Positions 1 to 64,000 of a stretch of DNA of 64,000 nt are shown piece by piece. Under the pieces are notes generated by a model, which made no database searches, was not told the origin of the DNA, and saw only the letters and a program-made list of their open reading frames with translations. The position numbers and the translations under genes were made by a program. Position 1 is the stretch's first letter; every line of letters begins with the position of its first letter. This stretch comes from Ceratodon purpureus (Eukaryota; Streptophyta; Bryopsida; Pseudoditrichales; Ditrichaceae): positions 10,354,896 through 10,418,895 of the forward strand of contig CM026422.1 in assembly GCA_014871385.1 (NCBI GenBank). Reading direction: 5' to 3'.

Positions 1-1103
1 CTCCTAGGTTTGAAATCACGTTAAGGTAATCCCGGGATTCACAGTCTGGTGGAGCTCGGAGTTACCTGGCGGTTCGTGTGTCAGAGGCTGGAAAACTCAG
101 CCTCCTTCGTCCCCGTCTTCTCAACTTGAGACTTCTAAGTTTTTTCGCGACCGCTTCTGTCGACTAATACTTCTCCCTTCGTTCCGGCTGCACATATCAC
201 CTGTTCGGCTGCAACCATTTGGGTGGCACCACATCGCAGTAGAAGCAGTAGCGGCTGTCTAGCAACGCAGTAGTGAGATCTCGTTTCGGGTTTATGTGTC
301 TGCAACGTCGCTGCATCCTCTTCAGGGATCCATCGTCCTGTTCGGTTTGCATTCAAGGTAGGTATAACGTGTCCGTCGTGATTTTGATTCAGATTTTAGA
401 TTCAGAAGGGTGTCGTGGGTCGGTCACGGTGAGTGGTGTGTAGGGTGGAATGTTGTTCAAGGTTTTAGCTGGTGTCAGATATCGTACTGCAGGTGGTGCC
501 TCAAACGTCGTGCAGATTTCGTTGGTCAGGTTTAGTTGATCTGTGTCTTTTTTGAAAGAGAGGCGAGGTGAGGGGCGAGTGGTAGTGTTCTTTGGTTGAG
601 ATTTCGGACTGTGCATTTGTGAATTGTTCTGGGTGGTTTGGGTCGGTTGCATTGTTCGTGTGTTTTGTCTGTTGCGATTTACTTGTTCGTTGTTTATACT
701 CAACAACATGCTCATTGCAAGCTTTGACCGCGTGGTTGGTTGGTTGTTTCTGTGGTTCTCCTCAGGGCGAATGAATGTATCGAAGCGTCGATCTCTGGAA
801 GCACTTTGGAGCTATTATGCTTTTGTGAAATATCTCTAACATACGGCGCTTGATGCTTTGTATAAGTGAACCTTCAGGTGGAAGTTATAGCTGCGAATAG
901 AAATTATGGCTTGCATCGATTCCGGATCTGAGACAAGAGTGAGGACCTGTGATTTGTCCCAATTGGAACATGCGTGATGGACAGTTGCCAATTCAACCTG
1001 CACTAAGTCTGGCTGTTGAATCGTGTCATCGATGAGCACGGCACTGGGCGTGTAAGTGCGTGGGATTGCAGAAATCACCTAATTGGACACCTCTACGGCG
1101 ATC
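1..1103 (+). other. 5' leader/promoter region of the GT47 gene
   Basis: There is no convincing protein-coding gene here. The stretch is more G/C-balanced than the A/T-rich intergenic DNA further right, as expected for promoter and 5' UTR. A plausible 5' UTR intron runs from 358 (AAG|GTAGGTATAA) to 765 (pyrimidine-rich tract ending CTCAG). Just after that acceptor, an ATG at 771 opens a 22-codon upstream ORF ending at 839, which could dampen translation of the downstream enzyme if it is transcribed. The intron and the uORF are inferred from splice-like signals only. Confidence 0.4.
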
Positions 1104-3898
1104 ATGGGGAAGAAGTATGAAAGTGGGGTGAGTTATGGATCGGTGGTGCGCAACAGATTGAAGTTTCTGATTCCTGCCAGCATACTGCTCGTGTTCGTCG
1201 TCTGGAACTCCTCTTCGCTTTCGCCCTTCGACGCCGCTTCCAATGGCCCTGTCTCTTACACCATTCTCTCAGACCAGGTATTACCTAACTTTCCATTTTG
1301 GGGTCGAATCGCCAGTTTCCGGCTGTCTTTCAGGATTTAGGCCTTCCTTCAAATCTTATGGATCCCTCCTGCAACTTCCTTCCACCACGTTTCTAGTCCT
1401 AACGAGCCCACCATTCCGCCTCCTTGAATTCATTGCACATGAATCAAAGTCGGGGTGAAGTCTCCGCATTGTGCAAGTTGCTTCGTTTTTCAGAGTGGTA
1501 AATTGTGAGGTGGGACTGAGTGGGCTGCATGTGCCACTTCCGAATATGTAGATTCTCCGATTAGTGTAAGTGTTCCGACTTTAGTAACTCGTGCCGAAAG
1601 CGTTTCTTTCTTCGCTACTTACTGGCCGAAATCTCCCGCCAGTGCACGAGTTCGTGGGTTAGTAGAGAGGGTGGGGCCGGGGCTGAGTCCGAGATTTGGG
1701 CGGTGAGATGACGATGAGCAGTAATGGGAGGTCGATAAGAAGCGACTTGAATTCCGCGGCAGCATGTGTGGTTTCCTGAATCGTATCTATCAGCTGACGC
1801 TTTACCCGAATTGCAGGATCATCACAACGTGCAAGATGGTCGACACGAAATGTCGAAGACGGAAGCCGAAGCAATCGCAGCGCAGTATGAGAATCTAAGG
1901 TCCACGACTCCGTCCCTGAGAAAACCTGACGAGACGTACGAAGACGAGTTTGAGAAGGAGACGGTTGAAGAGACTCCTGTGCGATCTGAACAATCTGAGG
2001 TAACTCCTGCAATATCTGAGGAAGCATCTCCCGCTGAAATTGAAGTTGAAGAAACCCCCGTTCTATCTGAACAGGCTCCCGGTGAGTCAGAAAAAATACA
2101 AGTGGCTCCTGCTCAGACGGATGTTTTAGAGGAGGCTCCGGCCGAAACTGTAAAATCAGTGGAGGCTCCGGCTCTAACTGAAGGGTCAAAGGAAGCTCCG
2201 GTTGTCGCAGAAGACTCAGTGGAGCGTCCAGCCCAGACTCAAGATGCTCCTCTTAAAACAGAAGAGGCTCCAAGGCAAACAGAAGCGGTTCCAGTTGAAT
2301 CTGAAGTGGTGTCGCCTAAAACTCTAGTGGCTCCCAGCCAAGCAGACCTGTCGAACCTCGAAAATGTGAGGCAGGAAGCGACTCGGAACCCGGACAGCGG
2401 TAAGACGGAGGAAGAGGAGGACGCTGCACCGGTTGTGAAGAGAATGGAGGAAGACGAGGAATTCTCACGAACTGTTGAAGAAGTGGAGACCGTAGCGGAC
2501 GAAGAGAACCCGTTAGGGATAGACCCGGAGCGACTCCCTTTAATTCTTGGGAACAAGACGCACTTGGCTGGCACCGACGAATGGAAGTTAGGTCCTCTCG
2601 GTTCCGATTTGAAGTACATGGAAGAATCGATCCGAGCAACAATGTTGCCGTACGTCACCCGGAAACCCACAAACTCGGTAGAGGAGACTTGTGAAGGGAA
2701 GTACGTGTACGTCTATGACCTTCCAGCAGAGTACAACAAGGATCTTGTGGGGCGGTGCGACAGTTTATTCTCGTGGTTTAGTATGTGTCCATACGTTGTA
2801 GATTCCGGGAGAGGTTTGCCTGTCAATGCGGTGGACAATGGGACGCAGATTTTTGTGCCGGGTAACAAATGGTTTAATACGCATCAGTATGCTCTGGAGA
2901 TGATCTCCCATGCGCGGATTTTGAAATACAAGTGTCGCACTGAGGATAGGGAGAAGGCGAATTTGTTTTACATTCCGTTCTATGCAGGGCTTGATGTGAT
3001 TCAGTGGCATTTCGATCCGAACACCACGAAAGAGAAGAAGGATGCGTTGTCGTTGAAATTGATGAGTTGGCTTGTGAAGCAAAAGGAGTTTGTGCGGCGA
3101 CAGGGCAAGGATCATGTGCTCGTGTTGGGGAAAATCTCATGGGATTTCCGGCGGCAGCCAGATGCATTCTGGGGGAGCCGTATGCTTCAGTTTCCAGAGC
3201 TGAAAGAAGTGACGAGGTTGATGATCGAGCGTGACCCGTGGTCTGATCACGACATTGGCGTCCCGCACCCGACGTACTTCCACCCGACATCCGCGTCTGA
3301 CATCGACGCATGGCTGGCGCACATTAAGTCACAGAAACGTGAATACTTGGTGACGTTTGTGGGTAAGGAGCGGAAGAACGACCCGACGAATCCCCGCACA
3401 GCGCTTGTCAGACAATGCATGAACGTGACATCGGCAGAGGACTGCAGATTCGTGGAATGCAATAAGGATAAGTGCTTACACGCTGCATTCGTGACCAGAG
3501 CCTTCTTGGCGACGCATTTCTGCATGCAACCCCCAGGCGACAGCCCCACGCGCCGCTCCGTCTTCGACTCGCTCATCGCGGGATGCATCCCAGTCTTGTT
3601 CCATCCTCAGACGGCGTACACTCAGTACCCCTGGCACTTGCCCCGGAACGAATCTCTCTATTCGGTGTACATCCCTGAGGAGGAAGTCATTAAAGGAACC
3701 GTGAACGTTGTCGACGAATTGAAGAAGATATCCGTCGAGCAACGCAACGCCATGCGGGAATATATCATCACCACGATGATTCCGGGGTTGATTTACAGCG
3801 AGCCTGGAGCCGATGTGTCTCCCTATAGAGATGCATTTGAGATTTCTCTCGACCAGGTCTTGCATCGGACGAAGCTGAGCTTGGATCAATCTCAATAA
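1104..3898 (+). CDS. GT47 exostosin-family glycosyltransferase, MUR3/XLT2-like (xyloglucan galactosyltransferase type)
   Basis: Two exons, 1104-1277 and 1817-3898, joined in phase 0 (CAG|GTATTA ... TTGCAG|GAT), encode 751 residues. The start is the ATG at 1104, which has A at -3 and G at +4; the frame is open upstream but has no earlier ATG. Residues 19-34 form one hydrophobic segment near the N-terminus, so the protein is predicted to be a type II Golgi membrane protein. Residues 59-349 are an acidic stem rich in Glu/Ala/Pro triplets. From residue 350 (CEGKYVYVYDLP) to the end lies the exostosin/GT47 domain, with FNTHQYALEMI, NLFYIPFYAGLD, FVGKER and FCMQPPGDSPTRRSVFDSL followed by AGCIPV. 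In plants this clade adds galactose or related sugars to xyloglucan side chains. The donor and acceptor specificity cannot be read from sequence. The stem is longer and more repetitive than is usual for the family. A polyadenylation-like AATAAA lies at 4307. Confidence 0.9.
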
Positions 3899-4433
3899 AC
3901 CATAGGACTTACAACTTCAACAAATCGCGAAATGTGTTGCATCGCATCGTGGAAGCCGAGTACCAGGTATATTCAACGGCGGTGGGTCACAGCGATGTCG
4001 TCCGGATGCTGTTGCTTTGTCTGGAGCATTGGAAGATTAGGGTTTACAGGGCGTAACTCCGCGTCCTTGGAACCTGCGGGTGCGAAGTGGCGCTGTCGAT
4101 TGGCAGACATACACAAACTAAAGATGAAGTGTGTACTGATTGGGAGCGAGTTCAAGCCCGCCTTGTATGTTAGATTATTTATCTAGGATAGTTCCGCTCC
4201 GGTAATCTCGAGTAGCGCAACTGTCGACAATATTTTTCTTGAAACCGGCAATGGTTTGGATCCAACTAGAATCACTCATGATCTGCAGCTTATGTTGCTT
4301 ATGAGGAATAAATGTTGAACGCAGCAGTACGCTCTAATCGATGTGTTGCAATTTATAAACGATGATCATGTTACCAAGAAAATTGTCTCCGTTGTATGCT
4401 TGTATGTCTCCTTCAAAACCCAATATTGATTGC
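3899..4433. other. 3' flank of the GT47 gene
   Basis: Noncoding. It contains an AATAAA hexamer at 4307-4312, about 400 bp after the stop codon, which would fit a 3' UTR end. Nothing else is recognisable. Confidence 0.4.
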
Positions 4434-4953
4434 GCACTGTTGCATTCATGGTCAATGTGGGTGTGAGGTCGGAATGCTCAAATCATCTGAGCACTGTTGC
4501 ATTTGTGCACTCGTGGTCGGGAACTGTGAGCTCCGAATGCCCAATCCACCTGAGCACTATTGCATTTGAAGTTGGAGACTGAGCTCGAAACGCTCTTGAA
4601 ACCACCTGAGCACTATTGCATTTGAAGTTGGAGACTGAGCTCGGAACGCTCTTGAAACCACCTGAGCACTATTGCATTTGAAGTTGGAGACTGAGCTCGG
4701 AACGCTCTTGAAACCACCTGAGCACTGTTGCATTTGAAGTTGGAGACTGAGCTCGGAACGCCCTTGAAACCACCTGAGCACTATTGCATTTGAAGTTGGA
4801 GACTGAGCTCGAAACGCTCTTGAAACCACCTAAGCACTATTGCATTTGAAGTTGGAGACTGAGCTCGAAACGCTCTTGAAACCACCTAAGCACTATTGCA
4901 TTTGAAGTTGGAGACTGAGCTCGAAACGCTCTTGAAACCACCTATGCACTAGT
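4434..4953. repeat. 56-bp tandem satellite (about seven good copies plus degenerate flanking copies)
   Basis: The heptamer GCATTTG recurs at 4562, 4618, 4674, 4730, 4786, 4842 and 4898, a strict 56-bp period. Each unit contains GAAGTTGGAGACTGAGCTC, then CGCTCTTGAAACCACCT and GAGCACTATTGC. Units differ by a few substitutions, and the last three share CCTAAGCAC or CCTATGCAC, so the array has subfamilies. More diverged copies lie at 4434-4561. There are no unique spacers, so this is not CRISPR-like. The open reading frame on the minus strand is a by-product of the repeat. Confidence 0.93.
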
Positions 4954-6230
4954 TGGAGTATGTGAGCACGTGAAGCACAGAAACAAACTGCCACTGTTTC
5001 ATTCGTGGTTGGAATACGTGAACTTGGAATGCACAAGGAACCTCCTCGTTGCGCCGCACTCTAGCACTTAAACTCAGTGCAGCTCGAGACGAGGTAAATC
5101 ATTCAGGCTCTCGAAGTGGCGGAATCATTGACAACACAAAGCCACAACTTCGGAACTCAAGAACTGTTCGTATCAACTTATTTTATTATATTTCTTGAAA
5201 CAAACAACAGTGGGTTTTATTCTCGTATGACTTCACGGCACTCATTACAAAGCGACACCGAATTGTCGCATGAGCAGTCTCGTATACCTACCAAACCACC
5301 CAGGATTCCTAGCTCAGTAGTGTACGTGAGCCAAGATCATGCATACAAGCGTATAATCGACCAGCACTTCTGTGCACACCCCTTTCACATATTGCAGTAT
5401 AAACGTAGAATCGTGGGCACATTCACTCCGAAACTTCCAACCTCGAGGGTCGAGGATAATCAATCACTTGGGGTTTCAGTTAGCGAAATCATTGTGAATG
5501 CAAAGCCAGATGGTTCGCAACCCAGTTGTATCGCTTTACGACTCATGTTATCTGAGTGACGTGATCGAATTGCCGTTTTAAGGCCCATGTCAGCAATCAC
5601 CTCGTTCACCTACTCCCGCCCGGATTCCCGCCCCTGAATAATGCACAGGTGGGGTCTGAGAGCGGCGTCGCAAAACTCGGATTGGGGAATGGAACTTGGC
5701 ACAACAACGGTGATGACAGAGTCGCAGACTTGGCCTTCTTGGCGAGCATCTCCCAGTCACTGACTGTCGCACACAAGGAGCTTGCTGCCTTCAGAAATCG
5801 TCAGGATTCAGGAGCACAACGGCATGGGCTGGCTGCAATCCTGCAGACGGCGTGTACTCTCTGAGTCTCTATCATTGCTTTCGACACAGAGCATGTTCGC
5901 TTTGCAAGATCCCACGACTTGGCCATCAGCAAAATCTGTCTCCACTGCATTAATTCATCTTCAAGTTGGTCCAAAACAAGATAACTGTTTCAGGATTCAG
6001 GAGATAGTGCGCAATTCTCTAGGCGGCGTGTGTATTCTCTCCCCCATCATTCAGATGATCTATGATTGCTTTCACTGTTCACTTCTCCTGGCGGAATAAC
6101 TTTCTAGTTTTTATCTTAAAAGTTTGATAAACTCTTTTTGGGCCCAAGTGAAATAATGTTTTTCCCGGCTGTAACTGAAACCTGAGAGTGCGGCATTTTC
6201 ACGTCACTAGCTCCACAACTGTTTAATACT
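4954..6230. other. Intergenic, with an imperfect tandem duplication of about 190 bp
   Basis: No gene is recognised. Two diverged copies of one segment lie at about 5728-5916 and 5917-6085. Shared landmarks are ACTTGGCC at the start, CAGGATTCAGGAG in the middle, and GGCGTGTGTATTCTCT or GGCGTGTACTCTCT near the end, followed by ATTGCTTTC. An open frame at 5116-5559 begins at GTG and shows no family signature; I treat it as non-genic. Confidence 0.4.
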
Positions 6231-6240
6231 GTGCCAGACT

Positions 6241-6550
6241 CCATGCAAGACTTGATGGTTTAATTGGAGTTGCCGCTGCAATGAAGGGATGGAAGGCGCC
6301 CGAATTGGTTTTCTACTGCTGGTAGAGTTAACTACAGAGAGAAGAAGAAGTAAGATTTTAGTTCCTTCTGGGTTTGAACCAAGACCTTCTGGGCCATGCA
6401 AGACTTGAAACTTCAATGCTGGTTGCGGCTGCATTGAAGGAAAGAACTGCGTCTTCAATTTTCTATTGCTGGTTGAAAATTGCAGAGTGAAGAGGAATGG
6501 AGAGACTTTGGACTTTTTTGGTTGAGGCTGTTGAAGTTTGAGCCAAGAAC
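6241..6550. repeat. Diverged tandem duplication, about 153 bp per unit
   Basis: CATGCAAGACTTGA begins at 6242 and again at 6395. In both copies it is followed by GCTGC then TGAAGG, TTTTCTA(C/T)TGCTGGT, and finally GTTTGA(A/G)CCAAGA (6371 and 6536). The copies are clearly related but well diverged. No coding function is visible. Confidence 0.6.
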
Positions 6551-6835
6551 TGTTTCTTCAAAACTCAATGACAGTAGATTATGTCAAGTCCATTGCCCAA
6601 TGGTGGAAGAGCTCATTGCCGAAGTCTTGGTTTGAAATTCTATTTGTACCAGAAAAGTCATACTTAAGTATTTGAAGACAGACTATATCCCATGTCATTC
6701 CGATGTCATTCCTGGCCCACCCACATTGGAGCACCTGTGTGGAGTAGGTATGTGGAGTACGTAACATACTAAAATAATCACTCTAGCTAATAAAATTTTA
6801 CAAAGTGGCTTGAGCAACACCTCTAGCACAATACC

Positions 6836-6903
6836 CAGGAATGCTATCTTGTGAGCGGTGAGCGGTGAGCAGTGAGCGGTGAGCACTAAATTTTCAATTT
6901 TTT
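6836..6903 (+). repeat. Left terminal inverted repeat
   Basis: The arm matches the reverse complement of 11479-11546 with only three differences, all within the outer seven bases. Its core is five tandem 7-mers (GTGAGCG, GTGAGCG, GTGAGCA, GTGAGCG, GTGAGCA) at 6851-6885, followed by CTAAATTTTCAATTTTTT. The tandem 7-mers may be transposase-binding sites (inference). Confidence 0.9.
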
Positions 6904-7099
6904 GACTATTTATTTGATATTTTGAAATGATTTTGTATGACATGGCATATAGGGGACCTATGACCGTGGAAGGTGTTTTAGGGTACATTCCCAAAAGAAT
7001 GGCTTCTAAATTGATAAATGTAGAAATTTACACCCAATTCATACCCGTATAAATTGTGATTATTTTTTCATATATCCTATCAATTCCACGCCATGAAGA

Positions 7100-7400
7100 C
7101 CAAGAGGAAAAAAAAAAAAAAATTAAAAAAAAAAAAGAGAAAAAAATAAATAAATGAAAGAAAGAAAAAAGATTAAAAATAAATAATGAAAAGGAATATA
7201 GAGAAAAAAAAAATTAAAAAATGAAGGAAAATAGGAAGAAAAGAAAGAAAAATAAATAAAACAACGAAAGAAGAAAAATAACGAATAAATAAATAAAATA
7301 AATAAAACATAAAACATAAAAAGAAATTAACAAAAAAAGATAAACAAAAAAAATGAATGCATACATATAGGAGAGAAAAAAGACAGATAAAAGAAAATTA
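7100..7400. repeat. Low-complexity A/G-rich tract
   Basis: About 300 bp composed almost wholly of A with scattered G and T (AAAGAAAG, AATAAATAAA types). It lies inside the left half of the transposon. No coding content; open frames on the minus strand are poly-Phe artefacts. Confidence 0.85.
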
Positions 7401-7583
7401 AAACAAAATTAGGTGAAGAACGGATATACACAACGGCTTTTGCAGATGAACGTGGCTTCTAGTTTTTGGGGATGAATAATTTTTCATCCAAGTGTTGGAT
7501 GACTGATTTAAAGGTGAAGAATTAATTAACTGATAGTTAATTACTCCTAAAACGGACTTGGAATTTGTGTACGTAGGAGACTC

Positions 7584-7719
7584 CAAGTAATTACTAGGGG
7601 TGCCCAAGTACCCCAAGTAATTACTACGGGTGCCCAAGTACCCCAAGTAATTACTACGGGTGCCCAAGTACCCCAAGTAATTACTACGGGTGCCCAAGTA
7701 CCCCAAGTAATTACTATGG
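7584..7719. repeat. 30-bp minisatellite, four and a half units
   Basis: The unit TTACTACGGGTGCCCAAGTA + CCCCAAGTAA repeats with an exact 30-bp period at 7591, 7621, 7651 and 7681, and starts again at 7711. Units differ only at one or two positions. Because 30 is a multiple of three, the minus strand reads a decapeptide repeat (YLGYLGTRSN), which is a consequence of the repeat rather than a protein. Confidence 0.92.
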
Positions 7720-8008
7720 GTATTTGCATAATAGGGAAGGGAAAATTACATGAGAAAGGTTTAAAGAGAACCACATTTTATTGTGATGCTTCAAGCTGTA
7801 ACCAAGGAAAGTTCAACTTCTAAAAATATTAGTACCATCTTTATAATTTAATCATGTATAAAGTCAATTTAAAATATATGACTGGTAGAGAAATTCACAC
7901 AGAAGTAGAGTAAAGTGAGGTTAAGGCAAAATATAAAATCCAAAGCCAAAGCTATCATATGATATATAAGTAGGGAAAACATAACAATATAGAGTAAATA
8001 TGCAATGA

Positions 8009-10323
8009 TCAAGTAGACATCTCGTCATCGCTACAAGTACCAATCCAACCATGATAAGAATCGCTATCACTAGATAATTCCACTCTGGCATCTTCTGCAG
8101 CTACGTCAAAATATATTTCAGCATCACGACAAATGCTATCACTGTCAGATGAAATAGATGGAGAAGGAGCAGCTAAATAAGCTTGAGCCTGCATCTCTGC
8201 ATAATGTGGAAGCTCTAAAGGTCTAACTGGACTCCTTATCTTGCTAAGATGGCGCGAGATAATAGAGCCACCAATGTCATTCTTCAACGCTTTCTTCCGA
8301 CTGCACATGACAATTTCACAGTTTAATAGAGGTTAATCAAAACTTTTTAAAAAAAATAAACAAATGTCAAACGAATGTAGAGACTTACTTACAAGAACGC
8401 TTGGGGGCGGTCTTCCTCTCAGGCTCATCATCTGACTCAACCGGACGTTTCTTCTTCGGTGAAGGCACAAGAATTGGAGTAGACTCAACCTCCTCCGTGC
8501 TTGGAAGAAGAGCAAACAACACCTGATTGTACAAGGTGGTGTCAGACTCAAAGCCTATGACATGACGCCGGAGACTCTTCGATGCTCGAATGGAAGCACC
8601 TGCACAGAAATTAGAACTCCAAGACATAAGTAAAAATTATAAAATGAAATACAAAAAACTTTTAAACAAATAAAAAAAAACAAATTAATACCTGTAGAAG
8701 CTGTGAGATCCATGACAATGTCATTCTCAACCGTGCACAAATCAATTAGAGCTTGCAAGAGGTTAGAAGTCTTCTCCCGTGCTCCTCTGAATGGCTCACC
8801 AGTCTCTGAATTAATTGTCAGAGAATCTGCAGTAATCAAATTAGTGCAATGTCCATCAGAGGAGAGCTTGATGCCTTGGGCACCAAGCTCAGCCCTATCA
8901 TGAAACTAGAACTTAGACCTTGGGACATCCTCCTCCACATTCTCCATTTTGATGAAGCACTTGACCATAAAAGTCTTGTGCTGGCGTGGATAACGATCTG
9001 GAATAGTCAAGGGAAGACCATTGATTGCAAACCACTTGGCCTCCTCCTGGAAGTTAGCCCACTCTGCCCAGGAAATAAGCTCATTCGAAATGAACTTTGA
9101 ATCAGGGTAAAATACAATCAAAGCTCCATCATCCTGCAGAAACTGCATAGCAAACTCAAAATGGGCCTTAATCCATGCAGACTCCATTTTCTTCCCTGCT
9201 GAAATCTTGGGGTGCTTGTTCCAGTAAGGAATCTCACCATCCTGCCCTAAACCTGGAACTGGCAAATCCTCTGGAACATCAAAAATGATAAGGTCCACAA
9301 CAGCCTCAGCCTCTTCACCTCCAAAATTCCTAGCCTTGGTACCAAGATTCCCCTTGATCCAATGCTTGATCTTGCTCCAAATCTCAGGCTCATCCTCCTC
9401 CGATAAAGAAGTAAACAAATCCAAAATGCCCATAGGGCAATCATTGATGATCTCAACACTAGTGTCTACCTCATCCAACTGCGAGCATGGAATCGTGTAG
9501 ATAGTCTGAGAAGGCATGGGGGTAGAAAAAAGAGGCACCTGAGGAGCTACAGGAACTATGGCAGCCTGCATGCTACTGCCTGAAGGAGAAATGCCAACAT
9601 GAGACATCAACTGCTCCGGCCCTTCCTTCAAAACTAACTTGGCCAACTCTCTGTTCCTTGCTGCCACTTCTTTCTTCAGCTTCACTTCCTGCTCCTTCTC
9701 TTTCTTCTTGTCCTCCTTCTCCTTCATCTTTGCCGCTTCCTTAGCCTTCCTCTCAGCCACCTTCTTCTTCTGTCTCTCAGAAAGGCCTGCATCATCACCA
9801 ACCTGGGAGATATCCTCCTCCAAATCCACCATGCCTTCATCCAGAAGCTGCTTCATTAAATTCTCACAACTTGCTTTAAGACCTCTCTCCTCCCAGGGCA
9901 ACTATCATTCTCCTTGAGCTCAAGGTACCAAGGACACTGAAGCAGATGAGGAGCTCCAAAATGCCTCCTCTGATAATCTGTAAAGATGCATTCACTGCTA
10001 GAGACATCGACCCACTTCTTAAACCGCTGAGGAATATCCTTCCTGTCAATGGCACCCTTAACAACCAACTCCCTCCAGAAATACCTCAAGATAGCCCGCT
10101 TCATAGCATTCTCAGCACCAGCCTGGTTGAGAAAAGGCTCTTTCTTTGTATAAGTGCCAGCCTTAGGAAAAAAACTCTTAAATGCTTTCTCCCACAAGGT
10201 CAAGGAATGAGACTCAATCCATGAGCCAATATCATCAACAGGGTTAGGTAAATCCTCTGTCCTCAAAACTATCATGTCCTCCTCTACAATCTTGTCATAA
10301 CGAATGACTGCCTCCTCCTCCAA
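8009..10323 (-). pseudogene. Class-beta DNA methyltransferase-like gene inside the transposon, broken
   Basis: Exons on the minus strand are about 10323-8692, 8599-8389 and 8300-8009, with two 92-bp introns in matching phase (ACAG|GTATTA ... GTGCAG|GT; TTGTAA|GTAAGT ... GTGCAG|TCGG). The order is an N-terminal region (DIGSWIESHSLTLWEKAFKS), a Lys/Glu coiled coil, a region with VDLIIFDVPEDLPVPG and GALIVFYPDSKF, then RGAREKT, MDLTASTG and RRHVIGFESDTTLYNQVL. Catalytic motif IV preceding the SAM-binding motif I is the class-beta order of N6-adenine/N4-cytosine methyltransferases. The expected DPPY/SPPY at motif IV reads DVPE, so catalysis is doubtful. There are two lesions: a frameshift near 9900 and an in-frame TAG at 8906, after which the same frame continues to the motif I exon. 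The tail is Ser/Asp-rich with basic KRS-NRKK. The frame opens at a possible acceptor (TTTTTTCAG) at 10324, so an upstream exon may exist. Confidence 0.75.
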
Positions 10324-10386
10324 CTGAAAAAACAATCAATTGCGGAACTCAAAACCAAGTCATGACTTTTTATATGAAGAAGGCAT

Positions 10387-10968
10387 ATGAAAAGGGGCAC
10401 GAACTTGACCATCAAAGAGATTTTGGCTCTTGAAGAGGCCGGCTTCCAACTCCAACAACGTGGAGTACTATCACCTCGTCGTCAGTTCCAGGTTTCTGCT
10501 AATATGCCGCTTCCAAGGAGTCATTTCCCGGTTCCTGTCAATCCGGATACACACCCAACGACTCGAAACGGATATGCCATCAGGAGAAGTTCTGACGCTC
10601 CTACCTCCGACCACCGAAACAAGTGGAGCAGCGCGGGTCTCATGAACAACTATTGGATTACAAATGTCACATCGATTCCATATCCAGGATTTGGCTGCGT
10701 CATCTCCTTGAAGAGTCCAAGTGAAACAATATATTGTATCACCATCACGGACTTCCCTGGATGTACTTGCCCCGACTTCATGAAAATGACTTCTGAAACC
10801 CTTGGCAAAAGAGGCCAGTGGAAGTACTGCAAGCATGTTTATTATATCTTCCGCTATCTATGTGAGATGGATTACAAGGTTGATACTTTTATGCACGCCC
10901 CTAGCTTTAGCTTCAACGAAGTTATGCGTGTTCTGGAGATGGCCAAAGTTGCTGAACCGCTTCAGTAG
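10387..10968 (+). CDS. SWIM zinc-finger protein encoded within the transposon
   Basis: A 193-residue frame begins at ATG 10387. The C-terminal half contains a SWIM-type finger: C126-x-C128, then C148-x-H150, within ITDFPGCTCPDF and WKYCKHVYYIFRYLC. SWIM fingers are typical of Mutator-like transposases and of proteins derived from them, where they bind DNA. No DDE catalytic core precedes it, so this is either a truncated transposase C-terminus or an accessory protein of the element. It is divergently arranged with the methyltransferase gene, about 60 bp away, so the two could share a promoter. An alternative short frame starting at the ATG near 10364 overlaps the start, so the N-terminus is uncertain. 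Confidence 0.6.
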   Translation: MKRGTNLTIKEILALEEAGFQLQQRGVLSPRRQFQVSANMPLPRSHFPVPVNPDTHPTTRNGYAIRRSSDAPTSDHRNKWSSAGLMNNYWITNVTSIPYPGFGCVISLKSPSETIYCITITDFPGCTCPDFMKMTSETLGKRGQWKYCKHVYYIFRYLCEMDYKVDTFMHAPSFSFNEVMRVLEMAKVAEPLQ

Positions 10969-11173
10969 TTTCTCATGGTTAGACTGTGAAATTGAGTGAC
11001 CAATACAACTCAAGAATACAGTATATGAATAGCGGAATTGATTTGTTTTGGATTTGTGTTAGATTTGAAATCCGCAAAGCATAAATGAAGGTCACTATTT
11101 ATTTATATATTGTCCACCTCTCGAATGTGTTCGCGGAAAAATGAAGACCAAAAAAAAAATTCCTACATGGTTA

Positions 11174-11213
11174 GGGAATATTCACCTCTCGGATCCGAGA
11201 GGTGAATATTCCC
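11174..11213. repeat. Perfect 40-bp palindrome
   Basis: GGGAATATTCACCTCTCGGA is followed directly by its exact reverse complement, centred on the BamHI-like GGATCC at 11191-11196. It lies about 330 bp inside the right end of the transposon, downstream of the SWIM ORF. It can form a 20-bp cruciform and might act as a terminator hairpin or a subterminal protein-binding site (inference). Confidence 0.95.
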
Positions 11214-11478
11214 TCATACCTTGGAAATATTCTTCTCAAGAATCCTCGACCACAAAAATGCAAAAAAAAATTTTAAAATAAAAATTGGATATACATTCTG
11301 TATGTGACTTAAACAGTAAGCTTTTCCCTCCAACCATTAACATTTGATGGATTCCACGGTTATAGGGTCTACTTTATTTGCGTTCATGTATTCCAACGAA
11401 GTGTCCTAAATTGCTCATCATTGTTTGATTGCTCTCCAAAAAATTCCAAAAAAAAAAAATTAAATTAAATTTTTACCT

Positions 11479-11546
11479 AAAAAATTGAAAATTTAGTGCT
11501 CACCGCTCACTGCTCACCGCTCACCGCTCACAAGATAGCGTCGCTG
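11479..11546 (-). repeat. Right terminal inverted repeat
   Basis: Reverse complement of the left arm, ending CGTCGCTG and followed by the target duplication GCACAATACC at 11547-11556. It carries the same five 7-mer GTGAGC(G/A) units on the minus strand. Confidence 0.9.
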
Positions 11547-11556
11547 GCACAATACC

Positions 11557-14141
11557 TCTAGCAAAATGGTAAGGTAGTGGTGCCAGAAACCCAGCAAATT
11601 TCAGGTGTGCATACTTAGAACAGTGGTACAAATGATTTAGAATTTTTAGATGGTCTGCAAAGCTAGTGCAAGTCCATCCCAAAAAAAAAAAAACATTTTT
11701 TGAGTAAGTCTCTAATTTCCTATGAATTTTTGATGTCAAGCCTTAGGTGGGCTACAAACCGAGCATAGAGTCTTGACATTCATGAGAGGTTGGATTCTCA
11801 AAATAAATAGCTACTGCACCAATCATAAGCATTCACGTTTTAAGGCATGGACGGTTTTAGCAACACTCTTGAACAATTTCTGGAAAACAGTCTGTACAAG
11901 TTTTTGGGACCCTACACTAATGGCTTTTGCTCGGTTTTTGGAGCCGCTCGATTTTCAGTACCACTACCTTAAGGGTACTAGCACTAGTCACTTTGTGAAG
12001 GACCACCTGTTGAGCCTAGGTGTACCAATAACCATGAGCAGCATAAATCAATAAGTGGTAGTGTGGAAATAGCTCAAATCAACGTGACTCTTTCTTGGTT
12101 TTTGAATCATTTGCACATGGTTTTGGTATCCTTCTAGTATTACTTACTTAAAAAATTGTATTAAAACCTTTAAAAATTCACAGAAAAATTAAAACAATTC
12201 CAAATTTTTTGAATTCTTAGTTGTACATATGCTTTATGATTGTCCGACCTTTTTTTTTCTTTTTTTCTTTTTTTCTTTTTCTTTTTTTCAAATCAATTGT
12301 GCCATTTAACCAATAGAGAAGCTCCAAAAGTGTCGGCTTTTAATGTTATTACTTTAATCCAATACATCTAGAATACTCAACTTGTGGCATTATAGGAAAA
12401 ATGACCATTATTTTTTTATTAAGTAATATGATATAATATGGCCGCATCAATATTATGATTTGTTTTATATTATCCTTTGATGGATACAAGAATGGACGCA
12501 CTTACACTCATATGCTTGGTGTTTAGAAGCCATCTTCAAAATTTGACACTTACTATAATTGTTATTTATATTTATAGATATTTGTAGTTTACAATGACAA
12601 TTAGCTTTCATTTTTAAACTCCTTTTGAATTGATTGTGGTTCCGTTCTTTGTTAAATTAGAGCATAAGAGATTCTAAACAACCAATGTTATTGATTAAAT
12701 ATTACCAATTCATTAAAGTTATACTAACAAATTAATCTTCAGTGAGTGCATATTGTAGGTCTATAATCTTTTATGCTTTAAATAAGTGTTGTTTGTCCAA
12801 CATACAATTGATATTTCAGGTAAGTTCCTACAATGTCAATTTTGAATATGAATTTTTTGAATTTTTTTGGAGACATAGGGAATTCGATGACCTTTGTGAA
12901 AATATGTAATCTCCTTCTAAGCCTTTAGTGAAAATAGTTATGCTTCTCTAAGTCATTTTTCTTTGACAGGAAGCAGCTTCCATTTTTTTGCTATACCACA
13001 CTACTACATTGAGATTTTTTATAAAAATAACTTATATGATTGCCTTGGAGATTTTGAAAAGAAAAAACTTGGACCATAGTCAAAAAATATCATTCCATAA
13101 TGATTAAAAAGAATTCTCCCTTCTTTGCAAAGATGCAAAGAATAAAAATAAAAATTCTTTATCATATAAAAAATGGACATTTTGTTTTTTTATCTTCTAC
13201 TTTAAGAATAGACAATAAAACTTTGTTTTGATCATATTGATTTGAACTTTATAAAAAATTGACTTAGCAAAAATAAAATGTGTATTCACAATCATTATGT
13301 ACTTGTATTTCATTCACAATTATATTTACAATGTTAAATACAATTTTAACCTTTAATATTTTCCGTAAAAGAATCTAAAACCATGTACATCATACTAGTA
13401 TCTAGTTTAGACCTAGTGTGGTGCAATAATTTGACATAAAAAGAAGTCAAAGTCTTTGATCATGTTTGGATAAGATGTGAAAAAATAATTTTATTTACTT
13501 CAAACTTTATAATCTTCCAATTTGAGCGATCCAATATTGAAAAAATAAAATAAAATGTGCATGATTGTTTAGTAATCTTAGGCAAGATACTAAAGTCAAA
13601 CTGCAAAAAATAACTCTTGTTTTGGTTTCATAATTTACTTTTTGTTTGAGGAATGACAATTTTGTATTATTTTTGTTGAAAAATGTTTGGGGAATTTTAG
13701 AGACCAAGGTAAGAATAAAAATAAAAGTATAAGATTTTTTTGTGATTCATATTTGAGTTAATTATAACCCAATTTCTATAAACATTGGTCACTTCAAAAG
13801 AATTTATTTAAAACATAATAGAAAAAACTTTACTGACTAAGCTCGGTGTGGACATTAATAAAAAATTGAATTGGATAAATTTTATCTTAAAATTCAATAC
13901 TAGCGAATTGATAGTAAACGAAAAGTATAAATGAGTCGTTTTGATGTTAAGATTCTAAACATGATATTAATGGGATATAAAAAACAAGTTAGCATTTTCA
14001 GTTATAATTGTTTTGCTAGATCACCCTTTGAAGGACCAGCTTTGTCTTGAATTGGCAGTCATTTTTGCAGAATGGTTCTTTCATCATGATAGAAGTGTAA
14101 GATGCAGTGTTTGCTTGTTTTGATTACTAATTCCAATATAA
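11557..14141. other. A/T-rich intergenic region without recognisable genes
   Basis: No gene signature was found on either strand. Of note are a pyrimidine tract at about 12250-12290 (T-runs interrupted by C) and a short inverted match between 11570-11585 (GGTAAGGTAGTGGT) and about 11958-11974 (ACCACTACCTTA). The latter may mark the remains of an older element into which the 4.7-kb transposon inserted. Confidence 0.5.
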
Positions 14142-15066
14142 TTAACCCCTAAAAATCCAGCCGTTTTTGGAAGCTCCAAGTTCCAAAACTGTCATTTTTG
14201 ACCGCTTTGTGAGAATGACGGTTTGGACCAGATTTTCTTCCTTGTTTTAGACATCTGACCGTAAGATCTTGTACTTTACCCTCTTTAAAAGTACTTGTGA
14301 AATTTTCAACCGTTAGATGTTTACCATTTGTGAGATTATAATGTTCAAAGTTGCAGCAAAAGTTTTTTTTGGTATAAACTGAACGACATAGGGTAAATGG
14401 TGAAAATGGGGACTTGATGTTCATTATCCCAAAAAATTTGCTCATATTTTTTTACATGTAGGTAATCAAGTGGGGTACCTCCATAAATGTTTTTAGAGAA
14501 TTATTCCTTTTTTAGGACCTTCATAAAAATTATTTTCTAGAAGCGGGTCTAAAAACGTTGATATCGTAAAACATGTATGACGTTAAGTATACTTGGTTTT
14601 AGAAAAATCTAAACGATGGTTAGGTTCCTTAAAACATTTTTTATTTTTGGGCGAAATTGTTTTTGACAAATTTCAAAATTTCAAATTTTAACGAATGTTA
14701 AAAGAAATAATTCAAAATTTTGAAGCTTGTCTTTGTAATTTTTGGAGGTTGCCCTTGTAAAATTGGTTTATTTTTTGACTTTGGTCTCTTTGGAATCTGA
14801 GTGGTGGTTTGGTTATGAAAATATTTCAAGAAAAAAAATTTTAAAAACCCTAATTTTAAGCTGCCCGTTTTGGACTTGAAACCTAAAATTTCTAGATGAA
14901 GGTCTTAAAATTGGAATATGGCTTTGAAAATTTTACCACATACACTTTGCAGTATAGGAAGAATCTAGTAAAAATCTTAGGCAAAAATATGAATTTTAAC
15001 CCCTTCATCTTGGCTGTCCAAAACAGCAAATACCCATTTCGGCTTTCCTGGATTCTTAGGGGTTAA
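14142..15066 (-). mobile_element. TTAA-flanked TIR element, copy A (917 bp, inverted)
   Basis: The element is 14146-15062, bounded by TTAA on both sides (14142-14145 and 15063-15066). Ends are CCCCTAAAAATCCAGCCG and, read inward from the right, CCCCTAAGAATCCAGGAAAG. The interior aligns by eye with the two copies at 29.4 and 52.5 kb when reverse-complemented: shared phrases include ACCTTCATCTAGAAATTTTA, GGTTTCAAGTCCAAAACGGG and TAAGATTTTTACT. No intact ORF is present, so the copy is non-autonomous. TTAA target sites with CCCC/CCCT ends are characteristic of the piggyBac superfamily; that assignment is an inference. Confidence 0.8.
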
Positions 15067-15348
15067 TTTACAATTTGGTCTTGGATCCATGATTAAGTTG
15101 TTGTGCAAAAGTTGATGTCACATTGAGATTCTCCCTCATAGTAGTGTCACCAAATCTCACTACCACCCGAGATGAATTAATTAATAAACCGGGTTTCCGG
15201 GTATATAAAGCATGGGCGGGCTCTCCACCCTTTGAACCCTAATCATGTGAGGCCTCTCCACCTCTCCCGGAGCTCTCAACGAATTATGACAGTAGTTCAA
15301 GATATTTCGACGTTGAAGTTAGAAAGAGGGAGGTAAACTCGAGACTGC
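15067..15348. other. Intergenic segment with a TATA-like motif
   Basis: It contains TATATAAAG at about 15201, followed by a C/T-rich stretch, but no ORF of note follows. GAGATTCTCCCTCATAGT at about 15124 resembles GAGATTCTCACTCATAGT at 22637, so part of this segment belongs to a dispersed repeat. Confidence 0.35.
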
Positions 15349-15694
15349 AGGGGGACCCCGTCTCTAAATCCCCCGGTGGTCTTAATGACGAGGCGGGCCC
15401 CAACCCTCCTCCTCCCCTTTCTCCTCCCCTCCCTGTTTCTATTTTTAGTGGAATTGTGGCCCTTTTTTAGTAAATTTTATATTTTTAATGGAATCTGGGA
15501 CCCCGAATTAGTCTAGGGGAACCGACTCAATTATTTTTAGTTAGTTTATGTATTTTTTTTATTTTTTTTATTTTTTTATTTTTTTTTCATTGACAAGCAA
15601 AATATAGGGGGCTTTTTGCCCCCTCCAATGGGAACCCTGGTTGGGGCCCGCCCTGTCATTAAGACCACCGGGGACTTAGAGACGGGGTAGGGGG
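15349..15694. mobile_element. 334-bp MITE with 50-bp TIRs and a 6-bp target duplication
   Basis: Arms 15355-15405 and 15639-15688 are inverted repeats (ACCCCGTCTCTAAATCCCCC in the left arm, ACCCCGTCTCTAAGTCCCC from the right), both continuing GGTGGTCTTAATGAC and GGCGGGCCCCAACC. Both ends are flanked by AGGGGG (15349-15354 and 15689-15694). The interior is T-rich and noncoding. The superfamily is uncertain; the 6-bp duplication is unlike Tc1/mariner or PIF/Harbinger. Confidence 0.8.
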
Positions 15695-16532
15695 ACTACC
15701 GGTTTAATTGGTGTGTTGAGGGGTCCAGGTGGAGGGGGTGTGCATGGGTCCACAGGGGCGTTGGGGGGCTAGGATTTGGTGCTCCTCCTCGTCACGTTCC
15801 TCCCCCACCACGCTCACTCCATGTGCACTTCAGTGAGCCAGGTTGCCTGGTGCATGATTTGCATCGACAGCCTCTGCTGTATAAGAAAAAAGAGCGGCCT
15901 TCACCGACGATGGAGGACATGCTTCTCATCAGTTGACACCATTTGGTAGTTGGAACTTAAAGATGACCAATCAATCATACCCAAAATATCTTATCTTTTT
16001 AAATTTATCAACAAAAAAAATTGATTTGTCCAATTTGAGGAATTTCAATTTGTTGTACTTTGCCAATCTAAATTCACATTGAATATTATATTCTAGGTAT
16101 CTTAACTTATAAAGTAAATAAAATAAAATAAAATCTAATCATATTTAGTTTGTTCATTAAATTATTTCACGGAAATTTGAAAAAGAAAAACCAAGTGTTG
16201 ATGTAAGACTTTAAATATAAAATGAATTGTTTTTTTATCAAAATGTAAAACAAAGTTATAAGTGTTAGTCAACAATTTTATTGTTGATTGAAGATCTAAA
16301 TAATTCTTTTGCATATAGAAGAATTAGAAAAATATTTTTATTCAATCTATCTAGTAGTATGTAATAAAAATATATATACAATTTAATTATTCATAAAAGC
16401 TTCAGGATAGGTTTCTTTTCAAAAAGTCATTGATTAAAAAATTTAATGATTTAAAATAGTAAGGAAAAACATTGATTTAAAAATAATCAACATAATTATT
16501 AAATAAGGATTTATTTGACTTGATTAAAAAAC
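15695..16532. other. Intergenic, no gene recognised
   Basis: The first 200 bp are G/C-richer and then give way to A/T-rich DNA. I see no coding exon, RNA gene or clear element. Confidence 0.4.
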
Positions 16533-17739
16533 AATTTAAAGGTAAATGATTGTACAAGTCTAGTGCAAATATAATTTTTGTTTGCATTGACGGTTCATAG
16601 AAAAATTATGCTACTTGAAGTATTTCCTTTTACTTTGCAGCAATTTAGGCAGTTCTGATACACTATCCACTATTTTGTTTCCTTTTAATTTAATTTAATT
16701 AAAGGAAAAAAAATCTACTACCCTTTGGCTAAAGACTTTATTTCAAAATAATCCAAAAATAAGGTTATCTTTATGAAAATACCTTTGTCATGTGAGCATT
16801 GGATTAGAGGTGGATCGAACAAACACTTAATTCACTTCGGTCTCCTCCGGAGAACGTAGTTTCTCTCTCTCTCTGACATAGATTGTAGTTTCATTTTTAT
16901 TCATTGTATTTTGTGCAATGGATGTTACTAACTCTGTTGTTAACTACAAAACATGGTTTTCAAAATCTTTAAAACTTCTTCCAACTGCGGTTTTAGCAAC
17001 TTATTGGACCACTAATTTTGAATGAGTACATTGGTCTAGATTTAGGACATGAAACATTATAAAAAGAATTCTAAGTTTTCAAATTACTCCAATCAAATCG
17101 CATTGATTCCTTACATATTAACTTCTAAAGCTCTTTAGTGTTTTGGAGCGAAATTGTCCAAAAAAAACTTTTGCTGATAGCAACCTATTGATTTTGAGAA
17201 TTAATGACTTTATGAGATTTGTAACCTCAAGTTTTTGTACCTACCTAGTACACAAGGGTGTAGACAAATGTTGAGACGGATCCACCTTAAAAAATTAAAA
17301 AATTATAAGATTCAAAGTCATCATTAAAATAACTATCATTCCAAATTTCAAATTTGAATTGCATCTTAAAGAACAACACTGGTTGAACAAGCTAAAATGA
17401 TTTTTCTACATAGGTTTAATTTCTATAAATATACATTCATCACTAATTTTTTTAAATTTCTATTTAAAGGTAAATGATTGTACAAGTCTATTACAAATAT
17501 GATTTTTGTTTGCATTGAATGTTGATAGAAAAAATTTGCTACTTAAAGTATTTCCTTTTACTTTGGAGCAATTTGGAGAGTTATGATACACATATCCACT
17601 ACTTTTTTCTTCCTTCCTTTTAATCTACTTAATTCAAAGGAAAACAAATCCTACTTGATCATCCTTTGGCTGGAGACTTTTATTTTTTTTATTTTTTTTA
17701 TTTTTTTAAATCCAAAAATAAGGTATCTCTATGAAAATT
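16533..17739. repeat. Pair of diverged direct repeats, about 250-280 bp each
   Basis: Copies lie at 16533-16780 and 17461-17739. Both begin ATTTAAAGGTAAATGATTG, continue TACAAGTCTA, share TTTTTGTTTGCATTGA, GTATTTCCTTTTACTTTG and CCTTTGGCT, and end with AAATAAGGT and TATGAAAAT. Their starts are 928 bp apart. They could be LTRs of a small old element or a segmental duplication; no PBS or coding signature lies between them. Confidence 0.75.
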
Positions 17740-18591
17740 AAGTTTCTAATTCATCTCTTATTAATTAGAGTCTTCAAAATTAACCTCATATGGATTTAAA
17801 TAAATAAATATCCATATAAATAATTTTACATTCTTTGGTTTATTTTAGCCTTTATAATTTGTTTACTTTGAAATTCTATAGAATAAAAATGATTAATGAA
17901 CAAAGGACTAACCAATTGAGATATGCAACTACTAATTTGAATGTTTAACTATGAAAATTTCTTTTATTGCCTTTATACTTTGACTATTTGATGAAAAAAG
18001 GTAAATTTTTAAAAGATTAATTTTAAATCATATATATATCTAAACACAGACTTACAGAAAAGTATAATTTGCTGAATTTATATCCAAGAAAATAATTCCA
18101 AACTCCTAAGTCCCAATATTAGGAATACAAAAGTAAAAAAATATGAAAAATTCAATTTTAATTTTACTTTCAACTTTTAACTTATTTAAAGTAAATGTTT
18201 TGTGGTTTCAAAGTCCAATAGACAACATGAAGTTAGAGGATATACGATAAGAGCATCATTGAATATTTTTGTTTTTAAAATATTATATACATATTCATGT
18301 TTGGTTTTGACGAATAAAATGTTTTGTTGCATTTTATAAATGACTATCAATTATTTATATACATTCTTTAACAACTTTTGCTTTTCAATCCACTTTTTAT
18401 TTTATAAATATAATTTTTTTATTATATTTTTACTTTAGCTTCATTATATAAGATCTTCATCACACAAAATCATTTTATATTATTCAAAGTATAAGGCTCC
18501 TTACCATTCTCATCAATCTTCCACGTTTTGAATAAAATAAATCATCTCATAAAGTGAAACAAGTTGGTCTTATTACGTGAGTTAATATACG
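17740..18591. other. A/T-rich upstream flank of the F-box gene
   Basis: No gene is visible. The last few hundred bases presumably hold the promoter of the F-box gene, but no element could be assigned with confidence. Confidence 0.35.
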
Positions 18592-19815
18592 ATGGCTTTC
18601 AATGGTGCATTATGGAGTCAACTTCCTTTGGAAGTAGTTGAACAAATATTGTCTATTCTACCCATACCGGATTTGTGTAGATATTGCACTACATGCAAAA
18701 CATGGAATGAGCTCATCAACAATCCGGCCTTTAGTGTGCTACATGTGCGCAATAGAAATAAACATTTGCCTTTTATAGCAATACATTCTATTACCACTTC
18801 CATTCAAGATGAATATATTGATGGAAGCCAAGTATTGTGTTTCCTTGACATTAGCTCAAAGAAATGGTACTCGATGAAACCTCATAATGCTCTTGAAACA
18901 TCATTTCTATTGGACCCTCGAGACTTTGAAATTGTAGCGATGGATGGAGGTCTTGTGCTTCTCAAAGCTCTCGCGAGAGCATCTAAACCATGTCATTATG
19001 AAAGTGGTTGTACACAACTATGTGTGTGGAATCCTATAAAAGACATGGAGATTAAATTACCATGTGGACCATATTATTCCTTTCCACTCATAAATTTTGT
19101 TGTTGATGACATTGCCGAGACTTTCAAGGTATTTCTTATAAAAGGAGGTGCCCAGGAAAGTCCCGTGGTGAACATATATGATTCCTTAATGAAGGAGTGG
19201 AAGGCGTCAAGCAAACTTGAAATGAAGAATATAAAGGAAATTTCAATCATACAAAGTATTGTATTTCAAAATTTTTTATACATTCTATGTTCTGTTCATG
19301 GTGTAAACCTTCCTATAGAAGGGGACTATGAACTATGGAGGTACAACCATCTTGCGGATATTTGGGAAAGATTGCATTTTGCAGAGGGTTGTTTTCTTGA
19401 ACATTCTTACGTAGGGAATAGATGGTATGAACAATTCATTGTAAGCGACGAACGTCTTTTTGTTACATATGGACGACATGAATACATATCACAATATGTA
19501 TTTGAAGTGCATGAAATTGATATCCAAAGTAGGGCCACAAAGGTATTGTTGAAATGGACAAGAACGCACATTATGACGATTTTTGATATAGATGTCACAC
19601 ATAATGAATATGATTTTGACATATATGGTGCCGGTTTCAATAAATCCCTCATGCTTGTGTTGAGTTTATCAAGAAATGTTGTTATTTTTGATGTAGAAAC
19701 AAAAGAGACCAATTTAGAGTGGCCTCAACTTCCTTTGAAAGAATTAAGCGTGGACGAGAAATATTCAATTATAGGGAAGCAAATGGACTTCCTTCTTCCT
19801 GGTACACTAAAGTAA
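18592..19815 (+). CDS. F-box protein (SCF substrate adaptor type), intronless
   Basis: A single open frame of 407 residues starts at ATG 18592 (G at +4). Residues 8-50 fit the F-box consensus: WSQLPLEVVEQILSILPIPD, then CRYCTTCKTWNELINNPAF. This domain would bind SKP1 and bring substrates to an SCF ubiquitin ligase. The remaining 350 residues resemble the beta-propeller/kelch-like associated region of plant F-box proteins (repeated aromatic, WNP-type and LWRY-type patches such as CVWNPIKDM and YELWRYNHL), but no clean kelch motif was counted. Intronless F-box genes of this form are a large, fast-evolving family in bryophytes. The gene is much more A/T-rich in codon use than the PAL and GT47 genes and sits alone in repeat-rich DNA. 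The substrate is unknown. Confidence 0.85.
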   Translation: MAFNGALWSQLPLEVVEQILSILPIPDLCRYCTTCKTWNELINNPAFSVLHVRNRNKHLPFIAIHSITTSIQDEYIDGSQVLCFLDISSKKWYSMKPHNALETSFLLDPRDFEIVAMDGGLVLLKALARASKPCHYESGCTQLCVWNPIKDMEIKLPCGPYYSFPLINFVVDDIAETFKVFLIKGGAQESPVVNIYDSLMKEWKASSKLEMKNIKEISIIQSIVFQNFLYILCSVHGVNLPIEGDYELWRYNHLADIWERLHFAEGCFLEHSYVGNRWYEQFIVSDERLFVTYGRHEYISQYVFEVHEIDIQSRATKVLLKWTRTHIMTIFDIDVTHNEYDFDIYGAGFNKSLMLVLSLSRNVVIFDVETKETNLEWPQLPLKELSVDEKYSIIGKQMDFLLPGTLK

Positions 19816-22636
19816 CCAATTATATCACTTGATGTAGACATTATTCTCTATATAATCCAATGTTTACTTTGGAAGTCTTCATATTCAATATATTATTATA
19901 TTATTAATTCTATGTATCATTTGTTCATATTTAGATGAATTGTGTAAGAAAGAAGTTCAAATTTAAAGTTCATATTTTTATTTTTATAAAAAATTTAGTA
20001 GTTTAAAAGAAAAGTTCAAATGCTAGTTCATAACAACTCCAAAATACCAAAGTCCATTTCCTTAAAATACATTTTGATAAAATTATGAAAATATGTGTAT
20101 GGCATAGTTTTGGACCTCTCTCAATTACATGATATATTTAAATCATAATGCACATGGTCACTACATCAAAAAAATTGATATAAAAGTTCCTAACATAAAT
20201 TGAATTGCAATGGTGAAGAACTACAAACTTATATACTATACCACAATTATAGATGGATTATCTACTATCAAACAAACATTTTTTATTTTATTTTTTTGAA
20301 ATTTGATGGTCAAATCTCAAAAAATAATTTATGAATTGTCAAGTTTTTACCAATTCTTTTTTACTAAGAATAACTTCGATTTTTATTTTCCACTTTTTTC
20401 TATTTTTGAATATTTAGGAAACTTATTTTGGATAATCTAGTTGATAATGGTACTACTTTAAGAGTGCAAATGTTTCCTTCAACAAGAATCAAAATGAATT
20501 GTCTCTATAGAATCCAAAGATACAAAATCAATATCTTTACTTCAAGTGCAGTGATCTTACGATCTATTCACTTGAAAATTCTAAAAACAAATTCACATTT
20601 TCTATAAGTAGTATTTGACAAAATTAACGTCATATTGGAAATCAATGGGAATTTGACTTATCAACATAGTCTTTGCCTTGAAAATTTCAAAATATTAGCA
20701 GCAACAATGAAATGTCTCTTTATAGTCAATTTATGTCTTCATCAAATATGCCATTTTCTCAATTTCACATGTATATGCATCTTAATTCATATTTTTATTT
20801 CATCTTCAAAAATCATTTGCTATCTAAAAGAATCTATTAAAAGCTTCTACTTTTGAACATTATAATTTTAAGTGGAATAATGTTAGCTTCATAAAAATTT
20901 GTCATGTCACAAAAGTAAGTGCAATTCCCCATTCATGTTATCAATATGAACACTAAAAAAAAAAAAACGTTTGATGCATTAATACACCGAAATTAACTTA
21001 CTTGTGGATTTTCTTTTAATTTTGCAATGAAAGTTCAATTTGATATTTGGATGTCTCCATTTTTGTTAGCCTTATGTAAAAAGATTTGGAGAATATAGAT
21101 ACAATATAAAAACTATAACATTAAGTGGTTGATAAAACAAGATTCATTGTAAGTGGCGTCATCTTGGATATCTATTATTCATTGAGATCTACAAATTAAA
21201 AAGGAGATTGAAGTTCTAAGGTGATCTGAAAAGATTTGGAGGCTCTTGTGAATTGAATATTTTTGGATCTACAATGAATACTAAACTAATTTGAAAATAT
21301 ACCTTCTACTACTATTGTTTGAATTATTCTCCTATGAATATTTAAGGCTCTTCAAATTTTATTTTTTTTAGAAAATATGTTTATGCTGGCATAAAGTGGA
21401 CAAAAAGACATTATACTTCAAAAGATTCATACAAATATTGGTCTTTTATGATTTTAGACACTTTGGACAAAAAATGATTAATTTTTTTTTTGTCTTGAGA
21501 TGTTATAAAACTACTTAATTACGCCTTTCTACCAGACATAAAATTGTCAATATAAAAATATTTTCAACTCTTTGGTTTAGCGGAAAGTGCTTTGTCTGCC
21601 TTTGTATTCTTTCTCATGGATCATTTATACACGAATTACATACTTGAATTTCTCTTCCAAGTCTTATTACAATTTGTACTTTAGTACTGACCTAACTCCT
21701 TGCCCAAAAAAGACCATTAACATTCATAAAAGTGAACATGTATGTTGTAACACCATAATAGGTTCGTCACTTAATCCCTAAAGGACGGAGGGGTATTCCT
21801 ATAGTTATTTCAGTACCTACAGTGCCATTCTTGCATTTTCCAAAGTGAAACAAATTTGAGAATTGCAATAAAATAAATAAATAAATAAATTAATTAAAAA
21901 TAAATAAATAAATTGAGAATTACCATAAGCAATTTAAGTGTAAGATCTTTGAAAGTAGTGGACTACCAAAATCTGTACCAATTAATTTTGGGTTTGGAGA
22001 AGCAATGGATTGGGAGATAATAACATGTGAAGTTTGGAAGATTAGTGAATTTTTGAAATACTAAGAGTGAGTTTCCAAGTTTGACTGTAAATTGCTAATT
22101 CAAAAATTTATAAAAACTTGGCAACTAAAGCTAATTCTCTTCTCCAGTATGTTAGGAACATGCACAATTTTTTATAGATTTTTCCGAGTTAAATTTGGAG
22201 AAAATAGGTTTAACATAAGTGTCACTCTGAATTATTATTTTTTCAACATGGCACTTTTTGGCAAATTCAAAAGGATTTTTGATAAGTCTAAAACGGTGAA
22301 GCCATAAAGTAGTGGTCGTACAAGCATTCAAAAAAAAATGCTAAAAAAAAAATCCACAACCAAAGATCTTCATTTCAGTGCACAATGTGCTCAAAGTACA
22401 GTTGAAACACTTTCAGTGTGGAAACAGTAACTTCACTATAGAAACACCTCACTGACCCATGTTGTTTCTTTTTTCTAAAATCAGGGTTTCATTTTTTCAC
22501 TAAAATTCCAGCGTATCCTTATTGCCAATTTGATTCTAAAGAGGTTAGGAACAAAAAACAGTCAAATCCAACCCTTCTAGAGCATTTTACTAGGTTTTCT
22601 ATTTCTGGCATAACAAGGTTCGCCTCTAAAATAATG
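19816..22636. other. A/T-rich intergenic region
   Basis: About 2.8 kb with no coding signature, tRNA or clear repeat structure. A short AAATAAATAAAT tract lies near 21870-21910. The reading frames present are short and of random composition. Confidence 0.5.
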
Positions 22637-22985
22637 AGATTCTCACTCATAGTGTCATACAATGTGATTTCTGCATTAATTAATTAATGCAAAAATCTCA
22701 CTGTATGACATCTGCCACGTGGACCCCCTTGAGGGGATGCCACATGGAGAACTGAGATACTTTAGAATCAACTTCTCCACCCCACCCACCCTCTTGTACT
22801 TTGAGGGGGAGGTGAGGAAGTACGAACCATATGGGATACCCCCCCCCCCCCCCCCCCCTCCAAGACCCCCAGGCCAAGACCCCCCTCCCAAGACCCCCCC
22901 GAACGTTCTCGCTGCGCCACATACCCCCCTCCGCCCCCCTCCCCACTCCTGCATTAATTAATCAATGCAAATCCGGGTGGGGAGT
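22637..22985. repeat. Hairpin plus C-rich strand-asymmetric segment bounded by GCATTAATTAAT palindromes
   Basis: 22654-22709 is a 56-bp imperfect palindrome: arms begin GTCATAC, with about four mismatches in 27 bp, centred on GCATTAATTAATTAATGC. A similar palindrome GCATTAATTAATCAATGC lies at about 22952-22969. Between them is a strongly C-rich segment with a run of 20 C (22839-22858) and several further C5-C7 runs, which could form G-quadruplexes on the minus strand. GAGATTCTCACTCATAGT at 22637 is shared with about 15124. This is probably a small repeat element; its type is unknown. Confidence 0.6.
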
Positions 22986-23648
22986 GAGATATGGGGAGAT
23001 AATACTTGTGTGAAATTGTGTGAAGCCAAGTAATCAAATTATTGAAGAATAAATGTGGTTGTGTTTAATTTCAGAGTGTTGAAAAACTGTGAATGTAATT
23101 AAGTGTAATCAATAATGAAATTATTGATTAACTGGAGAAGTTAGTATAAATTAATGTTTGAGAAAGAAATGAGTTTTAAAGTTAATTGGGGAGTGTCATT
23201 GTAATGAATTAGAATGGAGCAAAAAATCGATCATTGAAATGTAAGGAAAGGAGTGAAAAAATAGATAATTCCAGTGACGACCTAAGTCGGATCTGGTTTA
23301 GCATGGCTGGGAGGGTCGTTCGTCAACATGACAATTATTTCGTCACCCACGACAGTTCCAACATTGTTCCCGATACTTGGGTTCCCAGTAATCGCGTACC
23401 CGGCGTTCCGACATTCCCGGTAGTGGTTCACTTACACCGTTGCGGAATCTGCGTTTTAGTGGTAGAGTGAGCGGGAGTTATATACGGAGGGAGTGTCGTT
23501 TGGTGTGCAATTGTTGTGGGTTATACATGCTAGTGCTGGAAGTCGTCTTTGAATGCGGGAGTGAGGGGTTTTTGAGGGCTTTTTGGTGTTTGGTAGGTGC
23601 GGCCATGTGCTCGAGCTTAAATTTGCACTTCCACGCTCCTTGGTGCAG
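22986..23648. other. Upstream region of the PDI-like gene
   Basis: No exon encoding the expected signal peptide was found. A 20-bp tandem duplication (TTCCACGCTCCTTGGTGCAG, 23629-23648, then 23649-23668) overlaps the start of the recognisable PDI exon. An ATG at 23605 reads into the first copy of the duplicated segment but is out of frame with the rest of the thioredoxin domain. If the first copy is intronic, its GTGCAG at 23643-23648 can serve as the splice acceptor. Confidence 0.45.
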
Positions 23649-26008
23649 TTCCACGCTCCTTGGTGCAAGCATTGTGCGAAGCTGACGCCGGAGTTTGCAA
23701 AGGCGGCTACGGTGCTGAAAGAGAAGGATGTGGTGCTGGCGAAGGTGGATGCTGTTGAGCATATGGACTTCGCTGCTGATGAGGGTGTCGAGGGGTACCC
23801 GACTTTGTATTTCTATGCCGATGGCGTGAAGAAGCCCTACACTGGAGGAAGGAGCAGGTTTGGTTTTTGAATCTTCATGCTGTGTCGGGAGAATGACACC
23901 ATTTGCGTTTAGAGAATGACTGATTGAGCGTGTGGCATTTTCTTTAATTTTGTTTTGTTGTATGATGGATGTCAGGAAATTTTGAATTTTGTACATAATT
24001 TTGATCCGACTTATAAAATGAGAAGCCATTCCCATTTAATCGAAATTTGAACAGAATCGAATGCCTCGATTTTGAGAGGTTTACTCTCATCGTGGTTCCT
24101 AAATTACGCCACAAGAATACAGCCAGTAGCTCGAGCCGGGGCTCCCTGTTTACGTAATCTTTTTAGGGTTTAAGGAAGTTTTGAATGTTTTTAACATCAT
24201 GTCTATTTTATTTGGAGATGTGACAATAATTAGGTGAAAACGTAGCTTTCAATTTCTGGTTGTTTGCTGAATTTCGTTGAAGTAGTCTACAAGTAGAAAT
24301 TGGATATTGGTCATAGTGTTCAAGTGGCACTCAAATGGCTATGCGCTGCATTGTTCGTATTGAATGTTCGTGTTTTGATGCGATTTACTCAGGAGAGATA
24401 TCGCTCGAATGCCTGCAATGCAGTGGATTAGTTAGGGTTTAATGACGAGATGTGCAACTAGTCGTGTAATCACAGTTTCTCTAAAATTTAGTAATGTAGG
24501 AGGAAATTTGAATGATGATTTATTATTCAGGTGATTGTCGTCAAGTTTATTTCGATTGCAGTGCTGGCAGAGTGCTCGGCAGTAGTTCTGGACGGAGTGT
24601 TGAAGAAATTTCTCAGATAAACTGCTTGAATGTTCTCTTCCGATTCTTAATTTTGTTTTTCATTAATTAAGCATTCGATGGCGTGAATTTATTGCAGCGA
24701 TGAGATCATCTCCTGGGTGGAAAGGAAGATTGGACCTACCGTCAGTATCATCAAGTCTGCTGAAGTGTTGGAGAGTGAGAATCCTATTGCTGTTGCCTAC
24801 CTTGATAGCGTTGATGGCAACGATGCCCAGGAGTTCATTGGGGCAGCAATGGAGGAGGATGGAGTCGAGTTCCACATGACTGCAGATGCCGAAATTGCCA
24901 AGAAATTTGGCCTTGACAAGAAGACCCCTGCTCTTGTTTTGCTGAAGAAGGAGAATGAGAAGGTTTCTATTTTCGGTACGGGACATCTCTGTCAATTTTC
25001 CACAGCGACTTCTTCCCTTACATTATAATACCTCTATTCCACACTTAATGATGGATGTATTGCCGGACAGTGTACGATTCTGATTTCTAGTCGGCCTGTG
25101 CTTAGATGGATTGTTTGAGACGAAGGCCATTAGCGATTTTGTGTCGGAGAACAAGCTGCCCCTCGTAATCACATTCTCTCGTGAGACAGCAAACCTCGTG
25201 TTCAATGCCGACATCAAGAATCAGGTAATTTGGAACATCGTTTGCATTTGCTCATATCAAAAGAGTGGTCCGTCTTCACTCATATGATGATTTAAATAAG
25301 AGTGAAGACAAATAAAGAGTGGTCCGTCTTCACCAATTCAGAGAAGTAAATTGGAGAGTTAACCCTTTGGCCTTGTCTGGTTACAGATGCTGTTATTTGC
25401 AAATCCTTCTGAGTTTGAGAAAATGCGAGAGAATTATGAAGCAGCAGCTAAATCTTCGAAGAAGAAGGTATGCCTCGTCTTAATTAATCGTCAATGCCCT
25501 AATCAGTCGTTAACGTTATGTTTAGTATTTTAAAGATCTTGAGCCTCATTCTGAACTATGTCAAAGCACTTGATGGCTGCAGATTTTATTTGTCTATGTC
25601 GATCTTGCGGATGTGGATGCAGCTTCTCCCGTTCTGGAGTTCTTCGCACTCGATAACGTGCAGACAAGGGTACTGTTTATGAATTCCTTCTGATTTACTC
25701 CAAGTTTTTTGTTATTGCAGGGGTTGCATATACTGTCATTGGTTCAAATGTCTCATTACATTTGCATAGGATGGCTGTATAATTGTTGGGGATATGCTCG
25801 ACGTCTTTCTTCTAAATACTGTAATTTGCCTTGTGATCTCTGAGTATCTTTGAACTCAATTCCTCCGGGTAATGCGGTACTATATATGGTCCATGTTTAT
25901 TTATAATGCTCATATATCTGTTATTTGATGCAGCTCTTGGCATATGTTGCCGACAGATCCGTGACCAAGTATTTATATGATGGAGATTACAGTCTTGATT
26001 CACTTAAG
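23649..26008 (+). CDS. Protein disulfide isomerase-like exons (a, b, b' regions), lacking signal peptide and a' domain
   Basis: Six exons (23649-23857, 24698-24975, 25106-25224, 25387-25467, 25583-25669, 25934-26008) all join in matching phase and encode 283 residues. The first has a thioredoxin-fold active site, FHAPWCKHC (WCKHC instead of the usual WCGHC), then GYPTLYFYADG and the PDI-typical KPYTGGRSSDEIISWV. The b and b' regions follow (KKTPALVLLKKENEK, LFETKAISDFVSENKLPLV, KKKILFVYVDLAD, KYLYDGDYSLDSLK). Plant PDIL1-3/1-4 proteins are the closest pattern I recognise; they fold disulfide-bonded proteins in the ER. Here the expected second active site, the KDEL-type tail and any N-terminal signal peptide are absent. 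The last exon ends in phase 0 and the next downstream exon belongs to a HAD hydrolase, so this half is either a remnant or the front of a chimera. Confidence 0.75.
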
Positions 26009-26344
26009 GTAAGCTCACATTATCCTACTCAGGATGTACGCTGTTATATCTTTTCATGAGCCATTTAATTTGAATGAATAGAAATGTTTAAATTTTTACA
26101 CTTTGTTTGGGAGAAAACAGAACTGAGTACATAAAGTTCCTGTGAATCCCATTCAGGTGGTTTTCTCAAATCCTGTTCTTTTGCTCTATTCGTGTTATGC
26201 CGGTCAAGGTTTGTGAGGTCATCAGTTGTTTGATTTCGCTGCACTTTTCTCTATGTGGTTTGTTATTTTCAAATTTTTCGTCACTAGTCCTTCTCAGGGA
26301 GACAAATTTTGGAACCTGACTGGCAACAATGATAAAACTTGCAG

Positions 26345-27752
26345 GTACTTCTAGGTCACACTCCATTCAAGTCTCTTGCAAAGCGGTTTGTTTCCAACTT
26401 GATGGATTTTATGTCATCGTGTAAAAGTTCTTGCGCAACGTTTATGCTTTCGAACAGTACGCTGTTTTTAAGTTCAGTTTATTGATGATATACTAGGGAA
26501 ATTTAATTGTCTAAAACTTTCGCAAGTCTAATTCATGTTTTTAGATAAGAATGGTGTTGTGTGCGAATGCAGATATAGATCACGGAGGGTGTTGGCTGTT
26601 GGCAAAGGTGATCCAGCAAAGGCTATGACCAGCTATGGATTTCCGTAAGCTGCAATCTCATGACAAAACTTCTAGTTCAGACTGTAAATCCTTCTGGTTG
26701 ATTTGGTCTTTTTCATGGAAAGGCTGAAACTATCATAATAATTTTAGATAGTCGATACTGTAGCTACATTCTTCGATTAATGTGCTATCTTTAGAGATTT
26801 ATAAGTAGTGCACCTTTTTAATATTGTGACTCTAACTCTGTTTGATTTTGATTCCCGTTCTCGTTCTCAAGTGAATAATGTTGCTGTTTCAGAAAGGTGG
26901 TAAAGATGGAGGACTTTTGTAAAGAATTTCCGCACATTGATCCCTTGGCGTCTTACAAGCCTTGGGTGAAAAATGAGACCATTCCTACCGACACGTATAC
27001 GCCTGCAAATGAGAGGCAGATCGCAGCTGTGTTTGTGTGCAGTGACCCAGTTGATTGGGGTGGGGATCTCCAGGTACGTGAACACTTTTATGACTTACCC
27101 GTATTCAGGTTTCAGTGTAACTACATCCGGTTTCTTTGAGCTCCAATCTACTTATTAAGCTTCTCAGCTGTTCATGAAGTGTGTGCTGTTGTTGCAGGTA
27201 TTATGTGATGTGCTTCGAAGTGGTGGGTATCCTGGGAACGTTGATTCCAACATTCCCCAACCACCAATATTTTTTGCAGCCGATGACTTTGAGTACCCGG
27301 CCAAATTTTCAGTTCCCAGGTTTGGCATGGAGGCCTTTCGGATCGCTCTTGAGACTCTATACGTGAAATTAACGCAACGTCCTCTTGCTTTTACTTCATT
27401 CGGAAAGCCGAAACCCATTGTCTACCATCTGGCAGGAAAAACACTGCACAACATTGCAAGGATGATGCATTTCCAAGATAAAATGCTTCTTCCTTCCGCG
27501 AGCACTTTGGAGTTACCAGAACCAAGAGAAGAAGATCCTCCACTGAAGACCTTGTACATGATAGGTGACAATCCTGAAACGGACATAGCCGGAGCAATTC
27601 GTGTAGGACGACCATGGTTTTCCATTCTTGTGAGAAGTGGCTATTTTCGAGGAACTGGGAACCACGACAAGTACCCTGCCGATAAAGTGGTCGATGACGT
27701 ATACGAAGCTGTAGATTTTATTCTCAAGAGAGAAGGGATTAGCACTCAATAA
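26345..27752 (+). CDS. HAD-superfamily IIA hydrolase (CECR5/HDHD5-like), C-terminal part only
   Basis: Four exons, 26345-26385, 26573-26644, 26893-27073 and 27198-27752, in matching phase, encode 282 residues. Recognisable pieces are VLLGHTPFKSLAKR, VLAVGKGDPAKAMTSYGF, FVCSDPVDWGGDLQVLCDVL, GKPKPIVYHLAG and, near the end, the HAD motif IV YMIGDNPETDIAGA followed by GRPWFSILVRSGYF. This matches the mitochondrial/plastid HAD-IIA family typified by human CECR5/HDHD5 and Arabidopsis At3g45740-type proteins. The N-terminal DxD nucleophile block is missing: only a 336-bp intron-like gap separates this part from the PDI exons. The first HAD exon starts in phase 0, exactly compatible with the last PDI exon. 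Without the nucleophile a phosphatase activity is not expected. Confidence 0.8.
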
Positions 27753-28534
27753 CTCAACATCTCCACGACAATGGTGGATACATCCTTATCTCAGCACCAG
27801 CAGGTAGATCCACTACAGTGTACTACGTTACATCTATGCCAAGTGGGTCACAGAATGCAATAGAAGATTACTTGGAAATGTTCAGCATCAGTCTTTCATT
27901 AGGTTGACAGGAACCGGATTGCAGCTTCACAATCCGAAAATCGTTTGGGTGCCCTGAGAGAGAACGCTCAATCCTTCCCTTGAGGTTACCAGCAATTACC
28001 GCAGGTACTACATCTCAAACTGAGCAGCCCATTAGTCGTTCGTCATATCTTTTTGCCTAGGTTGGAACACAACTTAAAACCTTGTGGTGATGTGCTCTTC
28101 CTGAGATATACTATCTATTCTGCAGCTTGACATGAAGACACAGGAACAATTTTACAGTTCTGTCCAGTGTTTCGTTACCTATCTGTCATCTGTGCTGAGC
28201 TTCTTAGAACTCGAATGTTAAAAATCTCGAACGAGAACAAACCTATCAGCCCATCCAAGAACGCAGGAGGCTGCTATCTTCTAACTTATCAAAGTTGGCA
28301 TTACACAAATCTACAGTATACCTAATATGCGACAACATTTACGAGATAACATTACACAATTCAAACTATTGCCTTTTCCAAAAACAACATAATGAACTAT
28401 TCAACCATGACCATCATAAAAACCAACCACCTTCTCCCAATATATACCTATCTACCATTACATTTACACACCTATCAATCAAAAATACCAATCGTCACTG
28501 GTAATGCGGAGAGCAGCGAAGCCCTAGTTTGAAA
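27753..28534. other. 3' flank of the PDI/HAD locus
   Basis: No further exon is recognised. The first several hundred bases are of mixed composition and probably include the 3' UTR; no clear polyadenylation signal was singled out. Confidence 0.35.
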
Positions 28535-28790
28535 ACATGTGAAGTATAGGATACTTTGAAGTAAAGTAAGAGTATAATTTTAATTGACTATATTTATTAT
28601 GAACAAGTACAGCAGTAGAATAATTGATGAAGTAGAGAGAGTACATCCAATTTGGAATAAAAGATTATGGAGCAAAAAAACATAACCAATTAAAGAATGC
28701 AACATGAAGGTATTATGGAAGAAGTTAAGTGCTCTACCTAATGAGAATTAGTTGTGGGTGAATGATTTGGGTGTTTTTGAAAATAAAATA
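28535..28790 (+). repeat. Dispersed inverted repeat, left copy (about 255 bp)
   Basis: This segment matches the reverse complement of about 37845-38092 over its whole length at high identity by eye. Shared phrases include GTATAGGATACT, TTGACTATATTTATTAT, GAATAAAAGATTATGGAGC and GAAGAAGTTAAGTGCTCTAC. No coding content. It may be a MITE or a solo LTR present twice in opposite orientation. Confidence 0.8.
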
Positions 28791-29378
28791 CTATCTTTAG
28801 TAATTTTTATAATAGATAACTTGAATATATAACCTATTTAATTACCTACAAATTGTCTTCCTAGTGAACAAAATTAAACCTAATTGGAATTTTTTTCAAT
28901 AAGAAAATACTAGTCGTAAACTTTAAAAAATATTATTAATCGAGAAAACAGTATTAATTCGTAAATAAGTTCCAAAAATTATAAAGAAAAATAAAATTGT
29001 TCTAAATTTGAATACAATTATTGATTATAATTATTAATCAATTCAATGGAAATCATAATCATTTTTTTAATTTATTAAGTATTTTGATTGAAATTAAAGA
29101 ATAATAAAATAAGTTGAAGTATTAACATTACAAAATTTTTAAAATTTGTGATTTGCAAAGTCAATAATTATACATAAATTTATATGATTGCAAATTCAAT
29201 TATTAATTAGCTTTAAAAAATATCATGACTACATTTATAATGTAAAGATCACAATTCAATCAATAATGCACAAATAAGGAATGAAAATTCAACTTAATAC
29301 ATTGAGCATTATAAGCATACTAATCAAAATAAAATCATCAAATATGGCATAAATTACTCTAGCAAATTTGCTAATACG
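28791..29378. other. A/T-rich intergenic, nothing recognised
   Basis: Very A/T-rich DNA between the dispersed repeat and the TTAA element. No gene, RNA or repeat structure is visible. Confidence 0.45.
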
Positions 29379-30315
29379 TTAACCCCTAACTATCCTTAAA
29401 ACCCAAAATGGGTTTTTGCGAATTCGGGCAGCCTAGATGGGGAGGTTAAAAGTAATATTTTTTTTCAAGATTTTTATTGGATGCTCCCTTTATGGTAAGG
29501 TCTATGTAGTAAAAAATTTGAAGCCAAATTCCAATTTTAGAACCTTCATCTAGAAATTTTAGGTTTCAAGTCGAAAACGGGCAGTCTAAAATTAGGTCTT
29601 TTTAAAAAAACAAAAATTGAAATATTTTCATAACCAAATCAATAATCAAGTTCCATAGTGACCCAAGTCAAAAAGTTTACCAATTTTACAAGGGCAGCCT
29701 CCAAAACTTACAAAGACAAGCTTCACAGTTTTAAGTAATTTTTGAATTTTTCCTTTAAAAATTTGTCAAAATTCGAGATTTTTGAATTTTTTAAAAATTA
29801 TTTTTCCCAAAAATCAAAAATTTATAAAGGTACCTACTCACCGTTCACTTTTTCTTAAGCTCACAAATTGTTTTTGTAATGCATGTTTTACTATTTTGTT
29901 AATTTTATACCTTCTTATAGAAAATAATTTTTATGAAGGTCTAAAAAGCGTTTTTTTGGCCTAAAATTTTGCATGTGCATACCTAACCTAGTTAGCTACA
30001 TGGAAAAAAATATGACCAAAATTTTTGAAATGATAATCATTAAGTCTCCCTTTTGCCCATTTGCACCATGCCTCTCGGCCAAGGCCCAAAAAAATATCTG
30101 CTGAAACTTTGAACACTACGATCTCACTAATGAAAAACATCCAACGGTTGAAATTTGGATCAGTTCTTCCAAGCAAGGTTAGGTACAAGATCTTACGGTT
30201 GAAATTCCAAAAAAAGTTTAAAAATTTGTTTCATATCCTCGGGAGGGCATAGTGGTAAAAAATCGCAGTTTTGAGGATTCAAGCTTTCAAAAACACAAGG
30301 AAATTTAGGGGTTAA
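29379..30315 (+). mobile_element. TTAA-flanked TIR element, copy B (929 bp)
   Basis: Element 29383-30311 is flanked by TTAA at 29379-29382 and 30312-30315. Ends are CCCCTAACTATCC and, from the right, CCCCTAAATTTCC. The interior matches copy C (52534-53462) in the same orientation and copy A (14146-15062) inverted: for example CTTCATCTAGAAATTTTAGG and AAGATCTTACGG. The ends of this copy are the most diverged of the three. No intact ORF. Confidence 0.75.
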
Positions 30316-31189
30316 GAGTAGGCCTCTTAATAGTGTGAACTTGGAAGGCAAACCTAACACTGTAATTAGGCTTAAGGGAGTTGAGATAATTAGACAAATT
30401 GGGGAAGTTAAGCCGCGCTGGTGGCTTGCAGCAGTTATGACAGTTTGTTAAACAACCTATACCTTGACAAGGTGAGGCCTACAATCCTCACTCTGAATTC
30501 TCTTTTATCTTTGCCACTTTGGCTACTTTGTAAAAACATTATATCCAACAATTAAGTGTGGATAGACACCTTTCTTTAAAATAGTGTGTACTAATTAAAA
30601 TAATATCAAAATTTATTTTATGGTGAAGGAGAAACGACTACTTGAAGTTTTAACCAGAAAATAATAAGATTAATACTTGAATTATAATTATGTATAAATT
30701 ATTTATTATAGTATTTGATTTTGAATTTTGAATTTTTAAAAAGTGGTTTTTTAAGGTTTCAGATGTATTCTTTGATATCTAGGGGGCACAAAATCTTATA
30801 GGTTTCATCTATAAAGAATCCAACACTTTACTCTAAAAAGATACACCAACTTTATTTAGATTGGTAAAATAGATACTAAAGGTCTACTATAGACTATTGT
30901 TTCATACTTGGAAATTGTATTGTCAACTAGATAAGTTGCAAGCAAATGTTTATTGCATTTTTGTCTATTGAAAATGAATATATGACCTTTTTTATTAAAA
31001 AAAACAAATATAATAATTGTAAGGATGTTGATATAATATGAAATAGATATCAATATTTTCTTTGAATATTGATTTGCTAAGCTTTCCAACTTCATGTGTT
31101 TTACTTTTGTGGTTTGTAAAGCTGGAAGAAGTGGAAGATCAAGCTAAAGTCTTGATAAAATCTAATGCATTTTTAATGTAATCCATCAC
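30316..31189. other. A/T-rich intergenic, nothing recognised
   Basis: No gene or repeat structure was identified in this stretch. Confidence 0.4.
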
Positions 31190-31605
31190 TTATCTCATAT
31201 CAATTTTGTAGTAGCCTCTGTATCTTCATACATACAAAGAGCTTCTTTTAAGTCAAAGAATTCATGCATGTCTTCAACCGCACACTTTAATATTGGATAA
31301 TGTAATAGAAAGTTCTTTGGAAGATGTTGACCAAGTGCTAGCTTATATGGACATTTTTCACAATGTATAAAAATGTCTACAAAGGGGCGATTTGCCTATT
31401 ACAAAGCATGTTGGCTTGCTTTGCTTGTATGACTTCATCATTGAATTTATGTCTCAATATAATTGATTGTAACACTAGATATCCAAATTGCTTCTCTTTA
31501 TTTACCATTTTCTACAGTGTACCACCATTTTACAAAGTAAATTTTTTTCTATTGTTTAGTGTGTGATGCAAAGAACATAATACATCCTCTAATAAGCAAC
31601 CACAA
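31190..31605 (-). pseudogene. Degenerate coding relic of unknown family
   Basis: On the minus strand two long protein-like stretches can be read with a few in-frame stops. The first (about 31600-31410) includes PNVWHCGCLLEDVLCSLHH and FGYLVLQSIILRHKFNDEVI. The second (about 31390-31190) includes NRPFVDIFIHCEKCPYKLAL, GQHLPKNFLLHYPILKCAVE and DMHEFFDLKEALCMYEDTEA. The composition (balanced Cys, His, Leu, charged residues) is unlike the random A/T-rich frames around it. I do not recognise the family; a decayed transposon protein or host gene fragment is possible. Confidence 0.35.
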
Positions 31606-32689
31606 TGCCATACATTTGGTTTTTATACCTTTGTGTTATGATCTTTTCATTGTTAAAGTTTGAAACTTTATATGCAAATTCCCAACTTTCTAGTGAATTT
31701 GGTCACTTATAGATTTGGTAACTCCATACAGTTGCATTGTCACCTTTAAAGCTACCACCACATTGAACGATTTCTTTTCCTTCTCAAAAATATCAATTAT
31801 CTTTAAGTAAAAATTACATTCACTACCTTATTATTAAAACATTATGGATATTTTTTTTTCTTTTGCCACTCTATAATCTACAAATGAAGAGATTTGATAG
31901 CTCATAGAATGGGTCACATAGATTGCTTATAGAATATTACACAAGGGAAATTAATGAAACAAATAAAGGCTCATAGAATGTCACACAACTCAAAACAACT
32001 TACTGCACAACAGTGATTTTAATTCACTACAGATCTGAATACATTCACAACACAAGAATGTAAATCATAGATTTTAAATTACCACAGATCTGAATACATT
32101 CACAGACAGTGAATTAATGAAGGAAATTGAGTCAAGCTAATGGCAGTTCTCTCAAACAATTACTTCAAAGTCTACTAAAAGTACCTTAAAGTACAAATCA
32201 ATTCAAAGTGAATGTTGAATTTTCAAATTTACAATACAAATGAAGTTAGCTGAATCAATAATCACCGCACCTCTCACAAGTGTCACCTGCAACCACAAAT
32301 AAAACACATCATACAAGTTAGACCACAATACTTATGTCGAACTGGAAAATATATACTAAAAATTCAACCCGCTCACACTCATGTTAACGAACTCGTACAC
32401 TCACCTCCAAGGACCTAGAAGGGGGTAATGTCAGGATCAATGGGAACAAAGTTAATGTCAAGAACAGTGGGAATAGGGTTGATAGGTCGGCTGCAAGAGC
32501 GGTTGGACGGTTGTGCAAGCAGATATATTAATTGCTGGCCTCTTAGATTACTATTTAAACACAATGAGTGCATTTTATTAAATTAATGAATTGGTCGTTG
32601 TAGTGTACGGTAAATAGACTAATCTATAAAGTGAGTACAAATTAAGTAAAATAACATGATTTCATTTTTTATGAATACCAATGTTGGTT
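31606..32689. other. Intergenic between coding relic and Helitron relic
   Basis: Mostly A/T-rich. A short direct repeat lies near 32020-32110 (CACTACAGATCTGAATACATTCACA and CACAGATCTGAATACATTCACA share about 20 bp). No gene is seen. If the Helitron is complete, part of this stretch may belong to it. Confidence 0.4.
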
Positions 32690-33853
32690 TGGTATGATCA
32701 TGATTCTATTGAAATCCATGCTCTGGGCCAATCTGCTCTTAATATATTGTTTTTTGTCTCTTAAGTCTGTTCTAACAAATATGAGACTTCTCATTGAGAC
32801 TAAGAAAATATATATTTTGCCGAGTGGCTCTTAGAAGTAAGGAATGGTAAACGTATTTTTATTGATGATGACACTAGTTAAACAACTACATACGTTTCTA
32901 AACATAAAAGAGAGTGTTTTGTTCCAATCTCCATAATATCAAACATTCAAAATATCGGCCATAATAACGACCAATATTTCACAGACTGCTTAAATTTATG
33001 CTACAATTGATGCCATAAACAAGGAGATTATTTCCATATTTCTTAGAGAAACTAAAACATATTTAAGTGCAGATTCAAGCGTCAATGAAGTAGGTGCAGA
33101 TAATGGAAATTTTTACCTTAAACAGTTCCTCAATACGTTAAATCCCTCTAGCCTTCTATTATCGAGAATAGAATTGAAGGTTGGATCGCCAATCATGCAT
33201 CTTTGTAAATTGTAAATTTTTCCCAAAACGGGGTTTTTATAATGAGACACGTCTAATTGTCACCCAAATGACGCATTACATCATACATGCACGACTACTG
33301 ATAGGTACTAATATTCAAAAGAAAACCATTTTACTATATATATAATTATAATTAAAAAAACTGCTTTTATTTTTTAGTAATTTAATTGCAAAAATATTCA
33401 TTGATATTTCAAATTATAAAATGTTGTAATCACTTTAGATGTCTTAAAAATTATTCTTCAATAGATCAAAATGCTGGACAACTTGAATGTATTCTGTTGA
33501 TTCCTCAATGGCTTGTGCCTCAGGTGAAGGAGGATATCAAAGGTCTGCCACAATGTCCGATTATTAACAAATATCATTAACCACAACGCCTACGAACTAC
33601 CCTTTGTATTCAAGCAACGTTGGTTTCCTGTAAAGTTGGCTTTTGTAATGACTATTAACAAGTCACAAGGACAATTAGTCAAACATGTAAGCATTGACTT
33701 TTGTATACTTTTTTTAGTCATGGCCAACTGTATGTAGCATTATCTAGAACCACTACTCCAGCCCAAACTAGAATATTACTATCTTAAAGCAATACTTTAT
33801 TTAAAAGTGAAAATGTGGTATACCCTGAAGTGCTTTTACTAGTGAATTTATAG
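32690..33853 (+). pseudogene. Helitron RepHel helicase relic (C-terminal part)
   Basis: Successive fragments on the plus strand follow the order of the Pif1-like helicase in plant Helitrons: LKSVLTNMRLLIET (about 32760), FAEWLLEVRNGKRIFI (about 32820), TIDAINKEIISIFLRE with TYLSADSSVNEVG, FLNTLN and LKVGSPIM (about 33000-33210), then [16 protein letters not shown] and [10 protein letters not shown] (about 33600-33690). After a frameshift come [12 protein letters not shown] (helicase motif VI, about 33715-33750) and ENVVYPEVLLL near the end (stop at 33851). Several stops and frameshifts break it. Helitron proteins catalyse rolling-circle transposition. A CTAG at 33913 after a weak CGTA/TACG hairpin could be the 3' terminus, but this is not well supported. 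Confidence 0.8.
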
Positions 33854-36149
33854 AAACAGTCATATTATCTATTTTGGTCAAGGCCTAAAGAAGGCTTACG
33901 TAGTTTTTACGACTAGTTTGTGTTGTGCAAAATAAACTCTATTTCTTCCAATATATGCATTGATTCCATTTAAAGACAATTTATTTATTTGATGAATTAA
34001 TTAACCACTTCATTTAAATTATTTTAAAAAATCTAAAAAAGTCACAATTCATCTTTCTATTATATAGGATTTTCTAATTTAATTTACACAAATTTCAAAA
34101 TTACAAAATAAATCCTTGAAAAAAAACACTATCTTTAAGAATATTTTTCATTTATTATATAGAATTGTAACACTCAACAAGAAAAAAAAATATGATGTCA
34201 AATTTACTTTGTTAAAATTTTCAAAAATAACAACAAATGGTTGTCACGATGGTTGTGTGATCCCATCTCATTACCAAGCCTACTCAGAGCTTTTGATATT
34301 TATTTTGAAATTTTTTATGTGCTAGTGGCCGACATGGGTCAATTTCCTAAAAGTGCTGCCACTTAGACTTCTTTGGGGGCAATGTCATTTGGACTTTTGC
34401 CCTTAGTGTAAAGGCCAAGAGGCTGGACTTTGGACATTTCAGAATTTTCATTGGTCCAAACCGACGGCCTCTCAAAGTTTGGACATAGTATGAACCAACC
34501 CTTATTTTGCTTATCTAATGTGAGGTCATTGGGTGTTTGACATACATGTGGGTAATGTGTGATTTCCGGGAGGTTATTTGTTTCCATGTGTAAGTGTTTC
34601 TGTGAAGTAAGGTCATGAGGTATTTGTGACATTCAGGAATCATGTTGAATTTGAGTTTCATCAATGGATGTCATGTTCTTTGAAAAACTACAGGGTTTGA
34701 AGTTTGTGTAGGTTCAGGGTTTGCATCCAAATAGATCAGTTGAGCATTTGTAGTGATATGCTAATTAATTCCAAAGACTTTGGTGTGCACTGTTGTTTAC
34801 ATTTGAAGTAAGACGTAGTTGCTTGACTGTCAAATGCTGAAAGGTGGTTGCAAATTTTGGACTCCCCTAGATTTATTGGAAGGAAACACTTACAGCTAAG
34901 GTAGACACACCCATATCCAACCAAGTCGCTCATAACTGATCACTAGACTTCTTCATTTCTGAGAAGCTTTGAATTCATTGAAGAGAAGTTTCAAATTCAA
35001 AATTTTGGGAGATCTAGAAGACAGTATCATGTATGATTGGTAGAAGGGAATATTATGGGAATATTTTGGTAGTAGCACCATGATCAAGTTTTGGTGTCAT
35101 GGTCGTAGGTTTTACATAAGCATATATCTTCACTATGTGTGATTCCAATTTTTACTTTAAATAATTATAATTATTTCAATATTGGGAATAAAATTACAAA
35201 ACTTTTTGCATTCAACAAAAACCTTATATTTGTACATATGAAAAATCCTCTTTGAATTATACACCTCAAATACATATGCTAAAATCCTTAAGTGATCGAT
35301 TTTAGGTGTGTCTATTTTAGAGTTTGAAGAATTGTTTAAATTAGTGGGTCATCGAAGCTTTTTTTAGCTATAGAAATCTGATTCCGCATTCTGATCAATT
35401 CAACCAATGGCTGATGAAGAGAGAAGCTGGACATTTAGAGCTCCGATTCATAAAACATGAAGATGCTATGGTCCTAGGGTCTTTCATTGACAAGCAATGG
35501 AGAATCATGCAACTTTTTTCAAATGGAAAGCACCTTGAAATTATTAGCTCGAGAAGAAATTGCTCAAGATTTTGTAGGTGCTCTTGTATCAATTAATAAC
35601 ATGTTGGCTGAGACATGTAGAACCTATTATGGAAGTTTCCAAGGATTGTGATATGGCAAAAGAAATTTACAATTTTGTCAATTGATGTTGATTCATTACA
35701 CATTATATGATAGAATTGACATTACCATTATTTTGCTTATTGTTTGGTAACTGTTTGTGACAAAAAGGGGATTTCTATCAAGAAGTAGACTAGCAAACTA
35801 ATTACGAGAATTTTTATTTATTTATTTTTTTTTTTTTTTGAAGCAGATTACAAGAATTTGATTCTGATATTGCAACTCATCCAGATCCAGCTGGGAATTT
35901 ACGTTCTCCCCATTTATACAACATCCATGGGAAATAATCATAAAAAAAGTGCATCATTTCTCAAGAAATCCTATTTCGAATGAGGGGAAACCATTTTACT
36001 CATATAGCCAAATTGGTAGTTTTATGCAAATCACATCTGTCGTCGTTGGTTTCAGTAGATGAAATTACTGCTCGTCATCAAATCTCATCCAGTTGGTCCA
36101 ATCTGGCCTGATCGTGTCCCATGACCGTGGTTGAGAAGTAGACCCTACG
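33854..36149. other. Intergenic, no gene recognised
   Basis: About 2.3 kb of mixed A/T-rich sequence, including a T-run at about 35820-35840. Short frames at 34363-34632 (minus) and 35414-35596 (plus) show no recognisable family. Confidence 0.4.
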
Positions 36150-36187
36150 GCCGTCCTAGCTCAGTTGGCAGAGCCGTCTGACTTTTC
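36150..36187 (+). pseudogene. tRNA-Lys 5' half
   Basis: GCCGTCCTAGCTCAGTTGGC followed by AGAGC is a well-formed acceptor 5' strand, A box and D arm. It is followed by GTCTGACTTTT, like a tRNA-Lys(UUU) anticodon arm, and then by unrelated sequence. Its acceptor strand is complementary to the 3' strand (GGATGGC) of the tRNA-like sequence 140 bp downstream. It is not a complete gene. Confidence 0.6.
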
Positions 36188-36321
36188 TCCCCCGTGAACG
36201 TTTGTGACGTTTGCCGCTCTAGTCCTGTTCTGCCGCTAGGTTGGGCCGCACGGCTGTTGCTTGTGGATGTTTCTCATCCGTTTGTAATGGTTTCGTTGCG
36301 TGTTAATTCATCCTAGATTCG

Positions 36322-36394
36322 GGTCTTTCAGCTTAGTTGGCAGAGCGCAAGGCTCTTAACCTTGTGGTCCAGGGTTTGAGCCCCTAGGATGGCG
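36322..36394 (+). tRNA. tRNA-Lys(CTT)-like sequence, probably a pseudogene
   Basis: This is a 73-nt cloverleaf-like sequence. The D arm is GCTTAGTTGGCAGAGC, the anticodon arm CAAGG-CTCTTAA-CCTTG has the CTT anticodon at 36355-36357, and the T arm is CAGGG-TTTGAGC-CCCTA. The acceptor 5' strand GGTCTTT pairs poorly with the 3' strand GGATGGC, and the A and B boxes each carry a substitution. Transcription as a working tRNA is doubtful. Confidence 0.55.
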
Positions 36395-36533
36395 ACGTGG
36401 CAGTCATTCATTGGCTGTTTTGTCGCGGTCCCAATAACAATTCACTCAGAGTGAGCGGTTACCAGAGCCCGCTTAGGTTTGAATTTTGAGATCCTGCTGA
36501 GCACGTCATTTTTTTGAGTTGGGTGACTTACTA

Positions 36534-36884
36534 GGGTTGATGTACCTAAAACCACCAGCATCCTCAGAACCAACCTGTAGGTCTCTCCATAACCGCTACA
36601 CTAGCATTATCAAAACACTCAATTCAAACTGACTAATCAAAACACTAAAAAAACTGGTGGTTTTGGGTCAGATCATAAGTGAAAATTAGTACCAACTAGG
36701 TGTGACAATGGAATAGTCTACATATCACTTTTCGGTCACAAAGTACTTTTGTATTTAGAAATTTGTATCTATTTCAGTATTGGGATAAAAAACAACTTTC
36801 CTACATAGAAAAATCATACCCAAAAAATAACCCTGAAAAAAAAGGCTCAAAATTCTTAAGTTGGCGGTTTAGGTACATCAACCC
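36534..36884. mobile_element. Candidate MITE with TA flanks (351 bp)
   Basis: GGGTTGATGTACCTAAAACC at 36534 is matched by its reverse complement GGTTTAGGTACATCAACCC ending at 36884, and TA flanks both sides. The interior is noncoding. TA target duplication would fit a Tc1/mariner-type (Stowaway-like) MITE, though the terminal bases are not the usual CTCCCT. Confidence 0.6.
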
Positions 36885-37844
36885 TAGGTCCCTAGTACTG
36901 AAAAGTACCCGGTGTCGCATCTGTTCCGTAACTTTCATGAAAATGTTCCGTAATCTTTCAATTTCAAGTTTTTGTATCGAAGGGGAAGTCGAGGGTGAAG
37001 ATAGGAAGTCACTCCCCCATGTCAAGAACTTAAATGGACATGTTAGAAACTCCCTCACTCTTATAGATAATTTATCTTTTCATTGCTCCAAACTCAAAAT
37101 TTCTTATGCACCCAATATTGTTTAAAAAACTTATAGTTTTAAATCTAATGGCAGTGGAAAAGGTGGAGTTATTCCATGTAATAGGTCAAAGTAGCTTGAC
37201 TCACATGTGACAAGAGAGAAGAGTAGAGAGATTAGTGAGACGTAAAGAAGATTCACATAATTATGGTTTCAAATGAACATAAGTTATTTCCGATTTGTAT
37301 ACATGGAGACCTCACTAGTGTAAACTATGCTCGCAATGACTAGAACATGTGTCCAGAAGCATGACCATTTTTGACCAAACCTCCATTGTACCCAAACTCC
37401 AACCTTCACGAACTCTGCACAAAACTCAACACCCAACTCCAAACCCCGACATACACTTCCCTCCTCGCCATTTCACTTAACTTCGCACCAAACCCAGACG
37501 ATCATTGTCACAGACACTGTGTAAACCTCAAGGAACAAACACCACCAAATACAACCACTATCTGATCCATCACTAAAACTACATGCTAAGCTCTCCCCAT
37601 CAAAACTGAAGTTGAAGACACTACTAACTCCTAATATAACACCACACGACCAACCTCACGTCCATCAACCCAACCCAAAATTCCAATCATCAACCATGAT
37701 TGCAGGGTTGAGACACATCATATGAGAAAGAGACAATTTCAAGAACACTCGCAGAATGTCAAGAACGTTTCCAAGTAGGTACCACTCCGGAATTTAGTCA
37801 AATAACCACAGTTTATTCCATGTGTAAAATGTCATGTGTTTATT
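36885..37844. other. Intergenic, no gene recognised
   Basis: It contains a C/A-rich stretch at 37370-37700 whose open frame has no recognisable family. No other structure is seen. Confidence 0.4.
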
Positions 37845-38092
37845 CAAAAACATTCAAATCATTCGCCCACAACTAATTATGATTAGGTAGAGCACTTAAC
37901 TTCTTCCATAATACCTTCATGCTGCATTCTCTGATTGGTTATATTTTTTTGCTCCATAATCTTTTATTCCAAATTAGTTGTGCTCTCTCTACTTCATCAA
38001 TTGTTATACTACTCCACTTGCTTATAATAAATATAGTCAATTAAAATTATAATCTTACTTTACTTCAGAGTATCCTATACTTTACATGTTTA
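37845..38092 (-). repeat. Dispersed inverted repeat, right copy (about 250 bp)
   Basis: Reverse complement of 28535-28790. The two copies are about 9 kb apart and enclose the TTAA element copy B, the Helitron relic and the tRNA-like pieces. Confidence 0.8.
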
Positions 38093-41000
38093 GAATGTCA
38101 TGCGCGGACAAACACACAAAAAACACCAACCTTCCTTATTATATGGATAATAATATCAATAAGACATAAAAGTTACAAGGAATAAAAAAATTTATTCCTA
38201 AAGTTGTCAACGAAATAATAAAATGTCAAAAATTGTAAGATCAAGGTTGTAAATTTGATATTTTAAAAATGACTGAATTTCAAGGATTTTTGGGTCCAAT
38301 CTTTAAAGACATTCAAGAACTGCCTCATTTGTGAGTGGTTTGAAAACTAGTCATGGCACTCCATCTCGGATTTTATACAGTACTCACCACACAGAAGAAC
38401 CTAAACCACTGATGATACCTTCAGTAGTACATGTTTTAATGGTCAGGCCTTTTTCCTCACTTGCCGTGTTAAAGGCTATGCACAGCTTTCTCAATCTGAG
38501 CAAGAGCTGTACAGTACAGCATCGTGAAGTCTTATGGAATCTCCGGAGTATGGCATGCAGGTAGTGTTGAGGGCTATCTGGATGAGACTTTCCTTTGTTG
38601 CTTGCTTGTTCCACCTCATCTGAGAAAGCTTTTCTCTATCTTTCAGAATGCAGCTTGGCAGACAAACAAGTTTCAGCAAATTCTTTCCAACACGTAACTT
38701 GTTCCATTGCCAACGTGATAGTTTCTCAAGAAGACCATGACGACATTCTAGACGAATATTACAGTATTCCAGAATCCATATAGTACATATTAGTTTGATA
38801 AGCTCAAATGATGGATAACTAAACAATGCAAATTCAGACACCCAGCAATGCAGTGCTAACCTAGTGGAAGAGTGATTGCTACGTATATGACAATTACCAA
38901 TTATGTAGGCAAATCTGAAAAAGCACAAGAGCCATATTACAAGCACAAATAAGCACAATCATAACTGCAGACACAAAACTGTGAATATCAATTGGTACGC
39001 ATAGTTCATCTCCATGTAAACCATAGATCATCTCGTTGATATGCAAATCTCCACTCTGAATTCAAAACCAACGATTAATAAAACTGATAACCTCGCGATC
39101 TTTGGGGCTCAAAACCAAGTTCCTAGATTGTCCGACAAGTTGGGTTTCATCGGCTTCGGCTCTTCATGAAAGTTTCATGTCAAGCCTCGCATTAGTTGGT
39201 TTCACAGGCTGCACAAAAATAGACAAGCGTCTTTAACCTGATCATAATCTTTCAGTTTTTATCAACCAGGTCGCATGATATTGGTTGGATTGATCGAATA
39301 CTCACCTGTAATGATGGGTAGAGGAATTCTCTAAAAACCAGGTCAATTAATGTGCTCAGACGGTCAAGAGTGGTTTCTAATTCAAACCGACTGATACCCC
39401 AGATAAAAACTCTAGTTCTAAGGATTTGGTATCAGCACTTCACATAAAAAAACATGTCCGCATTACATCATTCAACGCATTTAATCCTTCGGGTATTCCA
39501 GATCAAACCATATGAAAGTTTAGGGCGGGAACTCAAATTAACAAGGTGACTCTTTCTATATTTATGGTGTTTACCCTGGAAGAATTCGAAGTGTAACTAT
39601 ACAACTATCACTCGCTTGTGCTTGTGGTGATACACATCATTTTGTAGCCTGTTAGGTCATAGCTCATTTTACATCCATTTAGGTTCGGGCAATATTTCAA
39701 TCGAGCGTGTGAACTAGAAACCTCCCAACAAGCAGTTTTTTTACTGAAAGTGAAGGAAGCACTTCCATTGCTTTGTATGACTGAACAAGAGCAGCTAGTA
39801 TTTATCCATTTAACAACACATCTTGACATCAAATTGGCAAGATATTTTTAACAATTGTTTAAAGAATCCAATACCTTTAATTGCTAGTTAAGAAAACCAG
39901 TATTCCTTGTATGTATGCTTCATTCGCACACAAACCTCGTTCGATCATTTTGGATATGGTAATGAAATATTGTTACTGTAAACTTCCACCTCTTTTCTAT
40001 AATTAATGATAGAACAGGTGGACGTTTATAGTGACGGGATATCTTGTTACCTATCAACTTGTTCGTCTTTGCAAAAGATCTTGAGAAAAATGCTGAAGCT
40101 TGAATGTGCACATAACAGGTCATTATGTAAATAATAAAATCATCACGCATGTAGGAACAGCACATGCATGTGCTACGCATGGAAATTAAAATTAACTGTC
40201 ACCTTCACAAACTGGCATAACTACTGTCACGAACAGACGCGCACTACCACCAACATTTTTAGTGGAAAATGACCAAAATAAACACAGAGCAACTCTTCAC
40301 AGACAGCAACACGTTGAAGACAAGAACACCCCAACAATCCACCACCAATCTCCTCATTCAACCCTCTCATTCAATCAAAACCATTTGATCCACAAAAAGC
40401 CAATTAATCTTGCTTCAATTGTCAGTCACCCTCCTTTCTCTACAAAGTATTGAGCGATGGAGTATCCGCCTTAACAGAATTCAAACTTGATGCTCAAGCA
40501 GATTCTAACAACACCTTCTTAGTTCACTGCAGGAACTGGCTCACCTGCAAGAAAGCCTCATATTCATACCAACTTATTTCAAAAACAAGATCTACATGGT
40601 CTAGGCCAGGCGGTGAAGAACTGATACGCATCGACATTGAACGAAGTCATCTTCTCGATGTCTAGGGCTTAGCCTTGTAATGTTGGTTGTTTGAAGCATC
40701 GCTATTCTTCACATCTGCAATGTTCCCTGCTCTAATATTCAAAATTGCTATGAAACAAGTTAACCTATGTACAAGGTTTGCTATAGAACTCTTGAGGAAT
40801 GGCTAATCCATCAACTGTAACCAAGGCATTACCTGGAGTATATCAGACGTCGACCTTTGCTGCCAGCACCTTCGACAACCTAAATCACATAACCATCGAT
40901 CGCTTGATTCAAATCGGCATTCTAGTCGAGCGACTTTTTCAAACTTGCAATTTTCATTGACGAATTAGTCAGGCGCCATTTAGTCCCTCCATGTCTGCTG

Positions 41001-42900
41001 TATCACACATACCGTCGGACAAAGCTAGCTCTTTAGATAGAGGCCTTTCACTGAGCGAGATTTTGCCTCTCGCAGTGGCATTTGGCCTGGCATTGCTACC
41101 GTATCAGGTTTCTAAAGAGGAAAACATCCAGAACATAAACGAATTTGCAACATTATGCCTTGCATGAGAATTGTGTGAACTAGTACAAAGTTAGGCACGA
41201 GAACGGAGATTCTGCCCAAGAAACAGAAGGTTCTAAACACCATCTACAATGCAACGAATTCAACCGTCACAACGATGCAAGACCTAAACAAGATCCCTCA
41301 ATCCACTAATAATTTCACCTGATGACCATATTCGTTATTTTGAGACAATTTCAGAACTTTGAGACTTTTTGCTTACAATTTCAGCAATTGTTTTGAGAAA
41401 ATTTGAACTTTTTTTTACTTTCTAATTATAGATTATCCTTGACTCGAGGATAATCTTTCCATACATAGTAAAAAAGTTTCTCATAAATATAGAATCAATC
41501 AAGAAATCAATGAAGAATCTAAAGTCAAGCATTAAATTGACACTATGAAAAGTCTCCAATTCAACAAATAAGGTGTTCCTGATCAACCACTGACTTTTGT
41601 CCATCCTCGGGGGCTCACTCTTCATAAAAATTAAGGGGATAGGTGCAAACATGGGGTATTTTAAGGGGGGCTATTACTTAGTGCACATTGTTTTTTAAAG
41701 GGGCTATTATTATATAATTTTCTAATATGTGTTTTTAAAGTGGGGGCTATGGGTAAGTATAAGTGTTGGGTTAGGGCGTTTTATGGCACCCTATATTGCT
41801 TATAATAAGTATGTGATTTTTTTTTTGACCATTCCTAACACTGTGCTCTTACTACAAAGACAATTTTACATGGTTATTGAAAACATAACAACTATGGAGC
41901 GATGCTTTGGTCTAATGTTTCCTACAAGAATCAGAATTCCACAGCATCAACCAGAAAACAGAAACATCAGAGAAGAGAAGTTCAAAGTACTCCAAATACA
42001 TGGTTTAGTATCACAACAACAACAGCAGACGGCAATTTAAGATCAAATTCAAAGCTGACCGACACTCTTTACAAGACAACACACAAATACACCACTTCAT
42101 TGATTACTCCGAACTTAAGGTTTGGAAACAAAATTGACGCGTGCTACAAATTCAGTACTTCAATGTCTCGAAGTTGGAAAAACAAACCTAATATGGTTCC
42201 TGAAAAAAAAAAGTGTTCTTAAACACATCAAAAAACTAGAGGCTCTAAGTACTGTCTCAGAGCAAGCGATCCTCGCAGCCTCATTCCGAATGAACCTGAA
42301 ACATTAAGAACAGTCTTACATAAGAAACACGACCAACGAAACAATATTTGAAGGAAGGAATGGAAAAAAACAGACAGCAGCGATCAAATCAAAGGAAGCA
42401 GCAAGGGGGATGGAGCTTATGATACGCACTATGAGTATTGACTTCAAGAAATCATGGAGAAATACAACGAAGCAATGATCCAAAAACCATCTCAATCCTG
42501 AACGTGTCGACGCTTCTAGTTTACGGCTGCCAAGTCGCCTTCAAATTCTAACCTCTACAACCCAAAAACCACCCACATCACCGATGTTAGCATTGTGCAT
42601 AAATCCGCAATTGATCTACGTAGAAGCTGATACCCCTATATCACGGCATCCAAACGGTCCGAACCCTAAACTAAACCAGCAAATCTGTTTGAGCAGCATC
42701 GGACCGCAAATCCACAATCTCACTTGAATCGGCGTCGCACACCTTAAGGGCAAGAACCTACAACCTCCATCAAAGCACCAACATCGCACACAAAGCCCAC
42801 CCTAAGCACAACCATCCAGAATCACTAGCATCGCAGAAGACGGTAACTGGCAAAAAACGCCACGATCATCATAACTTCGCCAAACAAGAGTGGAACCCCA
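38093..42900. other. Long intergenic region without a confident gene
   Basis: No protein family was recognised in 4.8 kb. On the minus strand a frame at about 41095-40963 (ARPNATARGKISLSERPLSK and SDGMCDTADMEGLNGA) ends in a stop and follows CAG/TAG acceptor-like sites, so it could be the last exon of an unannotated minus-strand gene; confidence is low. A small perfect hairpin GATTATCCT/AGGATAATC lies at about 41431-41455. Confidence 0.35.
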
Positions 42901-42910
42901 AGAATTCAGA

Positions 42911-42963
42911 AAACCCTAACGCCGCCAATCAAAACCCACGGGCCCAGCCTCTTCTCAGCCCAG
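42911..42963 (-). promoter_or_regulatory. Telo-box plus site II-like promoter motifs
   Basis: On the minus strand the sequence reads GGCTGGGCTGAGAAG, then GGCTGGGCCCGTGGG, then GTTAGGGTTTTC. In plants, telo-boxes (AAACCCTAA) together with TGGGCC/TGGGCT site II elements mark promoters of ribosomal-protein, snoRNA and other growth genes. A transcript would run leftwards into 42900-42400, where no long ORF is visible. The strand and role are inferred. Confidence 0.35.
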
Positions 42964-43592
42964 CCGTTGATCTCATCTGTGATCCACGGTCCATGTTGAG
43001 GCATCTTCGACTTACAAGTCATCTAGAAGTGGCGGGTGATGAAACAGTTTGAAAAACTTGATTCACCATACCCTTGTTCTTTGAACAAAACGTGGCAATG
43101 TATGTACTTCATGATATCCATAATTTGTCATCATTTTTTTTAAAAGTGGGGGGTATATTATAATTATCTAAACTCAAATATGACCACATTACTTGCACAC
43201 TATTTTACTTATAATGCTCCACAACACTTTCTATGCCCTCTATGGTAGAAGTAAAAAAAATCTAATTTTTATTCTAAATGAATTTAAGGCACTCTATATT
43301 TGTTCTCACCTATATGTCTACTTTTTACGCCCAGTGACCCCCTGAGTGTCCATCGCATCGCCATTAAGCTTTAAAGCTTAGAGAACTACAAACAAGATCG
43401 ACAATACGACCATCACACAAAAGAAGACTTATACTATGCCTTGGGCAGCACATGAAGTCCATGTTGTGATATGATATAGTGTTGCCATGCGAGTAAGCAC
43501 TACTTCATGCTCCAAACCAAGATGTCATGAACACCTCATACAACCATCTAATCACAGTCTTCAACAATGGTTGACATCTAAGTTATGCTACT

Positions 43593-43804
43593 TGTTGGAA
43601 ATACCAGCTGCCGTTTCATCCATTGGATGAACTTGTTCTACCTAATGTTCATCCCTAGGATTGGACGTTCACGTTCTTAGTTACGTATCACAATTGGACA
43701 CATTGCATTGTATTAGTGGACCGTCACATGTATATATCAACATACAATTGAGTGCTCAAACACTTGAATTTATTATGATTTCATCGTCATAATCATGTTT
43801 AACA
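43593..43804 (+). repeat. Copia 5' LTR
   Basis: A 212-bp segment begins TGTTGGAAATACC and ends TTTAACA, the TG...CA form of LTRs, and directly abuts the primer-binding site. No second copy is present in the window to confirm the ends by comparison. Confidence 0.7.
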
Positions 43805-43816
43805 TGGTATCAGAGC
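43805..43816 (+). promoter_or_regulatory. Primer-binding site (initiator Met-tRNA type)
   Basis: TGGTATCAGAGC directly follows the LTR. This is the standard plant copia primer site, complementary to the 3' end of initiator tRNA-Met. Confidence 0.85.
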
Positions 43817-44130
43817 GTGTGATTCTTTTAGCATAGTTGGTCTCGGTAGCTACTGTATCTCTAGTGAGCTATGCTCGTAGTCTCTCTCTATTTTATGTGC
43901 TGAGGGCACAATCCTAGTCGAAAGTGAGCCATGCTCATAAGCTGAAGTAACTCTAATTAAGTCTAGATATACAAAGTCTATCAGTTTGAGAATTTCTCCG
44001 AGTGAGCTTTGCTCCTTGTCCCTTGCAACAGTAGAATTACAGAAAAGTAGAAAATCAGAATCATGTCAGAAGGTCACGGAAGTATGTCACTTAGAGAAAG
44101 AAGCAAACTTGTAGGAGTGAGCAACTAATA

Positions 44131-45055
44131 TACATGGCAATTGAAGATGAAAGCTATTCTCCGTAGAGAAAATGTTTGGAAATTAATTGAGTACCATGTG
44201 ACTCCTGCTATATTCCCAGCAGTTGTCCTAGGTACTCAGTATTTAGAAAACACTATGAGAAAGGCAAAGAATCTTGCCTTGTCTGGGATTCATTTGTCGG
44301 TTGTTGACTGCCTACTTGGTTTCGTCGCTAACTTCAACGACCATGTGTTTGCTTGGGAGGCGCTTTGGCTCAAATACTCCTCGGGAAATCAGTCGTACAA
44401 GCTGCTGCTCTCCAATCAGCTACATGCCCTAAAGATGCTAGAGGGTGGATCGATGGAAGACTACGTAAACAAGGCCACAAATCTCAAGAACAAGTTGTTA
44501 GCAATAGGAGATGGTATGAACGATCAGACAATTTGTCACTTCTATTGAATGGTCTACCGCGGAGTTATAAAGGAGTAGTTCAAACTCTGAGCAACCTCGA
44601 TATCATACTTTCGTTTGACCAACTGACAACAAGGCTACTCACTGCTGCACGACAGGAACAACGGACATCTCAGCTAGGAGATGAAGAAGCCCTCGATGCC
44701 TGCTTCCAGAACAGCCGCATATCTCCAGTTCCTCAGGACAATTCCCATTGCAAGTCAATATACCAATCACAATTATAATCATTTTCGAGGATTTCCACGC
44801 AGAGGCTCTTCACTTAGAGCAGGTAGAGGCCGAGGTTTTAGTCAACCTCCTATTATCTACTATCAATGTAGAAAAACTGGTCACATTGCAAGAGATTGCT
44901 TTTCTTCTCAAACGCAAGTTAATCGAGGACCACCAAACCAATCTGCCTATGCAAATGTGGTAGAAAACCTTGAGGTAACTTTAGCTGAGCTGCAGGAAAT
45001 GAATCATAGCAGTCCTTGGTATATGGACAGTGGTGCATCAACGCACGTTACATAA
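44131..45055 (+). pseudogene. Copia gag and protease region, broken
   Basis: The N-terminal copia gag pattern (WQLKMKAILRRENVWKLI, MEDYVNKATNLKNKLLAIGD) ends at a frame break near 44540 and resumes in another frame (LLNGLPRSYKGVVQTLS). A zinc knuckle near 44870 reads YYQCRKTGHIARDC, in which the first Cys is replaced by Tyr. The protease active-site segment WYMDSGASTHVT (about 45020) is followed directly by a stop codon. Confidence 0.8.
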
Positions 45056-45920
45056 ACAAGAGGCGATTTAACACAGCTCATTGAGTCTAGCTTAGGGAGA
45101 GGTATCACGGCAGTAGGAGGGGAGAGTCACGCCATTCATGGCATAGGCAATGCATTTGTAGACACAAATGCTGGTGAAATAAACATGACCAACGTCCTTT
45201 ATGTGCCGAGTCTCAAGAAAAGCTTAATATCTGTAGGTGCCATTGCCGATACAGGTTGTGTTGTTCTTTTCTCAATAGATCATTGTTATGTTCTTGACAA
45301 TAAGACAGAAAGGCAAATTATTGCCTCGGGATACAGTGACCCCATGAATGGGTTGTACAGATTATCCTCACCACATAAAGCAAATAGCATAGATAACAGT
45401 GGCATATTATGGCACAAGAGGTATGGACATCTTAGTCAAATTGGACTTAAGCATTTAGCAGAGCACAAAAGGGTTACAGGGATCCCAAACATCAGTTTCC
45501 TAACCACCGTATGTGAACACTGCTTAGCAGGGAAACCACATCGGGTAAGGTTTGAGCACATGGATCGGCAAACTTAATTCACTCCGACTTAGTTGGACCT
45601 CTCCCTGTCCAGTCTCTTGGCGGTTCGAGATACTTTGTGGTATTTATTGATGATTTTTTGAGAAAATCATGGACATATTTTCTGAAAAGTAAGGCCGAGA
45701 CATTAAGGAATTTTTTAGGTGTTCCAAAAGCTCATAGAATCTGAGACTAGGAGACAAATCCGGATTTTACACACAGATCGCGAAGGGGAATTTCTATCCA
45801 ATGACTTTACACTACATTGTCAAGATCACGGGATCTCTCGACAACTTACATAGGCACTCACACCGCAAGAGAACGGTGTTGCGTAGAGACAAAACAAGAC
45901 GATTATAGAAAGGGCAACTG
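45056..45920 (+). pseudogene. Copia integrase region, broken
   Basis: The frame contains YVPSLKKSLISVGAI and the pre-integrase zinc-binding domain (WHKRYGHLSQIGLKHLAEH, CEHCLAGKPHR) at about 45410-45540. The DDE core follows with frame changes: VGPLPVQSLGGSRYFVVFID at about 45590, a damaged TDREGEF segment at about 45775, and GISRQLT then PQENGVA ending at a stop. Much of the C-terminal part is deleted before the RT region. Confidence 0.78.
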
Positions 45921-46049
45921 ATCAATCCGATCATACAGAACCCTCAGCAATTCCTAATGCTGAGCCACCCATAGCAGAACCCTCAACTCCAGTGACCCCA
46001 AACTCCCCAAACCCACAGTCACCCCACCAAGTCGTCCCAACCATCCTAG

Positions 46050-47092
46050 AGCGTAGGTACCCAATTAAAACCCGAGCACCCTTTCAAAGACTTCGGGATC
46101 ATTGGACTTTGGCTACTGAGCTCATAGAGGAGCCAACAAGTTATGAGCTTGTAGTACAGGATGAGAGATGGAGAAAAGCAATGGATTAGGAAGTTGACTC
46201 AATTGCACGGAACCAGACTTGGGACATAGTGGATAGGCCATTAGACAAGACTCCCATCACCGCCAAATGGATATACAAGATAAAGAGAGGACCCAGAGGG
46301 AAGATAGAAAAATTAAAAGCCTGTCTTGTACCCCGTGGGTTTCAGCGAACCGCTGGCATTGACTATTTAGATACATTTGCCTTCATGGTTAGATCCTCCA
46401 CAGTACGAGCTCTCCTCTCAGTTGCAGCACAACGTAAGTGGCGCATCCGTCAAATGGATGTCAAAACCGTCTTTCTGAATGGCAAGTTAGAAGAAGAAGT
46501 ATATACCGAGATTCCTGCACGATTTCCATTAGCAAGTGACCCATCCAAAGTTTGCAAACTCAACCGGGCGTTGTATGTATTAAAGCAGGCACCGAAGGCC
46601 TGCTACTCAAAGATTGACTCCTAGCTCCTAAATCAAGGCATGGTGAGAAGTACAACAGACCCTAACATGTACTATTGAAAACATCATGGAAAAACCACAA
46701 TTATACTACTTTATGTAGATGATCTCCTACTAACAGGGGAGGATAATATTAGTATCAAAGAAATTCAACTAGCCCTAGCAAGAACCTTAGAAATGACTGA
46801 CTTAGGGACTACGAAGCTTTACCTTGGTATGGAGTTCTCTTATTTTCCATCAGGAATATATTTTCATCAAAGGGCTTACATCAGGTAATTGCTTCAAAGA
46901 TACCGCATAGAAAATTGCCTACCATGTAGCATTCCTATGGACCTAGGCCTTAGTCTTCAGAAAAATACCAACTCCCTCAAAGTAGATCCCGAATTGTACA
47001 GATCTCTGGTGGGAAGTCTGATCTATGTCACAAACACTAGGCCTGACAGTAGCTATGTTGTAAGCTCGGTAAGCAAGTACATGATGTGGTGT
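46050..47092 (+). pseudogene. Copia reverse transcriptase region, broken
   Basis: Recognisable RT segments are ITAKWIYKIKRGPRGKIEK, QMDVKTVFLNGKLEEEVY, LLYVDDLLLTGED (catalytic YVDD at about 46710) and MTDLGTTKLYLGMEF. The end is VDPELYRSLVGSLIYVTNTR and VSSVSKYMM. In-frame stops lie near 46187, 46620, 46676 and 46885. Homology ends before RNase H. Confidence 0.82.
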
Positions 47093-47646
47093 ACTTCCGC
47101 TCCGCCGCTGCTTGCTCGGTACCTCTCTCAAATCTTCCCTTAGCCTTCATCTGCATCTCTAAAATCTATCAACTTCAGATTTTCGACACACATTTCCTGG
47201 ATGCAAATTGCGATGCAAAACTCGTCTTACAACTTAATTTTTGTCTGCTGCTTCGGCACTATTGAATTCATGCGACTGTTATTTATGTATCTATAAAAAG
47301 GTGGATCTTAGATAAATGTATATATAGGCGGTATAGATATGGGCAATTTTAGATGTAGTATTGGAATTAATGCTTGCAGTAGGCAGTGTGTTAAGATTTT
47401 ATTGCGATGTGACACATTGGACTAGTTTTGCAATCTTTTTAAATCATGTCATGATTACCAACCCTACATTCCATTGCTAATTCAATGTTGTACGCCATGG
47501 TCCATTGCACACTCCTTTCCTTCATTGATTTAGTACTATGTTTTCTTTGTGATATTTCATTCAGCACTATGTTTTCTTCGTGAAGGAGCCGCAACTCTCC
47601 CAAATCCTCTGAATTCTAACTAAGGGAAATGAATTCACTGTGACAG
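47093..47646. other. Intergenic between copia remnant and B3-like gene
   Basis: No 3' LTR and no gene recognised. The sequence change at about 47092 marks the truncation point of the retroelement. Confidence 0.45.
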
Positions 47647-49073
47647 GTGGGTGACAATGGCAAACGAGTTTGAGAAAGTGGTTCGGGAGATGGAGGAATC
47701 AAGTGCGACGTTCTTCAGCCTCTTGATTGCTAAGAAGACCAGCCGGGACAATCTGGTAAGTCCTGAATCAATATTTGATGTTTCTTAAACAACATCCTCA
47801 ATTTCTGATCAATTTTCAATGTTTTCAAAGCTACGTGCTCAATGTAGGGACTGTATGGAGTTGATAGTAACCTTCTAATGTCTTGGAATTTTCTAGTTTA
47901 GTTGTATCTTGATTAGATAAGGATCCCTAGTCACCTGACATGGAACACAACACTATTGTTTCGGCTGTCACTTTAGGTAGAGTAGCATTGGATTAGTGGT
48001 GTCAACTAGAGCTTAGCCATCATTGTCGGGAAACACGAATGGGATAGTTCTGGTGTTAGATCAATTCGCTTTAGAAAGCCATTTCTGATGACGGTATTTT
48101 GTCTTGGACTGCAGGAGATTCCACTCACGGTTGGCCTGGTGCAGGAGAGTGCAAGCTGGTCACTTTGAATTGTGGCCATTGGAAATGGCTGGTTTGTAAA
48201 GAGTCTCAAGTAGTTTTTAAAATTTTCATCATTTTTGTCTAGAGATGATGTAAATCAGGATTTTGCCATTGGCTTAGGCCACTTCCTCATCTTTGGGGCT
48301 ATCGACTATATCCTGCATGGTTATGTCGGTGCACCACATGTTCGGCCTGAAACCCGCCTTCGTGAAGACTTTCCGGCCCTTCCATCTCGAGTTGCACAAA
48401 CTAATAAGTCCGCTCCCCACCTACCACCTACTCAAAGTACACATTTGGAGTTTTCATTTGCCTCAAAGTTGTTGTGTCTGTGGTCTGTGTGTCGATGTCT
48501 GTAGTCGGAATGTGGTATGTGTTTGCACTAGTCCGTGTGTTTGTGAATGTGGTCAGTTTACATGTGTCTGAAGTGTACATGTCTGTCAAAGTTGCTATGT
48601 CTGTGTCGATTTTGATGTGTCCGTGTCAGTTCGAGGTTCCTTTGTCTGTGTTGAAGTTCATTTGTCTGTGTCGAAGTGTACATTCGTTGTGGTCAGTTTA
48701 CATTTGAGATTTGAAGTTAGAAGTTGCTGTACTTGAATCTCAAAGTTTGCATTTGCTGTGGTTAGTTTACATTTGTTGTCAAAGTTAGAAGTTGTTGTGT
48801 CTGAATGAAGTGGCTGACTTGACCAGTAAACAATTTTCTTCTTGATGTAGGACATTCCTACTAAAGTTTTGGCGCCAATTTGGGGAGGGCAACTTCAATG
48901 GATTCAAGTACAAGCTGATTGGAGACAAAACAACCATCCGGGTGCAATTTGTTGCCGCACGCAATCCTAACCAGACACAATGTCACTTCACTAACGAATG
49001 GATGCAGTTCCCTTGGGCACACAAGTTCAAGTGTGGGGACAAGCTTACATTCACTCAATTTGATACATATTGA
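47647..49073 (+). pseudogene. B3-domain-like gene, probably degenerate
   Basis: Three exon-like pieces are visible. Piece 1, about 47647-47755, follows TGACAG and ends CTG|GTAAGT. From ATG 47657 it encodes MANEFEKVVREMEESSATFF followed by SLLIAKKTSRDNL, like the FF-start of a plant B3 domain. Piece 2 begins at 48115 (GCAG|GAGATTCCA) with EIPLTVG and then, in another frame, ECKLVTLNCGHWKWLVCKE, so it carries a frame break. Piece 3, 48851-49073, includes FKYKLIGDKTTIRVQF and TNEWMQFPWAHKFKCGDKLT, which fits the B3 pattern of a GW-like turn then GD-L-F. B3 proteins are DNA-binding transcription factors (REM/ARF/ABI3 types). The frame break and odd spacing suggest a decayed or misassembled gene. 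Confidence 0.45.
48470..48720. repeat. Degenerate GT-rich repeat tract
   Basis: Repeated TGTCTGTG, TGTGTCTG and GTGTCGA words dominate about 250 bp, with a larger imperfect echo of GGTCAGTTTACAT. It lies in the putative intron between the second and third B3-like pieces. Confidence 0.6.
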
Positions 49074-52000
49074 GTGGCCTAGGTGTATGTGAGAGCAATT
49101 GCTTTGGTTCAGCAGACATCTTGTAATTTTCAGCTTTTTGAATCTCATTGGACAAGCGTGGTCGTTCATATAATGTTCCCAATGGTGCACTTAGACAATT
49201 TTCAGTCCACGAGTGGCTGTTTCTATTGACATTGTAAACATGAATGGATGATTTTCTAGAAAGACAAGTGATGTGTCATTGGAGTAGGGCTAAAGAAGAT
49301 TGCCATAAAGATACACAGCCTTGCAGATATGGTATCAGAATCATATTGTACATGTAGTGTATATAGAGTAAAATACAATAGATTTGAGGTTTTCTTTTGA
49401 CTTTTTTTCTTTTATGCCTACATTCTAGCTCTTCAACTCTTGTGGATTGCATTACATTTGAGTCATGTCCATGAGGCCTAGTGTACAAAAACATCCTAAG
49501 TCGTATACTATTTTCATGCCTCAACCTTAAAAATCCTCTAAATCTTTTTGTAATTTTGCACATGTATATTTTTTATTATCCTTAAACACGTTAACATTGG
49601 GAACATGCGAACCGCTCTTTTACTAAATTTAGAAATTTATTCCAAGATTTATGGTGTTTCAAATATACACTTCCTGCAAAAATACCCTACACCACAATCA
49701 AACTTTGCTCCATATACGAATCATATACTTCTAGTACCCTCGGTTGGATTAGATCCATGTTTTGCCCATAGTATTCTACCTACCCTAGCTACAGTACTAT
49801 ACGGCTAGATTCTGATCAGCAGGAACCTATTCTCATTTTTTTGCCAAGAATAGCGCCAAAGTCCAGAAAAAATAGAGATGCTCAGAAAAAGCTCTGGGCT
49901 CCAAATGATTAACCCAAGTTTTGCTCAAGAGGCCTTTCCCTTGGCACCATAACTCCCAGAAAGTACTTCCATATAGGCTCTTTTGGAGGCGACGACCTCT
50001 CGACCGAGGATCATAGTGTAGATGCGTCTGAACATGTTATCACCAAAGTATGGCCCCTATGTCATCTTAGTATCATATGAATATTGAAATAAAACCTGAC
50101 TATAAGAAAAAAATAATAAATAATAAACACTGCTTTGAACTCTTTCTCAAATATCACGATTTAAACACCAATTAGTTTGGAAACCAATGTTCAATCTATA
50201 ATCATGGAGGTTGTATATTATTCAATCCTACTTGTTTTATGTAAACACAATTTATAACTGCAAAAACTAATAGAAGACTTCAAATGATATTGTAGGGTAG
50301 AAGCACTTAATGCACATGACTGTATGTAGCTAGCCTTTCTATCCTTCAGATTTCTTTGTTTTAAAATATTTAAAGAACATAAATGGCACTGTAATTACAT
50401 CCTTGCTTTGCCTGACATTGATCATAGTTTCATATGTGGCATTGTGGAGTCTGGTAGCAATACAGTCTTTTATTATGTGAAAAGCGGGCGCCATAGTTTC
50501 AACACCTTCAGGACGTTCAGCCATTATCAAATTATGCCATTGAAGATAAAATACTTAAGAGAATTCTTAGGAGAGACTTTTGCAAAGAAAGAATCGTGGG
50601 CACAGTGCTTGTAAGTCTTCAAATTCTAATGAACAAAATGCTTGAAGAAAATTGCATTTCTTAGAAAACGTGACGAAAGTAGACTCGTCACCTGGATCTT
50701 GAGTTGGTGAATTAGCTGTCATTTGTCAAAGTAGTGGCACTGCCTACCACGATGTGTTCACCATGGCTCAGCAATATTGAACTACCCATGCCCTTCACGA
50801 GAAGTAGCAAGTAGACATGAATTACTGAACCACTTCTTTCTTACACAGCGAGCAACTAGAGTTCCAATTTGCTTTTGTCACCATAGAGTAAAAACGCATC
50901 AAACAAAAATCATATGACACCTCCACTTAAGTACTGTGCCAGACTGTTGGTGATGGTTAATTGCTATTAACACTAACTCAATGTGTGTCATGCACCAACA
51001 AATCATGGACCCTACGTCTATTGAACTCACACATCTCAGTGATATTGGTGTAGTGTTGGACATCCAAACACAAAGTGGATTGGTTTTCAGAGTTCTTGGC
51101 ACAGTCTGAGAGTCTGAATTTGATAATGTAATATTGATATTGTGAGCATCTTGGGTTCCCTACGAACTCTTGCCTTGGAATTCAAATAAATCACGTACAC
51201 AGCCCCAACCTCCAAGCACCATCAGGGACCTCCTCCACATCTGGACCATGATGCAAAATTTGCATCCACGCTTGGAAGCACCTGACCACATGAAGGAACC
51301 ACTCTTGACATCCCCTCCCCCCATCATGAAAACAGAGACTACGTGTGAGGCATCCTCCTCTGCACTCCACCACCATCTGCACCATCTTCAAACGCATTTC
51401 AGAAGCACTCCACCACTGAGCCTTTCCTGTTTAATCTGGTCATGTGTGACCATATGGTGCTAGCGTCCTCGTCTGTCAGCCCTACTCAGGGCTCCTCACA
51501 CTTAATTTCCTTCTCACAGTTACATCATACTAAATGGTTACAGCCCTTAGAGGTGACATCTGTGGGCCACCTTAGCCTACCATTCCATGTATGCTTTCTG
51601 TTATTGTTTTGATTTTCACTTGGATTCGAATTGGGTTTCAAGGTAGTTCACATCAAACTTATAAGAAAAAGCATGGAATTATGCTGGGTATGAAAAGAAA
51701 CACAACCACTCTCAACTCATGTGGTACACTGATGGTACTCAAATTACAGGAGTACATTGTGCAAAACAAGAGGCTCTTGAGTCTTCACCAGGTCTTTTTG
51801 AAACCCATTAACTGACAGACTACGTGTTACAAATGAGTAACCAGTACAAGGGCAATGTGGCCAAATCGTCACCAGTTCACAATTCTGTGACGATGCGTGA
51901 GGACAGCACTTTGAAAAGTGTTCGATTATTCCTTCACAATCAAGAACAAGATTGCTAGACAAGTGTGAGCTGGTTGCAGTCAGAATGGTTCATAAAATTC

Positions 52001-52529
52001 ATTGAAAATTGAGGTACTGCCCAGCTTGAAAATGAATGCTTCACTCCTGCAGCCAGCTATAAAGCTTGTATTTCAGTCCTTGCTCGCGATGAATGTTGTG
52101 ACTTCGCGAGCTCACGCTGGATGATATTTCAGTGGGAAGAAAGTTCTAGCTCTACATAATGTGAATCCAAATGAATGTCTGGATTCTTGTGAAGTTTGCA
52201 GTGGTGTTGTTTTTGTATTGTGGTACGCAAGGAGCAACCCAGCAGGGCTTCACAATGGAGAAGGACCCCATTTGGGTTTACTTTGGACGTACTAGACTGG
52301 GTACTAGCGATGGTTTAGGAAAGCTCCAGATTTTGGAGTGATGGAAATCACCAAGGAGAATGTCACGCAAATTGTCTTTCCCAAATGCCCAAAGATTGCA
52401 TCACTGTAAATTTTTAATCAGCATCTTTCATTTCTACATTTGCATTGTGCAATTCATGGTCTAAAATCTTAATTCAAACTAATAACATGGTAATTGTAAC
52501 AAAAGAGAAGAATTGCTCAAGAACAATCA
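49074..52529. other. Intergenic region without a confident gene
   Basis: About 3.4 kb of mixed sequence. Several short open frames (for example 50339-50530 minus, 51191-51397 minus and its plus-strand counterpart) lack family signatures or good start contexts. I could not support any gene, RNA or repeat here. Confidence 0.4.
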
Positions 52530-53466
52530 TTAACCCCTAAGTGCCCAGGAAAGCCAAAATGGCTTTTTGTTGTTTTGGTCAGTCTAGATAAAGGGGTTAA
52601 AATTGATATTTTTGCCTAAGATTTTTACTGGATGCTCCTTGTACTGCAAAGTGTATGTGGTAAAATTTGCAAAGTCAAATTCCAATTTTAAGACCTTCAT
52701 CTAGAAATTTTAGGTTTCAAGTCCAAAACGGGCAGCTTAAAATTAGGCTTTTTTTTAAAAACAATTCTTGAAATATGTTCATAACCAAACCACCACTCAA
52801 ATTCCAAAGAGACCCAAGTCAAAAAATATACCAATTTTACAAGGGGAGCCTCTAAAAATTACAAAGACAAGCTTCAATATTTTCAGTAATTTTTGAATTA
52901 CTTCTTTCAAAATTCGTCAAAATTTGAGATTTTAGAAATTTTCAAAATTAATTTCGCTCAAAAATCAAAAACTTATAAAGGCACCTAACCACCGTTCAAA
53001 TTTTTCTAAAACCAAATATACGTGACGTCATGCATGTTTTACTATATCAACATTTTCAGACCTGCTTCTAGAAAACAATTTTTATGAGAGCCAAAAATTG
53101 GAATGAGTCTCTCAAATTTTCCATGGAGGTACTCAACTTGATTACCTACATGGAAAAAAATATGGGCAAAATGTTTTGGGTACCAATCTTCAACTCCCCC
53201 TTTGCACCATTTTGACTATATCATTCAACCAATGCCCAAAAAAAATTTTGCTGCAACTTTGAATATTATAATCTCTAAGATGGTAAACATCCAACAGCTG
53301 AAAATGTTATCAGTACTTCTAAAGAAGGTTTAGTACAAGATCTTACGGCTGGATGTCTAAAAAAAAAATATGTTTTTGGTTCAAGTTGTCGTTTCTACAA
53401 GGTGGTCAAAAATCACTGTTTTGGAGGTTTTGAGACCCAAAACATGCTTGGGCACTTAGGGGTTAA
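52530..53466 (+). mobile_element. TTAA-flanked TIR element, copy C (929 bp)
   Basis: Element 52534-53462 is flanked by TTAA at 52530-52533 and 53463-53466. Ends are CCCCTAAGTGCCCAGGAAAG and, from the right, CCCCTAAGTGCCCAAGCATG, the best-preserved termini of the family. It has the same orientation and length as copy B and is inverted relative to copy A. No intact ORF. Confidence 0.83.
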
Positions 53467-55434
53467 ACAAATTAAATGAAAAACTAGAAAGACTAAAAAA
53501 TCAAAATATATAAATCTTTTGGTATTTGAGACACTCTTATTCATTTTTAGTTAACAAACTAATTCAATCAATTTATTTTTTGACGGATAAACCTAATTTT
53601 CAAAACAATAATTAATTTATCCATTGATGGAGTGATTAGTTGATTAAGTAATTAAAAAGAATCATCAGGGTGCAATCCTTCTGAATTTTTTAACATTATG
53701 CCATGTAATATGTGAGGTGAGAAGAATGTACATCAAATATTTCATCACTTCATTCTCAGGAAATTGGAGACCTCACATATGATACACCAAGCGCATCATT
53801 TTGATGAAATGATATGTTACCAAGATGTATCTTTATTTTAAATATTTTTAAAGACTTATTCCAAAATAAGAATTGATTCACGCTTAATCCAAGGTCAATA
53901 GCTAGATAGATTCCACCAATCAAATTATTCTACAGTCATAAATCAGACCCTCGAAATTCACACCAGGTGCCGAAGTTCGAATCTTAACACCAATTGTAAA
54001 GGACACCAATGGAAAGGGAAATGAAAGAAATTCTATGAGATTTTCCCACTTATTAAAAATTTACTGTCGATCACGTTACAAGGGCCTTGCTGGTTGTTTT
54101 TGTTTCCTGGTAATGAATTTTCTGTCCAGTGTTAGAAAAATAAAATAAAATGGCACATTGAGCTAATTAAATAATACAGTTTCACATGTATATACAATAC
54201 ACAGAATTCATGCATTATAATACAGACCACTATTCATAGAATTGATTGCATGGTGATGAATTGCATGAGAGTTGGGGTTGCCTGTGAGAACTGGCTCCTC
54301 ATGATGACAGTCTGCTTCAGTTCATGATCAACAACAGTTGACATGAGTCAGTACCTCAAAAGTCCTTCTTGTCCAAACTCCAACAGCTAACTTCATTTCC
54401 TATGTCCACTTCACTCTTGTGACATTGTGTAATCGTGAGTTATTTATTGTAATCATCTAAGGGGAGGTTTATACTTGGGGCCAGATTGAGGGCCATCCCA
54501 AATTCTTCAAATTTCAACGATTGCTGGGTTATTTCAAATCGTGCCTAAGGACTTTACACTTAGGCCCAACCCAGACTCCATTTCATCCTATGTAGTATCC
54601 TATATGGCACTGTTTTTGCGCCAAAATGTTTCGGCCTTGAGCTCCAATTGGGACAAGGTTTCCCTTGGCTCAAACTCTCACCTTGGTTCGGAAGTGAGAC
54701 CTTAATTGTAGCCTAAATTAGGGAGCAGTTTGGCTACCCTTCCGGCGAGCCCCAGACTGCATGTAAAGTGGAGCCATAATTTTATAATTGAAGTGTTGTA
54801 GGATTTCCAAATAATACTTTATTTTGCTATATTTCTGTGTGATGCCATTCTAACTTTTACCATTTGTTAAACATGTGTTTCATAACATTATCATCTATAT
54901 ATATCATTTCTCACTACGGTATTCTAATAATTGCAAAAATCTAATATAGAATACAATAAAGGAAACAATTTGAGCTTAATTTCCCAACTACAAAATACCA
55001 TAACACACAACACCTCACAAATCCAAAGAACATCCCACCCATTCAACCCTCCTGAGTCAGAGCCACACCAAATCTGGAACAATACGAAAATTCCATACAC
55101 CAGCAGAAGTTGGAAGGGAATGAAAATGCCCCGGGTGGCCGATCCATGGTGGCCGATGGTGGCCGCAGACGCCCCCCAATCGACGGCCCAGCGTCACCCC
55201 CAGCACACTATTAAAAACTCTCATCCATGCACTCTCATTCCACACAGCTTACAGTCACTGGGCCAACTGAAAACTGCTCCCAGTTGAGGAGGGAGGAGTC
55301 ACTCCAGCAGCCCAGCTCCCAGGCTTTCACTTGCATGTTGTTCATCTGGGAGGGGTCTTTTGGGGTCTGGCCCCCTCTTTATGGTCACCACTTCATCACC
55401 AACTCCTGCTCCACCTCAGGGGGGCTCACGCCCA
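53467..55434. other. Intergenic, grading into the distal PAL promoter
   Basis: A/T-rich up to about 55000, then increasingly G/C-rich with CCGATCCATGGTGGCCGATG-like short repeats near 55140. No gene recognised. Confidence 0.4.
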
Positions 55435-55441
55435 GGTAGGT
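55435..55441 (-). promoter_or_regulatory. Possible AC element (MYB site) upstream of PAL
   Basis: GGTAGGT is the reverse complement of ACCTACC, the AC-I element bound by MYB factors in phenylpropanoid gene promoters. It lies about 1.1 kb before the PAL start codon. A 7-mer match alone is weak. Confidence 0.25.
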
Positions 55442-56562
55442 TCATGACTGCTCCCAATGTGCATCTCTTCAATACCTGGCTCAGTTCAGTCACACGGTCT
55501 GATCAGATCAGGGGTGGTGGCTTTGGTAGGAGGAGTCTTTGATGGACCGCTTTGGCAATTGATATTTGGTTTTTTTCCTGGACTGTGGAGTCCATCAATG
55601 TGGGGGTTAGGGGTGGTTGCAAGGTGGTGTAATGAATGATGACAGAGTTGTTAGTAATTGGGTGCTGGTACTGGAGTTGCATAAGTGGATAGTGGGGATT
55701 CATTGTCAGGGAGGGGGAGGGGAGACTAACAGTTTGTGGATGTTGGTTGATGGCATTGCTATGGATGGTGATGTCAAAGGTAGCAGCTGGTTTCTCCTTC
55801 GTTGTTGTTGTTGTGGTGGTGTTGTAGTTTTTGCTTTTCGTAGCTGGGCCGTTTCTGTGCATGCCCAGCTGCAGGTTTGGAAGCTTGCGGTCTTTTGGTT
55901 GTGACCTCCCATTTTGCTGAATTTTGTCAGCAGAGGCTGTTGTGTTAGTACTGATCGATCTGCGAAGTCTGGCTTTTTTTTTGGTGATGATCATGCGGTT
56001 TCCTGTTTCCTAGTGTGATTGAGGTATTGTCATCATCATCATCAGGTTTGTTGTGTGATGAATTATATGATTTTAAAGTGAGATTGGTGTGGACTTGCTT
56101 CTGACGTTGGCTCTCACAGGTTTTTCTCGAAGGCTGATGATATCTGTCGTTGCTTGAAGCAGAGTGATGTTACGCGAGAGGTGAAGTGAAGGCCGTGGAA
56201 AATCATCTCACGGTGTCAGTTTGGAGAGCTATCAGGAGGAGTGAGGTGGGAAACGTAGGTGTTCGGAATACTGAAGAGTGATCGAGTTGTCATCAGCTGA
56301 TACTCATAAAGTCTAGCTTTTTTATGATTGAATTGCTGTTTTTGAAGCTTGTGAAGCTCTTGACTAGCTGGTGTCGGTGCTCATATGGTTGCTTGAAAAA
56401 GCAGAGGTTAGTCGTGGGAGTTGGGTGTTCTAGAGGTGAAGGCCAAAGGTGGGCAGTTGTGGGAGCTTGAGAGAGAGAGAGAGGAGAGGTGGGAGTTGGT
56501 GGATGAGAGCTGTGAGTTGAGAGTTGTGAAGAGCCTGCTTTTTTTAAGAGGAGGCTGTGAAG
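55442..56562 (+). other. Proximal promoter and 5' leader of PAL
   Basis: No separate gene is supported; the long minus-strand frames here are low-complexity artefacts. Features include a CATCATCATCATCA run at about 56030 and a GAGAGAGAGAGA purine tract at about 56468. Several upstream ATGs precede the PAL start, so the leader may be spliced. Confidence 0.4.
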
Positions 56563-59098
56563 ATGTTGATGAACAAGAGGGCGAAGATGGCAGCGATGGT
56601 GGACGGCGAGGCGGTGGGCGCCATACTGAGCCACAAAGGCCACATAACCCACATTGGCCATGACACCAATGTGCCGGCCATGGCGTTCCAGCTGGAGCAG
56701 CAGCAGCCGCACACGAATGGGCTCATCGGGGCCACATTTCCGGAGAAGTCGTTGGTGGAGTTGTGCGATGTGAAGGCGCAGCACGACGATCCTCTGAATT
56801 GGGGGAAGGTCGCAGCTGGGCTGGCGGGGAGCCATGTGGAGGAGGTGAAGGCGATGGCGGCGACGTTCTTCGAGTGCCGAGAAGTCGTCCTCGAGGGCGC
56901 CGGGCTGAGCGTCGCGCAGGTCGCTGCCATTGCCCGGAGGCCGCAGGTGAAGGTGGTCCTCGATGCGGCCACCGCCAAGGCGCGCGTGGACGAAAGCTCT
57001 GACTGGGTGCTCTCATGCGCCATGAAGGGCACTGATACTTACGGCGTCACCACAGGTACATCGAAAATCCCCCCCGAAATTCCCCAAAATTCCACCGCAA
57101 TTACCTCTTCACACTCTCCCATTCCAATCGTTGAATTTATGAAACAGAGGAATTGGCTGCCATCAACTCAAACCTGGTTAAACATGCGATGATCTCGTCA
57201 CATTGTATTCTCCTGCAAATCGGAGAGATTTTTCAGTTCGGAATGATTGGGAGTAGCTGATCGGCGATTGGGTGTTTTTTTTTTCGTGTGGAATAGGGTT
57301 TGGTGCGACGTCGCACCGTCGGACGACGCGGGGAGCGGAGTTGCAAACCGAGCTCATTCGGTTTCTGAATGCTGGCATTGTGGGGAAAGGTGATGGCAAT
57401 ACGCTCCCCTCGTCCACCACACGCGCTGCGATGCTGGTGCGGACGAACACGCTCATGCAGGGGTACTCTGGTATCCGATGGGAGATTCTGGACGCGATGA
57501 AGAAGTTGCTGAATGCGAACGTGACACCGAAGTTGCCACTCCGGGGTACGATTACGGCTTCCGGGGATTTGGTCCCCCTGTCTTACATTGCGGGGTGCTT
57601 GACTGGGAGGGCGAATTCAAGAGCTTACACGGGGGACGGGAAGGAGGTGACTGCTGACGAGGCGTTACGGATTGCTGGAGTTGGGAAGCCATTTCAGCTA
57701 GAGCCGAAGGAGGGGTTAGCGCTCGTGAACGGGACGGCGGTGGGGTCGGGGCTGGCCGCCACCGTGTGCTTCGACGCCAATGTGTTGGTCGTGATGGCGG
57801 AGGTTCTGAGTGCGGTGTTCTGCGAGGTCATGCAAGGGAAGCCGGAATTCGCCGATCCGTTGACGCACAAGCTGAAGCACCACCCGGGGCAGATGGAGGC
57901 CGCAGCGATGATGGAGTGGGTGCTGGACGGGAGCAGCTACATGAAAGCGGCGGCGAAGCTGCACGCAACCGATCCGTTGAAGAAGCCGAAGCAGGACCGG
58001 TACGCGCTGCGAACCTCCCCGCAATGGCTCGGGCCCCACATCGAAACCATCCGAACCGCGACCCACGCCATCCAGAGAGAAATCAACTCCGTGAACGACA
58101 ACCCCCTCATCGACGTCGCGCGCGACATGGCGCTCCACGGCGGGAACTTCCAGGGGACGCCAATCGGCGTCTCCATGGACCAACTGCGCCTGTCGGTCGC
58201 GTCCATCGGCAAGCTCATGTTCGCCCAATTCTCCGAGCTCGTCAACGACTTCTATAACAATGGCTTACCCTCAAACCTCTCCGGGGGCCCCAACCCGAGC
58301 CTCGACTACGGCATGAAAGGCGCCGAGATCGCGATGGCGTCCTACACGAGCGAGCTCCAATACCTCGCCAACCCAGTCACCACCCACGTCCAGAGCGCAG
58401 AGCAGCACAACCAGGACGTAAACTCCCTCGGCCTGATCTCCGCGCGCAAAACCTCGGAGGCCATTGAGATCCTCAAGCTCATGACCTCTACCTACCTAGT
58501 CGCCCTCTGCCAAGCGATCGATCTGCGTCACCTGGAGGAGATAATGCAAGCCACCGTGAAGACCGTGGTCGCGAACGCGGCAAAGAAAACGCTCGTCATC
58601 GGCGTCAACGGCGCGCTCCAGCTCGCGCGCTTCTGCGAGAAGGAGCTCCTGCAGGTCGTCGACCACCAACCCATCTTCACCTACATCGACGACGCCTCCA
58701 GCATGGCATATCCCTTAATGCAAAAGCTTCGACAAGTCCTTGTCGACTTCGCCCTCAAGTACAACCAGTGTGACCGAGACGATGGGCTCTCGATCTTCAA
58801 CAAGATCCCGGCGTTCGAAGACGAGGTGAAGTCCCAGCTGGAGCTCAAGGTTCCAGCAGCGCGAGAGAATTTCGACAGCGGAGTGTTCGCAGTGGAGAAC
58901 AGAGTGGAGGACTGCAGGTCGTATCCGTTGTACGAGTTCGTGAGGACGGAGCTCGGCACGCGGCTGCTGACGGGCGAGAAGTCGCAGTCGCCGGGGACCG
59001 ACTTCGAGACGGTTTACGACGCCATGTGCGAGGGCCGGCATGTGGCGCCGTTGTTGAAGGTGCTGGAAGGCTGGCAATTCGCGCCTGGACCGTTCTAA
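56563..59098 (+). CDS. PAL: Phenylalanine ammonia-lyase
   Basis: Two exons, 56563-57055 and 57297-59098, with a 241-bp phase-1 intron (CCACAG|GTACATC ... GAATAG|GGTTTGG), encode 764 residues. The intron lies inside [19 protein letters not shown], the conserved intron site of plant PAL genes. The start is ATG 56563, with a nearby alternative at 56569. Ala252-Ser253-Gly254 in [17 protein letters not shown] forms the MIO electrophile by self-cyclisation, and Tyr160 in the TDTYG loop is the expected catalytic base. Other family blocks are [40 protein letters not shown] and [15 protein letters not shown]. The enzyme deaminates L-phenylalanine to trans-cinnamate in the cytosol, entering phenylpropanoid metabolism. 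The protein is about 50 residues longer than angiosperm PALs, mainly at the N-terminus. The coding sequence is strongly G/C-rich compared with its flanks. Confidence 0.97.
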
Positions 59099-61221
59099 CT
59101 CGTAGTAAGCGTTGGTTGTATAGATCATGTTTGATGAAGAGCGTCATCGCAATTCGATTCGATCGTAAGTTAGCCCTATGTACATCTCGTAGTGGGACTA
59201 ACAATTCATACCAATTTTTTGGCCTCGGGGTGCTACGCCAGGAGTTTGAAACAGAACTTGAGAGTTGGTGATGGTGGTGGTGGTACTGTGTAGATTCAAA
59301 CAATTTAATTTATCATTTGAGGGTGGTCACTAGGAAGGGAGGACTCTACAGTAGATCTGCGTCTTGGAGACTGGAAGCAGCTAAGCTGAGTCTCCGGGAG
59401 GTTTTACTTTAGGAATTGGATATCTAGTGGCTTTGAATTACAGCCATTTTTCATATATGTACTTTTGTAATTTTATTAAGAGTACCGGTACCCATTGATT
59501 TTGATCGAGTCTTCGACGTTGACGAGTATGAAATACGAGTGCAAGACCCCTGCCAAAACGACCACCTTCAACAATACTACGATGCTGTCACCTGTGTTAT
59601 GCACTCTTTAAGAAAGGTTGAGACTACAATGTTCTAGTGTTGTTTAGGATGACGTTAAAGTTTATTGTTAGAGCCTCCATGTGAGGATATCATATAATGC
59701 AAAATGTTGGCATGATCAGGGTCTTTATAGCTGTTCGGTTTTGGTTAGTAGATGTTTAAGATAGCGCTAGGCTGATATGTTTCAGCATGTTCATTTTTCT
59801 TGATGGAAATCAACAGTGAAGTCAGATATATATTTACTACTTGAGTGTCTACAGGTGTTATTTGTCTGCTTCTACTTGTTGCTGTTTCGGTTGGAAATGC
59901 ATCCGCTGATCTACTTCCAACTTGTCTGTGAGTTTAATGAGTTCATTTATTTTTCTCATTGAGAATTTTGCAGTGTCTTGCTCATGACGAGTATCATGGT
60001 CTGCTCTGCCAACCTCCTTTATGGCTGAGCTTCGCAGTTCAAACGTAAAGAGGCATTTTGGATTTCAATTTATTGCAGCTTTGAATCTCATTGATGAGTA
60101 TGACCTTAAGTGGTGAGCGCTAGCATCTGCTGTATTATTGCCTGTTTGAGCAACTACTTCTACCTGCCCCAAAACAGGTTTAATGCTATCCATGACAGAT
60201 CTTGTACATACACTGCCAACAATTCTTTGGAGAATGTTGATTTTCACACTGAAAGAAAAACACTGATGTTTGAATTATTTTTGGTGCCTCTTCAAACTCA
60301 ATTTGGGTTCAAACTTCAATCAGGAATGGGACATTTCAGCTCATGCTGGGTTGAAAGGTATCGACAATACATACGGAAAACTGTCGAGAGTAAGGTATAC
60401 GATACAGTACAGAGCAGTACTACGACAGTGTAACGGTTGGGTGGGTGGCTCACACAACAACGAAGGTGTTCTTCAACAAAGGTGACAGCCTACAGGCCTT
60501 GGGTGTCACAGGAAAGGAAGCTTTATTGATGAGTACCGTAACAGAGTAGCTGGTTCGTGCACCTCCAAAGGAATGTTTGTTTCTTTGGAAAAAATAAGAA
60601 CTGTATTTACTGGGTTTGGTGTTTTTAAAAAAAAAGAAAAAAAAAGAAAAAAAAACCAACAGTGAAAGTAGTCTTGCATGCTTTAAGATATCAACATATA
60701 TTGTTTTTGTTTTTAGACCGTGGTAGACATAGGACTTGGATGGATGTAGCACAAAATGCATTTAATTTTACAATGTAAATATCGGACGAAAAACTAATGC
60801 TGGGGACAGAATGTTTGATAATGAACTCCGGACTCAGAAAAATCATTAGCAACCGGTAATCGTCCCACTAAGGTCATACTCATCAATGAGAACATACAGC
60901 TGTGCGCAGTCAATTTCATGGTTGACCGGTTATCAAAAAATACAGTGGACACTAAGCAAGCTTACGCTGTTTCAGTAAATATTCTCGTCACCAATGTCAA
61001 AATGAATATGTTAGAATAAGCGAAAGATGCTTCTAACGTTCGCGTTACATCCAATGCTCGAAGTGAAATTTATTAGCCAAGCTCTAGATGCTAACTTGGC
61101 CGGGTTTGCCACAAAAGCTGCTCGTACGTGGTAAATGCCCGTTGGAGGACTTCTCCAAGATGCTTGCAGATTCAGAACAGTCGCTGGGCTAAAAATTGCA
61201 GTCAAAAACCGTAGTAGGATG
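59099..61221. other. Convergent intergenic region between PAL and isoamylase
   Basis: 3' flanks of two converging genes. No gene is supported. An inverted-repeat pair (60086-60113 and 60865-60891) is reported separately, and an A-rich run lies at about 60628-60656. Confidence 0.45.
60086..60891. repeat. 27-bp inverted repeat pair enclosing about 800 bp
   Basis: TCTCATTGATGAGTATGACC followed by TTAAGTGG (60086-60113) is matched in reverse complement by CCACTAAGGTCATACTCATC followed by AATGAGA (60865-60891), with one indel. The interior has no gene. It may be the termini of a small DNA element; no clean target duplication was found. Confidence 0.6.
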
Positions 61222-63920
61222 CTAGAATGCCTTTTCGTCTTTCAAAACAAGGACGATTGCGGAATAGCTGATCATGGGGTACAAACTACTATTCAGGAAG
61301 CTCGAGGTTTGTGCCAAGGCCACTTCAATGTTGGGCACATCATCAGTGAGGAAATCGTAGGGACTGGGCTTGGAGGTGTCTATCAAAGGGTACCACTTGG
61401 CTCCTACGCGATCAGGCAACGTGACCATCACTGGTAGGTGGCTGGCATTAAATGCTATGTATAATTCTCGCATCTTTTGGTCAACCTGCAAGCAGATCAA
61501 TACCAAAAGAGACATCAGTAAACAAGGGATCAGTTAGGAAATTAGACATAGATGACTAGTACAAGAAGCCAAGCAGAAATAAGGGTGGTGAAAGATAACT
61601 CAAAACCATAAGTAAGCAGAAAGTAGCAATTAAAGCATAGGGTTGTTATCGTTTCTCAAAGCGCTGCGCCGATGCACAAGAGGCTTAATGCTTACAAAGC
61701 AAAAGAAATTGCATAAAAGCCATGCCTCTGAAGGAGCATAGCGGCCTAGTAAGAAAGAATGGAAGAAATACCAAGGTGAAGGCCACAAATTTGCTAGACT
61801 CCGTCCAGTCAGGAGTACTAGGGAAAATCCCGTGCCATTCAAGCCTCTCTCCCGTGGGAAAATCTCCTAATCTGAGCGACTCTGTTTTTCTGCAAAAATA
61901 TGATCAAGCATCAGATTGGTCCATCTTACTGCATAACTAAAAAGGGAATTAAAAAGTACTACATACAGCCAGACGTCAAATATATCAGCAATCGATTCTA
62001 AGCAGATAAGCCCAACAACATGGCCATGTAGTACAACCTTCGAAAGTTGGTCATGAGACTTGCAAATCTGTGAAATCCATGTGGATCCGCACTTTTGTCG
62101 TCCCACCTAAAATAATTGAGCTACAGCCAAACAGATATACCACGACAGTGAATTTTCGTACAAAAATTTATCATGACATCTTCCCATCACACTCGCAACA
62201 TGTTGAAAACAAATTCAGAATAATATAAGAATTACAAAGATAATGTATATATTAGGACTGTAATCTAGTGATGGTGAGATTTCCGAAAAGGCGCACCATT
62301 CTGCAGATGGGATGAAGAGTTTGTGTATGTGTCAGAAGACAGTAGCAAGTATCACAGAACTTACAAAGTTGTCATGACAGTAGGTGTTGTTATTGCCACC
62401 TTTGGTATGCCCATATTCGTCACCCATGGTGATCATGGGCACTCCCTGCAATACCAGTCCACATTGATAAGATTTTAGTCATTTCGGAATACTAAAACCA
62501 AACATGAACAAATTTACTCTTTAAATTAAGTACAATCTTGAAGCATAGGCTTCAGACTGTACTAAAGATATGTGCTGATATGGTTCGCAATCTGCTATGC
62601 TGCTCTACAAATGCAATTCTTGAAGTAAATCGTTTTGAAGTCTTACTTGTGAAACCATAAGGGCTACAAAAAAGTTTCGAAGCTGCCGTTGTCGCAACCG
62701 CTGAACTTGTATGCTCACATCCTCCCCTTCCTGCCATAAATGGCATTCACATGCAAGATATTACATCATAAGCATGGCAATGTGTTCTTATTCTGCTGAA
62801 TTTTTTTAGAGTAAAGAGCATTGTACACAGACCCTGCGTCGTTTTTAGAAGTAACACTAAAAGAGCCTTCAAGAACAGTAAACACTTCAGTGTAATAAAA
62901 CTACGGAGCATGTAGAATCTCCTACTCTTGGATTTGACATCCGTATCACATAAGAGTCAAAGGAAAATTTGATATGTTACAAAATATGATACATCAGTCA
63001 AGCCAGACAGACACTGCACATAAATAAGACGGCTGTATAGAAATGTACCTCTCCACAGTTCCAACTATTGTTATGATTTTCACCATCATTGTTGTCTTCT
63101 CCATTTGCCAAGTTGTGTTTTTCGTTATATGATACAAGATCCGCTAAAGTGAATCCATCATGAGCTGTTACAAAATTGACGCTATGCCAAGGTTTTCGGC
63201 CTCCTTCCTGCATTTAAATAAAGTAAAGAGAGCAAACATATCGAAGGCTTAATTTTACTTCAACAGAAACTTGACTTGATGGATGCAAATACGGTACTAT
63301 ATTTAGTTCGTTAATTTCTAGTAGCTTTCTCTGTTACAACTTTTCTCGAGACATCCAAATGATCGAGCAAATGATAGCATTCAAGGAGAGTATGGTTGTT
63401 TGACAGAATCGGGAACACTCAGTTTCGTCATCGGAGAATCTAAACATCTGTATCCTGGTCAAGCTTCTTATCTTACACTAGAACTTTGAGTTCAAATTCG
63501 AATGCCATCTAAAGAAAGGAATTGAAATACGGGAAATCAGAATTATCTGGATATAAAAGCCGAAGATACATTATCTAATCGCATTCATCAAAAAATAAAG
63601 CTCTGGATCAGATTCAAACCTGATATAGATGAGGAGACCCACAGAGACACCCAGCAAACATGCCCGCAACTCCTTCTGTTCCCTTGATAAACAAACGAAC
63701 TGCATCTCGAAACTGTAAATCGAACTTCATGTTAGTCAGAGAGAATATTCCATGTTCACAGTAGGACCGCATACCTAATACTCATACAAGAGCAAGCTTT
63801 TCAGGTTGCATGAATGTGCACAGAGATGCATACCTGGCCGTTCCACTCTGACCAAACACCCCAGTGTGGAAAGCTTCCCACTTGATAGAGGCCTCCTGAG
63901 TCCCATGCCTCCGCGATTAG
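61222..63920 (-). CDS. ISA1: Isoamylase-type starch debranching enzyme, ISA1-like (C-terminal eight exons; 5' part outside the window)
   Basis: Minus-strand exons 63920-63834, 63712-63620, 63207-63049, 62730-62647, 62445-62365, 62120-62038, 61889-61772 and 61485-61222 join in matching phase and give 322 residues to a TAG stop at 61222. They carry GH13 isoamylase blocks: [15 protein letters not shown] (catalytic acid Glu in AEAWD), [28 protein letters not shown] (AHDG with the conserved Asp), [64 protein letters not shown] and [16 protein letters not shown]. The NNNTYCHDN and YDFLTDD forms favour ISA1 over ISA3. ISA1 hydrolyses alpha-1,6 branches of pre-amylopectin in plastids, usually in complex with ISA2. 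No break is seen in the portion present. The gene starts beyond position 64000 and converges with PAL. Confidence 0.92.
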
Positions 63921-64000
63921 CTGCCCACAAGCAAAACGGGCTGTAATGAATACCAGCAGCAAATCAGCTCCTCCCTAAAATCAGGTTAATACTGATATTT

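Follow-up and report, generated by a model that had tools for sequence, protein, structure and literature searches.

The element in the window derives from a 15.5-kb DNA transposon by a unique internal deletion, and its methyltransferase-like gene is the inherited second gene of a transposon family and not a recent capture. Past mobility of this family, recurrent pairing of its two genes, and selection on the second protein were all evident in the host genome. We read the window element as a non-autonomous deleted copy of a moss two-gene family whose second protein is most likely a DNA-binding factor that shields the element or tunes its transposition, a reading to which we give about an even chance.

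Boundaries and terminal repeats of the window element

The window is the whole stretch of DNA that was analyzed, 64 kb corresponding to C2:10354896-10418895 of the 362.5-Mb host genome (G000). A sequence-only reading of this stretch had described a bounded 4711-bp element with inverted ends and a perfect 10-bp duplication, and our analysis confirmed this description. The element occupies 6836-11546 (4,711 bp) and is flanked by the target-site duplication GCACAATACC, with the left copy at 6826..6835 and the right copy at 11547..11556. The left terminal inverted repeat (TIR; 6836..6918, plus strand) includes tandem copies of the 7-bp unit GTGAGCG at 6851-6884, and the right TIR lies at 11464..11546 on the minus strand. 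The inverted arms at 6835-6918 and 11464-11547 were 84 nt long and 88% complementary, with a core of 61 bp (6843-6903 and 11479-11539) that was 100% complementary. The 14-mer GCTATCTTGTGAGC occurred at both ends with zero mismatches and a third time in the window with two mismatches; three matches were reached in 0 of 100 shuffles.

A perfect palindrome of 42 bases, its two 21-nt arms directly adjoining, lies at window positions 11173-11214, after the SWIM open reading frame (ORF) and before the element's right end. Elsewhere in the window, a long frame at 1766-3898 resembled by eye an exostosin-type glycosyltransferase, fragmentary frames at 44141-46624 a decayed Copia-type retrotransposon, and a long frame at 57272-59098 phenylalanine ammonia-lyase.

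The window copy lacks the middle of a full-length element

A full-length element, copy A, was found on host C9, spanning 15,507 bp including its duplications, TTCGAAGTGC, and containing both genes and the TIRs. Its left part consists of a TIR followed by the minus-strand methyltransferase-like gene (C-terminal exons, exon N4, a long intron, and exons N3, N2, and N1), and its right part consists of an intergenic region, the plus-strand transposase gene, and a TIR. The transposase gene of copy A consists of three open stretches of 599, 174, and 465 codons; a stop separates the first from the second. Copy B, on host C5, retained the left end and the methyltransferase exon; the transposase and right end were not found in the 20 kb examined.

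The window element aligned to both ends of copy A with approximately 11.15 kb of the middle absent, which placed the internal-deletion junction at 10355..10393. Among the 40 scored of 124 host candidates, the 121-base junction stretch (10310-10430) was whole only at the window, with its left part found elsewhere at 8 places and its right part at 31. The methyltransferase exon of the window was 99.1% identical to those of loci L010 and L017 and at least 86.6% identical to all 32 matching host loci, indicating that the window copy is young.

Both genes of the window copy are remnants. The methyltransferase-like gene (8009..10325, minus strand) is 5'-truncated and broken. With splice sites inferred, its exons lie at approximately 10325-8692, at 8599-8389, and at 8300-8009 (the last exon), separated by intron-like gaps read by eye at about 8691-8600 and 8388-8301. 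The first of these exons has a frameshift near 9900 and a TAG stop at 8906-8908, both recognized against eight homologs. Because the frame opens at an internal splice-acceptor-like site, where Q-LExEA also occurs in homologs P0002, P0003, P0007, and P0008, the upstream exons are missing from the window copy. The earlier proposal of a methyltransferase-like gene with introns is thus borne out by a Pfam match (below) and the intron-like gaps, but the frame is broken and the 5' exons are missing.

The SWIM ORF (10387..10968, plus strand; 193 amino acids) is the C-terminal end of a transposase from which the upstream part of the exon and the catalytic exons were deleted. It corresponds approximately to residues 255-447 of long relatives and shows the SWIM-like pattern CxC...CxH; a search of this ORF against Pfam returned zero families at E<=10. 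We considered that this short ORF might be a stand-alone gene, as P0019 and P0022 share its start residue, and dropped this candidate because P0085 has Met for Val inside a long exon and the window junction is unique. The head-to-head arrangement claimed from the sequence alone reflects a real, multicopy pairing with a SWIM-coding gene, although the ORF in the window is only a transposase stump.

Recurrent head-to-head pairing and mobility in the host genome

Host counts were lower bounds: scoring gave at least 79 methyltransferase exons from 3,849 candidates, at least 94 transposase exons from 3,019, and at least 150 N1 exons from 1,852. A transposase exon lay within 30 kb on the 5' side of 62 of the 79 scored methyltransferase exons, head-to-head in all 62 and with a median gap of 9.1 kb, versus a chance expectation of about 0.6 such neighbors at even density. 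On the 3' side, none of the 79 had a transposase exon within the same distance, and 17 had no scored transposase within 30 kb in either direction. An N1 exon, the first exon of the methyltransferase-like gene, was located between the methyltransferase and transposase exons, on the methyltransferase strand, in 62/62 pairs. Starting from the N1 exons with at least 53% identity (114 of the 150), 81 had a transposase exon within 15 kb, again always head-to-head (81/81). Other copies with unrelated interiors would have spoken against a family with two fixed genes; instead, the 62 head-to-head pairs share both.

Another 36 of the 150 N1 exons, at approximately 46-50% identity to copy A and many with near-equal scores, point to a second, younger subfamily, which the methyltransferase and transposase exon searches left unlisted. 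A ParB-like identity for N1 was considered but found no support: phrog_1033 matched at just E 0.25, and comparing profiles with two ParB proteins gave a probability of 0.11%.

We probed the ends of 16 copies: copy A, 5 copies with one end located beforehand, and 10 chosen among the 62 pairs, mostly well preserved. Both ends were seen in 13 of the 16, and in the remaining 3 the left end fell outside the examined stretch. Perfect 10-bp duplications, all different, flanked 12 of the 13 copies with both ends; at L059/L060, where both ends were probed, the duplication was not found. Furthermore, the window inverted repeat occurred less than 1.5 kb from 7 of 30 other methyltransferase-exon loci. The ends are thus not confined to a single copy: these 12 copies share the same ends but have different 10-bp duplications, and the methyltransferase-like protein of the family shows the purifying selection described below. 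As judged from identical ends and a 99%-identical exon, the family appears to have been recently active.

A likely Mutator-type transposase

The signature of MULE transposases is a DDE triad, a CxxH motif between the second D and the E, and a SWIM finger near the C terminus. The window SWIM ORF alone had 29 relatives, and a query that combined the SWIM region with P0037, a longer relative, had 153, the best 120 of which were examined. Long relatives of approximately 445-500 amino acids start at an acceptor-like position and extend through MPSCNLAETVHNKW as far as the SWIM finger. A host frame of 1,206 amino acids (L038), which includes an in-frame intron-like stretch and represents a transposase of about 1,200 amino acids, contains D536, D602, C631xxH, E767, and a SWIM finger at 1139-1163; these residues were read by motif, and catalysis is predicted. 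The transposase of L003, from a second source, has the same DDE, CxxH, and SWIM motifs.

In profile searches, the L038 frame matched no transposase family in Pfam and NCBIfam at E<=10. The best match of a related exon (L003:1944-3374) was Pfam Transposase_mut at E 0.018 and 14.3 bits, below the cut-off of 21, and P0009 reached 10.5 bits against Pfam SWIM, below the cut-off of 19.6. TIRs, a Mutator feature absent in some MULEs, are present in the window and in other host copies. The 10-bp duplications of the window and of 12/13 copies are inside the 8-11 bp Mutator range given in the relevant part of PMC6446971. From these structural traits and one sub-threshold profile match, the family likely belongs to the Mutator superfamily.

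A methyltransferase fold with altered but conserved motifs

The minus-strand frame of the window, translated across the frameshift and the stop with X in their place, matched Pfam N6_N4_Mtase at 3.3e-8 and 34.2 bits (cut-off 26.7). The domain search proposed in the sequence-only reading therefore succeeded for this gene but not for the SWIM ORF. PF01555 was matched by 4/4 spliced host domains (one at 36.0 bits, cut-off 26.7) and by just two of the nine members of alignment A1, several of which end before motif I. A profile of spliced domains found the adenine methyltransferase DpnA (5hfj) as its best, though modest, solved-structure match at 6e-4, covering RGAREK through motif I, and CcrM only at 0.87.

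Class-beta enzymes usually have [DNS]PP[YFW] as motif IV. For 29 of the 30 best loci a second exon could be spliced on, and 22 of these 29 spliced copies were stop-free. Motif IV read FDVP in 22/22 stop-free copies, the next residue being E in 21 of them and Q in 1, and D-x-P-E was invariant in all nine rows of A1. Motif I read DLTAST in 22/22, followed by G in 21/22, and an acidic ESD after motif I was kept. The exon itself (approximately 532 codons) was stop-free at 23 of the 30 best-scoring of 79 loci and, in the wider set where the reading extends into the intron, at 27 of 79.

Median NG86 dN/dS values were 0.20, 0.16, and 0.18 across 422 of 435 pairs (dS 0.05-0.5) of the 30 best-scoring of 79 loci, a sample biased to conserved copies, which lowers dN. 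At low dS, the medians were 0.39 (5 pairs, dS <0.02) and 0.23 (8 pairs, dS 0.02-0.05), and the pair L001-L002, from another source, had a dN of 0.030 and a dS of 0.301. These substitution patterns indicate that the methyltransferase-like protein is under purifying selection, with dN/dS of approximately 0.16-0.20 in the 30 best copies. Taken at the level of sequence, assignment to this fold family is well supported, and ordinary catalysis is not supported.

Relatives outside the host

Relatives of both genes were found on intron-bearing contigs (L001, L002, and L003) of AVDCRST_MAG81, which is titled an uncultured Synechococcales cyanobacterium. These contigs are probably plant, and probably moss, DNA binned in error, so that this public bacterial genome is probably contaminated. 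In AVDCRST_MAG81 both genes are on separate contigs with no overlap detected, and the host inverted repeat was looked for on the L001-L003 contigs and not found; we therefore make no claim of one joint element there. At L001:1-400, a run of inverted repeats around GGGTCTCGGATCCGAGACCC directly precedes the first exon of the methyltransferase-like gene. Scans of viral contigs with alignments of the methyltransferase (A1), the SWIM region (A2), and the transposase exon (A4) confirmed no relative, and phage records gave no match.

Possible functions of the second protein

In the model that we favor, the transposase would cut and paste the element and would also move deleted copies, such as the window copy, in trans. 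The methyltransferase-like protein would bind the element's own DNA, and the bound protein would then shield the element from host silencing or tune its transposition, acting as a VANC-like and perhaps non-catalytic factor and not as a classical modification enzyme. Two observations lead us to favor a VANC-like role: motifs IV and I have changed but are conserved in their changed form, and copy A has an intronic tandem array that mirrors the targets of VANC21. According to the part of PMC5735166 that treats them, VANC21 target motifs sit in tandem repeats, including introns of accessory genes. In copy A, the one host copy in which the intron array was examined, the intron between N3 and N4 holds 6.8 copies of a 457-bp unit (99% match), and a related 383-bp array fills the rest (L034:7691-10000 and L035:1-1520). 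TRF found no tandem array in L001, which carries the same gene from another source, and this slightly lowered our confidence both in the favored reading and in an independent VANC-like origin. The window element has shorter tandem repeats, including a 30-bp repeat (4.6 copies) at 7583..7721, downstream of the methyltransferase-like gene. The repeat-based argument for a VANC-like role is thin. Also counted against the favored reading were the 17/79 unpaired methyltransferase exons, L059/L060 without a duplication, the dN/dS sample of best copies, the modest 6e-4 match, and the AVDCRST_MAG81 genes on separate contigs without the host inverted repeat. In a more specific version, a class-beta DNA methyltransferase of prokaryotic type would have become, within a lineage of moss DNA transposons, an anti-silencing factor that binds specific DNA sequences without catalysis, keeps motif IV as DVPE under selection, and has tandem repeats within its own gene among its targets. 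This would represent an independent VANC-like origin; we offer it tentatively and consider it rather doubtful.

The same data bear on other explanations. Despite its non-canonical motif IV, the second protein could be a working DNA methyltransferase for N4-cytosine or N6-adenine, by which the element marks its own DNA. The Pfam match, the profile match to DpnA over the motif-I region, purifying selection, and the retained ESD are all consistent with such an enzyme. The replacement of DPPY/W by DVPE (E in 21/22 copies) and of DPFxGSG by DLTASTG, likewise in A1 homologs, argues against it, so that self-marking, one of two roles suggested by the sequence-only reading, is weakened and we consider it unlikely. 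Constant head-to-head pairing with the transposase fits a transposition partner without an epigenetic role, one that would help in targeting, end pairing, or integration, much as has been suggested for mudrB-type proteins. Second ORFs occur in known MULEs, and mudrB is apparently needed for integration according to the pertinent section of PMC6446971, but a DNA-methyltransferase fold would be an unusual choice for such a role, and we hold a partner function to be just as improbable as an active enzyme.

The sequence-only reading also suggested a captured host gene. A functionless Pack-MULE-like capture of a host methyltransferase gene is what the window copy alone, with its broken and 5'-truncated gene, would look like. 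This explanation is already contradicted by multicopy pairing and selection: the gene is complete in full-length copy A, 62/62 pairs have N1 in between, dN/dS is well below 1, and relatives of both genes exist in another source. We consider capture very improbable, and the gene instead belongs to the family by inheritance.

Comparison with known systems

Only a few examples of transposon escape from plant silencing, VANDAL among them, have been explained. In the abundant moss family described here, a DNA-methyltransferase fold that is under selection and has an altered catalytic motif travels with a transposase. This moss offers a testbed for whether a transposon-borne relative of a modification enzyme can control silencing of its element and whether a DNA-methyltransferase fold can work usefully without DPPY/W.

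The bacterial class-beta methyltransferases CcrM and DpnA belong to the same Pfam family and have motif IV before motif I, but the moss protein differs from them in DVPE and DLTASTG in place of DPPY/W and DPFxGSG and in a long, multi-exon N-terminal extension. SET is a protein-methylating domain. A table in PMC6446971 gives SET for 14 Phytophthora members, and in the main text of that article the words methyltransferase and methylase are absent. Other MULEs, as covered in part of the same source, resemble the moss family in SWIM-bearing transposases, 8-11 bp duplications, and extra ORFs that are sometimes antisense. Retrotransposon DNMTs and Dam-like N6A methylases (dinoflagellates, Klebsormidium, and DIRS) are also DNA methyltransferases encoded by transposable elements, with one charophyte case in the relevant portion of PMC5890265. 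Those are retroelements, and their enzymes, some of them demonstrably active, are of the C5-cytosine or Dam type, whereas the moss element is a DNA transposon with a class-beta domain and DVPE. Fungal DNA transposons carrying TET/JBP genes (KDZ, hAT, EnSpm, and others) likewise have a DNA-modification-type gene thought to counter silencing, as outlined in sections of PMC12730594, but their enzyme oxidizes 5mC, whereas the moss element has a methyltransferase-like domain. In that account, Kyakuja (KDZ) has 7-bp duplications and no TIRs, and KDZ membership of the moss element is ruled out by its 10-bp duplications and TIRs.

The closest functional parallel that we propose is VANDAL/VANC of Arabidopsis, a Mutator-superfamily system. 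Both are plant elements, the moss one likely of Mutator type as well, with a transposase and an accessory gene, and the intron array of copy A recalls the placement of VANC targets in tandem repeats and accessory-gene introns (PMC5735166, in part). VANC proteins have DUF1985/DUF287 regions where the moss protein has a methyltransferase-like domain, and anti-silencing, the lowered methylation of its element, is demonstrated for VANC, whereas for the moss family it is suggested by functional analogy. A literature search at the level of titles and abstracts did not turn up any DNA transposon that carries a class-beta methyltransferase-like gene. The Mutator-like transposon itself is of a known type, and what appears to be new is the kind of second gene that it carries.
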